The position numbers and the translations under genes are program-made. Shown piece after piece: positions 1-64,000 of a stretch of DNA of 64,000 nt. Below the pieces are notes generated by a model. The model was not told the origin of the DNA. It saw only the letters and a program-made list of their open reading frames with translations, and searched no databases. Location: contig NZ_JAPQNS010000002.1 of the NCBI RefSeq assembly GCF_028867935.1, forward strand, positions 124,001 through 188,000, in the 5' to 3' direction. Source of the stretch: Flavobacterium sp. SUN052 (GTDB lineage: Bacteria; Bacteroidota; Bacteroidia; Flavobacteriales; Flavobacteriaceae). How positions within the stretch are numbered: position 1 is the stretch's first letter; every line of letters starts with the position of its first letter.

Positions 1-1
1 C

Positions 2-304
2 ACCGGTGGTTTTGGGCCGGGTGGTGCTGGCGAAGTAAACATACTCGACGCTACCGTTTTCCGGCTTCGTGAAGTGTCACTGGGCTACCAGTTCCCCAAA
101 GCCTGGTTGTCGAAAACACCATTTGGGTCGGCGTTTCTATCGGTGAGCGGGCGCAACCTCTGGTATCTGGCTCCCAACTTCCCCAAGTACCTCAATTTCG
201 ACCCTGAGGTTAGCTCACTGGGAGCTGGCAACTCGCAGGGATTCGATTTTATCGGGATTCCAACCACTCGCCGGTTAGGTGTTAACCTCCGGTTCAGCTT
301 CTAA
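2..304 (+). CDS. SusC/RagA-type TonB-dependent receptor, C-terminal fragment
   Basis: Only the last hundred or so codons are in the window; the gene enters from the left edge. The end has the usual SusC closing pattern: a strand with LGYQFPK, a LSVSGRNLWY segment, a PEVSSLGAGNSQG segment, and a last beta strand ending in LRFSF, as expected for an outer-membrane barrel terminating in an aromatic residue. SusC proteins import substrates bound by a SusD lipoprotein, and a SusD gene follows 113 bases downstream, which supports the call. Substrate cannot be read from this fragment. The gap to SusD contains GCAAAGGCGC-type repeats. Confidence 0.85.
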   Translation, partial: TGGFGPGGAGEVNILDATVFRLREVSLGYQFPKAWLSKTPFGSAFLSVSGRNLWYLAPNFPKYLNFDPEVSSLGAGNSQGFDFIGIPTTRRLGVNLRFSF

Positions 305-417
305 AACTCTCAACGCAAAGGCGCAAAGCATACGCGAAGGGCGCAAAGAATTGGCTAGAAAACCAGTTTCAGGTGCAAAATCCTTCGCGCCTTTGCGGTT
401 TAAAAACCTCACTAACT
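305..417. repeat. Intergenic GCAAAG/CGCGAAGG repeats
   Basis: The SusC-SusD gap holds several short copies of the words GCAAAGGCGCAAAG, CGCGAAGGGCGCAAAG and, inverted, CTTCGCGCCTTTGCGG. The same words occur at 27022-27127 and 53450-53530, also between genes, so this is a dispersed family rather than a one-off. The inverted copies could form an imperfect hairpin within a SusCD transcript. Function unknown. Confidence 0.6.
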
Positions 418-2001
418 ATGAAACGAATAATTGTTCTGTTTGGCCTGCTCCTGCTAGCAGGTTCCTGCAACAAATTTGTCGATATTAATGTCGATCCCAA
501 CAACCCCACAACGCCGGTGCTTGAGCTGTTACTCCCGGCCACGCAAGTGTCGATGACGGGTAGTTTACGCGATGTAAACCAGGGTGCATCAATATTGATG
601 CAGCATCTGTACACCAGCAACACGAGCCGCAACTTTCAGGATGGCACCGATTATCAGCAATCCTGGAATGCGCTGTACACGCAGGTTTTGAACGACATCG
701 AGATCGTGATCCGGGAGGGCACCCGCCTGCAACGATGGGACTACGTAGCTATCGCTAAACTACAAAAAGCCTATATCTACAGCGTGATGGTCGATTTGTG
801 GGGTGATATTCCCTATACCGATGCCTCGCAGGGCCTAACGGTATCGGACCCGAAATTTGAAAGTGGAGAAGTCATCTACACCAGTCTGTTTACGCTGATC
901 GACGACGCACTGGCCGATGCGAACAAGGGAGCTTTCGCGATTCAGCCTACCACGGCCGATATCATTTACAAAGGCGACAAAGCCGCCTGGATTCGGATGG
1001 GGAATACGTTGAAATTGAAACTATTTAACCAGATTCGTCTTGCCCAGCCCGACAAAGCCAAAGCCGGTATTGCAGCCCTGTTGAGCAGCAATGCTCCGCT
1101 CATTACGACCAATGCACAGGATTTCACGTTCCGGTTTGGCACCACCGAAACACCTGCCAACCGGCATCCCTGGCACCGGGCCGAATACCAGGCCAGCAAG
1201 AGTTACTACATGAGTCAAAACTTTATTGAACGCCTGTTCAGCACCGACGACCCCCGGATTCGGTATTATTTCTACCGGCAAACGTCGAATTACACCGTTG
1301 GTTTCACTCCAACTGGTAATGGCTATTTTGGCCGGTATACGGGCGATGCCACAGCCTCACCCAACGACAATGCTCTGAAAGCTACCGTTGGCGTGTATCC
1401 GGCGGGCGGGTTATACGATGCCGCCCCGATCAACAACCTAACGGCAGCCAACGTGTTCATCTCCAATTCGGGCGCTACCGCAACTCCTAAAGTGGTGACC
1501 AATACCGATGGTTCAGGGGCAGGCATCTTTCCGTTTATCACCAACGCGATGGTGAAATTCATACTGGCCGAAGCAGCACTGACGATGGGAACAGCAGGCG
1601 ATGCGAAGCAACTCTTTCAGGACGGTATAACGGCCAGCCTGAACAGCATCAATACGATCTCGACATCGGGTGGAAACTCAGCCGCTAGCTTGGCAACAGC
1701 TACTGTTACCAACTTCGTGGCGAACCGGACAGCTCAGTACGATGCAGCCGATGCAGCGGGTAAGTTGAGTGCGGTGATGACTCAAAAATACATTGCCAAT
1801 TACGGTAATGGCATCGAATCGTATAACGATTATCGCCGGACCGGTTTGCCGGTATTACCTGCTCCTATTGCTCCGCTGAACACGTTCCCGCTGCGTCTGA
1901 CGTATTCGGTTACCGAGCTATCGACCAATGCCAGCGTTTCAGACAAGGCAGACAAAATTCAAACGGCCCAGCAGACAACGCCTGTGTTCTGGGACAAATA
2001 A
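418..2001 (+). CDS. SusD/RagB-family outer-membrane nutrient-binding lipoprotein
   Basis: A 527-residue protein. I start it at ATG 418 rather than an upstream in-frame ATG because this gives a clean lipoprotein signal: MKRIIVLFGLLLLAGSC, with lipobox Cys at residue 17. After it comes the NKFVDINVDPNNPTT segment typical of the SusD-like_2 subgroup, then a helix-rich body (Tyr/Trp-rich TPR-like segments such as RWDYVAIAKLQKAY and VDLWGDIPYTDA) and a C-terminal MTQKYIANYGNGIESYNDYRRTG motif that recurs in this subgroup. SusD sits on the surface and caps the SusC barrel just upstream. The substrate is not determined; the M14 peptidase two genes down suggests peptides. Confidence 0.92.
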   Translation: MKRIIVLFGLLLLAGSCNKFVDINVDPNNPTTPVLELLLPATQVSMTGSLRDVNQGASILMQHLYTSNTSRNFQDGTDYQQSWNALYTQVLNDIEIVIREGTRLQRWDYVAIAKLQKAYIYSVMVDLWGDIPYTDASQGLTVSDPKFESGEVIYTSLFTLIDDALADANKGAFAIQPTTADIIYKGDKAAWIRMGNTLKLKLFNQIRLAQPDKAKAGIAALLSSNAPLITTNAQDFTFRFGTTETPANRHPWHRAEYQASKSYYMSQNFIERLFSTDDPRIRYYFYRQTSNYTVGFTPTGNGYFGRYTGDATASPNDNALKATVGVYPAGGLYDAAPINNLTAANVFISNSGATATPKVVTNTDGSGAGIFPFITNAMVKFILAEAALTMGTAGDAKQLFQDGITASLNSINTISTSGGNSAASLATATVTNFVANRTAQYDAADAAGKLSAVMTQKYIANYGNGIESYNDYRRTGLPVLPAPIAPLNTFPLRLTYSVTELSTNASVSDKADKIQTAQQTTPVFWDK

Positions 2002-2024
2002 CAACTAACCATCGTCACTTAGCC

Positions 2025-2657
2025 ATGAAAAAATCATCGCCTATATTATACAGTTTGCTACTTTTGTTAGTGCTGCTTGATGCCTGCAAAACAGAAGATT
2101 ACGTTTGGGAAAACTGGGCATATACCGCCGTTCCTCTGGTGGTTGTCAATACGGCCAAATCGGCTCTGCCAACAGTAGCAACGTCCAATACCTCTTTCTT
2201 CGACCTGGGTGCTGCCAACGTTGGTGCTCAGGAGTTTGAATATATCCTAAAGTGGGAAGGTTTTGGAAAAGCCGAGGTACAATCGATTGATGTGTACCTG
2301 GGTTTTGTGAAAGCGCCGGCCACAGGTAATCCCGCTTACCCGATTGTGTTGTCGCAGCCCGGTGGCAAATACCCTAGTGTTACCCAGTTTCCGCTCCCAA
2401 GTCGGGTTGGCACTTCTGACAAACTCTATGCGACTGTTACAGAATTTCCTAAGACGTTTACGGTAACAGCTGCCCAGTTGGCTGCCTTCACCGGTACGAA
2501 CCTGAGTAGTGTTGTGCAGAATGATTACTTTGTATTTAAGTTCATGCTCACCCTGAAAGATGGCCGTCGAATTGAAGGCTTTCAGGAAAATGTTTGCGAC
2601 GAAGCTCGTGGCGAAGTCGGCGATTGCCGGGTGGGTGTTCGCTTCCGAAGAAAATAA
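2025..2657 (+). CDS. Putative lipoprotein in the SusCD locus
   Basis: A 210-residue protein starting 23 bases after susD, so probably co-transcribed. It has a lipoprotein signal (MKKSSPILY, hydrophobic run, LLDAC with Cys at residue 21). The rest looks beta-rich and contains two cysteines near the C-terminus (ENVCDEARGEVGDC) that could form a disulphide. I recognise no family. Its position matches that of SusE/SusF-like accessory surface lipoproteins, which bind ligand but are poorly conserved, so a ligand-binding role is an inference from context only. Confidence 0.75.
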   Translation: MKKSSPILYSLLLLLVLLDACKTEDYVWENWAYTAVPLVVVNTAKSALPTVATSNTSFFDLGAANVGAQEFEYILKWEGFGKAEVQSIDVYLGFVKAPATGNPAYPIVLSQPGGKYPSVTQFPLPSRVGTSDKLYATVTEFPKTFTVTAAQLAAFTGTNLSSVVQNDYFVFKFMLTLKDGRRIEGFQENVCDEARGEVGDCRVGVRFRRK

Positions 2658-2748
2658 TACTGCTGCGTAACTGAAGACCACTGTTCATAGCTAGAAACCA
2701 CTTACAACTAATTATTACTTAAACAAATACCCCAATCAACCATCAACG

Positions 2749-5580
2749 ATGCGTTATTCCCCATTTTCAATGCTGGCTGTGCTACTAGTCAGTTTGAGCA
2801 CAGTAATGGCCCAGTCGATTCCGTCGCCAAAAGAACATTTTGGATTCAATATTGGCGACGACTATCAGCTGGCCACTTACACCCAAACGGAGGCTTACTT
2901 CAGAAAGGTAGCCGCAGCGTCTGACCGGGTCAAACTGGTAGACATTGGCCTGACCGAAGAAGGTCGTCATCAGTTGATGCTGATTGTATCGTCGCCGGAG
3001 AACCTCAAAAAGCTGGATCGGTACAAAGAGATTTCAACTAAACTGGCTCGGGCAGAAGGCCTCACCGACGATCAGGCCCGCGCTTTAGCGGAAGAAGGTA
3101 AAGCCGTTGTCTGGATTGATGGAGGCTTGCACGCAACGGAAACCGTTGGCACGATGCAGCTCATTGAAACAGTCTACCAACTGGTGAGCCGCAAAGATCC
3201 CGAAACGATGCGGATTCTGGATCAGGACGTTATTCTGCTGACGCACGCCAACCCCGATGGTCAGGAAATCGTAACAAACTGGTACATGCGGGAGCCAACA
3301 CCCAACAAACGCTCGCTGGACAACCTGCCGAAGTTATACCAGAAATACGCTGGCCACGACAACAACCGCGATTTCTTCATCATGAACATGAAGGAAACTC
3401 AGAACATCGGTCGCCAGTTGTTTGTCGAGTGGATTCCACAAATTATGTACAATCACCACCAGCGTGGCCCTGCCGGGTCTGTTCTGGCTGGTCCACCCTA
3501 CCGCGATCCGTTCAACTACGTGTTTGATCCGCTCATGGTAACGGGCATCGACGCACTTGGCGCGGCTATGATCAACCGTCTGAATGCCGAAAACAAACCG
3601 GGATTTACTCGTTTAGGTGGCTCTGTTTTCTCAACTTGGTACAACGGCGGTCTGCGTACGACCACGCACTTCCACAACATGATTGGCCTTCTGACCGAAA
3701 TCATAGGTGGCCCTACTCCTGAAGACGTTCCACTGGTTCCAAGCCGACTGATTCCCAACGGAAACACGCCTTTCCCGGTTACACCTCAGAAATGGCATTT
3801 CAAGCAATCCATCGACTACTCCATTTCGCTCAACTACGCCGTGCTGGGATATGCTGCCCGTTACCGCGATGAGCTGCTGTTTAACATCTACCGGATGGGC
3901 AAAAACTCCATTGAGCGGGGTAGTAAAGACACTTGGGCCTTATCGCCCAAGCGGATCGACGCCATCAATGATGCCTTCAAAAATGATCCAAAACGCCCTA
4001 CCTCAACCACATCAGCGGCTGGTGCAGCCCTCGCTCAATATGGTATGTTGCCACGGGGTGGTGGTATGAACCTGAAGTACTACGACACGATTATGAAAGC
4101 CCCGATCCTGCGTGACCCACGGGGATACATCATTCCGGCCGATCAGACTGACTTTTCAACCGCCGTTAAGTTCGTGAATGCGTTAATTAAAACGGGTCTC
4201 CAGATTCAGCAGGCAACTTCCGATTTCACGGTAGCGGGCAAGAAATACCCAGCCGGATCGTACGTCGTAAAAACCGATCAGGCATTCCGTCCTCATTTGC
4301 TGGATATGTTTGAGCCACAAGATCACCCCAACGATTTCCAGTATCCAGGTGGTCCTCCGGTTCGTCCATATGATGCCGCTGGCTGGACATTGGCTTACCT
4401 GATGAACGTGAAGTTTGACCGGGTACTGGATGCGTTCGACGGACCATTCAAGAAACTGCCCTATGGCCAGCTTCAATCGCCAGAGGGACATGTTACAGGC
4501 GCATCGGGCGGGGGGTATCTGCTCAGTGCTAAATCGAACAACTCGTTTATTGCCGTGAATGATCTGCTGGCGTCAGGCGTCGAAGTGTATCGCTTACCAA
4601 ACGGTGTAGGTGGCAAGTCAACCGTAGAAGCCGGAGCGTTTTTTGTACCAGCTTCAGCCAAGGCAAAGTCTATACTCGATAAGTCAGCCAAAGATCTCGG
4701 TCTGGAAATATCTGGTCTGGCCAAGCGCCCGAGCACCTCGTTGACGAAAGTTTCACCAATGCGGATTGCTATCTGGGATACGTATGGTGGCTCAATGCCG
4801 TCGGGTTGGGTGCGTTGGTTGATGGAACAATACCATTTCCCAATGAAAGTTATTTACCCATCGGACATCGACGCGGGTGATCTAAAGAAAAAATACGACG
4901 TATTGGTGTTCGTTACCCGTGCTATCCCACCCGTGAATGGCCAGGATGTTGACGCTTTCCGGGGTCTGGAACGGGAGCCGAAAGAAGAAGAAACACCAGC
5001 CGAATATAGGGCCCAGTTAACCAAAGTTACCGCTGCCAAAACCATTCCACAGATCAAAGCCTTCCTGGAAGATGGCGGTTCGGTGGTTACCATTGGCTCA
5101 AGCACCAACCTGGCGTATCACCTGAAATTGCCGGTAAAAAGTGCCCTCTCTGAAATGACAGCGAGTGGAGCTGAGCGGCCATTGCCCGGTGAGAAGTACT
5201 ATATCCCAGGCAGCGTACTTCGCGTAGGAGTCGATTCAACACAACACGCCACCTGGGGAATGCCGTCTCAAACGGATGTGTATTTCGATGCCAGCCCGGT
5301 ATTTAAACCTGCGCCCGACGCCATTGCTAAAGGCTTGATTGTTCCGCTTGCCTGGTTCGACACGGCCAAACCACTGCGTAGCGGTTGGGCGTGGGGTCAG
5401 TCGTACTTGCAGGATGGCGTAGCAGCTTTTATGGCACCCGTTGGCGCCGGTAAATTCTACGCCTTCGGCCCTGAAATCACGTTCCGTGCACAGGCACACG
5501 GCACCTTCAAACTCCTGTTCAACCAGTTGTACATGACTGGCACAAACGGCTCGCAAGGTGGGGAAGCTATGGGGAAATAA
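2749..5580 (+). CDS. Secreted M14-family zinc carboxypeptidase
   Basis: A 943-residue protein with a signal peptide (MRYSPFSMLAVLLVSLSTVMAQS). The M14 peptidase domain is at about residues 40-370: GGLHATET carries the HxxE zinc motif (His128, Glu131), ANPDGQE matches the region around the substrate-binding Asn/Arg, and LLTEIIGG is the likely catalytic-Glu segment. The remaining ~550 residues are unassigned, with a possible GAT-like fold around IAIWDTYGGSMPSGW. The family removes C-terminal residues from peptides. It lies 91 bases after the lipoprotein gene of the SusCD locus on the same strand and ends at a strong terminator, so it probably supplies or processes peptides for uptake. Confidence 0.88.
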   Translation: MRYSPFSMLAVLLVSLSTVMAQSIPSPKEHFGFNIGDDYQLATYTQTEAYFRKVAAASDRVKLVDIGLTEEGRHQLMLIVSSPENLKKLDRYKEISTKLARAEGLTDDQARALAEEGKAVVWIDGGLHATETVGTMQLIETVYQLVSRKDPETMRILDQDVILLTHANPDGQEIVTNWYMREPTPNKRSLDNLPKLYQKYAGHDNNRDFFIMNMKETQNIGRQLFVEWIPQIMYNHHQRGPAGSVLAGPPYRDPFNYVFDPLMVTGIDALGAAMINRLNAENKPGFTRLGGSVFSTWYNGGLRTTTHFHNMIGLLTEIIGGPTPEDVPLVPSRLIPNGNTPFPVTPQKWHFKQSIDYSISLNYAVLGYAARYRDELLFNIYRMGKNSIERGSKDTWALSPKRIDAINDAFKNDPKRPTSTTSAAGAALAQYGMLPRGGGMNLKYYDTIMKAPILRDPRGYIIPADQTDFSTAVKFVNALIKTGLQIQQATSDFTVAGKKYPAGSYVVKTDQAFRPHLLDMFEPQDHPNDFQYPGGPPVRPYDAAGWTLAYLMNVKFDRVLDAFDGPFKKLPYGQLQSPEGHVTGASGGGYLLSAKSNNSFIAVNDLLASGVEVYRLPNGVGGKSTVEAGAFFVPASAKAKSILDKSAKDLGLEISGLAKRPSTSLTKVSPMRIAIWDTYGGSMPSGWVRWLMEQYHFPMKVIYPSDIDAGDLKKKYDVLVFVTRAIPPVNGQDVDAFRGLEREPKEEETPAEYRAQLTKVTAAKTIPQIKAFLEDGGSVVTIGSSTNLAYHLKLPVKSALSEMTASGAERPLPGEKYYIPGSVLRVGVDSTQHATWGMPSQTDVYFDASPVFKPAPDAIAKGLIVPLAWFDTAKPLRSGWAWGQSYLQDGVAAFMAPVGAGKFYAFGPEITFRAQAHGTFKLLFNQLYMTGTNGSQGGEAMGK

Positions 5581-5612
5581 AACGCAACTAGCTTATTGAA
5601 ATCACTATTGGC

Positions 5613-5648
5613 AAAGACCACGACAGCTGTCGTGGTCTTTATTTTTTT
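5613..5648 (+). terminator. Rho-independent terminator after the M14 peptidase
   Basis: A perfect 14+14 base palindrome (5613-5640, arm AAAGACCACGACAG) is followed by ATTTTTTT. It lies 32 bases after the peptidase stop codon and closes the SusCD locus. Confidence 0.92.
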
Positions 5649-5756
5649 CTCATTTCCACTTAGTTCAAATGTCGTGCGCAAAATGTTGCCGGAATATGCG
5701 GGAAATGCGACTATTGGCGTATTATAGAATCACTTCAAAAGTCGAAAACTAACCAA

Positions 5757-6317
5757 ATGACATTTTTATACACGGCGCGAAAAGCGTTCGGCCAGGATTA
5801 TGATGAAGACGGACTGTCGTGGGAGGGTTATAGTAACTGGACAAGAACACACACTACCGAAATTGTTACGCTGGATGACTCTCTAAGCAAGAGTTTGATT
5901 GAATCCCCTGGCAACTGGGATTATGTGTACAGTCCGAATAGGTGCCTGACCACTTATTTCACAAACCTTGACTACGTTATACAGGAAGCAAAAGGGAATG
6001 ACCGATTCAATTTATTGACCATTGTCATTGAGCCAGACCATGATTGCAAAGACCTTACAATTGATGGTTTTGAATTCGTAGGATACGACTTAATGGATCA
6101 ACCTTATTTTGACATCAGTTCCCTAACCAACTGCTATGGTTTCAACGAACCTATCTTACCAAGTGACACAAACAGATTTGGTTTAATAGATGATTTTGGG
6201 AGAGCCTATGCGCTGAAAAAGCGTCTGCTGGCAACTAATCCAGATCACCCTCACGCAAACACAGCTGTGGTGGCTGTTTGGAGACATAAAACAATTGGAC
6301 GTAAAAAAGCGGAGTAA
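5757..6317 (+). CDS. Hypothetical protein, 186 aa
   Basis: A soluble, acidic protein with no signal peptide or membrane segment. It contains GFEFVGYDLMD, DISSLTNCYGF and NRFGLIDDFGRAYALKK, followed by a C-terminal HANTAVVAVWRHK. This resembles a widespread but functionally uncharacterised bacterial family in which a G-x-D-L-x-D stretch precedes a TNC-G-F stretch. It stands alone between two terminators and is more A+T-rich than its neighbours, which would fit recent acquisition. A role as an immunity-type protein is possible, but nothing in the sequence shows it. Confidence 0.7.
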   Translation: MTFLYTARKAFGQDYDEDGLSWEGYSNWTRTHTTEIVTLDDSLSKSLIESPGNWDYVYSPNRCLTTYFTNLDYVIQEAKGNDRFNLLTIVIEPDHDCKDLTIDGFEFVGYDLMDQPYFDISSLTNCYGFNEPILPSDTNRFGLIDDFGRAYALKKRLLATNPDHPHANTAVVAVWRHKTIGRKKAE

Positions 6318-6341
6318 CCAGCCACTAGCTGATTACTCCGC
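6309..6341 (-). terminator. Terminator shared by the convergent genes at 5757 and 8486
   Basis: Inverted repeat GCGGAGTAACCAGC (6309-6322) / GCTGATTACTCCGC (6328-6341), with one G-T-type mismatch and a 5-base loop. Read on the minus strand it is followed by TTTTTT, so it terminates the VWA gene. On the plus strand the stem overlaps the stop codon of the 186-residue gene. Confidence 0.8.
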
Positions 6342-6359
6342 CCTCGTTTACTGTCTCCA

Positions 6360-8486
6360 TTAATATCCTCCGAAATATTTCCGCGTGCCCCACTCAAGCG
6401 TAGCAAGTACCAGCACGACGAAGAATAACCACCGCCAGTTAATGAGCTCGCTCAACTCTTCGGTGCTGCTCAGGCGGGCTGGTATTTCACGGCTGGTGAG
6501 GTCACGAACCAGATTGGCCACGTTCTTCGTATTATAAAACTTACCGCCTGTTTGCGTGGTTAACTGGCGCAACAATCCATGGTCGGCTGTGGTGTTGAGT
6601 GCTTCCAGTTGCAGATCGCGCACGATGAACTGCCCTTCCGAAACTTCATTTTTGCCGCTCAAATTGGTAGATGCCCGGTAGCGGTAAGCTCCTTCCGGCA
6701 ATCGGCTGATCTCGAACCGGCTATTGTCGGTTGTTGGGGTATAGTTGAAGCTTCGGGTGATACCGCGCTCATCCAAGATACTCAGGTTGACTGGCTTATC
6801 GTAGATGCGCTCGTAGATGTCGTTGTAGAGTTCGGTTTCGAAAATGACTTTTTCGCCCGCCACAAACTCGTTTCGAATCGGGTAGACGCGCAGCTTCCGG
6901 CGGTCTTCCTTCACCGAAATCAACTGGATGACCTTCTGTAACATTTCATCCACAACCTCCTGCTTATCCGTCAGCGCGTACTCTTCCAGTCGCCATTGCC
7001 ATATTCCTTCACCCGCCAGTACGGCCGTTTTGCGGGGGCGGTCCGGCGAACCAGCGGTCACGTTCAGCGCTAGCAGCGGCTTTTGCGTTTGTACACTGCC
7101 TACCTGTTGCCACAGCACCACTTCACTACCCGGCATCAGCTTGAAATCGCCGTAAGGCGCTAAAAGAGGGGGTAGTTTGGTAATAATTTCCAGCCGGGCC
7201 GCGTCGAGGTTCAGTTGCTTGTACGTATCGTTATAACGAGCCGTAACTTTATCACTCTGACCCGGTTGAGCCGTAACCTGCATAACGGGGTTGATGGTAT
7301 TGAAAGGCCCCATCGACGACTGATTGCCCAATACAAACAGAATAGGCGTCGTCTTATTGTTAGCCAGTAGTAACTGTATCACATTTGCACTGGCCCCGGC
7401 GTTATCGGGAATCTGGTGCAGAATAATCAGGTCGAATTTTTTGTCGGTTGGTGGAGGGGTTTCGCTACCAATAAGCGTGCGTACATCGAGCTCGTAGTTC
7501 TGATTGCGTTCCAGTATGCTCCGAATGGCTTTCAGATCCGGGTGGGGACTGAGACCAAGCAGAAGCACTTTCTCGCGCCCATCGATCACGTCGATATAAA
7601 CATCCTGACGGTTGTTTTTGGTGCTGAACTCCCCCGCCTGCGGCACCACTTCGACCACAAAGTGTTGAACTCCTTTTTGGGTAGCCGCAGTCTGGAACGT
7701 TACCGCCCCGAATGTCTGCGATTGTCCGAACGACAGCGTCTGACGACCAACCTCACGCCCGCCCTGCCGCAATATTACCGTACCCGCCCGGCCTTGAAAA
7801 CCGTTGCTGGTCACCTCCACCTGAATCGGAAACTGGTTGCCCAGATACGCAATCCGGTTGGCAACCACGCCTTTCACGGCTATATCGCGCTTGGGAATGG
7901 TATCCCCCAAACCGACTGCATGAACCGCAAACGGGTATTGCCCAAATGTGGGTGACAAACCCTGATTGAATATGCCATCCGAAATCAGCACCACGTCGGT
8001 AAGATGGCGACCCTCATAGTCGTTGCGAATACTCGACAACAGCCCCGACAGGTTCGTTGTCCGCTGCGTGAACGGAATCTGTCCCAAATCCATATCCGTA
8101 GTGGAGTCGCCGAGGGTGCGCACCGATACATCGAGCCCTTCGTTGGCGAGTTGCTGCCGGAGTGTTTGCAAGTTGCCGAGTGTTGCCGTCAAAGCCGGAC
8201 GACCAGCCGCTGCCACCGATTCCGAGTTGTCGATGGCCAGCACGACTTTAGGCTTTTCGGTGAGGGTCCGAATGCTGCGAATCAGCGGGTTAACCAGCAG
8301 AAAACACAGCAAACTAACCGCCACAAACCGAAGGGCAGCGAGTCCATAACGGACGTTTCGATCCCAAGCAGAAACCGTGTCGGACTCCCGGTTAGGAATT
8401 GGTTGATACAAAGCAGCAGCGTATACTGCGCCTACCAGCAAACAGACCAGCACCCACCAGGGTGAGGATTGGAAGATTACGTTCAT
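6360..8486 (-). CDS. Membrane-anchored VWA-domain protein
   Basis: A 708-residue protein. Two N-terminal membrane segments (about 10-28 and 48-68) are followed by a von Willebrand factor A domain with an intact MIDAS motif (VVLAIDNSES, Asp86-Ser88-Ser90) and a second metal-loop segment VVLISDGIFNQG. The middle is beta-rich, then comes a segment similar to class-I amidotransferase-like folds (KFDLIILHQIPDN), and a final membrane helix (INWRWLFFVVLVLATLEWG) close to the C-terminus. This architecture is common in Bacteroidota near BatA/BatB-type genes, but no MoxR ATPase is adjacent here. It starts 1 base after fabG on the same strand, so the two are translationally linked. Function not established. 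Confidence 0.82.
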   Translation of the reverse strand: MNVIFQSSPWWVLVCLLVGAVYAAALYQPIPNRESDTVSAWDRNVRYGLAALRFVAVSLLCFLLVNPLIRSIRTLTEKPKVVLAIDNSESVAAAGRPALTATLGNLQTLRQQLANEGLDVSVRTLGDSTTDMDLGQIPFTQRTTNLSGLLSSIRNDYEGRHLTDVVLISDGIFNQGLSPTFGQYPFAVHAVGLGDTIPKRDIAVKGVVANRIAYLGNQFPIQVEVTSNGFQGRAGTVILRQGGREVGRQTLSFGQSQTFGAVTFQTAATQKGVQHFVVEVVPQAGEFSTKNNRQDVYIDVIDGREKVLLLGLSPHPDLKAIRSILERNQNYELDVRTLIGSETPPPTDKKFDLIILHQIPDNAGASANVIQLLLANNKTTPILFVLGNQSSMGPFNTINPVMQVTAQPGQSDKVTARYNDTYKQLNLDAARLEIITKLPPLLAPYGDFKLMPGSEVVLWQQVGSVQTQKPLLALNVTAGSPDRPRKTAVLAGEGIWQWRLEEYALTDKQEVVDEMLQKVIQLISVKEDRRKLRVYPIRNEFVAGEKVIFETELYNDIYERIYDKPVNLSILDERGITRSFNYTPTTDNSRFEISRLPEGAYRYRASTNLSGKNEVSEGQFIVRDLQLEALNTTADHGLLRQLTTQTGGKFYNTKNVANLVRDLTSREIPARLSSTEELSELINWRWLFFVVLVLATLEWGTRKYFGGY

Positions 8487-8487
8487 A

Positions 8488-9234
8488 TTAAGTTAGCATT
8501 CCCCCATCAACCTGAAGCACTTGTCCGGTGATGTAGCGAGATAAATCGGACGCCAGAAACACACAGGCATCGGCCACCTCTTCGGGTTGACCACCGCGTT
8601 TCAACGGTATCTGTTGTTTCCACTCTTCCACAGCCTTTTCATTGATTTCGCCGGTCATCTCTGTTTCGATAAAACCCGGTGCAATGGCATTCGACCGCAC
8701 ATTCCGCGAACCCAGTTCGAGTGCCACCGATTTGGTAAAACCGATGATTCCTGCCTTTGATGCCGCATAATTGGCTTGTCCCGCGTTACCCCGGATACCC
8801 ACCACTGAGGTGAGGTTAATGATCGACCCGGCCCGGGCTTTCATCATGGGTTTGATAACAGCTTTGGTCAGGTTAAAGACCGACTTTAGATTAACGGTAA
8901 TTACGGTGTCCCATTGTTCTTCCGACATCCGCATTAATAATCCATCTTTGGTTATCCCTGCGTTGTTCACCAGTACATCAACCGTACCAAAATCGGCAAT
9001 TACGGCGGCAATCAGATCTTCGGCTGCTTTATAATCGGACGCATCGGAACGGTAACCCTTCACGGTGCCACCAAACGCCCGGAGTTCCTCTTCCAAAGCC
9101 TGTCCTTTTTCTACACTCGACAGATAAGTGAAGGCAACATGAGCACCTTCCTGCGCAAATCGCTGGGCAATGGCCCGTCCGATCCCACGCGAAGCGCCCG
9201 TGATGAGCGCCACTTTTCCTTTCAATAAATCCAT
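8488..9234 (-). CDS. fabG: 3-oxoacyl-[acyl-carrier-protein] reductase FabG
   Basis: A 248-residue short-chain dehydrogenase, the usual length for FabG. It has the NADPH-binding TGASRGIG motif (residues 13-20), NNAG at 90-93, and the catalytic tetrad Asn115, Ser143, Tyr156 and Lys160 (YAASK). The closing GGMLT is typical of FabG. It reduces 3-ketoacyl-ACP in fatty-acid elongation in the cytoplasm. No other fab genes are in the window. The next gene on the same strand, a VWA membrane protein, begins one base later. Other short-chain dehydrogenases can look similar, but length and motifs favour FabG. Confidence 0.9.
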   Translation of the reverse strand: MDLLKGKVALITGASRGIGRAIAQRFAQEGAHVAFTYLSSVEKGQALEEELRAFGGTVKGYRSDASDYKAAEDLIAAVIADFGTVDVLVNNAGITKDGLLMRMSEEQWDTVITVNLKSVFNLTKAVIKPMMKARAGSIINLTSVVGIRGNAGQANYAASKAGIIGFTKSVALELGSRNVRSNAIAPGFIETEMTGEINEKAVEEWKQQIPLKRGGQPEEVADACVFLASDLSRYITGQVLQVDGGMLT

Positions 9235-9367
9235 TGATTATAAAATACCTTCCGTACCGGCAACCCGGCCAAGTGGAGAGGGTTTGGTTTGACTGGGTCA
9301 AAAATAGCCCAAAGCGCGTGAACCGGCAACTTTAGACAACGTGCAAAAAATAAATCTCGCCGAATCC

Positions 9368-9399
9368 TTGACAATTCTGTAGCAGACGTTGTAGTATTG
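9368..9399 (+). promoter_or_regulatory. Probable promoter of the ABC/GntR operon
   Basis: TTG at 9368-9370 and TAGTATTG at 9392-9399 are 21 bases apart. This matches the Bacteroidota pattern TTG-N19-21-TAnnTTTG with one mismatch. The predicted transcript start falls after an upstream in-frame ATG (9402), so it supports ATG 9435 as the ABC protein start. Confidence 0.5.
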
Positions 9400-9434
9400 C
9401 AGTGCACTATTTATCTAATACACTAAAGCAGTAC

Positions 9435-10328
9435 ATGACTATGATCCAACTAAACGACCTGCGGTTCGGGTATTCACGCAACCGACTTATTTACGATGGT
9501 CTCTCGCTCACCATGCCACCGGGCACCATTTATGGACTGCTGGGACCAAATGGAGCCGGAAAATCTACCCTGCTCCGGTTGATGGCGGGGCTGCTGTTTC
9601 CGAAAGGCGGAACCGTTCGCGTGAATCAGCACACACCCGGCGACCGCAAACCGGCCTTCCTGGAAGATGTATTCCTTCTTCCGGAAGAATTCTTTGTACC
9701 CCCCATAAGTGTCAAGGCCTTTATAGAATCGAACGCGCCCTTTTACCCGCGCTTCGATCACGCACAATTTTCGGGCTACCTCGCCGAGTTTGGCTTCCCC
9801 GACAGTCAGCGATTGAGCGAAATGTCATACGGCCAGAAAAAGAAAGTGTTGATTGGTTTTGGCCTGGCGACCAACACTGCCTTGTTGATTCTGGACGAAC
9901 CGACAAACGGACTGGACATTCCCTCAAAAAGTCAGTTTCGGCGGTTAGTAGCCGGTGCAGCCAGCGAGAACCGGATCATCATTATCTCAACTCACCAGGT
10001 GCGTGATCTCGAAACCCTCATCGACCCCATTGTGATTCTGGGCGAGAAGCCAAACGGTAGCATTGGTGTAGCGCTCAACGCGAGCGTAGAATCCATAACC
10101 GACCGGCTCTGGTTCGGATTGGTACCCGATTTGGCTGGTCTTCCGCCGGTGTTGTACTCTGAGCGGGTAGTAGGCGGTTATGCCGTGGTAACCGAAAACC
10201 GCCCCGACGAACTAGCCGATTATCGGAACAGCCGCCTTGATCTGGAACGACTTTATAACGCCGTACAAGCGCACCCATCGCGCATTCAGCAATTATTTTC
10301 TACTCAAACCGTCTACGCCCAACCATGA
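9435..10328 (+). CDS. ABC transporter ATP-binding protein
   Basis: A 297-residue cytoplasmic ATPase. Walker A is GPNGAGKST near residue 40, the signature region is MSYGQKKK, and Walker B is LLILDEPTNGLD, followed by the switch His in ISTHQ. The C-terminal ~90 residues are divergent. Start chosen at ATG 9435 (ATG 9441 is an alternative) because a probable promoter starts transcription after the further upstream ATG. It overlaps the permease gene by 4 bases. With the permease and GntR regulator that follow, it resembles the YtrA/YtrB-type self-regulated ABC exporters, whose natural substrates are often unknown. Confidence 0.88.
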   Translation: MTMIQLNDLRFGYSRNRLIYDGLSLTMPPGTIYGLLGPNGAGKSTLLRLMAGLLFPKGGTVRVNQHTPGDRKPAFLEDVFLLPEEFFVPPISVKAFIESNAPFYPRFDHAQFSGYLAEFGFPDSQRLSEMSYGQKKKVLIGFGLATNTALLILDEPTNGLDIPSKSQFRRLVAGAASENRIIIISTHQVRDLETLIDPIVILGEKPNGSIGVALNASVESITDRLWFGLVPDLAGLPPVLYSERVVGGYAVVTENRPDELADYRNSRLDLERLYNAVQAHPSRIQQLFSTQTVYAQP

Positions 10329-11155
10329 ATCAGACTTTTTCAGCCGCCCGTTTTGTGCCCTTACTTCGCAAGTTTTTGCAAGATAATGGGTGGGGCCTTC
10401 TCTCTATGGTGGGCGTTTTGTTTGTAATACTCGCCGTCAGCATGTCTTTTATGGTTTATAAGAACCCGCCCAATTCAGTTGAGAGTAGCCGATTAATAGG
10501 GTTCCTCATTTTGTCTTTAGTACTCTGGCCCTTATTTACGCATCAAATTGCATCTGATTACAACAACCGTGAGCAGGCTTTAACATCGCTGATGTTACCA
10601 GCTTCCTTATTTGAGAAATGGTTATTGCTGTGGGTGGTTACCGGGCTGGGTTTCGTACTGTGCTTCTTCAGCTTTTTTACGATTATCGATGCCATCGGTA
10701 CTTACTACGTCAATCATCGCGACTGGCCCCAAGTAACGCTCGACTATTTTACCCAGAGGCATATTTCCCGCACTATTGAACGTGTAGATTTTACGGAACT
10801 CAATAAAACACCTGTTTGGGCAGTTTGGCTTCTGCTACATCCGTTCACCCTGGCAGCTACGCTCCTGTTCCGTAAATACACGTTAGCTATTGGGGTATTT
10901 ATAGGACTCATATTGTTTGGTGCAGCGCTTTTCATAAACAAGTACTACGCTCAAATGCTAGTAGGTAATTCAATAACAGTTGCCAATGCCTTTCCTTTTG
11001 CAGGGTTTGGGGTTATGAAAGAGACTGCTAGTGGTATATACCATTACATTGCCGTGCCCAAGATTGGTAATATCATCCGCTGGAGCATAGGAATCGCTGC
11101 CGTGGCAATACTGTACGCCGTTGCTTATTTCCGCCTTAAAGAACGAGAGGTCTGA
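10325..11155 (+). CDS. ABC transporter permease
   Basis: A 276-residue integral membrane protein with about six hydrophobic segments, for example GLLSMVGVLFVILAVSM, LIGFLILSLVLWPLF, WLLLWVVTGLGFVLCFF and SIGIAAVAILYAVAY. Its start codon overlaps the ATPase stop (ATGA), so the two are coupled. There is no recognisable binding-protein gene, consistent with an export or ABC-2-like function. The GntR regulator follows 3 bases after its stop. Substrate unknown. Confidence 0.8.
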   Translation: MNQTFSAARFVPLLRKFLQDNGWGLLSMVGVLFVILAVSMSFMVYKNPPNSVESSRLIGFLILSLVLWPLFTHQIASDYNNREQALTSLMLPASLFEKWLLLWVVTGLGFVLCFFSFFTIIDAIGTYYVNHRDWPQVTLDYFTQRHISRTIERVDFTELNKTPVWAVWLLLHPFTLAATLLFRKYTLAIGVFIGLILFGAALFINKYYAQMLVGNSITVANAFPFAGFGVMKETASGIYHYIAVPKIGNIIRWSIGIAAVAILYAVAYFRLKEREV

Positions 11156-11158
11156 TCT

Positions 11159-11536
11159 ATGGAATTTCGCGACAAACAAGCCATCTATCTGCAAATCGCC
11201 GAGTATGTCAGCGAACAGATTCTACTGGGCCGCTGGTCCACTAGCGACAAAATCCCTTCGGTGCGCGACCTTGCCGCCGAACTCGAAGTGAATCCCAACA
11301 CCGTGATGCGTACTTACGATTTTCTGAGCCAAAAAGATATTATTGCCAACAAGCGAGGCATTGGTTTCTTCCCCGCCGATGATGCCTTGGACAAGATCAA
11401 AGCGTATCGACGGGAGAGTTTTCTGGAAAACGACCTTCCGGTGTTCTTCCGAAATATGTATCTGCTGGGCATCAACATAACTGAACTGGAAACCCGCTAT
11501 CAGCAATTCATTTCTCAAACCTTTACCAAAGCATGA
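11159..11536 (+). CDS. GntR-family (YtrA-type) transcriptional regulator
   Basis: A 125-residue protein with an N-terminal winged helix: YLQIAEYVSEQILLGRW, then KIPSVRDLAAELEVNPNTVMRTY as the recognition region. The C-terminal part is short (about 50 residues), which is the YtrA subgroup arrangement. Such regulators normally repress their own ABC operon, and here the gene lies inside that operon, 3 bases after the permease and overlapping the next gene by 4 bases. The effector is unknown. Confidence 0.88.
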   Translation: MEFRDKQAIYLQIAEYVSEQILLGRWSTSDKIPSVRDLAAELEVNPNTVMRTYDFLSQKDIIANKRGIGFFPADDALDKIKAYRRESFLENDLPVFFRNMYLLGINITELETRYQQFISQTFTKA

Positions 11537-12249
11537 AAACGAGCATCAAACTATTATGTTTGTTAGCGGTAATTACGCTTACGGGCATGTTGTCGATCAA
11601 TAGCCTAATGAAACGGGAATTCGACAAAATTGACTGGAGCAATCCCTACCAGAATTTTACGGCCAAACCGCTACCCCCGCTGAAACACCTGCGTATTTCA
11701 GGAACACCCGATTACGAGATTAAGATTGAACGCAATGCCACACCACAAGCACTATTCAACCCTGAAATGAAAGGTCATTTTTTCAAAACAGAACAGCGGG
11801 GAGACACCTTATCAGTTACGTTTACCACGAAAGGGGAAGGCTGGGATGGCCCAATTGATGAACCCGCCTATAACAGACCATTGGGACTAGTGTTACATTT
11901 ACCCGAATTAAGCAGTCTCTATACCAATAATGTATGGATAACAGTGAGTGGCTTTGAGTCGCCACAGTTGAGCCTAACCGCGCATCATGCCCGTTTATTA
12001 ACCGAGAAAATGCGGGTAACTGGTACGTTGGCCGTACAAACTGAAAATGACGGATTTGCGCTCATCAGGGCCGATACCTGCGGCACGCTTCAGGCAACCT
12101 TGCGCGACGAGAGCACTATGAATTTAACTGATGTACGACCCACTCATCTGATTACCAGGGCCGAACCGAGAGCCGAATTACACTTGAGAGGACAGCAATG
12201 GGGAGTTATTGAGACGTCGGTGGTTACAGCAAAAGCAACGAAACAATAG
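11533..12249 (+). CDS. Exported protein of the ABC/GntR operon, possibly GIN-like
   Basis: A 238-residue protein with one N-terminal hydrophobic segment (IKLLCLLAVITLTGMLSI), so exported or anchored. The rest is beta-rich with strands that read like a right-handed beta helix (LGLVLHLPELSSLYTNN, GFESPQLSLTAHHARLL). This is reminiscent of the GIN/DUF2807 family of putative adhesins or auto-transporter-like domains, but the match is weak. It overlaps the GntR stop by 4 bases and closes the operon. Role unknown; context suggests an envelope stress or transport function. Confidence 0.7.
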   Translation: MKTSIKLLCLLAVITLTGMLSINSLMKREFDKIDWSNPYQNFTAKPLPPLKHLRISGTPDYEIKIERNATPQALFNPEMKGHFFKTEQRGDTLSVTFTTKGEGWDGPIDEPAYNRPLGLVLHLPELSSLYTNNVWITVSGFESPQLSLTAHHARLLTEKMRVTGTLAVQTENDGFALIRADTCGTLQATLRDESTMNLTDVRPTHLITRAEPRAELHLRGQQWGVIETSVVTAKATKQ

Positions 12250-12625
12250 CTGTTATGTGAATCCAGACCATCATCAGGCAGCTGTAAGGCGAATCGCTGA
12301 ATGACTGGCTGCCTGATGTTGTCTGCGTTACCGTCCACATGATCCGGGCTTTAACCGTAGTAACTGTAGCAACCATAGTAAGGCTTACACCTAGCATCGT
12401 ATACGCTCTGCCGTTGGTCAACTGCATCAATGGCGACCGATTCCATCCATCCACAAAAGGTACCAGCAAAGTACCGGTTCCACTCAGCGTACGGTAGGCA
12501 AGCGAACAAACGGTTAGGGCCAGTAGAAGATGCAGAAAAAGCACGAAGAAAGCTCTCGAACGATCCTGAAGGACCAGGGCGCCAAAGCTTAATAATGCTG
12601 TTGTGAAGATAACAAACGTTTCCAT
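12224..12625 (-). CDS. Small membrane protein, hypothetical
   Basis: A 133-residue reading frame with four hydrophobic segments (FVIFTTALLSFGALVL, AFFVLFLHLLLALTVCSLAY, MLGVSLTMVATVTTV, MMVWIHITAIVSLLLL), starting from ATG 12625. Its 3' end overlaps the convergent operon gene by 26 bases. The regular spacing of the hydrophobic segments favours a real gene, but no family is recognised and the length is modest. Confidence 0.5.
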   Translation of the reverse strand: METFVIFTTALLSFGALVLQDRSRAFFVLFLHLLLALTVCSLAYRTLSGTGTLLVPFVDGWNRSPLMQLTNGRAYTMLGVSLTMVATVTTVKARIMWTVTQTTSGSQSFSDSPYSCLMMVWIHITAIVSLLLL

Positions 12626-12820
12626 TACGATGAAGCCGCTAGTATTACATAGCGTGACCTCAAAACTCGGGGAGTAGCTTTAAACCGCAATTAAGTCGAT
12701 GTTAAAAGACAATTAACATGATTAGAAGGTCCTAAAGCCAGGCCTGCCAGTCTTGAACCGGGAAAGCTCATTTTACGTTAATAGAAGGGGACTATCTTGC
12801 ACCAATCCCCTTTCTCCTGA
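12626..12820. other. Gap between the small membrane gene and mutS2
   Basis: The 195 bases contain no convincing gene. A TATCTTG element at 12793-12799 lies 21 bases before the mutS2 start codon and is close to the Bacteroidota -7 motif. It may be the mutS2 promoter, but I see no clear upstream element. Confidence 0.4.
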
Positions 12821-15247
12821 ATGCTTTACCCAAATACACTCGAACAAAAACTAGGCTTCGACAAAATCCGCGAACTCCTTAAACAGGCTTGTATTAGCCC
12901 GCTTGGCCAGGATTACGTGGATAAAATACGCTTTACCGATAATCATCAACTCATTGATAAATTATTGAAGCAAACTGCTGAATTCAAGCAGATTGTTCAG
13001 TATGAATCCGATTTTCCGCAGTCCAATTACATCGACGTTCGCGACCAGCTGACCAAAGCCCGAATTGAAGGACTTGCTTTGACGGAAGAAGATTTTTTCA
13101 ACCTGAAACTGGCCCTGAAAACGGTACAGATGTGCCTAACGTTTCTAGCTAAACGCGAAGAGAACCAGTTCCCTTTTTTGAAAGAACTGGCCGGTCCCGT
13201 TGCTCTTGACCAGAACCTGCTGGCCGCCCTCGACCGGATCATTGACGATCGGGGTCACGTTCGCGATTCGGCCTCGCCTGAGTTGTCGCGCATTCGGAAA
13301 CAGATCATTTCGGAGCAGGCTAACCTCCGCAAGCAGCTGGATTCCATTTTGCGAAACGCCCGGCAAAACGGCTGGATTCCCGACGATCTGGGCCTTACCG
13401 TGCGCGGGGGACGGTTGGTTATTCCGGTAGCCGCCGAACACAAGCGCAAAATCAAAGGCTTCGTGCATGATGAGTCAAACACGGGTCAAACAGTCTACCT
13501 GGAACCCGCCGAAGTCTTCGACTCCAACAACGAGATTCGGGAATTGGAATACGCTGAGCGCCGTGAAATTCACCGCATTTTGCTGGCGTTGACCGATCAG
13601 GTACGTCCCCATTTGGAAGGATTGAAACGGGCGGTTAATTTTCTGGCCCAAATCGATTTCATCCGCGCCAAAGCCCGCGTAGCTATTCAGATTGAGGCTG
13701 GGATGCCCATTGTGCACAACCGCCCCCATATCGACTGGACAAACACGCGACACCCTTTGCTGCACCTGTCGTTTCAGAAACCTGAAGCACGGGCAGAGAA
13801 TAAATCGGTAGTACCGCTTTCGGTTCGATTAGATGAGAAACAACGGATTCTGATTATCTCCGGCCCCAACGCCGGCGGTAAATCCATTGCTCTCAAAACT
13901 ATTGGTCTGGTGCAGTATATGCTTCAGTGCGGGTTGCTGGTGCCTATGGTTGAGTACTCCGAAATGGGTGTATTCCAAAACCTGTTCATCGACATTGGCG
14001 ACGAGCAATCTCTTGAAAATGACCTCAGTACATACAGCTCGCACCTCACGGCTATGAAGCAGTTTCTGGTGGGCGCTAACAAACGGACGCTGTTCCTGAT
14101 CGACGAATTTGGAACGGGGACGGAGCCGGGGTTAGGGTGTGCCATTGCTGAAGCTATTCTGGAAGATCTCAATAAATCGGGGGCGTATGGTGTCATCAAC
14201 ACGCACTACACCAACCTGAAGGTATTTGCCGACAAAACACCGGGTCTTGTCAACGGGGCCATGCGCTTTGATGGCGAACATCTGGAACCACTGTATCAAC
14301 TCGAAATTGGGCGACCAGGGTCTTCGTTTGCGTTCGAGATTGCCAGCAAGATTGGCTTGCCACGAGCTGTAATTGAGCGTGCCAAAGATAAACTGGGCAC
14401 CCAGCAGGTGAACTTCGAGAAGTTGATCAAAGAGCTCGACATCGAGAAGAAGGTATTTGCCGAAAAGAATATCGAAATCGGTATCAATTCGCGCAAAGCG
14501 GCCCAGCAACTAGCCGAATACACCGCCCTGAAAACGCGGCTCGACAACGATCAGAAGCAACTCCTGAACGAGGCCAAGCAAAAAGCGAAGGCTCTGGTCC
14601 AGGAAGCTAATCAGCGCATCGAAAACACGATTCGGGAAATTCGCGAGACGAAGGCCGACAAGGAAATGACTCGTGAAATCAGGCAGGAATTGCAACAGTT
14701 TGAGCAAAAAACGCTGAAGCCCGAGGTAATTGTTGAGCTCGCTAAACCGAAAGAAAAAGAAGAATTCGAGTCAGACAACGGTGCTATTGACGTGGGGAGC
14801 TTCGTTCGGATTCAGGGCCAAACGGCCGTTGGGCAAGTGCTGGCCATGCGCGGCAAAGACGCCGAAATAAGCATTGGCGACCTAAAATCGAATGTGAAGC
14901 TGAACCGGCTCGAAAAGGTTAGCAAAAAAGCGTTCAAAGAGGCTATTGGCGAAACCGAAAAGCCCCGTATGAAAGGCGTCGACATGAACGAGAAGATGAT
15001 GAATTTCAGCTTCAACCTCGACATTCGTGGTCTGCGTGGCGACGAAGCCCTCACCGAAGTGGATCAGTTTTTTGACAATGCCCTCATGCTCGGCTACCCC
15101 GAACTCCGCATTGTACACGGCAAAGGCGATGGCATCCTGCGCAACTTGGTCCGCACGCATCTCCGGCGTTACAAACAAGTTGGCCGTATGGCCGACGAAC
15201 ACGTTGAACGCGGAGGTGCCGGAGTAACCGTGGTGACAATGAAGTAG
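12821..15247 (+). CDS. mutS2: Endonuclease MutS2
   Basis: An 808-residue protein of full family length. It lacks the MutS mismatch-binding domain and begins with the core/clamp region. The ABC ATPase is at about 330-510: Walker A GPNAGGKS near residue 348 and Walker B LIDEFGTGTEPG near 424. A long charged coiled-coil follows (about 515-640), then a KOW-like segment, and a C-terminal Smr nuclease domain (LDIRGLRGDEAL near 732, VHGKGDG near 763). MutS2 acts on branched DNA to limit recombination, and in some bacteria it splits collided ribosomes. Transcribed alone from ATG 12821; a separate promoter precedes the next small gene. Confidence 0.95.
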   Translation: MLYPNTLEQKLGFDKIRELLKQACISPLGQDYVDKIRFTDNHQLIDKLLKQTAEFKQIVQYESDFPQSNYIDVRDQLTKARIEGLALTEEDFFNLKLALKTVQMCLTFLAKREENQFPFLKELAGPVALDQNLLAALDRIIDDRGHVRDSASPELSRIRKQIISEQANLRKQLDSILRNARQNGWIPDDLGLTVRGGRLVIPVAAEHKRKIKGFVHDESNTGQTVYLEPAEVFDSNNEIRELEYAERREIHRILLALTDQVRPHLEGLKRAVNFLAQIDFIRAKARVAIQIEAGMPIVHNRPHIDWTNTRHPLLHLSFQKPEARAENKSVVPLSVRLDEKQRILIISGPNAGGKSIALKTIGLVQYMLQCGLLVPMVEYSEMGVFQNLFIDIGDEQSLENDLSTYSSHLTAMKQFLVGANKRTLFLIDEFGTGTEPGLGCAIAEAILEDLNKSGAYGVINTHYTNLKVFADKTPGLVNGAMRFDGEHLEPLYQLEIGRPGSSFAFEIASKIGLPRAVIERAKDKLGTQQVNFEKLIKELDIEKKVFAEKNIEIGINSRKAAQQLAEYTALKTRLDNDQKQLLNEAKQKAKALVQEANQRIENTIREIRETKADKEMTREIRQELQQFEQKTLKPEVIVELAKPKEKEEFESDNGAIDVGSFVRIQGQTAVGQVLAMRGKDAEISIGDLKSNVKLNRLEKVSKKAFKEAIGETEKPRMKGVDMNEKMMNFSFNLDIRGLRGDEALTEVDQFFDNALMLGYPELRIVHGKGDGILRNLVRTHLRRYKQVGRMADEHVERGGAGVTVVTMK

Positions 15248-15255
15248 TCGTTTCT

Positions 15256-15263
15256 TATCTTTG
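15256..15263 (+). promoter_or_regulatory. Promoter -7 element for the small antitoxin-like gene
   Basis: TATCTTTG matches the Bacteroidota -7 consensus TAnnTTTG exactly and ends 7 bases before the ATG. Transcription would start at or within a few bases of the start codon, giving an essentially leaderless message. The -33 element is weak. It lets the small gene be expressed separately from mutS2. Confidence 0.6.
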
Positions 15264-15270
15264 TAATCAG

Positions 15271-15465
15271 ATGAAATTCTACGAAAAATATCCTCAATTG
15301 ACCGAAAAGGCTTTCCTCACGAAAGTACTTACAGACACTGTTTTTTCGACAATGGCCCTAGAAGATCAGGTGGTCTCGAAACCAAAAATTGCGGAAATTG
15401 TGGAGTTGGTATTAAAAGCAGAAGAATCAAAAGGGAGTCAGTTCTTCGCTGAGCAGCGTATTTAA
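15271..15465 (+). CDS. VbhA-like Fic antitoxin candidate, 64 aa
   Basis: A 64-residue protein. Residues 24-45 contain TMALED (Thr27, Glu31) followed by VVSKPKIAEIVE. This lines up with the inhibitory helix of VbhA-type class I Fic antitoxins, whose motif is (S/T)xxxE(G/N); here Asp replaces Gly/Asn. VbhA is also about 62 residues. The inhibitory Glu of such proteins blocks productive ATP binding by the Fic domain. The gene is convergent with the Fic gene and overlaps its 3' end by 39 bases, which is unusual because class I antitoxins normally lie just upstream of fic. The assignment rests on motif and adjacency, not on a search. Confidence 0.62.
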   Translation: MKFYEKYPQLTEKAFLTKVLTDTVFSTMALEDQVVSKPKIAEIVELVLKAEESKGSQFFAEQRI

Positions 15466-16035
15466 GGGGACATAATCACCCCGATCTGCCGCTTTCATAG
15501 CATTTATATAGGCCTTCCTGCTTTCGCCTTCCCGGTAGTAAAGTTGTAAAGGTTGATAGCCTAGTTTCAGCGCTACGATATTCATCAAAATTCGCCCCGT
15601 TCGATCATTACCATTATTGAATGGGTGGATTTTGATGAATTCATAGTGAGCAAAAATCAGGCAATCCAGATGCTCTTGTACACTTTGGGATATTGATAAC
15701 TTAAAATTCAGATTGTCGATAAATTGGTACATCAACTGCAATACCTGATTTGGAGGTGGTGGCACTAACTGACCAACTCGCACCTCTACAGTCCGCCATT
15801 TTCCAGCCCAGTCATACAACTCTCCAAAGGCTATCCTATGTAGTGTCAAAACCAGCCCTGTTGATAATTGAACGTCTATATCCAGATCAAAAACAAATAG
15901 CTCAGCTATGGCTAGTCCTTTAGCTTCATACTCATTAAGTTGGCTTTTGTCAGTAATGTCAAGCAAATTATCATCAGGAAATGGGGTCCATTCGGTATCA
16001 TCATTCATGAGGAATGGAATAAAAGAAGTGATCAC
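15427..16035 (-). CDS. Fic/DOC-family protein (AMPylator-type toxin)
   Basis: A 202-residue protein. The catalytic Fic motif HPFNNGNDRTGR is at residues 137-148 (His137), matching HPFx(D/N)GNxRxxR with Asp in place of the common Gly. The flap region is RVGQLVPPPPNQVLQ (86-100), and the N-terminal TDKSQLNEYEAKG resembles the start of mobile mystery protein B, a Fic relative. A second start at Met10 is possible. Fic enzymes transfer AMP or other phosphate-containing groups to a target hydroxyl. I see no clear inhibitory (S/T)xxxE(G/N) in this protein, so control would come from a partner, probably the convergent 64-residue protein. Target unknown. Confidence 0.9.
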   Translation of the reverse strand: MITSFIPFLMNDDTEWTPFPDDNLLDITDKSQLNEYEAKGLAIAELFVFDLDIDVQLSTGLVLTLHRIAFGELYDWAGKWRTVEVRVGQLVPPPPNQVLQLMYQFIDNLNFKLSISQSVQEHLDCLIFAHYEFIKIHPFNNGNDRTGRILMNIVALKLGYQPLQLYYREGESRKAYINAMKAADRGDYVPLNTLLSEELTPF

Positions 16036-16084
16036 TAATCATCCCGCAAAGTAATTGATCGACACCACATAAGCTTATTCCTTT

Positions 16085-16738
16085 TCACTGCGCGTGACAC
16101 AACTGATTATAGGCTTCTATCATTTCGCCCAAAAGTTTCCAATCCCGGCGCGATGCAAAGGGGTAATTTCGTACGAATAGCGGGCAGTCGCCGAAGAGGT
16201 TGGCGTAGGTTTCTGCCATGTCTTCACGTTTCACGATGAAAGAGTTCTGGTTGTTTTTTAGTGCAACATAACTGAGGTCTTGCTCATGGCTGACCGAAAA
16301 GGTGCCAAACGAATACTCTGTCGTCTTTTTCCAGCCTGACACATCAAAATAAAGTACAATCGCTCCGGCAGATGGAGTCAGTCGTTCTAGCAACATCAGT
16401 TTGCCATCGCGTCTGGGATTGGGGACCCGCTCAAAAACCACGGTTTCCCGTTCTTTAGGGATACTGCCCGTTGCATACGCGAAGCGGGGAATCTGCTGTA
16501 CGATCAGTTGTAGGTTCTCGCCCTTTAGTTTGACTTTCTTGTTGTCTTGCGTCTGAACGACAACGCCAGCCGGGGAATCGTTTATGAATGATCCAACCCG
16601 AACCTGTCCACGAATGGTGTCGTTTTGTGTGGTCACCACGTAGCCTTCTGTCCACATGGTAATTGCGCCGAGTGGAACGTACTGCGCGTCACAGATGAAA
16701 TGGCTGAATACAGCCAAAAGTAACAGACAAGCCTTCAT
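16085..16738 (-). CDS. Secreted hypothetical protein
   Basis: A 217-residue protein with a signal peptide (MKACLLLLAVFSHFICDAQ). The mature part begins with a TEGYVVTTQNDTIRGQV stretch that recurs in many Bacteroidota exported proteins of unknown function (a beta-rich segment with an NDT-x-G-x-V pattern). A pair of late cysteines (FGDCPLF, YNQLCHAQ) may form a disulphide. It lies upstream of the Fic gene on the same strand with a 49-base gap but has no evident link to it. Confidence 0.75.
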   Translation of the reverse strand: MKACLLLLAVFSHFICDAQYVPLGAITMWTEGYVVTTQNDTIRGQVRVGSFINDSPAGVVVQTQDNKKVKLKGENLQLIVQQIPRFAYATGSIPKERETVVFERVPNPRRDGKLMLLERLTPSAGAIVLYFDVSGWKKTTEYSFGTFSVSHEQDLSYVALKNNQNSFIVKREDMAETYANLFGDCPLFVRNYPFASRRDWKLLGEMIEAYNQLCHAQ

Positions 16739-16910
16739 TGTTCGTATTTGTTGATTATTACGGCGAAGCTAGTGTAGGCTTGTCATCCTGGAAATACGAT
16801 ACAGGATGAAGTGTCTAAAAGACGGTATGAATCAGCAAAAATGCTTAACCCTTTGGCATTTGTCATCAATCTTGTAGATTGCCTGCTCAATCAACGAAAG
16901 GCCAAACCAA

Positions 16911-17390
16911 ATGAAATCCACCACCACGACTTCTTCTACTGCACCACTCTGGGCAACGTTGTACTCACGTTTTTCTTCTGCCCCAATTGAATTGAGAAGC
17001 TTTTTGATCTTCTCAACTACAATGACTCTTTTTCAATTGTTGGTTACCTATCAGTCTGGATTTAAAACAATTAAGGAAGCTATTATCCCGATTACAGGCT
17101 GGTTAATGGCTCAAGGGTATATATCCACCCTCTTTTTCATTTTCGCTCTCGTTTTTTCAGCTGGTTCAGCAGGCCAACGAAATAGATTTCGTTTAGCTGT
17201 TGTGGCGCTGTTATCCCTGAATGTTTTTCACGGAGTACAGGGCATTCCCTTCTACGACGACAATGATTACGGAAACCCCTACCTGATCATCAGCAAATGG
17301 AGACCAGTTTGGACAATAGTCCTTCCCTCCTTCTGGATCGTTTTGTTAATGACGAAGAGGGTCACAGCATTTTGCAAAGCCCAGAAGTAG
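16911..17390 (+). CDS. Membrane protein, hypothetical
   Basis: A 159-residue protein with four predicted membrane segments (SFLIFSTTMTLFQLLV, YISTLFFIFALVFSA, LAVVALLSLNVFHGV, WTIVLPSFWIVLLMT) after a Ser/Thr-rich N-terminus. No family recognised. It is convergent with the ABC exporter gene and stops 20 bases from it. The start is ATG 16911; nothing else constrains it. Confidence 0.65.
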   Translation: MKSTTTTSSTAPLWATLYSRFSSAPIELRSFLIFSTTMTLFQLLVTYQSGFKTIKEAIIPITGWLMAQGYISTLFFIFALVFSAGSAGQRNRFRLAVVALLSLNVFHGVQGIPFYDDNDYGNPYLIISKWRPVWTIVLPSFWIVLLMTKRVTAFCKAQK

Positions 17391-17410
17391 CGAATCTGCC
17401 ATAAAGGCTT

Positions 17411-19183
17411 TCAAACCACGGGTTGACTGGCATAGCTAACCACTTTTCGCTCGCCGATTTGTTGCCGCCACATGGCGTAGTACAACCCTTTCTGAGCTAC
17501 CAATTCATCGTGGTTGCCGGTTTCAACGATCTTGCCTTTTTCGAGGACGAAGATGGTATTGGCGTGCAAAATGGTCGACAGGCGGTGCGCAATCAGAATG
17601 GTAATCTGCTCGTTCAGAGCCGACACAGACCTCACTGTATCGGTAATTTCTTCTTCCGTCAGTGAATCCAGTGCCGAGGTCGCTTCATCAAAAATCAGCA
17701 GGCGTGGATGCCGTACCAGCGCTCGCGCAATCGACAGACGCTGCTTTTCGCCACCCGACATTTTCAGCCCTCCCTCTCCAATATGCGTATCAAGGCCATT
17801 TTCGGAGCGGGCGAGCAAGTGGTCACAGGCAGCTTTATCAAGGGCATCGAGCATTTCGGCTTCGGTAGCGTCGGGTTTCACAAACAGCAGGTTTTCCCGG
17901 ATTGTCCCGGCAAACAGGTGAGTATCCTGGGTTACAAAACCAATCTGTCGGCGCATTGGGTTGAAGCGGAGGTCTTTGGTCGAAATGTCGTTGTAATAAA
18001 TTTCACCCCCGACGGGTCGGTACAGCCCCACCAACAGCTTCACCATCGTCGATTTTCCCGAACCCGATGGTCCGACAAAAGCAATCGTATCGCCCAGCGT
18101 GGCCTCAAACGATACCCCGTCGATCGCGTTCTGGTTGGCTCCTTTGTGCCGAAATACCACATCGGCAAAGCGGAGCCGCTCAATGGGGCCAACCTCCTGG
18201 GGTGACTCCGGGTTGCGTTCAATGGGTTTTTCCATCAACTGCGCGAAACTAGTCAGCCCGGCTTCGGCCTCGCGATAAGCCAGGATAATATTGCCCAGTT
18301 CCTGCAAAGGGTTGAAGATAGCCACCGAAATAAACTGCATCGAAATCAGTTCACCCGTACTCAGCACATTCCTAAAAATCAGCCACAGCAGCGTGAACAG
18401 AACGGACTGTTTCAGAATATTCAGCGTAGTGCTTTGCCAGAACGACAGCAACCGCACCCGCCGGACTTTAAACATTTCCAGCTCGAAAATACGTTTGGTC
18501 TGGGCGGTTAACCTACGAATTTCGGAGAATGTCAGGCCGAGACTTTTCACCAGTTCGATGTTGCGCAACGACTCGGTTATAACGCCCGAAAGCATGGCTG
18601 TTTCTCGATTAATGGAGCGCTGCGTGGTTTTGATCTGTTTACTGAGCAAGCCCGTCAACCCACCCAGCAGCAACACGCCAATCAGGAAAACAGGCACCAG
18701 CGCCCAATGCTTGGTCACAGCATACCAGATCAGAAAGCCCATGCCCACCACTGACGAAAACAGCACGTTGACAAACGAGTTGATGAATTTCTCGGTATCG
18801 GTACGAACTTTCTGGAGAATCGACAGCGTAGCGCCACTGCTCTGGTCGCCAAACTCCTGGTAAGACAACCGTAGCGTTTGCTTCAGGCCGTCATTGAAAA
18901 TGTCGGTACCAAATCGCTGCACTACCAGCCGCGTCGTGTATTCCTGAAAAGCTTTGGTGATGTTCGACAGAACCGCTACGCCTACGGCCAGTGCCAGCAG
19001 CCACAAGACGCCTGAAACTTTCTCCGACTCCGTTTTCTGGCCGGGGTTGGTGGCATATTGATCAATGAGTTTGCCAAAGATAATGGGATCGACGAGGGCA
19101 AGTATCTGGGCAATGCCCGCCAATAGTAAGGCCAGCCCGGCAAGCCAGCGGTACGGGTACAGGTATTTCCAGATAATAGGCAT
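17411..19183 (-). CDS. ABC exporter, fused membrane and ATPase domains
   Basis: A 590-residue half-transporter of MsbA/lipid-exporter type. An N-terminal six-helix domain (about 15-310) is followed by a nucleotide-binding domain: Walker A GPSGSGKST near residue 372, Q-loop IGFVTQDTHLF, signature KMSGGEKQRLSIARAL, Walker B LLIFDEATSALD and switch His IAHRLST. Such proteins work as homodimers in the inner membrane, exporting lipids or drugs with ATP hydrolysis. No partner gene is adjacent. The protein ends in a short tail after the ATPase domain. Substrate not determinable. Confidence 0.9.
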   Translation of the reverse strand: MPIIWKYLYPYRWLAGLALLLAGIAQILALVDPIIFGKLIDQYATNPGQKTESEKVSGVLWLLALAVGVAVLSNITKAFQEYTTRLVVQRFGTDIFNDGLKQTLRLSYQEFGDQSSGATLSILQKVRTDTEKFINSFVNVLFSSVVGMGFLIWYAVTKHWALVPVFLIGVLLLGGLTGLLSKQIKTTQRSINRETAMLSGVITESLRNIELVKSLGLTFSEIRRLTAQTKRIFELEMFKVRRVRLLSFWQSTTLNILKQSVLFTLLWLIFRNVLSTGELISMQFISVAIFNPLQELGNIILAYREAEAGLTSFAQLMEKPIERNPESPQEVGPIERLRFADVVFRHKGANQNAIDGVSFEATLGDTIAFVGPSGSGKSTMVKLLVGLYRPVGGEIYYNDISTKDLRFNPMRRQIGFVTQDTHLFAGTIRENLLFVKPDATEAEMLDALDKAACDHLLARSENGLDTHIGEGGLKMSGGEKQRLSIARALVRHPRLLIFDEATSALDSLTEEEITDTVRSVSALNEQITILIAHRLSTILHANTIFVLEKGKIVETGNHDELVAQKGLYYAMWRQQIGERKVVSYASQPVV

Positions 19184-19349
19184 AGAGCCTTAACGCCCTA
19201 CAAGATCAGAGTGTTTTATGAAATCAACGGTCGTGGGTAGTATTCAACCTGCCCTACCCTATCCTGGTGTATGGCATAAAAAGGCAGTTAGGATTAGATC
19301 TATCTTAGCTTTACAACAAATAGTCCTATACAACTGACTCGCTGCACTC

Positions 19350-22217
19350 ATGTACAAATTCAGTTTACTTCTGCCCTTGCTTTTTGCGGTTCTTGCTCTG
19401 CCCAAAACAGACAGCAGCGTACGGCATTCCCAAACGACGTCAATGCAGGATACCGTTAAGATTGATCGTGACTATGCACTGGAAGCAACTATGCTGGGGT
19501 ATTTCGCCAAAGATGGTGCCCGAAATCCTACGCTTAAAGCAAACAAAGGCGACCGGGTCCGCATCACGATTACCAACGGCGAGCAAATGACGCACGATAT
19601 TGCGCTGGATAAGCTCGGCATAAAGAGTAAGTCGATCAACGACAAGGGAGCAACCAGCAGCATCACGTTCACAGCCGATAAAAACGATACATATTACTGT
19701 ACCGTTCCGGGGCACCGGGCAGCTGGCATGGTCGGTAATTTTGAGGTAGTAGAGGGTTCACTGACCACGGCGGCCATTGCCGGACAGGTACCCACAAAAA
19801 ACGGTAAACCTCTGAACCTGAACTTCGAAACGGGTACACTGGCCGACTGGTCAGCTACGGGTGACGCCTTTGCCAGACCCATTTTCAGCGTCGATCCGTC
19901 GCCAGTGCATGAGAAAGAAATGAACATTGGCTTCGACGGGAAGCATTTTCTGAGCAGCGGTGGCACCACCAACTACAAACTGACCGGCACCTTAACCTCT
20001 GTACCATTCACGGTAAACCAACCCTTTGCTGCGTTCAAAGTATCGGGTGGAGCTTTGCAGGACACCCGCGTAGAGATCGTTGAGGCAGCTACCAATAAAG
20101 TCATATTTCACAGCACTGGTCAGGGTCGCGCAACACTGCAACCGGTCGTGGTTGAGCTACAACCCTATCTGAACAAGGAAATCTTTATTCGGATCATCGA
20201 CAACGAGACCGGCATTTCGCAGATTCCATACATCCCGAATGATAAATGGGCACACATCAACTTCGATGAGTTTCTGTTTTATCCCTCGCGTCCGAATTTC
20301 CCCAACGAGCTAAAACCAAAAGACATTATCATCCTGCCCCCGCTCGACCCCGTCCTTCATGCCGGGCTTTCGGGTGTCGAAGCAGCTAAAGTGATGACCT
20401 TGCCTAAAGGATTTAAAATCACCCTGGGAGCCGCTGAGCCAGACATTGTCCGGCCGATCTGTTTTACCCTCGATCCTCGCGGGCGCCTTTGGGTGGTGGA
20501 AGGACACACGTATCCTGTGCCAGCGCCGGAAGGACAAGGCCGTGATCGCATCATTATTTTTGAAGACACCAACGGCGATGGCACACTCGACAAACGGAAA
20601 ATCTTTGCCGAAAACCTCAACCTTGTCAGCGGTATTGAAGTAGGTATGGGTGGCGTCTGGCTCGGAGCGGCTCCCTACCTGCTGTTTATCCCTACCGATT
20701 TTAAAACCGACAAACCAACCGGGCCACCCCAAAAACTGCTCGATGGCTGGGGTACACAGGACACCCACGAGGTACTGAATAGTTTCCGCTGGGGACCCGA
20801 TGGCTGGCTCTACGGTACCCACGGCGTATTTACCCATTCCAACGTGGGCAAGCCGGGCGCACCCGACTCGGAGCGAACGAAACTGAACGCTGGTGTCTGG
20901 CGCTTCCACCCCACCACGCACCAGTTCGAACTGTTTTCTGAGGGAACGAGCAACCCCTGGGGGCTAGACTTCAACGATTACGGTCATGCGTTCGTGACGG
21001 CCTGCGTGATTCCGCACATGTACAACATGATTCAGGGTGGGCGCTATTTCCGGCAGGCTGGTAAGCATTTCAACCCATATACCTACGACGACATCAAAAC
21101 CCACGCCGACCACGTACACTGGCTGGGCGAACGCGGTCCTCATGCCGGTAACTTCCGGTCGGCATCGGCGGGTGGTGGTCACGCGCACTCTGGCGCTATG
21201 ATATATCTTGGTAACAGCTGGCCACAGGAATATCGCAATGATGTGTTCATGAACAACATCAACGGGGCCAAGCTGAACCGCGACCATCCCTCGCGGGAAG
21301 GCTCAGGGTATCTGGTTACGCACAAACCCGATTTCCTGACTATGAACGACTCCTGGTCGCAGTGGCTGAATATGAAATACGACCCCAGCGGTTCGGTGTG
21401 GTCGATTGATTGGTACGACAAAAACCAGTGCCACAGCCCGAACCCGGATGTACACAACAAAACGATGGGTCGGATTTTCAAAATCACCCACGAAAACGAC
21501 AAATGGGTACAGGTCGACTTGTCAAAAGCGTCGGATATGGAGCTGGTGAATTACCAGCTAAACCCCAACGAATGGTATGTTCGGCAAGCACGCACCCTGT
21601 TGCAGGAACGTGGCCCGAATAAAAAAGTACACAAAGCCCTGAAAGATATTCTGGCGAAGAACCCGGACCAAACTCGCAAACTCCGTGCGCTCTGGGCTCT
21701 TCACGTAACCAAGGGCCTCACCGAAGCTGAGTTGACTGCTTTACTGACCAACGAAAGTGAGTACGTACGGAGTTGGGCGATTCAATTGCTGGCCGAAGAC
21801 AAAACCATTTCAGCCGAAGCGCTGAAACAGATGGCTGCTTTGGCTAAAACGGATAAATCGCCCGTGGTGCGTTTGTACCTGACCTCAGCCATGATGCGGA
21901 TTGACCCGGCTCAGCGGTGGGATGTGCTGGATGCGCTCGTTCAGAAAGCCGAAGATAAAGACGACCATAATCTGCCCCTGATGCTGTGGTATGCCTCGGA
22001 ACCGCTGGCTACGGTAGATATGAAACGGGCGCTTGAGCTAGCGCAAAAATCGAAAATGCCCAAACAGCTTCCCTATACCATCCAACGCATTGCTGCCATT
22101 GGCACCGACGATGCCAAGAAACTGCTGAAAGAACTGAACGACCGAGTAGGCAAAATGGATCATTCGCACGAAAACCACGAGATTCAGATGTTACTAGCTA
22201 AAGTGCTGGGCGAATAA
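19350..22217 (+). CDS. Cupredoxin, beta-propeller and HEAT-repeat protein (PVC-type dehydrogenase-like)
   Basis: A 955-residue exported protein. After a signal peptide comes a cupredoxin domain (about 34-136) with a complete type-1 copper site: His82, Cys117, His122 and Met127 (YYCTVPGHRAAGM). Next is a jelly-roll-like domain (about 155-325), then a glucose-dehydrogenase-like propeller (about 345-715, with DPRGRLWVVEG and FEDTNGDG) and HEAT-like helical repeats at the end. Relatives in the PVC-type membrane-bound dehydrogenase group often end in a CxxCH cytochrome c domain, which is absent here. This suggests a periplasmic sugar or alcohol oxidoreductase, but no substrate is evident. The gene is followed 39 bases later by a VCBS-repeat gene, likely a partner. 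Confidence 0.8.
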   Translation: MYKFSLLLPLLFAVLALPKTDSSVRHSQTTSMQDTVKIDRDYALEATMLGYFAKDGARNPTLKANKGDRVRITITNGEQMTHDIALDKLGIKSKSINDKGATSSITFTADKNDTYYCTVPGHRAAGMVGNFEVVEGSLTTAAIAGQVPTKNGKPLNLNFETGTLADWSATGDAFARPIFSVDPSPVHEKEMNIGFDGKHFLSSGGTTNYKLTGTLTSVPFTVNQPFAAFKVSGGALQDTRVEIVEAATNKVIFHSTGQGRATLQPVVVELQPYLNKEIFIRIIDNETGISQIPYIPNDKWAHINFDEFLFYPSRPNFPNELKPKDIIILPPLDPVLHAGLSGVEAAKVMTLPKGFKITLGAAEPDIVRPICFTLDPRGRLWVVEGHTYPVPAPEGQGRDRIIIFEDTNGDGTLDKRKIFAENLNLVSGIEVGMGGVWLGAAPYLLFIPTDFKTDKPTGPPQKLLDGWGTQDTHEVLNSFRWGPDGWLYGTHGVFTHSNVGKPGAPDSERTKLNAGVWRFHPTTHQFELFSEGTSNPWGLDFNDYGHAFVTACVIPHMYNMIQGGRYFRQAGKHFNPYTYDDIKTHADHVHWLGERGPHAGNFRSASAGGGHAHSGAMIYLGNSWPQEYRNDVFMNNINGAKLNRDHPSREGSGYLVTHKPDFLTMNDSWSQWLNMKYDPSGSVWSIDWYDKNQCHSPNPDVHNKTMGRIFKITHENDKWVQVDLSKASDMELVNYQLNPNEWYVRQARTLLQERGPNKKVHKALKDILAKNPDQTRKLRALWALHVTKGLTEAELTALLTNESEYVRSWAIQLLAEDKTISAEALKQMAALAKTDKSPVVRLYLTSAMMRIDPAQRWDVLDALVQKAEDKDDHNLPLMLWYASEPLATVDMKRALELAQKSKMPKQLPYTIQRIAAIGTDDAKKLLKELNDRVGKMDHSHENHEIQMLLAKVLGE

Positions 22218-22256
22218 ACCGGCCGTGTTTCTGAACCCTTAATCGACCTACCTATC

Positions 22257-23513
22257 ATGTTTATAAAAACCAATTGCGTACTAGGCGGGATACTGCTAGC
22301 CTGTTTCGGGTTCACCGACGCCTATTGCCAGCAAACAGATCCGCTATTTAAAGTGCGTCAACAGCAGGCTGTCAATGCAGCCTCACGAGCAACGTCGACA
22401 ACAGCGGTCCCCTCAGCAGATTTCAAAAAAACGACCCTTACACGTGATTTTCTGTCGGAAGGAGTGGCCGTGGCTGATCTCAACAAAGATGGTCGCATGG
22501 ACATTGTGGCCGGTTATTACTGGTTTGAAGCGCCCAACTGGACCCGTCACGAAATGGCTCCTTCGCGTACGTATGATCCACGAAAGGAGTACAGCGATTC
22601 ATTTCTGAACCTGGGAATGGATGTAAATCAGGACGGCTGGGATGATGTGGTGATTGTTGATTTCCCTGGAAAACCCGGTTTCTGGTTTGAGAATCCCAAA
22701 AATCAGCCTGGACAGTGGAAAAAGCATATTCTGGCTGATTCGGTTGGTATCACCAACGAGTCACCCGGGTTTGTTGATATTGATGGCGATGGGCGGCTCG
22801 ACATTCTGTGTGGCGACAAAGCCAAAAAGCAAATTGTCTGGTTAAGATCGCCGTCTAAACCGGGCGAAACGGAGTGGAAACGGTATGCCCTTAGTAAAGA
22901 AAATGTACCCGGCACCGAACCCTTCTCCCACGGAATTGGCTTCGGCGATATTAACAAAGATGGCATAAAAGATGTCGTAATTCGGGATGGCTGGTTTCAG
23001 GGGACAACGGATAACAAATCGGGCAACTGGGTATTTCATCCGGCCAGTCTGGGCGAGCCTTGTTCACACATGCAGGTACTGGATGTAAATGGCGATGGCA
23101 AAAACGACGTTGTTACGGCGTCGGCGCACGCGCTGGGGGTTTGGTGGTACGAACAGGTTGTGGATGAGCAGGGCCAGATCAATTTTAAAACCCACCTGAT
23201 GAGCAACACCACGGCCCAAACGCACTCCTCAATTATGGCCGATTTGAACGCCGACGGTCGCGCTGACTACATTACTGGCAAACGATTTCTAGCTCACCAC
23301 GGCCGCGACCCCGGCGACATTGACGCGGCCATTCTGATGTATTTCGAATTCACTCCGGGCAAGGAGCCCTATTTTAAAGAACACGTCATCGACAATGATT
23401 CTGGTGCGGGTCTAAATATTACCGTGAAGGATATGAATGGCGACCGGAAACCCGACATCATTGTGGCAAACAAGAATGGCGTTTTTCTTTTTGAGAACAA
23501 GATCAAAAAGTAA
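22257..23513 (+). CDS. Secreted FG-GAP/VCBS-repeat protein
   Basis: A 418-residue protein with a signal peptide (GGILLACFGFTDAYCQ). It has at least five calcium-binding FG-GAP-type repeats of the form DLNKDGRMDIV, DVNQDGWDDVV, DIDGDGRLDIL, DINKDGIKDVV, DVNGDGKNDVV and DMNGDRKPDII, which would build a beta-propeller. Similar proteins include aldos-2-ulose dehydratase-like enzymes, but I see no decisive catalytic residues. It sits 39 bases after the cupredoxin/propeller gene on the same strand, so both are probably co-expressed and may act on the same extracellular carbohydrate. Confidence 0.82.
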   Translation: MFIKTNCVLGGILLACFGFTDAYCQQTDPLFKVRQQQAVNAASRATSTTAVPSADFKKTTLTRDFLSEGVAVADLNKDGRMDIVAGYYWFEAPNWTRHEMAPSRTYDPRKEYSDSFLNLGMDVNQDGWDDVVIVDFPGKPGFWFENPKNQPGQWKKHILADSVGITNESPGFVDIDGDGRLDILCGDKAKKQIVWLRSPSKPGETEWKRYALSKENVPGTEPFSHGIGFGDINKDGIKDVVIRDGWFQGTTDNKSGNWVFHPASLGEPCSHMQVLDVNGDGKNDVVTASAHALGVWWYEQVVDEQGQINFKTHLMSNTTAQTHSSIMADLNADGRADYITGKRFLAHHGRDPGDIDAAILMYFEFTPGKEPYFKEHVIDNDSGAGLNITVKDMNGDRKPDIIVANKNGVFLFENKIKK

Positions 23514-23550
23514 GGACAGTCTGATAAGTTTAAAAATTGCTGACGCATCT

Positions 23551-23642
23551 GGGCTTCGACTCCGCTCAGCCTGACGATCTACTTAGGCACAAGTTCCCGT
23601 TTAGAGTCAACTTTTGGGTCAGGCTGAGCGGAGTCGAAGCCC
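23551..23642. repeat. Long perfect inverted repeat (25-base arms)
   Basis: The arm at 23551-23575 and its exact reverse complement at 23618-23642 are separated by 42 bases. The arm begins GGGCTTCGACTCCGC and ends CAGCCTGAC. It is large enough to form a stable hairpin in RNA or single-stranded DNA. It resembles mobile, non-coding palindromes in related genomes, but no T-run follows it on either side, so it is not a classical terminator. Confidence 0.85.
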
Positions 23643-23694
23643 TTCGCGACAGCAACTAGACTTAACTTACACTCGACTTATAAACTTATCTCCA

Positions 23695-23772
23695 CGGTCT
23701 GTGTCCTCACAGACCGCTTGTGCGTCAGCCAGATTTGCCTACCGGATGAACGGTCTGTGAGGACACAGACCG
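23695..23772. repeat. Pair of self-palindromic 22-base repeats, inverted to each other
   Basis: The 22-mer at 23695-23716 reads CGGTCTGTG-TCCT-CACAGACCG, itself a hairpin (9-base stem, 4-base loop). The 22-mer at 23751-23772 is its exact reverse complement. The two are 34 bases apart. The structure can fold as two small hairpins or one large one. Together with the preceding 25-base repeat it fills the gap before doxX. Confidence 0.85.
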
Positions 23773-23823
23773 CGGAGAGCATATGTTCGTAATCGTCCCT
23801 CTATGGTCAACCAATGTTCTTGT

Positions 23824-23831
23824 TACTTTTG
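23824..23831 (+). promoter_or_regulatory. Promoter -7 element upstream of doxX
   Basis: TACTTTTG matches TAnnTTTG exactly, 35 bases before the doxX ATG. The -33 side has no clean TTG. It lies directly after the palindromic repeat cluster and would drive doxX and the amidase gene. Confidence 0.5.
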
Positions 23832-23866
23832 CAGGCAGGTACGTTTCCTGACTGTCCCCTAAACCA

Positions 23867-24280
23867 ATGTTCGCGTCCTTAAAATCGCTTTCCCTTTTTC
23901 ATGATCTTGGTGTATTAGTGCTGCGCCTTGCTTTTGGTCTCCAATTAGTCAAATCGGCATGGCCCTACGTCTCATCGGCTGACAAATTGGGCGAATTCAT
24001 CAACTACCTGACTACACTGGGATTTCCCTTCCCACTTGTTGGCGCGTATGTGTCTGCCTATACCGAATTTATCGGGGGTATTTTATTGCTGCGGGGGTTG
24101 TGGACCCGACCAACGGCTATCCTGCTTATTATCAATTTTCTTGTCGCCTTTTTCCTAGCTCATGTCGCCGTTAACGACACCTATCAGAATACCTATCCAG
24201 TTGTTAACCTGGTGGCCGTGAATATATTCCTATTGTTTAACGGAGCCGGAAAGTACTCGGTCGATAATCGGTTAGCCTAG
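23867..24280 (+). CDS. DoxX-family membrane protein
   Basis: A 137-residue protein with about four membrane segments (GVLVLRLAFGLQLV, LVGAYVSAYTEFIGG, PTAILLIINFLVAFFL, VVNLVAVNIFLLFNG). The LRLAFG...LGFP...EFIGGILLLRGLWTR layout is characteristic of the DoxX family, members of which are linked to redox or thiol homeostasis in the inner membrane. Exact function here unknown. It is followed 8 bases later by the amidase gene. Confidence 0.85.
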   Translation: MFASLKSLSLFHDLGVLVLRLAFGLQLVKSAWPYVSSADKLGEFINYLTTLGFPFPLVGAYVSAYTEFIGGILLLRGLWTRPTAILLIINFLVAFFLAHVAVNDTYQNTYPVVNLVAVNIFLLFNGAGKYSVDNRLA

Positions 24281-24288
24281 GAACGCGG

Positions 24289-25533
24289 ATGATTCAGATT
24301 AAACAGATTCTGGCGGATTTTCTGGGGACGGCGTTCGTACTTCTAGCCCTTGCATCAACTAGCACTTTTGGCCAAACGGCGGTGCGCGACACCGCGCTTG
24401 TCGGCTTTACCCGTACTGATCTTACTCCCCTTTACTATGGCCTCGGCACCGACCGGCTCGGTGGTGCCCGAATGGAAACACTCGACTCCGCCGTGGTACT
24501 GAACCTGACAGGTATCGACTCGTCGGGGCGGTTCTGGCGGGTACGACTAGCTCCTTCCCTCTCGGCCTACGTACCCGTTGATCAAGTTCGAGTGGATACG
24601 CTAGCCAAGTACCCAACTGGAAACCTGACTGGCAACTGGACCGTTTCAGGAGATATTCCTCCAGTAATGACACCCCATAATGGGTCTGATCAAGTAGCAG
24701 TTCGACTTCCGGCCAGACTTGCCTATCGCAGCCAGCTTTTAGCCGATGGACATTTGACTGTCGATTTGTTTGGGATGACGAGTAACACCAACTGGATTAC
24801 CCAACGGCAATCGAATCAGGCTATTCGCAACGTCTGGTTCGAGCAGGTAGCCGACGACATTTTGCGAGTACATATTGAGCTTACCAGCCCGCAAAGCTGG
24901 GGCTACAGTTTGTTTTATCAGAAATCCACCCTCATGGTTCGTGTCCGGCGCGAACCAGCCAAACGAAAACTCAGGGGCATGTTGATTGCTGTCGATGCTG
25001 GTCACGGCGGTAGCAATACGGGGGCCAAAGGAGAGGCAACGGGTGTTCTCGAAAAAGATATGACCCTCGATGTAGCTCGTCATTTAAAACACTACCTCAC
25101 CCGCAAAGGAGCCAACGTATTGCTTATTCGCGACCTTGATACCAATATTGGCCCTACCGCACGTATCCGAGCCATGCGGCAGGTCATGCCTGATCTGCTG
25201 GTCAGTATTCACTTTAATTCGTCCGGCAATCAGACGGTTCGGGGTGTCAGTACGTATTACAAACACCTCGGTTTTCGACCTGTCAGCCAGGCTGTGTTGC
25301 GCGAGTTACTCCGGCTCAAAACAGATACACCGGGCGAGAAAATGCCTGAATTTGGCAACGTCGGCCATTTCAACTTTTTCTTCAACACCCCCACCGAATA
25401 CCCTAACGTGCTGGTTGAAGGGCCATTCCTAAGCAATCCAGCCGACGAAAAACTGATTACCAACCCCAGGTTCAGAAAACGTATGGCGAAGGCAATTTGT
25501 CAGGGCCTGCTACGGTTCAGAAAATCGAACTAA
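24289..25533 (+). CDS. N-acetylmuramoyl-L-alanine amidase (Amidase_3)
   Basis: A 414-residue exported protein. The catalytic zinc amidase domain is at about 230-410: DAGHGGSNTGA (His239), Glu255 in LEKDMTLDVA, His308 in VSIHFNSSGN and the catalytic Glu377 in VLVEGPF. These four residues match the Amidase_3 zinc site and base. The N-terminal ~230 residues form a beta-rich AMIN/SH3-like region likely to bind peptidoglycan. The enzyme cleaves the bond between N-acetylmuramic acid and the stem peptide, a step in cell separation. Probably co-transcribed with doxX. Its stop codon overlaps the convergent PhzF gene by 4 bases. Confidence 0.92.
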   Translation: MIQIKQILADFLGTAFVLLALASTSTFGQTAVRDTALVGFTRTDLTPLYYGLGTDRLGGARMETLDSAVVLNLTGIDSSGRFWRVRLAPSLSAYVPVDQVRVDTLAKYPTGNLTGNWTVSGDIPPVMTPHNGSDQVAVRLPARLAYRSQLLADGHLTVDLFGMTSNTNWITQRQSNQAIRNVWFEQVADDILRVHIELTSPQSWGYSLFYQKSTLMVRVRREPAKRKLRGMLIAVDAGHGGSNTGAKGEATGVLEKDMTLDVARHLKHYLTRKGANVLLIRDLDTNIGPTARIRAMRQVMPDLLVSIHFNSSGNQTVRGVSTYYKHLGFRPVSQAVLRELLRLKTDTPGEKMPEFGNVGHFNFFFNTPTEYPNVLVEGPFLSNPADEKLITNPRFRKRMAKAICQGLLRFRKSN

Positions 25534-26327
25534 ACCAAAATATCCCCCGTTAGATACAGCTTAACTTGCCCCGCAATATCGACTCGGCCGTCGGCGTTCA
25601 GTTTGCAACGCAAATACCCACCCCGTTTCGAAATCTGGCGAGCAGTCAATTCGGGCTTTCCGAGCTTCTCGGCCCAGTATGGCACCAGCGTTGTGTGAGC
25701 CGAACCCGTCACAGGGTCTTCGTCGATGCCCACTTGAGGGGCAAAAAAGCGGGACACAAAATCGACATCCGTTCCTTTTGCGGTAACAATAACACCCCGT
25801 GCTGGTAGCGTGACTAATTCGCGGAAATTGGGGTCTAGATTTTCAACGTCTTCCTGTGACCCATATACGAGTAGGTAATCAGTTTTGCCTTTGTAAATTT
25901 CCAGCGGCTTCTGCCCGAATGCAGCTATCAGAGCGGGTGGCTGCACGTTAGCTTTATTGAATGTATCGGCGGGAAAATCAAGAATCAGCCAACCATCTTC
26001 CTGGCGGCAAACTTTCAGCTCGCCACTCCGCGAATCGAGCAGAATTTGGTCAGCATCACCCGCAAAGGGTTCCAGATTGAATATGACGTAAGCCGTTGCT
26101 AGGGTGGCATGTCCGCATAAATCGACCTCTAGAGCGGGCGTAAACCACCGAATATGGTAGCGATTTACCTCGGCATTATAGACGTAAAAAGCAGTTTCGG
26201 CAAGGTTGTTTTCGGCCGCAATCTGCTGCATGGTGCTGTCGGGCAGCCACTCCGTTAAGGGGCAAACAGCGGCTGGATTACCAGCAAAAAGCTGGTCGGT
26301 AAAGGCGTCAAGTTGGTATAAGCGCAT
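25530..26327 (-). CDS. PhzF-family isomerase
   Basis: A 265-residue protein of the usual PhzF length. Signature features are the N-terminal QLDAFTDQLFAGNPAAVC, the catalytic-Glu region NNLAETAFY, CGHATLATAY, and EDPVTGSAHTTLVPYW near the C-terminus. The family shares a diaminopimelate-epimerase-like fold and catalyses isomerisations; in most genomes its natural substrate is unknown. It begins 13 bases after the HAD gene on the same strand, so the two form an operon. Confidence 0.93.
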   Translation of the reverse strand: MRLYQLDAFTDQLFAGNPAAVCPLTEWLPDSTMQQIAAENNLAETAFYVYNAEVNRYHIRWFTPALEVDLCGHATLATAYVIFNLEPFAGDADQILLDSRSGELKVCRQEDGWLILDFPADTFNKANVQPPALIAAFGQKPLEIYKGKTDYLLVYGSQEDVENLDPNFRELVTLPARGVIVTAKGTDVDFVSRFFAPQVGIDEDPVTGSAHTTLVPYWAEKLGKPELTARQISKRGGYLRCKLNADGRVDIAGQVKLYLTGDILV

Positions 26328-26340
26328 AAACGCAGGGTAA

Positions 26341-27012
26341 TTAGGAGTGTTTAGGAAACAGTTGCACTAGTTGGTCTTCGCAATTTACTAAAGAGGGCAG
26401 AATCAAATCAGCAATCTGAAATTTAGGATCGTCTCGTTCAAAATCGCCTGGCACAGCCACCGTGATCATTCCAGCCGCATGAGCCGATTTCAACCCGTTA
26501 CCCGAATCTTCGAAGGCCATGCACTGGCCTGGCTCTACACCCATCTTACGGGCAACGCCCAGGTACACATCGGGAGCAGGCTTATTGTGCGGTTCGAGCG
26601 TAGCCGAATGCCAGGTTGTGAGCAGCGAGCGAATATTGATCCGGTCGATCACCACTTCGATCAGGTGCATAGGCGAGGCCGACGCAATGGCCATCGGAAT
26701 ACCACGGTCATGGAAAAAATGGAGTACCTCTAAAGCTCCTGGCATTGGTCCAGCCTTCAAGCCAATCTGCTCGTGCGCGCCAGCAATAATGGCAGCTCCA
26801 ATCTCAGCCCGCGACCGAACCGACTCATCCCAGGGGTTCCGGCTGTACCAGTATTCGACAACGGCATCAGTAGGAAGGCCGGTAGTTAGTTTACATTGCT
26901 CATCGGTCAGGTGTAATCCAACCGTATCAAAAATACCTATTTCAACCTCGCGCCAATGGGGTTCAGAATCCACCAAAAGGCCATCCATATCAAAAATTGC
27001 AGCTTGAATCAT
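26341..27012 (-). CDS. HAD-IA sugar-phosphatase-like hydrolase
   Basis: A 223-residue protein. Motif I is DMDGLLVDSE (nucleophile Asp9), a helical cap follows, motif II contains ASASPMH, motif III is the Lys in HNKPAPDVY, and motif IV is AFEDSGNG. This pattern is the beta-phosphoglucomutase/2-deoxyglucose-6-phosphatase (HxpB) group of HAD-IA enzymes. It is probably a hexitol- or deoxyglucose-phosphate phosphatase, but the substrate is inferred only. It leads the two-gene operon with phzF. Confidence 0.88.
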   Translation of the reverse strand: MIQAAIFDMDGLLVDSEPHWREVEIGIFDTVGLHLTDEQCKLTTGLPTDAVVEYWYSRNPWDESVRSRAEIGAAIIAGAHEQIGLKAGPMPGALEVLHFFHDRGIPMAIASASPMHLIEVVIDRINIRSLLTTWHSATLEPHNKPAPDVYLGVARKMGVEPGQCMAFEDSGNGLKSAHAAGMITVAVPGDFERDDPKFQIADLILPSLVNCEDQLVQLFPKHS

Positions 27013-27021
27013 AGTTATTTC

Positions 27022-27127
27022 TTAACCGAAAAGTCGGTCCGGCACAAAGGCGCGAAGAGCGCGACATTTTAATAGCATTTCTTTAGCGACCTTCGCGTTT
27101 CTTTGCGCCTTTGCGTTGAATAAAAAG
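27022..27127. repeat. Intergenic GCAAAG/GGCGC repeat cluster
   Basis: Contains AAAGGCGCGAAG and inverted CTTCGCGTTTCTTTGCGCC-type words, arranged so that left and right halves are roughly inverted. It belongs to the family seen at 305-417 and 53450-53530. It lies between the YciI-like gene and the HAD gene on the minus strand. Confidence 0.6.
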
Positions 27128-27415
27128 CTAAACCTGTGCCTGTCGGAACGGTTTGATGTCAATTTTTTCCCAGACTTTGCCCTGCACATAGGGTTCCCAG
27201 GAAAGCCAATCCTGTATTTGTTCCTCATTCTCAAAATCGAGCAGCATCATTGAGCCTATCATCTGCCCTTCGGGGCTCAACAGAGCGCCACCCAGTACAA
27301 ACTGGCCCATTTCTTTGAGTTTACGGACGCCATCAAGGTGTGTTGGTCGGATGGCCATGCGCCGGTCGAGGGCCGCTTCATCAGTACCGTCGTAAGCGTG
27401 TACAACGTAAAGCAT
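27128..27415 (-). CDS. YciI-like (DGPF) protein
   Basis: A 95-residue single-domain protein: MLYVVHAYDGTDEAALDRR, HLDGVRKLKEMGQFVLGGAL, SMMLLDFENEEQIQDWL and DPYV-like WEPYVQGKV. This matches the YciI family (ferredoxin-like fold) whose members are small, often of unknown function. A TATCTTG element lies about 22 bases upstream of its start on the minus strand (27439-27445). Confidence 0.85.
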   Translation of the reverse strand: MLYVVHAYDGTDEAALDRRMAIRPTHLDGVRKLKEMGQFVLGGALLSPEGQMIGSMMLLDFENEEQIQDWLSWEPYVQGKVWEKIDIKPFRQAQV

Positions 27416-27495
27416 ACAATAGTGTTTATGGTTTGGGGCAAGATAACACGATTCTGGTATTTAGTCCTAAACATGGTTTAATTCATACGATCTGG

Positions 27496-27526
27496 TTGTC
27501 CCGGTTATAGGGTCAGCTTACCTTTG
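27496..27526 (+). promoter_or_regulatory. Promoter of the CPBP protease gene
   Basis: TTG at 27496-27498 and TACCTTTG at 27519-27526 are separated by exactly 20 bases, the optimal Bacteroidota spacing. The -7 element ends 29 bases before ATG 27556. It is the best complete promoter I see in the window. Confidence 0.72.
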
Positions 27527-27555
27527 GCACATCAAACCAAACAACGCCAATTTAC

Positions 27556-28380
27556 ATGGAGTCCTCGCTTACTTCTACTGAGAGTAACAGCCGTAACGCT
27601 TATCCGTCGATCACGCAGGGCTGGATTTTATTGGCTGTTTTGATCGGCTGGCAGCTCGTGTTGAGCATTCCTATTGGCATTCCAATGTTTTTTGCCAACA
27701 GGCAGGGCATCAACCTCTATGGCCTGCCCGAGTTGCTGGTTTATGTGCTTACGTTCTGGTTTACCATTCGATTTGCACAACGACGCCGGGCAACAACGGC
27801 TCTCGCATTTGCTCCTGTAAACCCAGTCATCTTTCCGATCGTCGCCGTTGGAACCGTTGCATTGGCCACGCTGACCGAGCCGCTGGTTTCGGCCATTCCA
27901 ACTCCCGAATGGCTGGAGGAAATCATGAAACAAATGTTCACTAAGAGTCTCATCATCAGCGCTGTGTTAGCTGCCCCTCTGCTCGAAGAAATTCTGTTGC
28001 GGGGCATTGTACTCGATGGTTTCCTGAAACGCTACAATCCTACCAAAGCCGTTGTTTGGTCGGCTGTATTATTTGGTGCCATGCACTTGATTCCGGTGCA
28101 GGTAGTCAATGGGTTTTTGCTGGGCCTTGTCCTCGGCTGGCTTTACTACCGCACCGGGTCGCTGTGGCCGGGTATCTGTCTGCACTTTGTAAACAATGCC
28201 CTGAGTTCACTTGGCTTCTTTATTTTCGATACCGATGACCTCGATATGGGGGCCAACACAACCCGTGCCCTGATTGGCAATGACACCACGTACGCTGGCC
28301 TCCTGGTTCTTTGTGTCATAGTGGCTACTGGGTGTTATTTTCTGCTCAACCGACTGATGCCAAAACGCGAAGAGGTTTGA
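27556..28380 (+). CDS. CPBP-family intramembrane metalloprotease
   Basis: A 274-residue, multi-pass membrane protein (about seven hydrophobic segments). It carries the CPBP catalytic motifs: EEILLRG (Glu144, Glu145, Arg149), His177 in FGAMHLIP, and His210 with Asn213/Asn214 in LHFVNNAL. The family includes prenyl-protein proteases and bacteriocin-related or Abi-type self-immunity proteins. No bacteriocin gene is adjacent, so no such role can be claimed. A clear promoter lies upstream. Confidence 0.9.
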   Translation: MESSLTSTESNSRNAYPSITQGWILLAVLIGWQLVLSIPIGIPMFFANRQGINLYGLPELLVYVLTFWFTIRFAQRRRATTALAFAPVNPVIFPIVAVGTVALATLTEPLVSAIPTPEWLEEIMKQMFTKSLIISAVLAAPLLEEILLRGIVLDGFLKRYNPTKAVVWSAVLFGAMHLIPVQVVNGFLLGLVLGWLYYRTGSLWPGICLHFVNNALSSLGFFIFDTDDLDMGANTTRALIGNDTTYAGLLVLCVIVATGCYFLLNRLMPKREEV

Positions 28381-28534
28381 TGCTTAGGGTGGCTATTCAA
28401 TTAGATAACACGGAACTACATTAAGTCATTATGGCGTAATTCGGGACTAAAATCTTGTGAAATCCGCCAAAATGTCTGAAAAACCGACTCGGCCCGCGAT
28501 TTGTTACTAGGTTATCGGACCCATTTCCATAGCC

Positions 28535-31186
28535 ATGAATTTCAACAACTATACCATCAAAGCGCAGGAAGTCGTGCAGCATGCGGCTCAGATAGCGCAG
28601 GGCAATCAGCAGCAAACCGTTGAAACGGGGCATGTGCTGAAGGCCATTTTAGACGAAGACCCCAATACGGTTGGGTTTCTGGCGAAGAAACTCAACACAG
28701 ATACTAAGCGCCTGACCCTAGCCCTCGACGCCATCGTGAACGGCTACCCAAAAGTAGTTGTTTCCGGGGATAGCCAGCAGGGCATCTACCTTGGCAACGA
28801 TCTAAACACAGCCTTGCAACGAGCTCAGAACCAGATGAAAGACTTTGGTGATGAGTACGTCAGCGTCGAAATGATGTTGCTGGGGCTGGTGGGTGGCAAA
28901 GATGCCATCGCAACGTTATTGAAAGACATCGGATTTTCCGAAAAAACCCTAAAAGATGCCATTCGCGAATTGCGTGGCAAAAATAACCCTGTGAAAGACC
29001 AAAATGCAGAAGCAACGTACCAATCACTGGAACGGTACGGTATAAACTTAAACGAACGCGCTAGTGCAGGCAAAATTGACCCTGTCATTGGACGCGACGA
29101 AGAAATCCGGCGGGTGCTCCAGATTCTGAGCCGCCGGACCAAAAATAACCCAATGCTGATTGGCGAACCAGGTGTTGGGAAAACAGCTATTGTGGAGGGC
29201 TTAGCCCAGCGTATTGTGCAGGGCGACGTTCCCGAAAACCTGAAGTCCAAAATCATTATGTCGCTCGACATGGGCTTGCTCGTGGCTGGTGCCAAATATA
29301 AGGGTGAGTTCGAAGAGCGGCTTAAGGCGGTCATCAAAGAAGTAACCGACTCCGAGGGTGAAATCGTGTTGTTTATCGACGAGATTCACACCCTCATTGG
29401 CGCGGGCGGTGGTGGCGAAGGCGCTATGGATGCCGCCAATCTGCTGAAACCAGCTCTGGCGCGGGGTGAACTTCACGCCATTGGGGCAACTACGCTCAAG
29501 GAATACCAGAAATACATCGAGAAAGATAAAGCCCTCGAACGCCGTTTCCAGGCTGTTTTGGTTGATGAACCAGACGTTGCCGATGCGATTTCGATCTTGC
29601 GGGGTATCAAAGAGCGTTACGAACTGCACCACGGCGTGCGGATTAAAGACGATGCCGTAATTGCTGCCGTTGAACTCTCGAACCGTTACATTTCTGATCG
29701 TTTCCTTCCCGACAAAGCCATTGACCTAATGGACGAAGCAGCGGCTAAAATGCGTCTTGAAATCGACTCCGTCCCCGAAGAACTGGATGAGTTGAACCGG
29801 CGCATTATGCAGTTGGAAATCGAGCGGGAGGCTATCCGGCGCGAGAACGACAAAGATAAAGAGACTCAGTTGAGCAAGCAGATTGCCGATCTCAACGAAA
29901 CGCGCACTGCCCTCAGGGCTCGTTGGGAAACTGAAAAAGCCTCGGTTAACGAAGGACGCACGCTGAAAGAGCAACTGGATCAATTGCGCATTGAAGCCGA
30001 ACAGGCCGAACGCGCAGGTGATTACGGTAAGGTGGCTGAGATTCGATACGGGCGCATTCCCGAAATCGAAAACCGCCTGAAAACAATCAGCGATGAAGGT
30101 CATGCCGACGGTGCCCCCGATCGGATGCTCCAGGAAGAAGTGACTTCTGAAGATATTGCCGAGGTGGTTGCCAAGTGGACGGGTATTCCGCTGAGCCGGA
30201 TGTTGCAATCGGAGCGCGACAAGTTGCTGTTCCTGGAAGCTGAGCTTGGCAAACGTGTAGCGGGTCAGGAGGAAGCTATTGAGGTTGTGTCTGATGCCGT
30301 TCGTCGGAGCCGCGCCGGGATGCAGGATCCTAAACGCCCTATCGGTTCGTTTATATTCCTCGGCACCACGGGTGTCGGTAAAACCGAGTTGGCGAAAGCG
30401 CTGGCCGAGTTCCTTTTCAACGACGATAACGCACTCGTTCGCATCGACATGAGCGAGTATCAGGAACGCCATGCCGTAAGTCGTTTGATTGGTGCCCCTC
30501 CGGGCTACGTTGGCTACGACGAAGGTGGTCAGTTGACCGAGGCCGTGCGTCGGAAACCGTACAGCGTAATTCTGCTGGATGAGATCGAGAAAGCGCACCC
30601 CGATGTGTTTAACATCCTGTTGCAAGTGCTTGACGATGGCCGCCTGACGGATAACAAAGGGCGGGTCGCCAACTTCAAAAACACGATCATCATCATGACC
30701 TCGAACATCGGTTCGCACATTATCCGCGAGCGGTTTGCCGAGATTAATAAAGACAACGCTGATGCTGTTATCGAACAGACAAAAGAGGAAGTATTCGAGT
30801 TGCTCCGGCAAACGGTACGCCCCGAATTTCTGAACCGGATTGATGAGTTGGTGATGTTCAAACCGCTGACCAAGCGCGAAGTTCGCAAGATCATGGACAT
30901 CCAGTTCCGGCAAATTCAGCACCGGCTGGGCGAACAGGGCATCACCCTCGAAGCTGACTCCGAAGTACTCGACTTCATTGCTCGTGAGGGTTTCGATCCG
31001 CAGTTTGGTGCCCGTCCGCTGAAGCGCGTCATGCAACGTCGTATTCTCAACGCCCTCTCGAAAGAGATTCTGTCGGGTCGGATTCAGAAGAACGCTATCG
31101 TTGGCATGATGATGAACGAAGATGAAAACGGCAACGAAGACATCATCTTCTACAACCTGGATAAGGTGGTGCCGGTGCTGGAGTAA
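28535..31186 (+). CDS. clpB: ClpB ATP-dependent disaggregase
   Basis: An 883-residue protein of full family length. It has an N-terminal Clp_N domain (about 5-145), a first AAA+ domain (Walker A GEPGVGKT near 210, Walker [10 protein letters not shown] near 280), a coiled-coil middle domain (about 400-530), and a second AAA+ domain (Walker A GTTGVGKT near 610, then [11 protein letters not shown] pore loop). The long middle domain and absence of a ClpP-binding tripeptide separate it from ClpA/ClpC. It resolves protein aggregates with DnaK in the cytoplasm. I found no obvious heat-shock inverted repeat upstream. A strong terminator follows. Confidence 0.96.
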
Positions 31187-31208
31187 TCATAATTGCAAAT
31201 GCTATACT

Positions 31209-31240
31209 AAAAACGCCCGGCTGCAAAGTCGGGCGTTTTT
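31209..31240 (+). terminator. Terminator after clpB
   Basis: Stem AAAAACGCCCG (31209-31219) / CGGGCGTTTTT (31230-31240), 10-base loop, ending in five T residues, 22 bases after the clpB stop. It separates clpB from the Abi-C-like gene. Confidence 0.92.
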
Positions 31241-31263
31241 GCTATATTTTGTAAATTTTCTAT

Positions 31264-32019
31264 ATGATGGATAGCCAACTATATGATAAAGTCGAATCTT
31301 TACAAAACATGCTTGTGGCATTTTCGACTGATGGTCAAGCAGATGATGAGGAGTACAAACGAATTAGACGTGAGCTTATAAGCGATACAACAATCAATAG
31401 CAAACTACCTCAATTCTTAAATACAAATCGTGATTTAAAACAATTTTGGCAGTATATAAAACGGCAATATTCGACTTATCAACAAAGAAGAGAATTTCTT
31501 TGGACCACATTTGCTCCCATCTTAAAGTACATAGAAGAGTCAAATGAAAGTCCTGGAGATGCCATAGTAACCCAAACAATCGTTGATTTTAATGCAGAGT
31601 ATGTTAGTAAAGAATGGCAAAAAGCCTTGCAAAGGCGTTTCGATGATCCTGAAGCAGCAATTACTTCATCACGAAGTTTAATTGAGTCGATTTGCAAGCA
31701 TATACTTGATGAACAAGCCGTAAGCTACGACGAGAAAGCAGACTTACCTAAGCTTTATAAGAGTGCAGCGGAACTACTTAACCTATCCCCTTCTCAACAT
31801 ACTGAGCCGATTTTCAAACAGATACTAGGTGGTTGCCAGACAGTAGTTGAAGGCTTAGGTTCAATGAGAAATAAACTAAGTGATTCACACGGAAACGGGA
31901 TAACACAACCAAAACCAGCATCAAGGCATGCCAAACTTGCTGTAAATCTTGCTGGATCAATGGCCAGTTTTCTAATTCAAACTTATGCAGAGAAAAAGAA
32001 AAAACAAATATCCTTGTGA
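31264..32019 (+). CDS. Abi-C-domain (abortive infection C-terminal-like) protein
   Basis: A 251-residue soluble protein. The C-terminal half (about 135-245) fits the Abi-C pattern: SSRSLIESICKHILDE, then KLYKSAAELLNL, then GLGSMRNKLSDSHGNG, and a helix ending MASFLIQTYAEKK. The RNK-x4-HG segment is the most diagnostic piece. This domain occurs in phage-exclusion proteins and in many uncharacterised island genes; phage defence is inferred. The N-terminal half is helical and unassigned. The gene is visibly A+T-richer than clpB and lies directly before the palindrome array and transposase, both signs of acquired DNA. Start ATG 31264 (or 31267). Confidence 0.72.
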   Translation: MMDSQLYDKVESLQNMLVAFSTDGQADDEEYKRIRRELISDTTINSKLPQFLNTNRDLKQFWQYIKRQYSTYQQRREFLWTTFAPILKYIEESNESPGDAIVTQTIVDFNAEYVSKEWQKALQRRFDDPEAAITSSRSLIESICKHILDEQAVSYDEKADLPKLYKSAAELLNLSPSQHTEPIFKQILGGCQTVVEGLGSMRNKLSDSHGNGITQPKPASRHAKLAVNLAGSMASFLIQTYAEKKKKQISL

Positions 32020-32030
32020 CTTTGAACACT

Positions 32031-32195
32031 GTCGCGTTAGCAACCTAAGGTTTGTAGTAACCAATACCGGTCCGTGCGTACCCCTGTCGCGTTGGTGACC
32101 GAACAAATGGCTACCCAATAGTTCGGTCGCTAACGCGACGTAGCTATCCGTCGGGAATCAATTTTGATCTACAAACATTAGGTCGCTAACGCGAT
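32031..32195. repeat. REP-like array, unit I (four palindromic cores)
   Basis: Cores at 32031-32044 and 32086-32099 (forward; consensus GTCGCGTTAGCGAC, both slightly degenerate), then 32126-32139 and 32182-32195 (inverted). Each core is a hairpin with stem GTCGC/GCGAC and loop GTTA. The outer cores carry the flank GTTTGTAG (A) or its complement (A'), and the inner pair carries GTTCGG-type flanks (B, B'). Start-to-start distances are 55, 40 and 56 bases. Confidence 0.9.
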
Positions 32196-32256
32196 GTTGA
32201 TTGATGGACTACGGATATCTTGTCGTCCCTATTTTGAATTTGCCTCCTTGATATTC

Positions 32257-32422
32257 GTCGCGTTAGCGACCTAAGGTTTGTAGCAATAAACCGTTTCACC
32301 TCGCACAAACCTCGTCGCGTTAGCGACCTAACCGTTGATTGGCCTTTTGTTCGGTCGCTAAAGCGACGTAGCTATCCGTGGGTAACTTTTTGGTGCAACA
32401 AACATTGGGTCGCTAAAGCGAC
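32257..32422. repeat. REP-like array, unit II
   Basis: Same A-B-B'-A' layout as unit I. Forward cores at 32257-32270 and 32314-32327; inverted cores at 32354-32367 and 32409-32422, the latter two reading GTCGCTAAAGCGAC. Start-to-start distances are 57, 40 and 55 bases. The two inverted cores share the same substitution, suggesting paired evolution or conversion within the unit. Confidence 0.9.
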
Positions 32423-32492
32423 GGAATGCCGAGACCCTCCAATTTCTTAACTACAGATTAGATTACCCTTTCATAATACCGCTTTTCTCTTC

Positions 32493-32659
32493 GTCGCTTA
32501 GCGACCAAATGTTTGTAGAAATTGATTGTTCCTTCCATATATGCGCCCGTCGCGTTAGCGACCAAGCCATTAGGCGGACTTTTGTTCGGTCGCTAACGCG
32601 ACGGAAAATCAACGAGGGCGCATGTGGGGTGGCTACAAACATTTGGTCGCTAACGCGAC
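32493..32659. repeat. REP-like array, unit III
   Basis: Forward cores at 32493-32505 (one base shorter) and 32549-32562; inverted cores at 32589-32602 and 32646-32659. Distances 56, 40 and 57 bases. The outer arms plus the GTTTGTAG flank form a nearly perfect 28-base inverted repeat, so the whole unit can fold as a nested hairpin. Confidence 0.9.
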
Positions 32660-32726
32660 GAAGGGCGAAAACTTCTACTTTTTTAGCTCCTATCTCACTC
32701 AAACTTTTGAACTTGCCTGCTTCCAA

Positions 32727-32780
32727 TTCGTCTTGCTAGCTAGGCACTGAACAAGGTTTAGGGTTTATAGAAATCAATCC
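32727..32780. repeat. Degenerate fourth A copy reaching into the transposase stop
   Basis: Begins at CGTCTTGCTAGCTAGGC, then GTTTATAGAAATCAATCC, which parallels the A flank GTTTGTAGAAATTGATTG of unit III. Its core would start near 32730, 237 bases after unit III, which keeps the array period (226 and 236). The transposase stop codon (32774-32776) lies inside this flank. Confidence 0.65.
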
Positions 32781-33238
32781 TCAACCGGTCTGAAAACATA
32801 CCGTTCATCATGGGGAACGTCGAACTTCTTTAGAAAGAGGTTGTACTCTTCTAGAAACGTCCGTTTACGATGGTGTTCTTCTTGGTTCTGAATGTATTTT
32901 ACGACCTCGTCAATCTGGGAATGACCGTATGAGAACGCACCATAACCACTTTGCCATTCGAAATGACCACGCACCAATTTCTTCTCGTTGATCCACTTTG
33001 ACGAATCCATTTTCAAATATTGCATCATTTCTGAAATCGACTGTTTAGGGTTCAAACCGATAAAGGCATGTACATGATCGGGCATTCCATTGATAATGAT
33101 TAATTTATGACCCTGCTGCTGCACGATGCCTGTCATGTAGCGATACAGATCTTCTTTCCACTCCGCACGGATGAGACCATACCGATGCTTGACCGCGAAA
33201 ACAGTCTGAATATAAATTTGAGTGTATGTGTTGGCCAT
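32774..33238 (-). CDS. REP-associated tyrosine transposase (IS200-like, Y1 HUH)
   Basis: A 154-residue protein started at ATG 33238 (MANTYTQIYIQTVFAVK), a start shared by many Bacteroidota relatives; an upstream in-frame ATG would add 23 unrelated residues. The HUH motif is His55-Val-His57 in MPDHVHAFIG and the likely catalytic Tyr is Y115 in VVKYIQNQEEHH. Such enzymes cut and rejoin single-stranded DNA at hairpins. RAYTs of this size act on REP palindromes and are single-copy, unlike IS200 elements with their own ends. The adjacent nested-palindrome array supports a RAYT role. Divergent from the Thg1-like gene with a 43-base gap. Confidence 0.88.
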   Translation of the reverse strand: MANTYTQIYIQTVFAVKHRYGLIRAEWKEDLYRYMTGIVQQQGHKLIIINGMPDHVHAFIGLNPKQSISEMMQYLKMDSSKWINEKKLVRGHFEWQSGYGAFSYGHSQIDEVVKYIQNQEEHHRKRTFLEEYNLFLKKFDVPHDERYVFRPVED

Positions 33239-33281
33239 CGGGCGTTTGATTTTGTGCAACTTAGCCAAAATCTTTTTGCTC

Positions 33282-34052
33282 ATGACTTTCGACGATCTCG
33301 ACCGCAAACTTCGCCAATTTGAAACAGCCCACGACCGCGCCGTACTTCCCGAAACCTATATTGTCGCTCGTATCGACGGACGAAGCTTTACGCGGTTAAC
33401 TAAAGAGACCGTACGTTTCGAAGCCCCTTTCGACATTCGGTTTCGTGACATAATGGTTGAGACAGTTCGCCACTTGATGACATGCGGCTTTACCATTCCA
33501 TATGGCTACACTCAAAGCGATGAGATTTCGTTGCTTTTTGATCTTGATGAGCAATCATTCGGGCGGAAGACCCGAAAGCTGATCTCGGTGCTGGCAGGGG
33601 AAGCCAGCGCGAAGTTTTCGGTATTGCTAGGGCAAGTTGGCGCATTTGATTGTCGGCTGAGCGAGTTTCCAAATGTGCCTTTGGTGGTCGACTATTTCCG
33701 TTGGCGGCAAGAAGATGCTCATAGAAATGCCCTAAATGCACACTGTTACTGGCAGCTCAGGCAGCAAGGGCAAACGGTTGCTCAAGCCACCCGAAAAATA
33801 GAGGGCATGCGTGTTTCAGCCAAAAACGAGTTGCTTTTTCAAATGGGTATCAATTTTAACAACCTCCCAGCTTGGCAAAAACGAGGAGTTGGTGTAACGT
33901 GGCAGGAAGTTAAAAAAGATGGATTTAATCCAATCACTGACCAAACTGTTCAGACTATGAGACGGCAGTTGGTCAACAACTATGAATTACCACTTCATGA
34001 AATCTACAGCCAATTTATTGTGGGGATAGCAACTCGCCAACTTCAAAGCTGA
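33282..34052 (+). CDS. Thg1-family tRNA guanylyltransferase-like protein
   Basis: A 256-residue protein started at ATG 33282 (MTFDDLDRKLRQFE); longer in-frame starts would run into the transposase gene. It has ARIDGRSFTRLT (Asp32) and YGYTQSDEISLLF (Asp80, Glu81), the metal-binding carboxylates of Thg1, and NFNNLPAWQKRG, similar to the HINNLYN motif. Thg1 and its bacterial relatives add nucleotides to the 5' end of tRNA in the 3'-to-5' direction, either G-1 on tRNA-His or repair of truncated ends. Which one applies cannot be told here. Its 3' end overlaps the convergent CdaR-like gene by 38 bases. Confidence 0.9.
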   Translation: MTFDDLDRKLRQFETAHDRAVLPETYIVARIDGRSFTRLTKETVRFEAPFDIRFRDIMVETVRHLMTCGFTIPYGYTQSDEISLLFDLDEQSFGRKTRKLISVLAGEASAKFSVLLGQVGAFDCRLSEFPNVPLVVDYFRWRQEDAHRNALNAHCYWQLRQQGQTVAQATRKIEGMRVSAKNELLFQMGINFNNLPAWQKRGVGVTWQEVKKDGFNPITDQTVQTMRRQLVNNYELPLHEIYSQFIVGIATRQLQS

Positions 34053-34707
34053 CCGACACGCGGCTGGCACTTACCCGAAGTTTGGGGTGCCGGAAATTAT
34101 TGATCTGAACCTCTTCGTCGTAATTATCAGCGATACGCTTGCCGGGTATCCGTAAAACAAGGGTGTCGGCAATACCCTGTACCAGACGTCGAGGACCTTC
34201 TACGGTGATCGTACGGGGCCGGACATTGATCAGGCTGGTCACCACAAAACGGGGAGCCATATTGATGTGAACACTGTCGGGAATAAGCCGAACCGTACGG
34301 ACCATGCGCTGCTCAAAACTCAATTCGAGCGTGTCAGCAACTACATAATTGATACGAAGATTTTTGGTTTGCTCACCCAGCGAAGCCGTCATGGCCGAGG
34401 TATTTATAACCGACTCCCGAAGCGGGTTTCGAACCACATAATCTACCGAGGGCGTTCGAAACGGCATCCACGAGTGACCCAGTAAATTCCAGCCGCTCCC
34501 CGACACGTTGACCATTACCGTTTTAGGCAGAGCCGACGTTGGTATGTACAGAGAGTCGTTATACAGAAACCGGATCGGGTAGTTTACGTTCAACGAATAC
34601 CCGTCCTTGTTAAGCGCATTGAGCAGCCAGAACAAACTAGCTGCCAGCACACAACCCAGCAGCTTGACCGGTTGAAACGTACGGGAAGGAGATTTTGGGG
34701 AGAGCAC
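34015..34707 (-). CDS. YbbR/CdaR-like protein
   Basis: A 230-residue protein with one N-terminal membrane segment (VKLLGCVLAASLFWLLNA) followed by two to three YbbR-type beta domains (NVNYPIRF, PKTVMVNVSGSGW, PRTITVEGPRRLV). In Firmicutes the homologue CdaR modulates a diadenylate cyclase, but no cyclase gene is adjacent here, so that function is not assumed. It lies 8 bases downstream of yajC on the same strand and is probably part of the yajC-DUF1573-ytxH-nusB transcript. Confidence 0.85.
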   Translation of the reverse strand: MLSPKSPSRTFQPVKLLGCVLAASLFWLLNALNKDGYSLNVNYPIRFLYNDSLYIPTSALPKTVMVNVSGSGWNLLGHSWMPFRTPSVDYVVRNPLRESVINTSAMTASLGEQTKNLRINYVVADTLELSFEQRMVRTVRLIPDSVHINMAPRFVVTSLINVRPRTITVEGPRRLVQGIADTLVLRIPGKRIADNYDEEVQINNFRHPKLRVSASRVSVSFEVGELLSPQ

Positions 34708-34715
34708 GTATCGTA

Positions 34716-35027
34716 TTAAGCAGTCTTTTCGGGTACTTTAGCAGTCACCTCACGCGACACAGCCGATTTGTCAAATACCATTTTCACGCCCCGATCTACT
34801 TCCAGGGTCACGGTCAACTCATCTACCGTTACCACCCGACCATGCATGCCTCCAATGGTAACAACAGCATCTCCTTTTTTGAGGTTTTCAATAAAATTCT
34901 GTTGCTCCTTCCGTTTTTTCTGTTGCGGACGAATCATAAAAAACCAGAACACACCAATGATACCGGCATAAAGCAAAACGGTCATTACGGTCTGATTGGG
35001 CATTGCCTGAGCAAGAATGTTGTACAT
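34716..35027 (-). CDS. yajC: Preprotein translocase subunit YajC
   Basis: A 103-residue protein with one membrane segment (VLLYAGIIGVFWFFMI) followed by RPQQKKRKEQQNFIENLKKGD and VVTIGGMHGRV, the standard YajC sequence pattern. YajC associates with SecDF and supports protein export. It starts 8 bases after the DUF1573 gene. Confidence 0.95.
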   Translation of the reverse strand: MYNILAQAMPNQTVMTVLLYAGIIGVFWFFMIRPQQKKRKEQQNFIENLKKGDAVVTIGGMHGRVVTVDELTVTLEVDRGVKMVFDKSAVSREVTAKVPEKTA

Positions 35028-35035
35028 GGTAGTTG

Positions 35036-35485
35036 TTAAGATTTGGTAGAGTCGGCAGCAGCTTTGGGGCTCACTAGCACTCGGAACTGTAAGTCTGACA
35101 TAGCCGGTTCGGTGTTGGCAAAGATGGTAATCGTTTTGTTCTGCATGCCCATCTTACCCTTGCTATTAAACCGCACTTTAATGGACGATTGCTGACCGGG
35201 GGCAATCGGGTCGCGGGGCCACTCGGGCGTTGTACACCCGCAAGACGCCGTTATATTATTGATAATCAACGGGAACTCACCCGTATTGGTAAAGGCAAAA
35301 TCGTGCTCAACCGTGTCGCCTTCGGTAATGGTGCCGAAGTCATAAACCTGTTTCTCTTTCAGATCTATTTTGGGCATTTTACCAACCGAAGCTTCTTTCG
35401 AAGCTTCGGCCTGTTTACGATTGTCGCACGCAATTTGTCCCAGACATAAACCAGCCAGCAAAGCCAAGTAGGCTACTTGTTTCAT
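35036..35485 (-). CDS. DUF1573-domain lipoprotein
   Basis: A 149-residue protein with a lipoprotein signal (MKQVAYLALLAGLCLGQIAC). The mature part contains a DUF1573 Ig-like domain: TEGDTVEHDFAFTNTGEFPL, ASCGCTTPEWP, then PGQQSSIKVRFNSKGK. The paired Cys in CGC may be functional. The function of this family is not established; it is common in Bacteroidota envelopes. It overlaps the YtxH-like gene by 4 bases. Confidence 0.88.
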   Translation of the reverse strand: MKQVAYLALLAGLCLGQIACDNRKQAEASKEASVGKMPKIDLKEKQVYDFGTITEGDTVEHDFAFTNTGEFPLIINNITASCGCTTPEWPRDPIAPGQQSSIKVRFNSKGKMGMQNKTITIFANTEPAMSDLQFRVLVSPKAAADSTKS

Positions 35486-35784
35486 GCGTTTTGTTTCTTG
35501 ATTTGTGCCATTAGCCGATCTACGTCTTCCAGCAGTCGTTCGGCTTTTTCACGGGCATCGTTTACTACGCGCTGTCCCTCGCTTTTCTGAAAATTCTCGG
35601 GCAGTTCAGCTGAATTCAATAAGTCGCTGACCAACTGTTCCAACTGACCCCGGTACTTAGTCAATCGGTAGGTCAGTCGATCGCGGGTAACTTCCCCTTT
35701 GTCGGGGGCATAAAGAAGTCCAATGATGGCACCGGTTGCGGCACCGGTCAGGAAAAAGGCTAAATCGCGGCCAGTTCTGCTCAT
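35482..35784 (-). CDS. YtxH-domain-like small membrane protein
   Basis: A 100-residue protein. I begin it at ATG 35784 (MSRTGRDLAFFLTGAATGA), because the glycine-rich membrane segment AFFLTGAATGAIIGLLYAP is the normal N-terminus of YtxH-like proteins; an upstream ATG at 35856 would add 24 unlikely residues. An amphipathic charged helix follows (VVNDAREKAERLLEDVDRLM). Function unknown; members are sometimes labelled general stress or gas-vesicle-like. It overlaps the DUF1573 start. Confidence 0.75.
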   Translation of the reverse strand: MSRTGRDLAFFLTGAATGAIIGLLYAPDKGEVTRDRLTYRLTKYRGQLEQLVSDLLNSAELPENFQKSEGQRVVNDAREKAERLLEDVDRLMAQIKKQNA

Positions 35785-35879
35785 TTTGTTGTCGTTATTG
35801 ATGACTAGTAAATAGTAAGTGATTAACGAAGGCTCCACGTACTCGATTGTAAGCAAAGCGAACCATACTTACCAGTCCC

Positions 35880-37049
35880 TTATTTATTATCCAGTAATCC
35901 CCGTCCGCTCTTGCGAAGTTTACCCTCTTTAGAGAGTTTAATTGACAGGTTATCCAAGATTCCGTTCACAAATTTACCGCTTTTCGGCGTACTGTAGGCT
36001 TTAGCTAGTTCAATATATTCATTGATCGTAACCTTAACCGGGATACCTGGGAAACTCATCAGTTCGCACACGGCGAGCTTTAAAATAATCCGATCGAGCA
36101 TCGCCACACGCTCCACATCCCAGTTCTGAAGTTGATCGGCAAGCAACTGCTCATACTCTACATCGTTGTCTAACGCATTATTGAACAGGGTGTTCAGAAA
36201 CCGTTCGTCTTCCTCCCAATCATCGGTGAGCGGTTCGAGTTTAAGGCCACCCATACTCTGCGCTGACTTGAGCGTTTTGATGGCCATACCCCGTACCACC
36301 TCGCTATTTTCGGCCCAACTCAGGTCAATTTCAGCCAAAAAATCACTGATTGTTTCATGCTTGAATAATAGCGTACGGAGCAAATACTGCACCATTGCCT
36401 GGTCTTCGTCGCTTGTATGCGTGAGTTTCTCGCAATAAGCGCGGTACGTTTCATCAGCCTTCAAAACTTCTTTGAGCGCTTTGCGTACAAAGGGCAGATC
36501 GTTCGTCCAATTGATGTTGTGCCGAACCGCTTCGTTAGTCAGAGGCTTGTGTTCTGCTAACTCTTTAATCACGGAATTGTCGTACAGCGTCGACTCAAAG
36601 GGAAAAGCAACCTCGTCTACATCGCGGTACTGACGCTCTTTATCTACTTGTGAAGCGTGACCCAACTCCACCATCAGCAATAACACCCGCAGATAATCGT
36701 CGTAGATTCCCTTTACCTTGTCGATCATCATCTGAGCAAGGTGGTTACGGTCTTTTTTGCCCCGGCTCCGATAATACACCAGCCCATCGTTTGCGGCTTT
36801 GATCACCTTCGAAGGCGTGCCTTCATCCTCAGCGGGGGTATCCGTTTTAACGGCTTCGTCAAACAACACCGATGCCAGTTTTCGATACCCTTCTAACTGG
36901 CGTTTATCCTGAGGTTGCATCGAATTCAAGTCGGGCTGAAACGTTTCCTCAATGGCATCGAGGGCTATTTGTTGGTTGGAAAGTTCAGCCTGCCTAAGCG
37001 CGTAAACCGCCTGCATAACTTTAATTCTGAGCAATCGTCTGTTTATCAT
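35880..37049 (-). CDS. nusB: Transcription antitermination factor NusB (long Bacteroidota form)
   Basis: A 389-residue protein. The C-terminal ~140 residues carry the NusB fold (QNWDVERVAMLDRIILKLAVCEL, then VTINEYIELAKAYSTPKSGKFVNGILD), whereas the N-terminal part begins MINRRLLRIKVMQAVYAL, the usual NusB start, and is then extended by a helical insert. Bacteroidota NusB proteins are typically this long, so the length is not odd in itself. NusB joins NusE in rRNA antitermination complexes. Likely leads the cluster down to the CdaR-like gene. Confidence 0.92.
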   Translation of the reverse strand: MINRRLLRIKVMQAVYALRQAELSNQQIALDAIEETFQPDLNSMQPQDKRQLEGYRKLASVLFDEAVKTDTPAEDEGTPSKVIKAANDGLVYYRSRGKKDRNHLAQMMIDKVKGIYDDYLRVLLLMVELGHASQVDKERQYRDVDEVAFPFESTLYDNSVIKELAEHKPLTNEAVRHNINWTNDLPFVRKALKEVLKADETYRAYCEKLTHTSDEDQAMVQYLLRTLLFKHETISDFLAEIDLSWAENSEVVRGMAIKTLKSAQSMGGLKLEPLTDDWEEDERFLNTLFNNALDNDVEYEQLLADQLQNWDVERVAMLDRIILKLAVCELMSFPGIPVKVTINEYIELAKAYSTPKSGKFVNGILDNLSIKLSKEGKLRKSGRGLLDNK

Positions 37050-37184
37050 TCCGCCTAAATCCTATTTACTCTACCGATATGAAAAAGAACTTCTTAAAAA
37101 TCGTTGCAAAATTACGGCCCATTTAGTAGTTTTCCCAACGAAAACCGTCTTGTCAACAAATCTATTGTAAACCACTACTTGTAC

Positions 37185-37868
37185 ATGCTTTCTTCCTGTT
37201 CAATGGTCCGCGCTGGCGTATTGCTGGCGACTGTAGCTATTGGTATGCTTACACCTGGTTGCCGATCATCCAATCAGGCTTTTGTCCAGTATCAGCGTTC
37301 GGGGCACGCCTATGAGTCCCCAACGGAACGACCTGATATTATTGAAACCGACACATTGCCAACCATTTCGGACCCCGGCAACTTAGCCCTCCTGACAGAA
37401 AACCAACAGCTTACCAGCCCGCTAGGTTCATCTCCCAGCCATCGGCCCAAGCCGACTCACGTCAGGAACCCCGAATCCCGCGAGTCTGTCCATAAGAACT
37501 GGCTGCATCGGATAAACACCACTAACGATCCTACTAAGGCTGAATATGCTCCCCGACGTGAAGCTCCGGTACTTACCACCAAGCGTAAGGTTCCCGGTCT
37601 GGTGAAAGCGTCGCTGGCAGGAGGAATACTATCGCAGGGGGTATTATTATTAGGCGTAGCATCGGGCACACTCTGGCTACTGGCAGTGACACTACCCTTA
37701 GCATCGGTGTTACTGGGGGTAGCCGGCTTAGCCAAAATCTCACGTCGACGCGAGGAATACCGGGGAAAAGGTTGGGCCATGAGCGCCATTATGCTGGCAA
37801 CTGGTGCTTTAGGATTAGCGCTTGTTGCGGCTGCCGCCTTGGTTACATCAGAAACTATCTGGAAATAG
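37185..37868 (+). CDS. Putative lipoprotein with C-terminal membrane segments
   Basis: A 227-residue protein. I start it at ATG 37185; ATG 37203 is equally plausible. This gives a lipoprotein-like signal (VLLATVAIGMLTPGC). The middle is Ser/Pro/His-rich and disordered-looking. The C-terminal third has two strong membrane helices (GGILSQGVLLLGVASGTLWL, WAMSAIMLATGALGLALV) around a SRRREEYRGKGWA loop, which resembles the DUF4190 layout. Divergent from nusB. Function unknown. Confidence 0.65.
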   Translation: MLSSCSMVRAGVLLATVAIGMLTPGCRSSNQAFVQYQRSGHAYESPTERPDIIETDTLPTISDPGNLALLTENQQLTSPLGSSPSHRPKPTHVRNPESRESVHKNWLHRINTTNDPTKAEYAPRREAPVLTTKRKVPGLVKASLAGGILSQGVLLLGVASGTLWLLAVTLPLASVLLGVAGLAKISRRREEYRGKGWAMSAIMLATGALGLALVAAAALVTSETIWK

Positions 37869-37869
37869 C

Positions 37870-37938
37870 AAAATAGGGTAATCAGGCAACTGGGGCTTGA
37901 TATTATCTAGCATCCAATTTACCTGGTTACCCTATTTT
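37870..37938. terminator. Bidirectional terminator between convergent genes
   Basis: AAAATAGGGTAATCAGG (37870-37886) pairs with CCTGGTTACCCTATTTT (37922-37938), with one mismatch and a 35-base loop. A/T flanks on both sides allow termination of the gene ending at 37868 and, on the minus strand, of the giant protein gene ending at 37952. Confidence 0.8.
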
Positions 37939-37951
37939 ATACTCACTTATC

Positions 37952-40900
37952 CTAATACCGTACCAGCTTAATCAGTTTGTTGCGCGTAGGTGTGCTCACC
38001 TGGAGCAAGAGTACCCCTCCAGCCTGGCCAAGCAACAGTCGTTGACGCACTACCTCACCCGATGCACCCACTTCATGTTGGGTCACTACCTTTCCCTGAA
38101 CATCCGTAACTCGGAAGATGATTGGTTCATTGTGGGCCGCTGTCACATCTACCTCTACCCACTCAGCCAGCACTGGATTCCCGAGTACTAGCACATTAAG
38201 GTCATCCTGCACTTCCTGGGCTACACGAGAGGCACTCCGCGTACAGTACTGCTTAAAATTGAACGTAATACTGTTACTGGTTACCCCACCTTGCGTTACC
38301 CGAATCTGGAAGTTTCCAATGTCTGAAAACGGATTATTGACCGCTCTGACCATATCTGGATTATCCAGGAAGCGCCGACAGTTGTTTGGGTCTGCATTAC
38401 TCAGACCCACCAGGTTTGCATAATTGATGGCTGACCCGTTTCCACCTTCGGTAACAACCCGAAACGACCCGTTAGAACAATTGATATTGTCGACACCCAG
38501 CACACGAAGCGGCTGCCCGATACTGCTCAAAAAGCTGCCGCATTCAATCGTTGTCGACGTATTGTTGGGCGTGCTTGTCGTGGCTGATGGGGGCGTAGTA
38601 ATTTGTTGCGGATTTACCGTCAGCAGGAAGAACACGCTGCTCGAAAGATTCCCCGGATCGATTGCCCGCAAGGTAATAGTACTTGTTCCCGAAACAGATG
38701 GCGTACCCGTAATCATCGTACCCGTCAGGGTCAAACCAGCGGGTAATCCTGTTGCGGTCAGTCTGAGACCATTGGGCGTTTGAGCGTCGGTGAAAACGCC
38801 CCCTACGTTCAGGCTGTACGCCGTCCCCACCGTAGCCGATTGCGGACCAACTCCATTGACCACTGTTGGGGCTGTGTTGGGTGGCGGTGGCGGAGTACTA
38901 ACATTGGGCGAGTTCACGGTCAATGTGAAGCTCACACTGCTGGATAGACTGCCCGGATCAGTGGCCCGTAGGGTAATGGTGCTCACGCCCGAAGCGGAGG
39001 GTGTACCCGTAATCACGGTACCTGTCAAGCTCAGACCCGCAGGCAAGCCAACTGCCGACAATGTCAATTCATTGGGAGTTTGGGCATCCGTAAACACGCT
39101 GCCAACATTCAGGCTGTAGACTGTACCCACCGTTGCCGACTGCGGCCCTACCGCATTGGCTACGCTCGGAGCCGTATTGACGGGGAGCGGGGGGGGGCTG
39201 GTACAGTATGCTTTCAGGTCGAAGGTATATGATCGGCCTTCCACGCCTGCTTGTCGTACTTGAATAGTTACCGGTTTGGGGTCGCTTCGCAAGCCAGAGC
39301 CGATTATAACAGACGGATTAGTTGTCCAGCCCGTAATGCCAATAGACGAATATTCAACAGGTGCATTACTCCCCCCTGTTGAGCCGAATATAATAGCTCC
39401 CGTTGTACAGTTGTAGTTGACCACAGTGGCACTTAACACACCGGTTACTGGCGGAGTAACAGGCGAATTGGTTACCGTTAGTACGAAACTTACGCTGCTC
39501 GACAAGCTACCCGGATCAGTGGCGCGCAGGGTAACTGTGCTTACGCCCGAAACGGAAGGCGTACCCGTAATCACCGTTCCGTTCAGGCTCAGGCCAGCCG
39601 GTAAACCCGATGCCGACAGGGTTAGCGCAGTGGGAGTCTGGCTATCGGTAAACACACTGCTAATATTCAGGCTGTAGGCCGTACCCACTACCGCGGATTG
39701 AGGCCCCACCGTATTGGCAACTGTGGGTGCCGTGTTTACGGGCGGCTGAGGGTTGCTGGTACAGTAGGCTTTCAGATCGAAAACATAAGAGAGTCCCTGC
39801 ACACCATTTTGGCGTACATTGATGGTAATGGGCTTGAGGTCTAGCCGCAAACCTGTCTCTAAGGTGAAGTTCTGATTGGTGGTCCAGCCGGTAACCCCAA
39901 TGGCGGAGTATTCCACGGTCGAGTTATTACCCCCCGTTGAGCCAAAGGTGATAGCTCCCGTGGTACAATTGTAGCTGACCACAGTAGCACTTAACACACC
40001 ACCCACCGGAGCTGAATTTCGTACCATCAGTTCGAAAGTGGCATTACTCGTTAAACCGCTCGGATCAGTGGCTTTTAAGATGACCGTATTGATACCCAGA
40101 GCGGTTGGCGTACCACTTATCACAGTACCATCTAAGCGCAGACCGGCCGGTAATCCTTCTGCTGTCAGGGTAAGTGCATTTGGTGTTTGGGCGTCGGTAA
40201 ATACATTCCCAACGTTTAGGCTATACGGTGTGTTGATCACAACCGATTGTGGACTAACGGCATTGGCCACCGTTGGGGCGGTATTGGTAGATGGCTGTGG
40301 GTTACCAGAGCAATATGCTGCGAAGTCAAATGTAAACGCTGACCCAGCCGCGCCGTTTTGACGAATATTGATTGTAATTGGCTTTGGATCAGCCCGCAGT
40401 CCGGCCTCAATTGTATGAATCCTGTTAGTAGTCCAGCCGGTAATACCGGGCGTTTGAAACTCCACCGTACCATTACTAGTACTCGATGTGCCGAATACAA
40501 TAGCCCCCGTGCTACAATTATAGCTGGCTACCGTGGCCGCCACAGGACCCGTTGTACCGGGTGGAACAACCACTTGTAAGCTGGTCTGAGAAGGGATTAC
40601 CTCACTGGTGCCCTTGGGCATGGTCCCCCGTCCCAGAAAAATCTCGTCACCCTTCAGGTTGATGGTCGTGTAAAACCGGTACCCATCCTGCACATACCGA
40701 ACCATTAAACTGCTCTGCTGACCCGCCGATGCATATGCCTGGGTGGCCGCAATCAGAATCTGATCCCCGTTGACAATCACCCTGGCAAAGGGAAAGCCAC
40801 TCCGCTTCAGGGCGTTCGAGTTCAGGCGGTACCAGCTCTTGCCCCCATCATACGAACACTCGGTTTGTTCGTTGAGGTACTTCTCCTGGCCGTTGAAGAG

Positions 40901-42226
40901 ATCGCCATGATGCTTGAACAAGCGCCACAAGCCGTGGATGTAATGTTCATAGCAGGCGTAGTTGCGGTTGTTGTCCAGGTTTTCCCGACCCGGCACCACC
41001 GGCGCGTTGGGCGTCAGTTCGTTCCAGTCGTCCCAAAAGATGGTTCCGTAAGCGCCCGTGAACCAGTAAAAGATACCCATTCCTTCGGCAATAGCGGGGG
41101 GAGCGGGCACTTCGGCTCGGGAAGACTGATGGGCTTCAGTGCTCTGGGTGTTGAAGAGCCACTGCCAGGCGATGCGCTTCTTGGGTGAGAGTTTCATATT
41201 CACCTCCTGCTCACCCAACAAACTGGCCAGCCAATGGCGGTCTTCGTCTCCGTTGTGTGGGGCCGAATAGTCTAAATCAGAAGACAAAAAATAAGTACCC
41301 GGCATCTGAAAATCAGTCAGATCGCCAAACGATTTACCTACAATGTCGTCGGGCATGCCCCGGCCCCGAGTGTTGGTGGCGTTGATCTGCTGGGCCGTAG
41401 TAGACCACAACCAATCTGGAGAACTGGTATTGGCGAAATCCGAAGAGCGAGAATTTCCGTAACTATTGTGGGGCACTGGGCCAATGCCGCCGATTTCGGT
41501 GTAGTTGCTGATGACTTTGCGAATGGCCCACATTTTATAGACATACAGATTGGCATGTTCCTGGCGGTTTTCCAGACTGGTGCCTTCGTTCTCAATGTCA
41601 AAATAGATCTTGCCAAATGTGTTGATTTGCCCCGTAAATGGGCAATCGTTAAAGGCGACGCAGCCACCACTCAGTTCAGACATGGCAAAGCCCATGCTTT
41701 GCCGGGGGGTTGCCGAGCCAGAGGGTTGCAAGAAATAGGTATTACGGGCTAACTCGCTGTCGCGAGCCCAGGGTAGGCTGAAGGGGGGTTCGGTGAAATA
41801 GTTCTGATAGAGGATCAGGGCCCGCTGTTCGGGCAGCAGGCGACTCTTCCAGGTGTCAGCTTTGTTCGACTTGTTTTGACTGCTGATGCGTTCGCGCCGA
41901 TCGAGGCCAATTTCATCGGGCGTCATTCGGGAACGCTCAATGGACGAGAAGCCACGCCGGAAGAGTTTTTGCCAGTCCTGGCTGGCGTGCAGGTTTCGTC
42001 CGGCTCCGCAAAAGGTGATGGACTTGGTTTTGGGCAGGGTGAAGTCGCCCACCACATCGATGTTCCAGTAGCCACGGGTAGCTTGGGGAGTGGGGGTAAA
42101 CGACTGGCGAGGGGATGCCATGAGTGGAGTTTGAGGCAGATTATTCTGCGAGTAGGTAGCTGTGGTAGTAAAGGCGATACATAAACACAACAGTCCTTTT
42201 AGTAAAGTGGTAAATCCTTTCTCCAT
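37952..42226 (-). CDS. Giant secreted protein with He_PIG repeats and T9SS-type tail (paralogue A)
   Basis: A 1424-residue protein with a signal peptide (cleavage near ATYSQ). Residues about 40-570 form an unrecognised domain containing YFDIENEGTS and FWDDWNELTP, which read like strand ends of a TIM-barrel glycosidase, but I cannot name a family. Next come repeated blocks: a Cys-containing module (SYNCTTGAI ... GWTTN ... RQNG ... AYC) alternating with four He_PIG Ig-like domains (NTAPTVAN, GLPAGL, TGTP). The C-terminal 90 residues end in IKLVRY and look like a T9SS sorting domain. Predicted cell-surface protein; the paralogue at 42593 shares this layout. Probably an adhesin or surface enzyme. 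Confidence 0.82.
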   Translation of the reverse strand: MEKGFTTLLKGLLCLCIAFTTTATYSQNNLPQTPLMASPRQSFTPTPQATRGYWNIDVVGDFTLPKTKSITFCGAGRNLHASQDWQKLFRRGFSSIERSRMTPDEIGLDRRERISSQNKSNKADTWKSRLLPEQRALILYQNYFTEPPFSLPWARDSELARNTYFLQPSGSATPRQSMGFAMSELSGGCVAFNDCPFTGQINTFGKIYFDIENEGTSLENRQEHANLYVYKMWAIRKVISNYTEIGGIGPVPHNSYGNSRSSDFANTSSPDWLWSTTAQQINATNTRGRGMPDDIVGKSFGDLTDFQMPGTYFLSSDLDYSAPHNGDEDRHWLASLLGEQEVNMKLSPKKRIAWQWLFNTQSTEAHQSSRAEVPAPPAIAEGMGIFYWFTGAYGTIFWDDWNELTPNAPVVPGRENLDNNRNYACYEHYIHGLWRLFKHHGDLFNGQEKYLNEQTECSYDGGKSWYRLNSNALKRSGFPFARVIVNGDQILIAATQAYASAGQQSSLMVRYVQDGYRFYTTINLKGDEIFLGRGTMPKGTSEVIPSQTSLQVVVPPGTTGPVAATVASYNCSTGAIVFGTSSTSNGTVEFQTPGITGWTTNRIHTIEAGLRADPKPITINIRQNGAAGSAFTFDFAAYCSGNPQPSTNTAPTVANAVSPQSVVINTPYSLNVGNVFTDAQTPNALTLTAEGLPAGLRLDGTVISGTPTALGINTVILKATDPSGLTSNATFELMVRNSAPVGGVLSATVVSYNCTTGAITFGSTGGNNSTVEYSAIGVTGWTTNQNFTLETGLRLDLKPITINVRQNGVQGLSYVFDLKAYCTSNPQPPVNTAPTVANTVGPQSAVVGTAYSLNISSVFTDSQTPTALTLSASGLPAGLSLNGTVITGTPSVSGVSTVTLRATDPGSLSSSVSFVLTVTNSPVTPPVTGVLSATVVNYNCTTGAIIFGSTGGSNAPVEYSSIGITGWTTNPSVIIGSGLRSDPKPVTIQVRQAGVEGRSYTFDLKAYCTSPPPLPVNTAPSVANAVGPQSATVGTVYSLNVGSVFTDAQTPNELTLSAVGLPAGLSLTGTVITGTPSASGVSTITLRATDPGSLSSSVSFTLTVNSPNVSTPPPPPNTAPTVVNGVGPQSATVGTAYSLNVGGVFTDAQTPNGLRLTATGLPAGLTLTGTMITGTPSVSGTSTITLRAIDPGNLSSSVFFLLTVNPQQITTPPSATTSTPNNTSTTIECGSFLSSIGQPLRVLGVDNINCSNGSFRVVTEGGNGSAINYANLVGLSNADPNNCRRFLDNPDMVRAVNNPFSDIGNFQIRVTQGGVTSNSITFNFKQYCTRSASRVAQEVQDDLNVLVLGNPVLAEWVEVDVTAAHNEPIIFRVTDVQGKVVTQHEVGASGEVVRQRLLLGQAGGVLLLQVSTPTRNKLIKLVRY

Positions 42227-42592
42227 AACGAATGTTACTTATCTTCATAGTTAGTTCTTTACAAGTATACGCAACATTTGATCCAATTTTCATATAAATA
42301 GATATTATTATGTTATAAAATGACAGAACGGACATAAAATGATCTATTGGTACTATCGATTATATATTTTTTAATTTTCAATAAGATTTTAGTGTAATCC
42401 ATAAAGTTTGGCATAGACACTAAAAATGTCAATTAGCATACTTACAGCACGCAAACCGTCTCTTTTGCTAGAAAAGCAGGATAATCTGGCGTGAAGAGCA
42501 GCTTGGTGAAGCGGGTAAAAAAAAAGACGGCACCACGTGGTGCCGTCTTTTTTTTGCAATCTAAATCGCTTTCGGAGCGAAGCCGGAAGCTG
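42227..42592. other. A+T-rich gap between the two giant paralogues
   Basis: The 366 bases are A+T-rich and hold no gene I can support. The upstream part carries the control region of paralogue A, including TATACTTG on the minus strand (42262-42269), a word also found at the same relative place before paralogue B. The other end holds the terminator described separately. Confidence 0.5.
42526..42547 (-). terminator. Perfectly symmetrical terminator after paralogue B
   Basis: A 22-base perfect palindrome (arm GACGGCACCAC) flanked by runs of A on the left and T on the right, so it can work in both directions. It lies 46 bases after the stop of the gene ending at 42593. Confidence 0.92.
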
Positions 42593-45500
42593 CTAGTGCC
42601 GTACTAGTTTGATAATCTTACTACGGGTGGGTGTGCTTACTTGGAGTATGAATACACCACTTGACTCGCCCAGCCACAGTCGCTGACGAACCACTTCGCC
42701 AGAGGGATCTACCTGCCGTGTACTTACTGATTGGCCCTGTAATCCAACGACCCGAAAATCAGTAGGCTCGTTGTGGGCATCCTGAATTTCGACCTCAACC
42801 CACTCCGCTGTGACAGGGTTGCCCAGGATTAATACGTTAAGATCATCCTTTGTTTCAAGAGCAACGCGCGCGCCCCCGCCGGTGCAGTATTGTTTAAAGT
42901 TAAATATAAATGTATTGCTGGTTGTACCTCCCTGGGTTACGCGAATTTGGAAATTACCAATATCTGATGCTGGATTGTTGATCGCTCTAACCATATCAGG
43001 GTTGTCCAGAACGCGCTGACAATTGTTCGGATCGGCGTTATTCAAACCAACCAGATTAGCATAATTAATTGTTGATCCATTACCTCCCGATGTAATAACC
43101 CGAAATGTTCCAGTCTGGCAATTAATATTGGCCAGCCCGGTAACCTGCAACGCTTGGCCAATAGTATTGGCCGGGCTTCCACAGCTGGTTGTAGTGGTTG
43201 GATTAGTAGGCGTACTTGTGGTTGCCGAAGGCGGGGTAGTAACAACCTGCGGATTCACTGTCAGGACAAACGTTGTTGTGTTTGATAAACCACCAGGGTC
43301 AGTTGCGCGCAATGTGATAATGCTTACGCCCGAAACCGAGGGAGTCCCCGTAATCACTGTTCCGTTCAGACTCAAACCTGCTGGCAACCCAACCGCTGAA
43401 ACCACAAGCGTATTCGGTGTCTGACTATCTGTAAACACGTTTCCAATATTCAGACTGTACCCCGTGCCCATTACCGCTGTTTGTGGGTTTACTGCATTCA
43501 TCACACTCGGCTCGGTATTTACGGGAGGAGCAGGCGTGGTAGAACAATACGCCAAGAGATCAAAAACAAACGAGTTGCCCTGTACCCCGTTCTGACGCAC
43601 GTTGATGGTGATGGGCTTGAGGTCTAGCCGCAAACCCGCTTCAAGGGTAAAGTTCTGATTGGTGGTCCAGCCCGTTATCCCAATAGCGGAGTATTCCACA
43701 GCTGTGTTGTTACCACCTGTTGAACCAAAGGTAATAGCTCCCGTGGTACAGTTATAGCTAACCACTCGGGCGGTCAATACACCAGTTGTTGGCGGGGTGA
43801 CGGGTGCGTTAGTCACCGTTAACACAAAGCTAACACTGGCTGACAGAGCCCCCGGATCAGTGGCCCGCAAGGTAACTGTGCTTACGCCCGAAGCAGAAGG
43901 CGTACCCGTAATCACCGTTCCATTCAGACTCAGACCAGCCGGTAAACCCGATGCCGACAAGGCTAGCGCAGTGGGAGTCTGACTATCGGTAAACACACTG
44001 CCAATATTCAGGTTGTAGGCCGTACCCACTACCGCCGATTGAGGCCCCACCGCATTGGCAACTGTGGGAGCTGTGTTCACGGGTGGTTGGGTTGGAGTGG
44101 TACAATAGGCTTTCAGGTCAAAAACATAGGAAAGTCCCTGAGCCCCGTTCTGACGCACGTTGATGGTGATGGGCTTGAGGTCTAGCCGCAGACCCGCTTC
44201 AAGGGTGAAGTTCGGATTGGTGGTCCAGCCGGTAACGCCAATGGCGGAGTATTCCACAGCTGCGCCGGTGCCACCCGTCGAGCCAAAGGTAATGGCTCCT
44301 GTCGTACAGTTATACGTAACCACTCGGGCGGTTAATACACCACCCGATGATGGGGTCGACGAGGAATTTCCTACTGTTAGTACAAAGCTATGCGTGTTTG
44401 ACATACCGCCTGGATCAAGGGCAGTCAAGGTAACTGTACTTGCTCCCAAAGTCGCTGGTGTTCCGCTAATGAGGTTTCCATTTAAACTTAGCCCAGCTGG
44501 TAGACCAGTTGCAGAAAGAACCAACGCTGTAGGTGTTTGCGCATCAGTAAAAACGCCCCCTACGTTCAGGCTGTACGCTGTGCCAACCAGTACCGACTGA
44601 GGGCTTACTGCATTCGCAACTGTGGGAGCCGTATTGGTCGGTGGCGTCGAGCCGCCGGAACAATACGCTTTAAGGTCGAATGTAAACGGAGCACCCTCTA
44701 CCCCACTCTGACGAACCTGAACCGTAATCGGCTTCAGATCGAGCCGCAGGCCAGCCTCCAACGTGAACGCCTTAGCAGTTGTCCAGCCCGTGATGCCCAC
44801 CGCCGAATACTCTGGTGTGGTAGCTGTTCCGCCTGTTGAGCCAAAGACAATAGCCCCCGTTGTGCAGTTGTAGCTGGCTACCGTGGCCGTCAATGGACCC
44901 GTCGAGCCTGGAATCACTACCGGTAAGCTGGTCTGAGAAGGTATCACCTCACTGGTGCCCTTGGGCATGGTCCCCCGTCCCAAGAAAATCTCGTCACCCT
45001 TCAGGTTGATGGTCGTGTAAAACCGGTACCCATCCTGCACATACCGAACCATTAAACTGCTCTGCTGACCCGCCGATGCATATGCCTGGGTGGCCGCAAT
45101 CAGAATCTGATCCCCGTTGACAATCACCCTGGCAAAGGGAAAGCCACTCCGCTTCAGGGCGTTCGAGTTCAGGCGGTACCAGCTCTTGCCCCCATCATAC
45201 GAACACTCGGTTTGTTCGTTGAGGTACTTCTCCTGGCCGTTGAAGAGGTCGCCATGATGCTTGAACAAGCGCCACAAGCCGTGGATGTAGTGTTCATAGC
45301 AGGCGTAGTTGCGGTTGTTGTCCAGGTTTCCCCGACCCGGCACCACTGGCGCGTTAGGGATTAACTCGTTCCAGTCATCCCAAAGAATACTGCCATAAGC
45401 ACCCGTGAACCAGTAAAAGATACCCATCCCCTCAGCAATAGCGGGGGGAGCGGGCACTTCGGCTCGGGAAGACTGATGGGGTTCGGTGCTCTGGGTGTTG

Positions 45501-46570
45501 AAGAGCCACTGCCAGGCGATGCGCTTCTTGGGCGAGAGTTTTATGTTTACTTCCTGCTCACCCAGCAAACTAGCCAGCCAATGGCGGTCTTCGTCGCCGT
45601 TGTGAGAAGCCGAATAATCCAGATCGGACGATAGGAAATAGGTGCCCGGCATTTGGAAATCGACTTGGCTCCCGAACGATTTGCCTACAACGTCATCGGG
45701 CATGCCCCGGCCCCGGGTATTGGTGGCGTCGATCTGTTGAGCCGTAGTAGACCATAGCCAGTCAGGCGAACTGATGTTAGCAAAATCCGAAGAGCGAGAA
45801 TTGCCAAAGCTGTTGTGGGGTACTGGGCCAATACCGCCAATTTCAGTATAGGGACTCACTACCTTGCGCAACACCCACACTTTGTAAGCATAGAGGTTGG
45901 CTTGCTCTTGCCGGTTGGCAAAGCTGGTACCTTCATTCTCAATGTCAAAAAATATCTTACCAAACGTATTAATGAGACCCGATGAAGGACAATCATTAAA
46001 ACCTACGCACCCCCCGGCAAGCTCGGACATGGCAAAGCCCAAACTTTGTCGGGGGGTTGCCGAGCCAGCAGGCTGCTGAAAATAGGTAGTACGAGCGTAC
46101 TCGCTGTCGCGAGCCCAAATCAGGTTGAATGGGGGTTCGGTGAAATAGTTCTGATAGAGGATCAGGGCCCGCTGTTCGGGCAGCAGGCGACTTTTCCAGG
46201 TGTCGGCTTTGTTCGATTTGGTTTCGCTGCCGATGCGTTCGCGCCGATCCAGACCGATTTCTTCAGGTGTCATGCGCGAACGCTCAATGGACGAGAAGCC
46301 ACGCCGGAAGAGTTTTTGCCAGTCCTGGCTGGCGTGCAGGTTTCGTCCGGCTCCGCAAAAGGTGATGGACTTGGTTTTGGGCAGGGCGAAGTCGCCCACC
46401 ACATCGATATTCCAGTAGCCACGGGTAGCCTGGGGAGTGGGTGTGAACGACTGGCGAGGAGAAGAAACTAGGGGAGTTTGTGTTGGCGTGCTTTGGGCCC
46501 AGCTACTACTGGAGGCTATTAACCATAAAAATGTAAGTGTCCCAAGTACGGAGGTAACATTTAACTTCAT
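42593..46570 (-). CDS. Giant secreted protein with He_PIG repeats and T9SS-type tail (paralogue B)
   Basis: A 1325-residue paralogue of the protein at 37952-42226. The signal peptide ends near SSSWAQ. The first ~550 residues are nearly identical to paralogue A, and several hundred bases of DNA match almost base for base. It then has three Cys-containing modules (NCTTGAI ... GWTTN) alternating with three He_PIG domains, against four in paralogue A, a fourth, more divergent Cys module with DADPNNC-type text, and a T9SS-like tail ending in IKLVRH. The repeat count difference suggests unequal crossover. Surface location is inferred from the tail; function unknown. Confidence 0.82.
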   Translation of the reverse strand: MKLNVTSVLGTLTFLWLIASSSSWAQSTPTQTPLVSSPRQSFTPTPQATRGYWNIDVVGDFALPKTKSITFCGAGRNLHASQDWQKLFRRGFSSIERSRMTPEEIGLDRRERIGSETKSNKADTWKSRLLPEQRALILYQNYFTEPPFNLIWARDSEYARTTYFQQPAGSATPRQSLGFAMSELAGGCVGFNDCPSSGLINTFGKIFFDIENEGTSFANRQEQANLYAYKVWVLRKVVSPYTEIGGIGPVPHNSFGNSRSSDFANISSPDWLWSTTAQQIDATNTRGRGMPDDVVGKSFGSQVDFQMPGTYFLSSDLDYSASHNGDEDRHWLASLLGEQEVNIKLSPKKRIAWQWLFNTQSTEPHQSSRAEVPAPPAIAEGMGIFYWFTGAYGSILWDDWNELIPNAPVVPGRGNLDNNRNYACYEHYIHGLWRLFKHHGDLFNGQEKYLNEQTECSYDGGKSWYRLNSNALKRSGFPFARVIVNGDQILIAATQAYASAGQQSSLMVRYVQDGYRFYTTINLKGDEIFLGRGTMPKGTSEVIPSQTSLPVVIPGSTGPLTATVASYNCTTGAIVFGSTGGTATTPEYSAVGITGWTTAKAFTLEAGLRLDLKPITVQVRQSGVEGAPFTFDLKAYCSGGSTPPTNTAPTVANAVSPQSVLVGTAYSLNVGGVFTDAQTPTALVLSATGLPAGLSLNGNLISGTPATLGASTVTLTALDPGGMSNTHSFVLTVGNSSSTPSSGGVLTARVVTYNCTTGAITFGSTGGTGAAVEYSAIGVTGWTTNPNFTLEAGLRLDLKPITINVRQNGAQGLSYVFDLKAYCTTPTQPPVNTAPTVANAVGPQSAVVGTAYNLNIGSVFTDSQTPTALALSASGLPAGLSLNGTVITGTPSASGVSTVTLRATDPGALSASVSFVLTVTNAPVTPPTTGVLTARVVSYNCTTGAITFGSTGGNNTAVEYSAIGITGWTTNQNFTLEAGLRLDLKPITINVRQNGVQGNSFVFDLLAYCSTTPAPPVNTEPSVMNAVNPQTAVMGTGYSLNIGNVFTDSQTPNTLVVSAVGLPAGLSLNGTVITGTPSVSGVSIITLRATDPGGLSNTTTFVLTVNPQVVTTPPSATTSTPTNPTTTTSCGSPANTIGQALQVTGLANINCQTGTFRVITSGGNGSTINYANLVGLNNADPNNCQRVLDNPDMVRAINNPASDIGNFQIRVTQGGTTSNTFIFNFKQYCTGGGARVALETKDDLNVLILGNPVTAEWVEVEIQDAHNEPTDFRVVGLQGQSVSTRQVDPSGEVVRQRLWLGESSGVFILQVSTPTRSKIIKLVRH

Positions 46571-46920
46571 AATAATTGAAATATGTCTACTTAATTATTC
46601 TATGCAAGTATAGTTAATCTATAAACAATATTTGTACCAGCCGTAAGCGTATTAATTATAATATAATAAATCATAAATATATTGACAGTTACATTGAGTG
46701 CTTACCTAATTACTACTCAGTATCCTTTAATTCCTAGTGATTTAATAGCCTAAATAAGTTACAGATTATCAAACACTTTGGGCTCTACACGAAGTCTGTG
46801 AATCAATAAATAATATATTTCTAAATAAACAGAAACAGTGACAAAAACTGTATAAATCAAACAAAAGTGAAAGGCTACTACACAGGTATTGTGCGGTAAC
46901 CTTTCGCTTCTTTGTAAACG
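46571..46920. other. A+T-rich gap before paralogue B
   Basis: The 350 bases are strongly A+T-rich. They contain TATACTTG on the minus strand (46605-46612), shared with paralogue A's upstream region, and an imperfect hairpin near 46872-46905 (AAAGGCTAC...GTAACCTTT) followed on the minus strand by T-rich sequence, a likely terminator for the next gene. I see no gene. Confidence 0.5.
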
Positions 46921-49173
46921 CTATTTCTTCAGCACTTTGAGCGCTTGTTGCTGGCCGTTGCTCACCGCCTTCAGCAGGTAAACGCCCGCTGAACCCCGCA
47001 CCGAAATCGTTTCGGTTTGACCCTCGGTCTGCACCGACACCTGACGTTCCGAAAGCACCCGACCCGTCGCATCGCTTAGGCTCAACCCAACCGTTTGACC
47101 CGCCAGGCCGCTTAAGCGCAGTTGCAGTTGATCTTCCACCGGGTTGCCCAGTACCGACACCTGCCAGTTGGCTCCTGTTTCTGGGCTGCCCACACGTGCT
47201 GGTGCGGGGCAGTTAGTTGTATACTGATTGCTTACAACTACACCACTCTGGCGAGCATAATAAGTAAACGTGGTACCCGAGCGTTGATAGGTTGGGACGG
47301 AAAACACAGGGGATGACTGCCAGTCGGCCAGGCCGGGTATGCGGTACTCAACGGGCGAATTATCGCCCCCACTGACCGAGAGTTGTAGTCGCCCGGTAGC
47401 ACACTGAAGCGAGTTGAAGTCGACATAAAGTGAATAAGTTGGCTGAGGGGTGACGACTCCACTTAAATCACACGTAGTAGTAAAGTCAAAACTCGTGTAG
47501 GCACCACTAGCTTGACGGGCCTCTAATTTAAAAGTAGTACCCAGGCGTTGGTACGAAGGCACGGTAAAGATATTATCAGCTGACCAATCTCTCAGTCCTA
47601 CAATTCGATAACTCAGACCAGAGCCATCGGTATTAAAGATTCGGATAGCCAATCGCCCCGTGTTGCAATCGTACGTGGGTACGTCCATGCTGAGGATGGG
47701 CGAAGGCGGAGTGGGGGTTGTTGTGCTGGGCGGGGTAGTCGTTGTGGTGCTGGGTGGAGTTGTTGTGGTGCCACAGGCCGTAGTGAACGCCAGCGAAACT
47801 ACCTGCCCGTTCTGGCGGGCTTCCAAATTAAACGTAGTGCCGTTGCGTTGGTAGGTTGGGACGCTAAAGCTGTTGCTGCTGGTCCAATCACGCAGACCCA
47901 CAATGCGGAAATCGGTAGCCGAACCGTTGCCACCCGACGTGTTCAAGCTCAGTTGACCGGTGTTGCAATCGTAGCTGGGAGCAGTTAGAGCGAAGCTACC
48001 GGTGGACGGAGTGGCAGTTTGCTCTGGGCTGAATTTAAGGAAGTTAGCTACGTAATTTGGATAAAGAAAACCGTTCGACATATAGTTAGGCGAACTCGCT
48101 GAAACCGCAAGGGCACCAACTATATAACCTCCGTCAGTCGTTTTAGCCAACGAAGATATACCAGCTCCATCCAATTCTGTTTGCCAAAGGTTGGTGCCAT
48201 TGAGCGACAGCTTATTAAGGAGTAACTTGGAATTTAAATCGGAGGAGCCTCCTACAACAATGCCATTTGCCTCGGCCAGAAGTTGACTAGCCGTAAAACC
48301 TATACCGGTTGTCCACAAAATTGTCCCATCTCCCGTAACACGACTAACCCGGTAGCCATCCGTTGGACTATTGGTAAGCACATAGTAGCCATCGCGAGCT
48401 GACGTAGGAACAATTTCCAAAAGCAGTCCACGAGTTTGAGGATAGTTCCTCAATACATAACCCGTATCTGCATCTGCTATCCTGTAAAGGTAATGACCAC
48501 TGCCCACTGCAGAATTTGTACCGACAATTATACCTCCATCAATAGCTTCACATGCGTCGCCCACTCGTTCTGTCTGCGTGTAAGCTAGAGCCCCATCAAG
48601 ACCAACATATCGGGGCGTAAACTCATTGCCGGTTTTTTCGAAATGCATGCGATAACCACCGTAATAGATCCTATATTCTGTATTGATAAATTGAGCATAA
48701 TAGCTAGGACGTTCAACTAAAAATGTTTGTCGAAGGTAGGTTGGTGGAATGCCAGCTACAGCTTCTAAACGAGAACCAGCCTTATCCCATAATGTATTCC
48801 CTTGATTATCAAGTTTCGTAATAAATGATCGATCTCTGTAACCTTCTTGGGAAACCACACCACTGATTAAATAACCACCATCCTGGGTAGCGATCATTTG
48901 GTTTGGTCGGTAAGGAGCAGGAGATATTGGGAGTGCCCTAGCTACTTTGAATTGACCACTGGAAGTCAACCGAACTAAAATATTTGAGACGAGAGCTTGA
49001 TATTCACCGTTCCCAGAAGGAAATATGGGTGCATAGCTGATGCCAGCTGGAATGACAGCATCATCTGCTACTTTACGCCACTGTACCGTTGGCGCGGTTT
49101 GCGCCCAGGTTGACGTTGCTCCCAGCAGCATCAGTAACATCCATGAAAGGGTGGATTTGGTAAAATTTGTCAT
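46921..49173 (-). CDS. Secreted repeat protein with T9SS-type tail
   Basis: A 750-residue protein with a signal peptide (LLMLLGATSTWAQ). The first ~390 residues carry repeats of the kind QDGGYLISG, DGGIIVGTN and DGGYIVGAL, likely a beta-propeller. Then come three copies of a Cys-containing module (YDCNTGQLSLN ... GLRDW ... YQRNGTTF ... ARQNG) separated by low-complexity Thr/Pro linkers. The last ~80 residues, ending in ALKVLKK, look like a T9SS sorting domain (DATGRVLSERQV). It is the third gene of a secreted-protein cluster. The Cys module is related to that of the two giant paralogues. Confidence 0.8.
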   Translation of the reverse strand: MTNFTKSTLSWMLLMLLGATSTWAQTAPTVQWRKVADDAVIPAGISYAPIFPSGNGEYQALVSNILVRLTSSGQFKVARALPISPAPYRPNQMIATQDGGYLISGVVSQEGYRDRSFITKLDNQGNTLWDKAGSRLEAVAGIPPTYLRQTFLVERPSYYAQFINTEYRIYYGGYRMHFEKTGNEFTPRYVGLDGALAYTQTERVGDACEAIDGGIIVGTNSAVGSGHYLYRIADADTGYVLRNYPQTRGLLLEIVPTSARDGYYVLTNSPTDGYRVSRVTGDGTILWTTGIGFTASQLLAEANGIVVGGSSDLNSKLLLNKLSLNGTNLWQTELDGAGISSLAKTTDGGYIVGALAVSASSPNYMSNGFLYPNYVANFLKFSPEQTATPSTGSFALTAPSYDCNTGQLSLNTSGGNGSATDFRIVGLRDWTSSNSFSVPTYQRNGTTFNLEARQNGQVVSLAFTTACGTTTTPPSTTTTTPPSTTTPTPPSPILSMDVPTYDCNTGRLAIRIFNTDGSGLSYRIVGLRDWSADNIFTVPSYQRLGTTFKLEARQASGAYTSFDFTTTCDLSGVVTPQPTYSLYVDFNSLQCATGRLQLSVSGGDNSPVEYRIPGLADWQSSPVFSVPTYQRSGTTFTYYARQSGVVVSNQYTTNCPAPARVGSPETGANWQVSVLGNPVEDQLQLRLSGLAGQTVGLSLSDATGRVLSERQVSVQTEGQTETISVRGSAGVYLLKAVSNGQQQALKVLKK

Positions 49174-49415
49174 AAAAGGGATGGAAGTTAAACATTAGTT
49201 TACTGACACCATTGATCCATTCCGCCATCAAAGCGTTGGAATCAAACTCATTTATTTTTTTGCTTTTTTTGTAACCTATTGATACTGAGCAAAAAGAAAG
49301 TTTAGTCTGTGGATCAATTAGAGTACAGCGTGGCAAGGTTTCCATCTTTTGTAACCTGTGCAAGAGGTAAAATTTCATATTTGGAGAAAACTGAGCGAAT
49401 GGAGTACTTTGCTTT
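49174..49415. other. Gap between divergent genes
   Basis: The 242 bases separate the minus-strand secreted protein from the plus-strand MOSC gene. They contain the two control regions but no clear TAnnTTTG element, repeat or gene that I can defend. Confidence 0.4.
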
Positions 49416-50051
49416 ATGCAAATCCTACACGTCAACGTCGGTCTTCCAAAGGAATATGAATGGAAAGGCCGCACCGTCCGCACTGCCATCGCCAAGCACC
49501 CTGTCCCTGGACCGGTGGCTTTGGCCCGCACCTCCATTGAGGGCGACGAACAAGCCAACAAACGCGTTCACGGCGGCCCCAACAAAGCCGTGTATTCCTA
49601 TGACGCATCCTTCTATACGTTCTGGACTGAAGCTGGTAAAACCCGGATCGCCGGACCGCTTGAACCAGGTAATTTCGGCGAGAACCTCACTACCGAAGGT
49701 CTTCCTGACAGTATCGTTACGCTTGGCGATACCTTCCACATGGGAACAGCGGTGCTGATGGCTGTTCAGCCGCGCTTTCCGTGCAATAACCTCAACGTGC
49801 GCTTCAACGACCCCACCATGATCAGGCAGTTTCAACAGGCACGTCGGCATGGGATCTATTTTCGGGTGGTGGAAGCTGGCCTGGTCAGTCCCGGCGATGC
49901 CATCGAGCGCATCGAGTCAGCTCCATACGGTGTGACGATTCAGGATGTGGTCGATCAGTTCTACGCTAAAACTCCCGACCCCGCCTTTGTGGAGAAGCTA
50001 TTCCAGTTCCCTTACCTCACGAACTATTTGAAAGAGCACTTTGAAGGATAA
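49416..50051 (+). CDS. MOSC-domain protein (YiiM-like)
   Basis: A 211-residue protein. The MOSC domain contains VHGGPNKAVYSYDASFY, ELEPGNFGENLT-like text and the conserved Cys in RFPCNNLNVRF. MOSC proteins are linked to molybdenum cofactor sulphur transfer or to reduction of N-hydroxylated compounds (YiiM). No molybdoenzyme is adjacent. It is followed by the isomerase and Gfo/Idh/MocA genes, but a repeat-filled gap of about 100 bases suggests separate transcription. Confidence 0.88.
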   Translation: MQILHVNVGLPKEYEWKGRTVRTAIAKHPVPGPVALARTSIEGDEQANKRVHGGPNKAVYSYDASFYTFWTEAGKTRIAGPLEPGNFGENLTTEGLPDSIVTLGDTFHMGTAVLMAVQPRFPCNNLNVRFNDPTMIRQFQQARRHGIYFRVVEAGLVSPGDAIERIESAPYGVTIQDVVDQFYAKTPDPAFVEKLFQFPYLTNYLKEHFEG

Positions 50052-50158
50052 AAGAGCAGAAGGGTAAAAGAGTGCAAGGGCGAAAGTAGAAATTTGGCGT
50101 GAGCCACTCTTTCACTGGGCAACCAGCCCACTCTTTCACTTTTTCACTCTTTCGCCCT
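50052..50158. repeat. Intergenic AAAGAGTG / CACTCTTTC repeats
   Basis: The gap has AAAGAGCAG, AAAAGAGTG and GGGCGAAAG on the left and three CACTCTTTC words plus CTTTCGCCCT on the right, so the two halves form an imperfect inverted repeat. It lies just before the isomerase start and may fold in its mRNA. Confidence 0.6.
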
Positions 50159-51022
50159 GTGACTACAAGACGACTATTTCTAAAAAAAGCAGGTGGATCT
50201 GTAGCCATCGCCACCATGGCCCCAGCCGCCACGCTGGTTAGTGCCCCAGAAACGGCAGCCCGTGCTACTGATGATTCCTTTAAATTGGGCATGGCGGGTT
50301 ATAGTTTCGTTCATTTCAAGCTCGATCAGGCCCTTGAGATGATGAAGAAAGTGGATGTACACTACCTATGCATCAAAGATTTTCATCTGCCCTTAAACAG
50401 CACCGACGAACAGATTGCTACCTTTCACCAGACCCTCAAAAATTCGGGGGTAACGGGTTATGCCGTGGGGCCGATTTACATGAAAACCACGGAAGAAATC
50501 GACAAGGGGTTCGACTACGCTAAGCGGGTTGGGGTGAAACTCATTGTCGGGGTGCCCAATGAAGATCTGTTGCCTTATGTGGAGAAAAAGGTGAAAGAGT
50601 ACGACATGCGGTATGCCATTCACATCCACGGACCGGATATTAAGCTGTGGCCAAACGCATCGTCGGTGATTGATGCGGTCAAAAATCTGGACCCGCGCAT
50701 GGGCCTTTGTTTCGATATGGGCCATGATGCCCGCTTCGGCGATGACCCCATTGCCGATCTGGAAAAATATGCCAAACGTATTTTCGACATTCACCTTAAA
50801 AACGTCACCGCAGCGTCAAAAGAAGGCAAAACCTGTGAGCTGAGTCGGGGAGTGATTGACATTCCGGCTTTTGTGGCCACACTTCGCAAAATAAAATACG
50901 ACGGCTCCTGTAGTCTTGAATACGAGAAAGATATGAAAGACCCACTGGCTGGCATCGCCGAGTCGATTGGTTATTTCAAGGGCGTGTGCGAAGCCTCAAA
51001 AGCAGGCAAACGTAAAGCCTGA
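50159..51022 (+). CDS. Tat-exported sugar phosphate isomerase/epimerase-like protein
   Basis: A 287-residue protein. I place the start at GTG 50159, since this gives a Tat-type signal (TTRRLFLKKAGGSVAIATM) and the more upstream GTG at 50099 lies in repeats. The body is an AP-endonuclease-like TIM barrel (FKLGMAGYSFVHFK, then VKLIVGVPNEDLLPYVE, GLCFDMGHDARFG, DIHLKNV and SLEYEKDM). Such proteins act on sugars or sugar acids with divalent metal. It precedes a Gfo/Idh/MocA gene 49 bases on, a pairing widespread in Bacteroidota and suggestive of a periplasmic sugar pathway. Confidence 0.85.
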   Translation: MTTRRLFLKKAGGSVAIATMAPAATLVSAPETAARATDDSFKLGMAGYSFVHFKLDQALEMMKKVDVHYLCIKDFHLPLNSTDEQIATFHQTLKNSGVTGYAVGPIYMKTTEEIDKGFDYAKRVGVKLIVGVPNEDLLPYVEKKVKEYDMRYAIHIHGPDIKLWPNASSVIDAVKNLDPRMGLCFDMGHDARFGDDPIADLEKYAKRIFDIHLKNVTAASKEGKTCELSRGVIDIPAFVATLRKIKYDGSCSLEYEKDMKDPLAGIAESIGYFKGVCEASKAGKRKA

Positions 51023-51071
51023 TAATCGCCAGTAATTTCCAGCATACAATCACTATACAACCTTTTATCGA

Positions 51072-52418
51072 GTGGATAATTCAAGACGGGAGTTCATTAA
51101 AAAAGCCGCATTAGGCACTGCCGGGCTGGCGGTTGGCGGATCATCGGTCAACGCGATGTCAGCAAAGAGCTATGCCAAAATCATTGGCGCTAACGAGCGG
51201 ATCAACGTAGCCATTATTGGGCTTGGTCGTCGATTAGGGGCCTACTACGATCCAATTGGCCGAAAAGATAGCAACGTGGAGCTTGTCTACATGTGCGATG
51301 TAATGAAGAAGCAGCGGGAAGATGCGGTGAAGAAGTTTTCCAAGTACATCACCTACACGCCCAAGCTGGAAAACGACATCCGCAAGGTGATTGCCGACAA
51401 GCAGGTTGATGCTCTGTTCAACGCTACCCCCGACCACTGGCACGCGCCGGGTACGTGGCTGGCTGTGCAGGGCGGCAAACACGTGTATGTAGAGAAACCC
51501 TGTAGCCATAATCCCCGCGAGGGCGAAATTCTGGCCGAATGCCAGAAAAAGTACGGTAAGATCATTCAGATGGGCAACCAGCAACGCTCTTCCGTTGAAT
51601 CCATCGACATTATTAATCAGATTCATAACGGGGCAATCGGTACGCCGTTTAAAGCGGTTGCCTTTTACGCGGCTACCCGTGGCGAGGTTCCCATTGCAAA
51701 ACCCGCCGGGATTCCCGACGGACTCGACTGGGAACTGTTTCAGGGACCGGCTCCCCGCACGCCATATACCCACGACACCTGGGATTACAACTGGCACTGG
51801 TACGGCTGGAACTACGGTACCGCCGAAAGCGGCAACAACGCCACCCATGAACTGGACGTAGCCCGTTGGGCATTGCAGGTCGAATATCCAGAGTTTGTGA
51901 CGGTGGAGGCCGCCAAGCGGGCCTTTCTGGACGACGGCTGGATGATGTACGACACGATGGATGCCACCTTCCGGTTCCCCGGCAACAAAATCATCAAGTG
52001 GGATGGCAAGAGCCGTAACGGCCACAAAACCTACGGCAGCGACCGGGGCACGGTCATTTACGGCAGCAACGGCAGCGTATACGTTGACCGGGACGGCTAC
52101 AAGCTGTACAACCGCGAAGGCAAAATGATCAAAGACAGCAAGTCGACGGGTTCAGAAGCCGGAACAGCCCTGGGCGGTGGTGGCGACATGACCACCCGCC
52201 ACGTGGTTAACTTTTTCGACGCCATCCGGGGTAAAGCCAAGCAGGCGTCACCCATCGACGAAGGTGCAAAAAGTACGTTGCTGTGCCATCTGGCCAACAT
52301 CGCCTACCGGACTAATAAATCATTCAACGTTGACACCAAAAACGGCCACATTCAGGATAAAGAAGCCATGAAGCTCTGGGGTCGTGACTACGAAAAAGGC
52401 TGGGAGCCGAAGATTTAG
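51072..52418 (+). CDS. Gfo/Idh/MocA-family oxidoreductase with Tat signal
   Basis: A 448-residue protein. It starts at GTG 51072 and carries a Tat signal (SRREFIKKAALGTAGLAVGG). The NAD(P)-binding motif is VAIIGLGRRLGAYY (about 46-58), followed by DALFNATPDHWHA and YVEKPCSHN, the EKP motif with catalytic Lys. The C-terminal domain ends in FWDRDYEKGW-like text. Enzymes of this family interconvert sugar alcohols and keto sugars. Paired with the upstream isomerase, it may process a periplasmic sugar, though the substrate is unknown. Confidence 0.9.
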   Translation: MDNSRREFIKKAALGTAGLAVGGSSVNAMSAKSYAKIIGANERINVAIIGLGRRLGAYYDPIGRKDSNVELVYMCDVMKKQREDAVKKFSKYITYTPKLENDIRKVIADKQVDALFNATPDHWHAPGTWLAVQGGKHVYVEKPCSHNPREGEILAECQKKYGKIIQMGNQQRSSVESIDIINQIHNGAIGTPFKAVAFYAATRGEVPIAKPAGIPDGLDWELFQGPAPRTPYTHDTWDYNWHWYGWNYGTAESGNNATHELDVARWALQVEYPEFVTVEAAKRAFLDDGWMMYDTMDATFRFPGNKIIKWDGKSRNGHKTYGSDRGTVIYGSNGSVYVDRDGYKLYNREGKMIKDSKSTGSEAGTALGGGGDMTTRHVVNFFDAIRGKAKQASPIDEGAKSTLLCHLANIAYRTNKSFNVDTKNGHIQDKEAMKLWGRDYEKGWEPKI

Positions 52419-52485
52419 ATTAGGGGTAATTGATTATTGGGTAAATTGGTTATTGGTTATTGGGTAAGTTGGTAATTCGTTGGCT

Positions 52486-52632
52486 AGCCCCGGCGGGGCG
52501 ACATGTCAATAGAAACGATTAGCGTATGCTTTTCGCTGAAGCCCCGGCGGGGCGGTATGTAAACGGCAGCCCCGAACATATCGCCCCGCCGGGGCTTTGC
52601 TCATTCCTAAATCGGTTTTTTCTATTGACATG
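52486..52632. repeat. Cluster of GCCCCGGCGGGGC palindromes and a longer inverted repeat
   Basis: Three palindromic copies: AGCCCCGGCGGGGCG at 52486-52500 and 52540-52554, and its inverse at 52582-52596. In addition CATGTCAATAGAA (52502-52514) pairs with TTCTATTGACATG (52620-52632), 13 exact bases, enclosing the other copies. The G+C-rich copies contrast with the A+T-rich flanks. Located between the oxidoreductase and cupin genes; may double as a terminator but has no T-run. Confidence 0.8.
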
Positions 52633-52666
52633 ACGCCCTTACAGGGCTATTGACCAGTGCTAGACC

Positions 52667-53443
52667 TTACTCAAACTGAAACGCGAAGTACATACAGCTT
52701 CCCTTGCTGGTGTTGTGCAACGCATGAGGCACATTCGATTCAAGGTAAATGACATCGCCTACGGTTGCCTGATACATTTTCCCGCCAACACTTTCTTCCG
52801 AATCTTTATCAACCATAAGCAGAATCTCTGCTGCCCGGTGCGTGTGGGGTGCATGGCTCCATAACCCTTCGTTCAGCGTTGTCACGTGCATTTCGAAGCG
52901 TTTGGTCATGGCGGTGGCCCGGTCGAACATGCGCCGGATACCGCCTTTGTCGTGTGGGGTAAAAGCCACGTCTTTCCAGTCGATCATGAACGAGCCACCT
53001 GCCTTTTGGCCCCGTTCCAGATTCACCGGTTCTTTCGACGTATAGCGCAGCACGTAATAGGTTACGGGAGCATCGCTTTTGTTTTCGAACCCATGTTCGT
53101 CACCCGGCATCATGAGGGCAACGCTCCCAGCTCCCAGGGTCTTTGTTTTACCCGCGATCGTTACGGTTAGCTCCCCTTCTTTGATGATAATTAACTCTTC
53201 ATCGTCGTGTTTATGAGCCGGGTGCGGAGCCTGATGCGCGGGCAAGGTTGTCGCGTGAAGCTTAAACTGACTGAAATCGGTGGTGGAGCCGTCCAGGATA
53301 ACCCGCTGTTCGGAGCTTGCTTTTTTCGTTATGGGTGCCTCTTTCCACGCATATGACTTCGACTCAATGGTTTGGGCAAAAAGCGGAGAGAGTGATGAAA
53401 GTATACAAAGCGTAAGCGAAAGACAGTAGTTCATTAGCGACAA
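52667..53443 (-). CDS. Secreted two-domain cupin protein
   Basis: A 258-residue protein with a signal peptide (CILSSLSPLFAQ). Two cupin folds are visible: one around HPAHKHDDEELIIIKEGELTV (metal-type His/Glu pattern) and a second around HAPHTHRAAEILLMVDKDSEE. This two-cupin layout resembles enzymes acting on small organic acids, but no substrate is evident. The preferred start may be Met4 (53434). Confidence 0.82.
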   Translation of the reverse strand: MSLMNYCLSLTLCILSSLSPLFAQTIESKSYAWKEAPITKKASSEQRVILDGSTTDFSQFKLHATTLPAHQAPHPAHKHDDEELIIIKEGELTVTIAGKTKTLGAGSVALMMPGDEHGFENKSDAPVTYYVLRYTSKEPVNLERGQKAGGSFMIDWKDVAFTPHDKGGIRRMFDRATAMTKRFEMHVTTLNEGLWSHAPHTHRAAEILLMVDKDSEESVGGKMYQATVGDVIYLESNVPHALHNTSKGSCMYFAFQFE

Positions 53444-53449
53444 TTTTTA

Positions 53450-53530
53450 ACCGCAAAGACGCGAAGGTTAGCGCAAAGAACGCAAAGAAAAATCAATTAA
53501 ATCGTTGCGTTCGTTGCGTCGTTGCGGTTA
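53450..53530. repeat. Intergenic CGCAAAG/GTTGCG repeats
   Basis: Contains CCGCAAAGACGCGAAGG, GCGCAAAGAACGCAAAG and, on the other side, CGTTGCGTTCGTTGCG. It is the third site of the dispersed family also found at 305-417 and 27022-27127. It ends right at the 3' end of the dehydrogenase gene. Confidence 0.6.
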
Positions 53531-54598
53531 GAAAAACTTAACACCAAACCGCTCTCCCAACTCCTCCAAACTCTGCACAACGGGTTCCACAACGGGAATG
53601 CCATTGGCTAGCCGTTCGGCTTCCATCAGGCGCTCAGGGTCGCCGGGAATCAGCACCTGATGGCCGGGAATCGCTTTTGTGGCCCGGAACCGTTGAATCC
53701 AGGTATCCATGTGGGCTTTAAATTCGTCGGCAGGTCGGAAAGCATCGATGCGCATGGCCCCGAAAAAGTGTCCCGTTCCTACACCTACGCTCTCGTTAGC
53801 ACTCATGAAACCCGCCGTAGCAAAGGGTGGCACCCAGGGGCCGTAGTTAGCACCGGCCAGCATCCCCGAAAAAATATCGACCACCGCCCCCAGCCCGTAC
53901 CCTTTATGTGAGCCATGCTCGCGATCAGAGCCGAGTGGCAGTAATGCTCCCCCATTCCGAATGGCGTTGGCATCATTTGTGGGGTGACCATTGGCATCCT
54001 GCGCCCAGCCGGTTGGAATGTCCTGTCCTTTTCGTTGTAAAATTTCTAGTTTCCCATAGGCCACGGCGGTACTGGCAAAGTCGGCCAGAAATGTAGGCTC
54101 GGTTGCTGCCGGAATAGCTACGGCGATGGGGTTGGTGCCGAGCATCTTTTCAAGGGCGAAAGTTGGCGCTACGAGCGGAGCTGCGTGCGTCATGGCCTGC
54201 CCAATCATGTCGTGTTCGGTGGCGAGCAGGGCATGGTACCCCGCAATGCCAAAGTGGTTGGAGTTGCGTACTGCTACCCAGCCAGTTCCGGCAATACGCG
54301 CCTTTTCAATAGCTATCTGCATAGCCCACGGCCCTACCACCAAACCCAGACCACGGTCGCCATCGACAACAGCCGTCGAGGGAGTTTCGTGGACGATAGT
54401 CATGTTGGGTTGCGGATTCAGGCGACCGTGATCGTACAAACGTACGTAACCCGGCAGGCGGGCCACCCCGTGGGAGTCGACCCCACGGAGGTCAGCAGAA
54501 ACGAGTACGTCGGCGGCTAAACGGGCGTCGGCTTCGGAGCAGCCGATAGCCTGAAAAATCTGTTCGGTGAACTTACGGAGTCGGTTGGCATCAATCAT
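53528..54598 (-). CDS. Malate/L-lactate dehydrogenase family oxidoreductase (Ldh_2)
   Basis: A 356-residue protein of usual Ldh_2 length. Features include VSADLRGVDSHGVARLPGYV near the N-terminus, VRNSNHFGIAGYHALLA, EKMLGTNPIAVAIPA and GSDREHGSHKGYGL. The family uses NAD(P) to reduce or oxidise 2-hydroxyacids such as malate, ureidoglycolate or sulpholactate. The exact acid is unresolved. The gene is divergent from DUF502. Confidence 0.9.
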   Translation of the reverse strand: MIDANRLRKFTEQIFQAIGCSEADARLAADVLVSADLRGVDSHGVARLPGYVRLYDHGRLNPQPNMTIVHETPSTAVVDGDRGLGLVVGPWAMQIAIEKARIAGTGWVAVRNSNHFGIAGYHALLATEHDMIGQAMTHAAPLVAPTFALEKMLGTNPIAVAIPAATEPTFLADFASTAVAYGKLEILQRKGQDIPTGWAQDANGHPTNDANAIRNGGALLPLGSDREHGSHKGYGLGAVVDIFSGMLAGANYGPWVPPFATAGFMSANESVGVGTGHFFGAMRIDAFRPADEFKAHMDTWIQRFRATKAIPGHQVLIPGDPERLMEAERLANGIPVVEPVVQSLEELGERFGVKFF

Positions 54599-54636
54599 AC
54601 CGCAAAGTTGGTTAAAAATGAATTTTGGTACGATGT

Positions 54637-54707
54637 TGGTGGTTTCAGAGATGACCGAAAGGTCGGCCCCGATCTTGTTTCTAAAGGTGCCATCTCTGAA
54701 ACCACCA
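54637..54707 (+). promoter_or_regulatory. Inverted repeat reaching the DUF502 start codon
   Basis: TGGTGGTTTCAGAGATG (54637-54653) pairs perfectly with CATCTCTGAAACCACCA (54691-54707), whose last base is the A of the DUF502 ATG. Inside the loop is GACC-GAAA-GGTC, a small hairpin with a GNRA tetraloop, and a GGC/GCC pair. In RNA this could be a three-way structure that occludes the start region. Confidence 0.75.
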
Positions 54708-55270
54708 TGTTCCGTAAACTTATTAATCGTACTATTACCTATTTTGGCCGGGGTTTGCTGGCCGTTGCTCCTATTGGCCTGACATTCTGGATTATCTACG
54801 GTATTTTCGAATGGGTCGATGGTCTTAATCCCCTCGATATCCCCGGTATTGGCGTTCTGATTATGATCGGAATTATTTTCGGTACTGGCTTTCTAGTGTC
54901 CACAGTTATTCCTCAATCCGTAGCCACCTTACTCGAAGGCTCGATCAAGCATTTGCCCCTGGTGAGCCTGATGTATTTCTCGCTCAAAGACCTGATTTCG
55001 GCTTTTGTGGGCGACCGTAAGAAATTCAATCAGCCCGTGTTGGTGCTCATCAACCGCCAATCGGACGTGCGCAAACTCGGTTTCATCACCCAAACCGACT
55101 TGAGCCATTTGGAGATCGAAAACATGGTCGCCGTCTATCTGCCGCATTCTTACGCTTTTTCGGGTGAGTTATTCATCGTGCCCACCGAAAACGTAACCCT
55201 GCTAAACGTGCCTAGCGCCGACGTTATGAAAATGATCGTTTCGGGCGGGGTTTCTGCGAATAGTAAATAG
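54707..55270 (+). CDS. DUF502-family membrane protein
   Basis: A 187-residue protein started at ATG 54707 (MFRKLINRTITYFGRGLLAV); an upstream in-frame ATG would translate the inverted repeat. It has two membrane segments (LLAVAPIGLTFWIIYGIF, GVLIMIGIIFGTGFLV) and a cytoplasmic C-terminal domain with HSYAFSGELFIVP and SADVMKMIVSGGVS, the typical DUF502 ending. Function unknown in this family. A broken copy of the 3' part lies at 55966-56091. Confidence 0.9.
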   Translation: MFRKLINRTITYFGRGLLAVAPIGLTFWIIYGIFEWVDGLNPLDIPGIGVLIMIGIIFGTGFLVSTVIPQSVATLLEGSIKHLPLVSLMYFSLKDLISAFVGDRKKFNQPVLVLINRQSDVRKLGFITQTDLSHLEIENMVAVYLPHSYAFSGELFIVPTENVTLLNVPSADVMKMIVSGGVSANSK

Positions 55271-55316
55271 GGATTTTATGAGGACAGTGAAGTAAGAGAA
55301 CCAGCAGGCGGTGGAT

Positions 55317-55778
55317 TCAACTCAGTGGTTTCTTTCCTCTACTTAAAGTTAAAGAAATCTGTCCAGCATGATGCGCATTGTGAAACAGAACATGACCGAA
55401 TAGGCGTGCTCGGGAAACAGTACCAAAGAACGGAGTCTCTATAAGATCATGCCAAGCCTCGTCATCAGTCGTTTCGACATAAGCCTGGAACATAGCATAG
55501 CCTGCTTCCACCAACTCCTGACTAACACTCAGGTTTTGGCCTTGACCCGTATCCTGTTGGCCCATGGTTGAATTTTTGACCTCAACAGGCAAGCCAAAAA
55601 ACAAGCCGAACAAATTCATCATTTCGCCCACATGCCGGTAGATAAACCCAATAGAGGCCGTTTCTTCATTAAGTCGACGATCGGCGTTTTCTGTCGTGAT
55701 CTGGTCAAAGGCAAACGAACAGGTTGTTCGGTTTTGGGCTAACATGTCTAGGAGTACCTCTTTCTGCATGGTTATCAC
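55317..55778 (-). CDS. DinB-like (YfiT/DinB superfamily) protein
   Basis: A 153-residue protein of DinB-superfamily length. It has a four-helix pattern with VGEMMNLFG and FGHVLFHNAHHAGQISLTL, whose His residues fit the metal site of the superfamily. These proteins are often thiol- or metal-dependent hydrolases of unknown substrate. It lies on the minus strand between DUF502 and its broken copy. Confidence 0.85.
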   Translation of the reverse strand: MITMQKEVLLDMLAQNRTTCSFAFDQITTENADRRLNEETASIGFIYRHVGEMMNLFGLFFGLPVEVKNSTMGQQDTGQGQNLSVSQELVEAGYAMFQAYVETTDDEAWHDLIETPFFGTVSRARLFGHVLFHNAHHAGQISLTLSRGKKPLS

Positions 55779-55965
55779 TGAGCTATGGATGACTACGAGG
55801 TCAAAACTACCAGTATTTGGCTATTTGGAAAGGGGTGTATTACGACAAAAGAGGGTGTTGATTTACCTTAAAGCGTAAGCGACCTTCAAAATTTTGGTAT
55901 TGAGAAAGTTTTTTGCAGCCAGCCACGGAGCCTATGTTACGCATAATCCCTCTACTCCTTCAGCA

Positions 55966-56091
55966 TCTGCCACATTCCCACGCTTTTTCGGGAGAGCTAT
56001 TTATTGTACCCACCGAAAACGTAACCCTGCTAAACGTGCCCAGCGCCGATGTCATGAAAATGACCGTTTTGGCGGAGTGTCGGCGAATAGT
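55966..56091 (+). pseudogene. Broken duplicate of the DUF502 3' end
   Basis: About 126 bases align closely with 55138-55263 of the DUF502 gene (e.g. CCCACCGAAAACGTAACC is shared), with small differences and no upstream part. In translation it still gives HAFSGELFIVPTENV and SADVMKM. No membrane segments precede it, so it is not a functional DUF502 copy. The DinB gene lies between original and copy, so a local duplication followed by rearrangement is the simplest account. Confidence 0.8.
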
Positions 56092-56267
56092 AGGTAAAGA
56101 TTTGTGGCATCAAGCGGTGTAGCCACTAGACAATTCATTTGGGAAAGCACAAATTTAATTGATCGAAGAATTTTGTATTTTTCCCAGGTTTACGAAATAA
56201 CTACACTTATGTTATGAAATTATTCTCAGAACGAGGAGTAAATTAACTGCTTTTGATTTATAGGATT

Positions 56268-56549
56268 TCATCCAAAAAAAATATTCCAAGTGCCCAGACC
56301 ATACACGAAAAATGTCCATAGCCCGCCTATTGTTAAAGCTATTAGCGAAACAATTTTTTCATGCATTTCTGTACGTAGTATAAAACCGTAAATAAGTAAA
56401 CAGGGTCCTGAAGCGATGGCGGCAAAATAGACGAGATAGACGTCAAATGTTCGGAAAGGATTGAAAAATCTCATACCGAGCGTAAATGCAATAGGCAGAA
56501 TTAACAGAATCAGTACGGCGGTGTAAACGTGGATAGACCGAACCATCAT
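56268..56549 (-). CDS. Small membrane protein, hypothetical
   Basis: A 93-residue protein with three hydrophobic segments (YTAVLILLILPIAFTLGM, YLVYFAAIASGPCLLIYGF, LIALTIGGLWTFFVYGLG). No family recognised. It lies in an A+T-rich stretch with no clear partner. Confidence 0.6.
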   Translation of the reverse strand: MMVRSIHVYTAVLILLILPIAFTLGMRFFNPFRTFDVYLVYFAAIASGPCLLIYGFILRTEMHEKIVSLIALTIGGLWTFFVYGLGTWNIFFG

Positions 56550-56679
56550 TAATGTTATATAAGTGGCTTTATGTTTAATTAAGTGGCCTTTTATTTGAAA
56601 TAACTTACTTCTTTCAGTATCTATTCCGCTGTTTACCTATTGGCGTTTCTAAGCTGATTGCTCAAATGTAGTGTAAGTC

Positions 56680-57042
56680 CTACATCGGGTTTAAATGCAG
56701 TACCTCAATTAGCAAACCGCCCGGAGCCCGAAAATAGAAGGTCCAGGAATTGTGTGAACTGCGAGGAGCTTCTACGTCAAATCCAGCGTCTTTCAACTGC
56801 TTATTAATCATATTCACTTCTTCCTGATTGTCTTGAATGAAGCCGATGTGGAAATCCGGGGGATAGGTCACTTCGGTTGCCTTGTTAAAGTTACTCAGCG
56901 TTAACACCAGGCCGTTGTCGTCTCGGAGTATAGTTAATACAGGGCTACCTTTAGTCAGGGGTTGAAAACCAAAATGAGTTTGTAGAAACTGCTGTGTTTG
57001 CAATACATCGCTCACAGCCAGATTCAAGTGATTAAGTCGCAT
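56680..57042 (-). CDS. VOC-family (glyoxalase-like) protein
   Basis: A 120-residue single VOC domain: MRLNHLNLAVSDVLQTQQFL, LVLTLSNFNK, DFHIGFIQDN and a C-terminal FYFRAPGGLLIEVL. His5 and Glu in LIEVL fit the metal ligands. Substrate unknown. It is followed, reading leftward, by the terminator-free gap to the small membrane gene. Confidence 0.85.
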   Translation of the reverse strand: MRLNHLNLAVSDVLQTQQFLQTHFGFQPLTKGSPVLTILRDDNGLVLTLSNFNKATEVTYPPDFHIGFIQDNQEEVNMINKQLKDAGFDVEAPRSSHNSWTFYFRAPGGLLIEVLHLNPM

Positions 57043-57059
57043 AATGTTATGGTTAAATA

Positions 57060-57242
57060 CTAATACGCACTGTAATAGCGCTTCGAATGGCTAAAAATCT
57101 GGTTGTCAAAGTAGATCAGAATCGACGTAAGCGCGATCAGGCAAACCAAAAAGATGCCTACGTAAACTAGCCCGTGCTTCCTTAAGAACCCCAGCTGGGT
57201 TGCGACAGCTACCAGTAGTAAGCCGCTAAAAACCAGGCCCAA
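57060..57242 (-). CDS. Very small membrane protein, hypothetical
   Basis: A 60-residue frame with two hydrophobic segments (LVFSGLLLVAVATQLGFL, VYVGIFLVCLIALTSILIYF). It lies 17 bases upstream of the VOC gene on the same strand, which favours co-transcription. It may be real, but the size makes this uncertain. Confidence 0.4.
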   Translation of the reverse strand: MGLVFSGLLLVAVATQLGFLRKHGLVYVGIFLVCLIALTSILIYFDNQIFSHSKRYYSAY

Positions 57243-57529
57243 AAAAGGATTGAGGCTTAGTATAAAATGGTTATTACACGCCGTTATAAGTATGCTCCAA
57301 AAAGTAGTTGCAGACTAGGGCGTAAATAAGTGGTCATTTTGAAGCGATTATCCGGTAATAATTTGGCAGTTATCGATTCGATAAAATCAAAACAAATCTA
57401 TATTCTGTTTCATGCAATTTACAAAGAGAGGGCATTACGTAGTATACTACCCTGAAAGATTAGCCTGGATGAAGCACAAAAAAAATGTTGTCACGTGCGA
57501 CAGCAATCAAGTTAGGGTTTTGAACTCCT

Positions 57530-57889
57530 TCACTGCACCTTATACTCCAGAAATTCAATTCGATTATCGAAAGGGTCGCGGATGAAGAACCGCTGCCGCC
57601 CGTCGATGTCGGAGGAGTACGAAATGGGAACACCTTTTTGCTCTAATTCCCGCCGGGCTTCCGTGAGATTTGTAATCTCGAAAGCGGGGTGCCGGGCCGA
57701 AACCGGACCAGTGGGTTCTTCACGAATGTGCAGTTGAATATCGGCAATGTCGAACCAGATGGCGTTATGCGGGTGTCCACCCGTAATTTCGGTCAGGCCC
57801 AGCACCTGGCTGTAGAACGTTTGTGCTTCCTGTAGTTTACCCTCAGGAACAGAAATCAGGATGTGATCTAATCGTTTAAAGTGAATCAT
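57530..57889 (-). CDS. VOC-family (glyoxalase-like) protein
   Basis: A 119-residue VOC domain: HFKRLDHILISVPEG, NAIWFDIADIQLHIREE, and FFIRDPFDNRIEFLEY. His8 and Glu near the C-terminus are in ligand position. It resembles bleomycin/fosfomycin-type VOC proteins only at fold level. It is not closely similar to the neighbour at 56680. Confidence 0.87.
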   Translation of the reverse strand: MIHFKRLDHILISVPEGKLQEAQTFYSQVLGLTEITGGHPHNAIWFDIADIQLHIREEPTGPVSARHPAFEITNLTEARRELEQKGVPISYSSDIDGRQRFFIRDPFDNRIEFLEYKVQ

Positions 57890-57992
57890 GGGGCAAGCGC
57901 TTGAGACTTGGTGTAGGCCCGTTGAGCCACTATTTCGAGAAACGTTAACTCTTACCTAGTTTTACTCGTTGTAGATAAAAACCCTGACGGCC

Positions 57993-58541
57993 ATGAAAAA
58001 CGTGTGCTACTTTCTTTTCGGCTGGATTATGACCTTGCCTGTACTGGTGTTTGGTCAGACATACGCTCCAGAATATAAAAAACAGGCCCACTACCTCGCT
58101 CTCGATGTACACAGCATGACCGGCTTCCACCGGTATCGGTACCTGGAAGGCGACGAAATTCGTTTTCGCACGGCTGATGACAGCTATCGGTCAACCATAG
58201 CCGCCGTAACCGACAGTTCGTTCAGCATTTATGTGCGGAACGAAATCATGGATCGGACCGAGACGCTGACGTTCCGTTTTAGTGATGTTGAGCGCATTTA
58301 CCGGCGTAATAATATTCCGTTTATCACCCAACTGGGTGTAATTCTACCCGTTGCAGGTGTTACCTATGGCCTCGCCGACTTTGTGAATGCCAAAGGGCTC
58401 GATGGCCGCTCGGGGCGCTTCCAATTCGATCCCCAGTCGCTTGTGCCTGCGGGTGCCATGATCGTTGCCGGTTCCATTTTTTACAAGATCAGCCGACCTA
58501 CCTACAAACTTGGCAAGCGGAGCCGGTTACGAGCGTTTTAA
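57993..58541 (+). CDS. Secreted/membrane hypothetical protein
   Basis: A 182-residue protein with a signal peptide (WIMTLPVLVFGQ). The middle has strand-forming segments (YLEGDEIRFRTAD, ETLTFRFSDVERIYRR), and two hydrophobic segments follow (QLGVILPVAGVTYGLADFV, VPAGAMIVAGSIFY). No family recognised. Its 3' end overlaps the convergent HAD gene by 15 bases. Confidence 0.7.
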   Translation: MKNVCYFLFGWIMTLPVLVFGQTYAPEYKKQAHYLALDVHSMTGFHRYRYLEGDEIRFRTADDSYRSTIAAVTDSSFSIYVRNEIMDRTETLTFRFSDVERIYRRNNIPFITQLGVILPVAGVTYGLADFVNAKGLDGRSGRFQFDPQSLVPAGAMIVAGSIFYKISRPTYKLGKRSRLRAF

Positions 58542-59177
58542 CTCTTCTACTCCAAACCCCTCAAAATCCCGAATGACCAAATCCGCTACTTCCGCCAATT
58601 CTTCGGGGGTATGCGTGGTGGCAACGCCCACAACCCTGGCACCAGCCGCACGCGCAGCTTTGATCCCCGTCATAGAGTCTTCAAAAATGACGCTGTCGGT
58701 GGGGTCAACGCCCAACATCGACATGGCTTTCTGGTAAATTTCGGGGTCTGGCTTGGGACGGCTGACGAGTTTTTCGTGAAGTAAAACATCGAAATAATCG
58801 CGCAAACCCAGTTTCTCCATCACAAAATCGAGATTTTCAACGGGTGCCGAGGTGGCTACTGCTGTTTTTATACCAGCGGCTTTGAGTGCTTGCAGAAAAG
58901 CGGGTATTCCCGGAACCGGCACAATGTGCGGAGCATACAACTCCCGGAACAGAGCCTCCTTTTCATCGCCGATCTGGTAGGCTTCGGCATCCGTCAGCTC
59001 TTTGCCTTCAAACAAATGGCGGGCAATAGCCCGGTTGTGGTTACCCGAAACATGCTTCACAAAATCGGCGTCGCTAAGGGGTTTACCGTTGCGCTGATAA
59101 TATTCGCGCCAGGCGATTGTATGGTACGGATTGGTATCGGCAATTACGCCGTCCATATCGAAAATAGCTGCTTGCAT
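58527..59177 (-). CDS. HAD-IA hydrolase, beta-phosphoglucomutase-like
   Basis: A 216-residue protein. Motif I DMDGVIADTN (nucleophile Asp8), motif II in VATSAPVEN, Lys in SRPKPDPEIY and motif IV VIFEDSMTG. A helical cap lies between motifs I and II. The pattern fits beta-phosphoglucomutase or a related sugar phosphatase. It is the second HAD-IA enzyme in the window and not closely paralogous to that at 26341. Confidence 0.88.
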   Translation of the reverse strand: MQAAIFDMDGVIADTNPYHTIAWREYYQRNGKPLSDADFVKHVSGNHNRAIARHLFEGKELTDAEAYQIGDEKEALFRELYAPHIVPVPGIPAFLQALKAAGIKTAVATSAPVENLDFVMEKLGLRDYFDVLLHEKLVSRPKPDPEIYQKAMSMLGVDPTDSVIFEDSMTGIKAARAAGARVVGVATTHTPEELAEVADLVIRDFEGFGVEELKRS

Positions 59178-59224
59178 AAGATATAATGAATGGTTTGTGC
59201 TACGTCAATTGGCGCTCATGTGGC

Positions 59225-62200
59225 CTAATTAGCGGGCAAAATAACGTGAAAAGTAGTGCCTTTCCCTACTGCCGACTTTGCGAAAATATGCCCCTGGTGG
59301 CTACGGACAATCCGGCGGCACAGGGCAAGACCAATGCCTGAGCCGGGGTAGATCTGCGCAGAATTCAATCGCTTGAACACATCAAAAATCCGCTCCGCAT
59401 ACTCAGCATCGAACCCAATCCCGTTATCAGCTACGGTTATATCGACGTAGTTTCTACCGGGCCGTAATTCACTAAAATCAGCTGCTTCATCGGGCGATAT
59501 GAACCTGGCTTTTATCGAAATATGAGGTCTGACCGACGTATCAGTACCAAGCGGATCATGAGTAAACTTGAGCGCGTTACTGACCAGGTTATAGAACAAC
59601 TGGTTCATTTGCAGCGAAACCGCTTCGATTATTGGCAATTCGTCACGGCTGATCAGAGCCCCTTTTTCGGCTATCATCAAGTCAAAATCCACTAAAACAG
59701 CCTCTATTATGGCGTTCAAATCTGTCGGCTGAACGCGATGAGTGGCTTTGATCAAACGCGAAAACTCCAGCAGGTCCTTGATCAACAGCGACATCCGTTC
59801 CGCGGAACTCATTATTTTACTGATCGTTTCCATCTGGCCTGCTTCCATACCTTCCTGAATGGCCAGCTTCGACGAGAAAATACGAATCTTGCGCAAGGGC
59901 TCCTGCAAATCATGCGAGGCTACGTAGGCATACTGTTCGAGTTCCTGATTGGATTGAAAAAGTTGCTGATTACTTTCCTTCAACTCTTCGTTGGTCTGTT
60001 GCAATTCTTCGGTTCGCAACTGGACCTGCTGCTCCAGAGCAAGCTGTTGGGCTCGTTGCCGGGTGATATCCTGGGTCACACCAATAACCCGTTCTGGGTT
60101 TCCATCCGCCGAATAGGTAGGTACACCCGATGCTTTCACCCAGTGGAGTGAGTTATCGGGCCAGGTGATGCGGTATTCAGCATGGTAGCGACCCTTTGTT
60201 TCGATAGCTTCCCGAACAGATTCCGACACATAATTCCGATCGTCAGGAACAATTACCTTCATCAAATCTGCGAAGTTGAAAGGGACATCGAGTGGCTGAC
60301 CATAGTTGGCTTTGCACTGGGTATTGCAACTCATTAAGCCCGTTGCCAACTCCAGCTCGTATGAGCCAAGTTGCCCTGCTTCCAGGGCAAGGCTCAGGCG
60401 CTGGTTGGTTTGGCGTAGATCAACCTGGGCGGCTTCGAGACTTCGCCGGGCCACCACCTGCTGGGTAATATCGGTCGCAATAACCAATACCCCGTTTATG
60501 TCTCCCAGAAGGCCATCGGTTGTCATTGTGCGTTGTGGCTGATAAGTCAGGTCAACATAGATGGTTTCGAGCTGGTCATTCCGACGGATAACGACTGCTG
60601 TTTCAGGGTCCACAAATGCGGTACCTGTTTCAATCACCTGCCGAAGTAACTGATCAAACCCCTGCCCTACCAGTTCAGGCAGAGCCTCCAGCAGGGGTTT
60701 TCCAATAAGCTGATCCGGCAATCGGCCCACCAGCTTTGCATAGAACGGATTGGCCATACTGAAGCGCAAATCCGGATCTTGAATCAGAGCGATAGCTACC
60801 GGCGACTGTTCAAACGAATTGAGCAATTGCAGTCTACTTTCTTCCAGTTGCTGATGACCAATAACACGTTCGGTTATATCGACAAAAGCCGAAACCCCGT
60901 ATAATAACTGCCCTTTAGTGTCTCGGACAGGTACGGAATTGACACTGGCATAGCCCCAGCTGTTGTCGCCCCGCTTTAGTTTCATTTCCATACCGACAAC
61001 GGTTTCGCCATGTAACAGCGTACGGGTCATGGGCATGTTTTCCAAATCAAGCGGCTCGTTCGTAGCCAGATCGAACAGGGGCCAGTTTTGGTAGGTTTCG
61101 ACATCGTTACCTTGCTGTATGAGAGGCCGAAAGATCTCTTTAAGCTGCTGATTGCCATAGATCAGTTCGCCCTTTGGGTTGGCGATCAACACCCCAACCG
61201 GCATCTGATCCAACACGGTATTTAACCGACTTTGCTCGTTTTGAATTTCCTGCCGGTTCAGCACTTGCTCGGTAACATCAGTAGCCAGAACCATTACCCC
61301 CGTAATAGTTCCATCAACATCGCGCAGGGGCGTGTATACAAAGTCAAAATAAAACTCTTCCAAAACGCCATTCCGCTCCAGTCGGGCGAGTGTCTGGTAG
61401 CCCAGATACGGGTTGCCTGTTTCAAATACTCCTTCCAGCAATTCTGTGAAACCCTGGCCTTTTATTTCCGGTAATGCTTCCCGGATTGGCATGCCAATAA
61501 TAGAGCGATCTTTACCCCAGACATCAAAAATCCGGTCGTTACCAACCTCAATTATCAAGTCGGCTCCCCTGAGTAGACCAATGGCCATTGGGGCCTGTTC
61601 AACAATGTTGCGAAAACGGTTTTCACTAGCCGCTAACCGTTGCTTGGCCTTTACTTGTTCAGTAACATCAACAGCTGTGTTCATGATGCCGTATACCTGG
61701 CCTTGAACGTCGCGTAGAGGCTTATACGTGTAGTCGAAATAATAGGTACTCAAGATCCCGTTTACATTCAAAATAGCGGGAGCGCTGGTTGTTTCAAACG
61801 TTTCGCCGGTGGTATATACCTCCTGTAAAAGGTCCAGAAAGACCTGACCTTTTAATTCGGGAAGTGCCTCATCCAGCGGCTGTCCAATAACCGATTTGTC
61901 TTTGCCCCAATACCCTAGCATAAGCTCATTGGCCAGTTCAACACGCATATCACGCCCAACATACAAGCCAGTTGCTACGGGCGATTGCTCAATTAAGGAG
62001 CGAAAACGCTGTTCTGTCTCATACAATGCTTTGTTGGCTTTTCTCAGTTCGAGCAGCTTAACAACTTGATTTGCCAGGGTTTTCAACGCAGATAACTGCC
62101 CCTTGTTCAGATCTTTAGCAGTCTGATCGATAACACATAAGGTGCCCAGTGCGAACCCGTCTGAATCTACTAACGGTACGCCAGCATAAAAAATAACGTG

Positions 62201-62527
62201 TGGATCACCCGTTACCAACGGATTGTCGGAGAAGCGGTCATCGTTTCTGGAATCAGTAACTATCAGAGGTTCACCCGGATTAATGATTGCATGCGTACAA
62301 AAGGAGAATTCGCGGGATGTTTCCCGAACCGAAAGCCCATGACTGGATTTGAACCATTGCCGTTTGTCATCGATCAGGCTCATTAAGGCAATTGGCGTCT
62401 GACAGATTTGGGAGGCAAGCTCCGTGATGGCGTCATAATCAGACTCGGGTAACGAGTCCATGATTGCATAACTAGCTAGGGCTTCCAATCGCTTGTTTTC
62501 CTTCGCTGACAGGGGAGGGATGAGCAT
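59225..62527 (-). CDS. Multi-PAS sensor histidine kinase with GAF domain
   Basis: An 1100-residue soluble kinase. A GAF-like domain (about 25-165, [24 protein letters not shown] text) is followed by five PAS domains. Three of them (starting near 175, 300 and 570) are similar to each other, each with SPVA or APMA, then WGKD or LVGR, then EALPEL/EALPEI. The HisKA domain has the phosphoacceptor His872 in [11 protein letters not shown], and the HATPase domain has [18 protein letters not shown] and GSGIGLAL. No receiver domain or membrane segment is present, so it is cytoplasmic and likely signals to an unlinked regulator. Ligands unknown. Confidence 0.9.
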
Positions 62528-63047
62528 GATTTAGTATGGGTAGGGTGCGGTTCCGTGCGCTCTACAATTCGGTACTACCTGTAAACATAGCAAAGCAAAA
62601 GGACTGAGCCTGCTATTACGATAAGTTTGCTACCCCTTTAATAGATAACTGGGGGAAATTTGTTTAATAATTTTAGGACACGCGACTAGATAGTTCAAGT
62701 TTTGATTCGGGGTGTCGACAGATGAACAAAGAGGTTAGACAATGGGGTGTTAACAAAACAAAAGCCCGGTCGCAGACCAGGCTTTCAACTTTTCAAATGT
62801 CTAAACGTTGAGTAAAACGGTAATCGATCTATGGTTGAGCCGCCCTAAAAAGCAGCGAATAACTGGAGATAAAAAGTGCCTGTTATGCATATTACCTAAA
62901 CTATGCCAAACTCAGTCTTGAACAAAAATCCCCTGATAATCAAATAATTACACAATGTATAGACAAAATAGAGACTCATCACTGTGATTTTTTTACCCAA
63001 TTCTGTGGGTGGAAAATCACACCATGAACCGCATATATGCGTCTCCG
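62528..63047. other. Gap between the kinase and MFS genes
   Basis: The 520 bases hold no gene I can support. Two hairpins are visible: one at 62984-63020 (GTGATTTT ... AAAATCAC, with inner ACCCA/TGGGT), 27 bases after the MFS stop on the minus strand, and one at 62761-62785 (listed separately). The rest is A+T-rich and holds the upstream region of the kinase gene. Confidence 0.5.
62761..62785 (-). terminator. Hairpin, possible minus-strand terminator
   Basis: AAAGCCCGGT pairs with ACCAGGCTTT (one mismatch) around a 5-base loop. Read on the minus strand it is followed by TTGTTTTGTT, so it could end transcription coming from the MFS gene, though it is 260 bases past that stop. Confidence 0.55.
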
Positions 63048-64000
63048 TTAGAGTTTGACGATCTTCGCCAAACCGGCCGAGAGGAGCATCATAAAGCCGA
63101 CGAAGGCAATGCCAAAAGATAACCCGAAGGCATCAGAAACGAAACCTATGATGGGTGGGCCAGCCAAGAAACCAATGAAGCTAAAGGTAGCAAACGTAGC
63201 CAAACCAGCGGCTGGTGGAATACCCGGCACCCGAAGGGCAGCCGAGTACAGAATGGGGGCTCCCAGCGAGCAGCCAGCGCCAAGCAGGGCAAATCCTACC
63301 AGAGCTGCCAGGGGCGTGGGCACCAGAACGGCTAGGAACAAGCCCGATGCTGCTACTACCCCGCCCAGTTGCAGAAACCGTTTTGCCCCCAACCGCGGAA
63401 TCAGTGAATCGCCCATAAACCGTCCGAGGGTCATAGTGAGCGAAAAAGCACCAAAACCGAGAGCGGCAATTTGGCTACTGGCTCCAAGGGATTCGCGCAG
63501 GTATACCGCACTCCAGTCGAAAGCTGTGCCCTCGCCCATCGCCAGCGCTAGTCCAATCAGAATCATCAACAGCAGGTTGAGGTTGGGCATCACAAACGAT
63601 GCCTGAGTCCCGGTGGGCTGCACCGGGATGCCTTCTAACACTGGTTTGAGGGCTAACGTCAGCAACAAAGTCAGCCCGGCCATGAGTGGCAGGTGAACTT
63701 CGGGGGCAATGTTCAGCGAAATGACGACCCCGGCAATAGTTGATCCAAGCATACCACCCACACTCCACATGCCGTGGCACGACGACATAATGGACAATCC
63801 CGACGACTTTTCAACATCGGTAGCCAGCGTATTCATAGCTACGTTGATTAGCGCGCTAGCGAGGCCAACGAGGTATAAGCCCAGCACTAAAATCAATACA
63901 TTTGGGGCGTTTATCGGTAGACACATGGCCAATGCCAAGCCAACAGCCGCCCAAAAACAGGCGCGTGCCTGCCCCAGCTTACCAATGATGTAGCCCGTGA
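63048..64000 (-). CDS. MFS transporter, partial (runs past the window edge)
   Basis: About 317 residues of the C-terminal part of a major-facilitator protein; the frame stays open to the last base, with GYIIGKLGQARACFW preceding the first in-frame start-like codon. It has about nine membrane segments in view (e.g. VLILVLGLYLVGLASALI, MILIGLALAMGEG, AALVGFALLGAGCSLG), including a DWSAVYLRE segment and a GRFMGDSLIPRLGAKR loop between segments that fits the second half of an MFS fold. Resembles fucose-permease-like (FucP) sugar transporters, but the substrate cannot be set. Confidence 0.85.
   Translation of the reverse strand, partial: TGYIIGKLGQARACFWAAVGLALAMCLPINAPNVLILVLGLYLVGLASALINVAMNTLATDVEKSSGLSIMSSCHGMWSVGGMLGSTIAGVVISLNIAPEVHLPLMAGLTLLLTLALKPVLEGIPVQPTGTQASFVMPNLNLLLMILIGLALAMGEGTAFDWSAVYLRESLGASSQIAALGFGAFSLTMTLGRFMGDSLIPRLGAKRFLQLGGVVAASGLFLAVLVPTPLAALVGFALLGAGCSLGAPILYSAALRVPGIPPAAGLATFATFSFIGFLAGPPIIGFVSDAFGLSFGIAFVGFMMLLSAGLAKIVKL

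Follow-up and report, generated by a model that had tools for sequence, protein, structure and literature searches.

The twelve hairpins at 32031-32659 of the window (the whole stretch of 64,000 nucleotides that was analysed) probably form a local cluster of non-autonomous REPIN-like elements belonging to the adjacent single-copy gene for a Y1 HUH enzyme, and we put the probability of this reading at about 0.7. The system is of the known REP/RAYT kind; what is new is that it is built on another enzyme branch, the best reading being a REPIN-like system on a separate, IS200-derived enzyme. An earlier note on this DNA had proposed a BIME-like structure of an adjacent RAYT; a Y1 HUH gene with its own REPIN- or BIME-like hairpin repeats is present, but the enzyme is not a RAYT. 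At the level of sequence, our comparisons established an element with a fixed geometry, its clustering at one enzyme group, the dispersal of whole units and, in two relatives, apparently recent tandem copies.

The array consists of cores of 13-14 nt grouped as three A-B-B'-A' units (Table 1), with start-to-start spacings of the cores of 55/40/56, 57/40/55 and 56/40/57 in units 1, 2 and 3, and gaps of 61 and 70 bases between the units. These positions bear out the number of cores, the grouping, the unit lengths and the gaps given in the earlier note, but its twelve copies of a 14-base core, GTCGC-GTTA-GCGAC, need correction: the 5-bp stem GTCGC is perfect in nine of the twelve cores (imperfect at 32031, 32086 and 32182), core 32493 has 13 nt, and cores 32354 and 32409 carry the loop TAAA, not TAAC. 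When up to 2 mismatches were allowed, matches to GTCGCNNNNGCGAC were barely above chance in the whole window (38 against 27.6 expected, with 6 of 100 shuffles reaching 38) and carry no weight here, but the exact matches numbered eight, all of them within the array. The 1 kb on each side of the gene contained nine hairpins with the same stem, against a maximum of two in 50 dinucleotide shuffles. Because each unit has facing A and A' elements and inner B and B', a single strand can form four small hairpins or one long nested hairpin; the nested form, already envisaged from the letters alone, was predicted for unit 2 as a single long hairpin of -47.7 kcal/mol, which none of 200 shuffles matched. 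The right arm of unit 2 is without an exact TAG and reached 23.3 bits with R1, a model built from 61 elements that include the best A element of the array itself (32255-32287). A CRISPR-like reading of the regular spacing was dropped from the sequence alone, the repeats being inverted, nested and unlike between units.

Table 1. Positions of the repeat units, single elements and the Y1 HUH gene in the window
Feature	Position	Strand	Details
Unit 1, A-B-B'-A'	32031..32195		165 bp; cores start at 32031, 32086, 32126, 32182; outer arms both match model R1
Unit 2, A-B-B'-A'	32257..32422		166 bp; cores start at 32257, 32314, 32354, 32409; predicted nested fold, z -7.8
Unit 3, A-B-B'-A'	32493..32659		167 bp; cores start at 32493, 32549, 32589, 32646
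A element (hairpin, 10 nt, TAG), best example in the array	32255..32287	+	R1 38.1 bits, E 4.8e-8
A' element, facing the + elements	32629..32661	-	R1 30.7 bits, E 4.8e-6
Possible degenerate A-like element between array and gene	32728..32772 (about)	+	low confidence; by eye, CGTCTTGCTAGC...GTTTATAGAAAT
Y1 HUH gene, TnpAY1 subclass 1.2 type	32774..33238	-	PF01797 E 2.3e-29; HUH, WQ, Y---Q--HH
Second A-B-B'-A' unit, GCCCC-GGC-GGGGC, intergenic	52487..52647		161 bp; tail CAATAGAAA; predicted fold z -9.7; matches R1

The start of the Y1 gene was set at the methionine common to the aligned relatives, the longer open reading frame extending to 33307. The earlier note had taken this gene for a RAYT; the enzyme belongs instead to the IS200 side of the Y1 HUH proteins, bears the TnpAY1 subclass 1.2 signature and is no RAYT in the strict sense. 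It carries Y---Q--HH, unlike class 2 RAYTs with their Y---NP, and against NCBIfam it passed the IS200 model (76.9 bits, cut-off 55) and missed the REP-transposase model, REP_Tyr_transpos (31.3 bits, cut-off 80). HUH, WQ and the Y, Q, H and H of Y---Q--HH were invariant in all 23 aligned proteins, and a pattern search found DHuH with Y---Q--HH in the window protein and at 69 of the 80 other loci compared below (70/81), the remaining 11 being variants or broken frames. Sequence matches in the PDB were transposases including ISDra2 and IS608 (6 distinct sequences with the single protein; 8 distinct transposase sequences with the alignment of 23 relatives). A predicted model of the protein (mean pLDDT 88.3) ranked ISDra2, IS608 and other IS200-type transposase chains at 1-29 and the REP-associated, E. 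coli-type RAYT structure 4er8 at 30 (E 5.2e-6), with nothing else below 0.001. The gene occurs once in its own genome, plus one 31% relative, and near-identical copies at unrelated sites, as expected of an IS200/IS605 insertion sequence, were not found in that genome. The gene resembles RAYTs in behaving as a domesticated resident of its genome, yet it comes from the IS200 side of the family. As to its own relatives, the best are 63% identical in the genomes listed as of the same genus as the window's and 84% in the family of Fibrella forsythiae, and the kinship assigned to the window's genome may be wrong.

Passages of Quentin et al. 2018 (PMC6006769) give Y---Q--HH as the signature of TnpAY1 subclass 1.2, and the window enzyme shares with this subclass Y---Q--HH, WQ, DHuH, the low genomic copy number and the occurrence in Bacteroidota. 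The same passages describe the subclass as generally without the typical IS200 ends, and Table 1 of that paper says 'no' under REP. A search of the openly licensed PMC literature found no paper that links subclass 1.2 to repeats; the passages of PMC11194056 name RayT genes in Chryseobacterium and leave repeats unmentioned. In contrast to the published 'no', a conserved element, composed of a 5-bp hairpin, exactly 10 nt and TAGNA, was present in the flanks of 59 of 81 Y1 loci, namely the window and the 80 best of at least 556 confirmed stretches (581 candidates from a profile search of genome contigs). An enzyme group reported to be repeat-less therefore probably has a repeat partner after all, although the 22 loci that lack the element at exactly 10 nt count against the REPIN-like reading.

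The consensus of 163 unique elements from these 59 loci is RTCCC-GTTA-GGGAY, two free bases and AATATNGGTAGAAA. Hairpins followed by TAG[ACT]A were sharply concentrated at a distance of 10 nt, which held for 169 of the 252 near the gene and for 8 of the 32 elsewhere. When tails were picked by their sequence with no hairpin required, 174 lay within 1.5 kb of the gene, 17 farther away and one inside the Y1 gene, that is, 0.79 per kb near the gene and 0.05 per kb farther out; because the tail pattern had been derived from these very loci, this enrichment is no independent test, whereas the offset control and the variety of stems are independent. A perfect 5-bp hairpin stood exactly 10 nt before TAG in 128 of the 174 near-gene tails and in at most two at any other offset from 4 to 16, and the near-gene elements comprised 18 stem sequences, which amounts to covariation. 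In the unit, this element is the outer arm A, and B is the hairpin without TAG. As the geometry across the loci indicates, the defining element is the hairpin with 10 nt and TAGNA, not the core alone by which the repeat had been defined earlier. Conservation in the 30 bases 5' of the hairpin was at most 0.26 bits per position. Arrays of at least three same-stem hairpins were found within 1 kb of the gene at 44 of the 81 loci, compared with one of 81 in flanks at 2-4 kb, and shuffles (50 for each of the 81 loci) produced none. The nearest upstream element pointed to the gene in 38 of 42 cases (P = 6e-8) and the nearest downstream element in 34 of 49 (P = 0.009). Rfam gave no match at the gathering thresholds.

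The stem also tracks the enzyme. Enzymes of pairs with the same stem were 65% identical against 61% for the others, a difference reached in none of 2000 permutations (uncorrected for kinship), and nearest neighbours by enzyme shared their stem in 33 of 57 cases. Among 16 orthologues of 71-84% identity (L245-L260, where L245, L258 and L260 coincide with L013, L014 and L015), 14 had GTCGC, one GCCGC and one GTGCC, while the same scan of 14 more distant loci (L261-L274) yielded one GTCGC, seven other stems and six loci without a convincing stem.

Units were also found away from the gene in the window's genome. Two complete GTCGC units lie at C36:235256-235413 and C7:7673-7823 (E 6.5e-7 and 1.2e-6 in the DNA search). 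Since the GTCGC pattern with one mismatch is at chance level (12 matches forwards, 14 read backwards) and single matches mean little, these two units rest on their four cores in register together with the DNA search. The idea that the cores occur only here, which arose when the core with the 4-nt loop matched the array only (10/10 matches), was overturned by these two units, which have 3-nt loops. Possible decayed GTCGC pieces lie at C13:46361 and C3:196053. The C7 unit is intergenic, as is the C36 unit provided that the following gene begins at its ATG (a mechanical open reading frame with a TTG start overlaps it); the C7 gene pair was kept in 3 of 10 relatives' loci inspected, all three without the unit. 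The GTCGC family is nevertheless small, with five full units of which three are at the gene, and this size weighs against the REPIN-like reading. A second family with the core GCCCC-GGC-GGGGC occupies seven places in the genome, six of them beyond the window at E 0.001 or better and some partial; its unit in the window has facing R1 matches at 52485-52516 (+, E 0.0009) and 52618-52649 (-, E 0.001). In neither family are the flanks related from copy to copy (mean identity 0.31 for both).

Whole A-B-B'-A' units are likewise dispersed in Flavobacterium, Aquiflexum and genomes of the family of Fibrella, so that the four-core arrangement, first described for the window only, recurs in relatives. 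Among the fetched loci, a strict scan gave facing units of 146-153 bp in Aquiflexum (2 of 11 loci) and Flavobacterium (4 of 7), units of 184 and 223 bp in G270 (2 of 4 loci), and none in 4 loci of G254 or 12 of G267. The pairs of G267 are back to back, and one copy, ordered by eye as B-A'-A-B', corresponds to the same repeat in a shifted frame. Where R1 guided the choice of places, genome G622 had facing units in 14 of 15 cases and genome G621 in 5 of 5, with lengths of 152-154 bp; all 19 had an inner inverted repeat of at least 21 bases, where none of 380 shuffles reached 11. Altogether 41 facing A..A' units, some overlapping, came from 30 sources (123 loci and the window scanned), with lengths near 114-122 bp, 141-173 bp and longer; 36 of the 41 had an inner inverted repeat of at least 8, a figure for which the set has no shuffle control. 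R1 matched in 20 of 23 genomes searched, which is not an independent result as many training elements came from those loci.

The co-occurrence of repeats and enzyme, which the earlier note had put forward as a check, was surveyed in 222 genomes of the Fibrella forsythiae family (that of G250, the genome of L015), with up to 32 candidates scored per genome. The enzyme was found in 120 genomes (E 1e-35) and R1 in 76 (E 0.001). R1 matches were present in 61 of the 120 genomes with the enzyme and 15 of the 102 without it (odds ratio 6.0; 3.4, P = 3e-4, leaving out 38 small genomes, G468-G505). The link is clear but not strict: the 59 enzyme genomes without an R1 match and the 15 genomes with R1 only both count against the REPIN-like reading. 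In another draw of 30 loci, R1 at E 0.05 matched 9 of 24 that bear the signature and 1 of 6 that do not; the more distant signature-bearing loci of this draw (L109-L118) gave no match, and this too counts against the REPIN-like reading.

The behaviour of the ends bears on whether the units could be conventional MITEs with terminal inverted repeats, mobilised by a DDE transposase, with the Y1 gene as a mere neighbour; we regard this as improbable. Homology ends near the outer hairpins and not at TAG, which lies inside the unit, and this counts against the REPIN-like reading. The units of G621 and G622 sit in the middle of dispersed elements of 245-261 bp in which inverted repeats are layered and which have terminal inverted repeats of their own. 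A 20-bp terminal repeat forms 22 facing pairs, 7 of them in G621 and 15 in G622 (for example L291 and L278), and shorter pairs too close together to enclose a unit are absent; another enzyme might therefore move the units. Moreover, the Flavobacterium copies L135-L137 share, by eye, a further inverted repeat of about 15 bp beyond the unit, and some Aquiflexum copies share longer flanks (L124/L125, L125/L128 and L125/L129), which again speaks against the REPIN-like reading. A palindrome test outside the G621 and G622 elements gave P = 0.016, a value to which we attach no weight. However, no target-site duplication was seen in the 18 G621 and G622 copies examined (L289, with a poor repeat, was left out), and its absence is expected for Y1 but not for most DDE enzymes. 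Beyond the unit, moreover, the sequences show no relationship among the copies of the window's genome or among some of those of Aquiflexum (identity at chance just outside the hairpin, 9 ends and 34 pairs compared), the element clusters at the Y1 gene, and the stem follows the Y1 sequence. As a separate observation, G000 has an exact copy of the G621/G622 terminal repeat at C6:92337 and one with 2 mismatches at C33:328882, about 1.7 kb from a second, distant Y1 homologue (31%) at G000:C33:330618-331010.

A further alternative, to which we give slightly less weight still, is that slippage and hairpin-driven tandem duplication made the array, which would be kept as a terminator, an mRNA-stabilising or a chromosome-structuring element while the enzyme is irrelevant today. 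Tandem arrays that are perfect or nearly so agree with it: L271 has tandem copies with a period of 201 bp and 100% identity, and L051 has three tandem copies of gene and array at 3500-6400, with a period of 916 bp and 99.8% identity. These copies are recent, although they could be a feature of the assembly. Roles of this sort are hypothesised for REPs in passages of PMC3733652. Slippage does not account, however, for complete units at unrelated places, for the constant 10 nt between hairpin and TAG, for the way in which the elements point to the gene or for the tie between stem and enzyme. It is still less credible that the array is a decayed IS200/IS605 insertion sequence whose ends multiplied locally. 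Among solved structures, TnpA of ISDra2 and of IS608 comes nearest to the protein and its predicted fold, but the gene is single-copy and near clpB in five other distinct loci, the L051 copies are confined to one site, and the subclass lacks typical terminal IS200 features in general according to passages of PMC6006769.

The clpB neighbourhood is seen in the window and in 7 of 50 loci searched, which correspond to five distinct places (L013 = L245, L014 = L258, L253, L259 and L261). At L013 the array has the order A A A A B B' A', against three full units in the window, and since the arrays differ at the same clpB place, the place is old and the array turns over. Between clpB and the array, the window has a gene with an abortive-infection C-terminal domain at 31264-32019 (+; PADLOC AbiJ, E 4.8e-24); the corresponding place in L013 has a different gene with a TIR-effector match at 4860-5624 (-; E 7.5e-8), and in L014 the array reaches clpB with no defence-like gene between. 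The interval is possibly a landing site for defence genes. On the other side, a gene for a Thg1-like tRNA-His guanylyltransferase at 33279-34052 (+) lies head to head with the Y1 gene.

Compared with known systems, the REPIN-like reading fits RAYT/TnpAREP systems (REPtrons) in that a low-copy Y1 HUH gene stands by inverted hairpin repeats that are also scattered in the genome, although with few copies in the window's genome, and in that the palindromes are paired and nested as in REPs, BIMEs and REPINs. As in REPINs, two inverted hairpin repeats combine into one long hairpin and copies are dispersed, mobilisation by the enzyme being presumed. Passages of PMC8266576 describe Marinomonas REPMb with a similar 5-bp stem and 4-nt loop. 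Unlike RAYT REPs, which have GTAG (GT[AG]G) at or near the 5' foot, the motif here is TAGNA, 10 nt away on the 3' side, and many units have four cores of which only the outer two are tagged. TIRYT genes and TIRtrons, according to passages of PMC3733652, are similar in that Y1 genes are flanked by inverted repeats that form families, with REP dimers inside longer palindromes; they differ in their enzyme groups (20 of 26 in subclass 2.1 in passages of PMC6006769) and repeat consensus. IS200/IS605 elements such as IS608 and ISDra2 resemble the present case in enzyme sequence, predicted fold and hairpins with a short motif nearby. In IS608, a guide 5' of the hairpin chooses the cleavage site (passages of PMC5934647), whereas conservation is very low there in our loci; because the 5' side is hardly conserved, recognition must differ here.

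Each unit comprises two facing outer A elements and inner B and B' without TAG. In the mechanism that we propose, the enzyme would bind the hairpin while the DNA is single-stranded, the TAG motif at its distance of 10 nt may serve recognition or cleavage, and cutting and rejoining by the enzyme would move and multiply the units, with tandem arrays forming where units land or slip beside the enzyme gene. On balance, we lean towards the more general view that subclass 1.2 represents a Y1 enzyme which was domesticated separately and has populations of nested four-hairpin repeats to itself, recognised through the hairpin and TAGNA 10 nt downstream. If this is true, REPIN-like systems would have arisen both on the IS200 side and in class 2 and would be widespread in Bacteroidota, and an orphan branch of Y1 HUH enzymes would gain a substrate and a likely role. 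Bacteroidota genomes would gain a repeat type with a sharply defined geometry, and stem and enzyme, which vary in step across many genera, would offer a test of joint change between domesticated single-strand transposases and their repeats.
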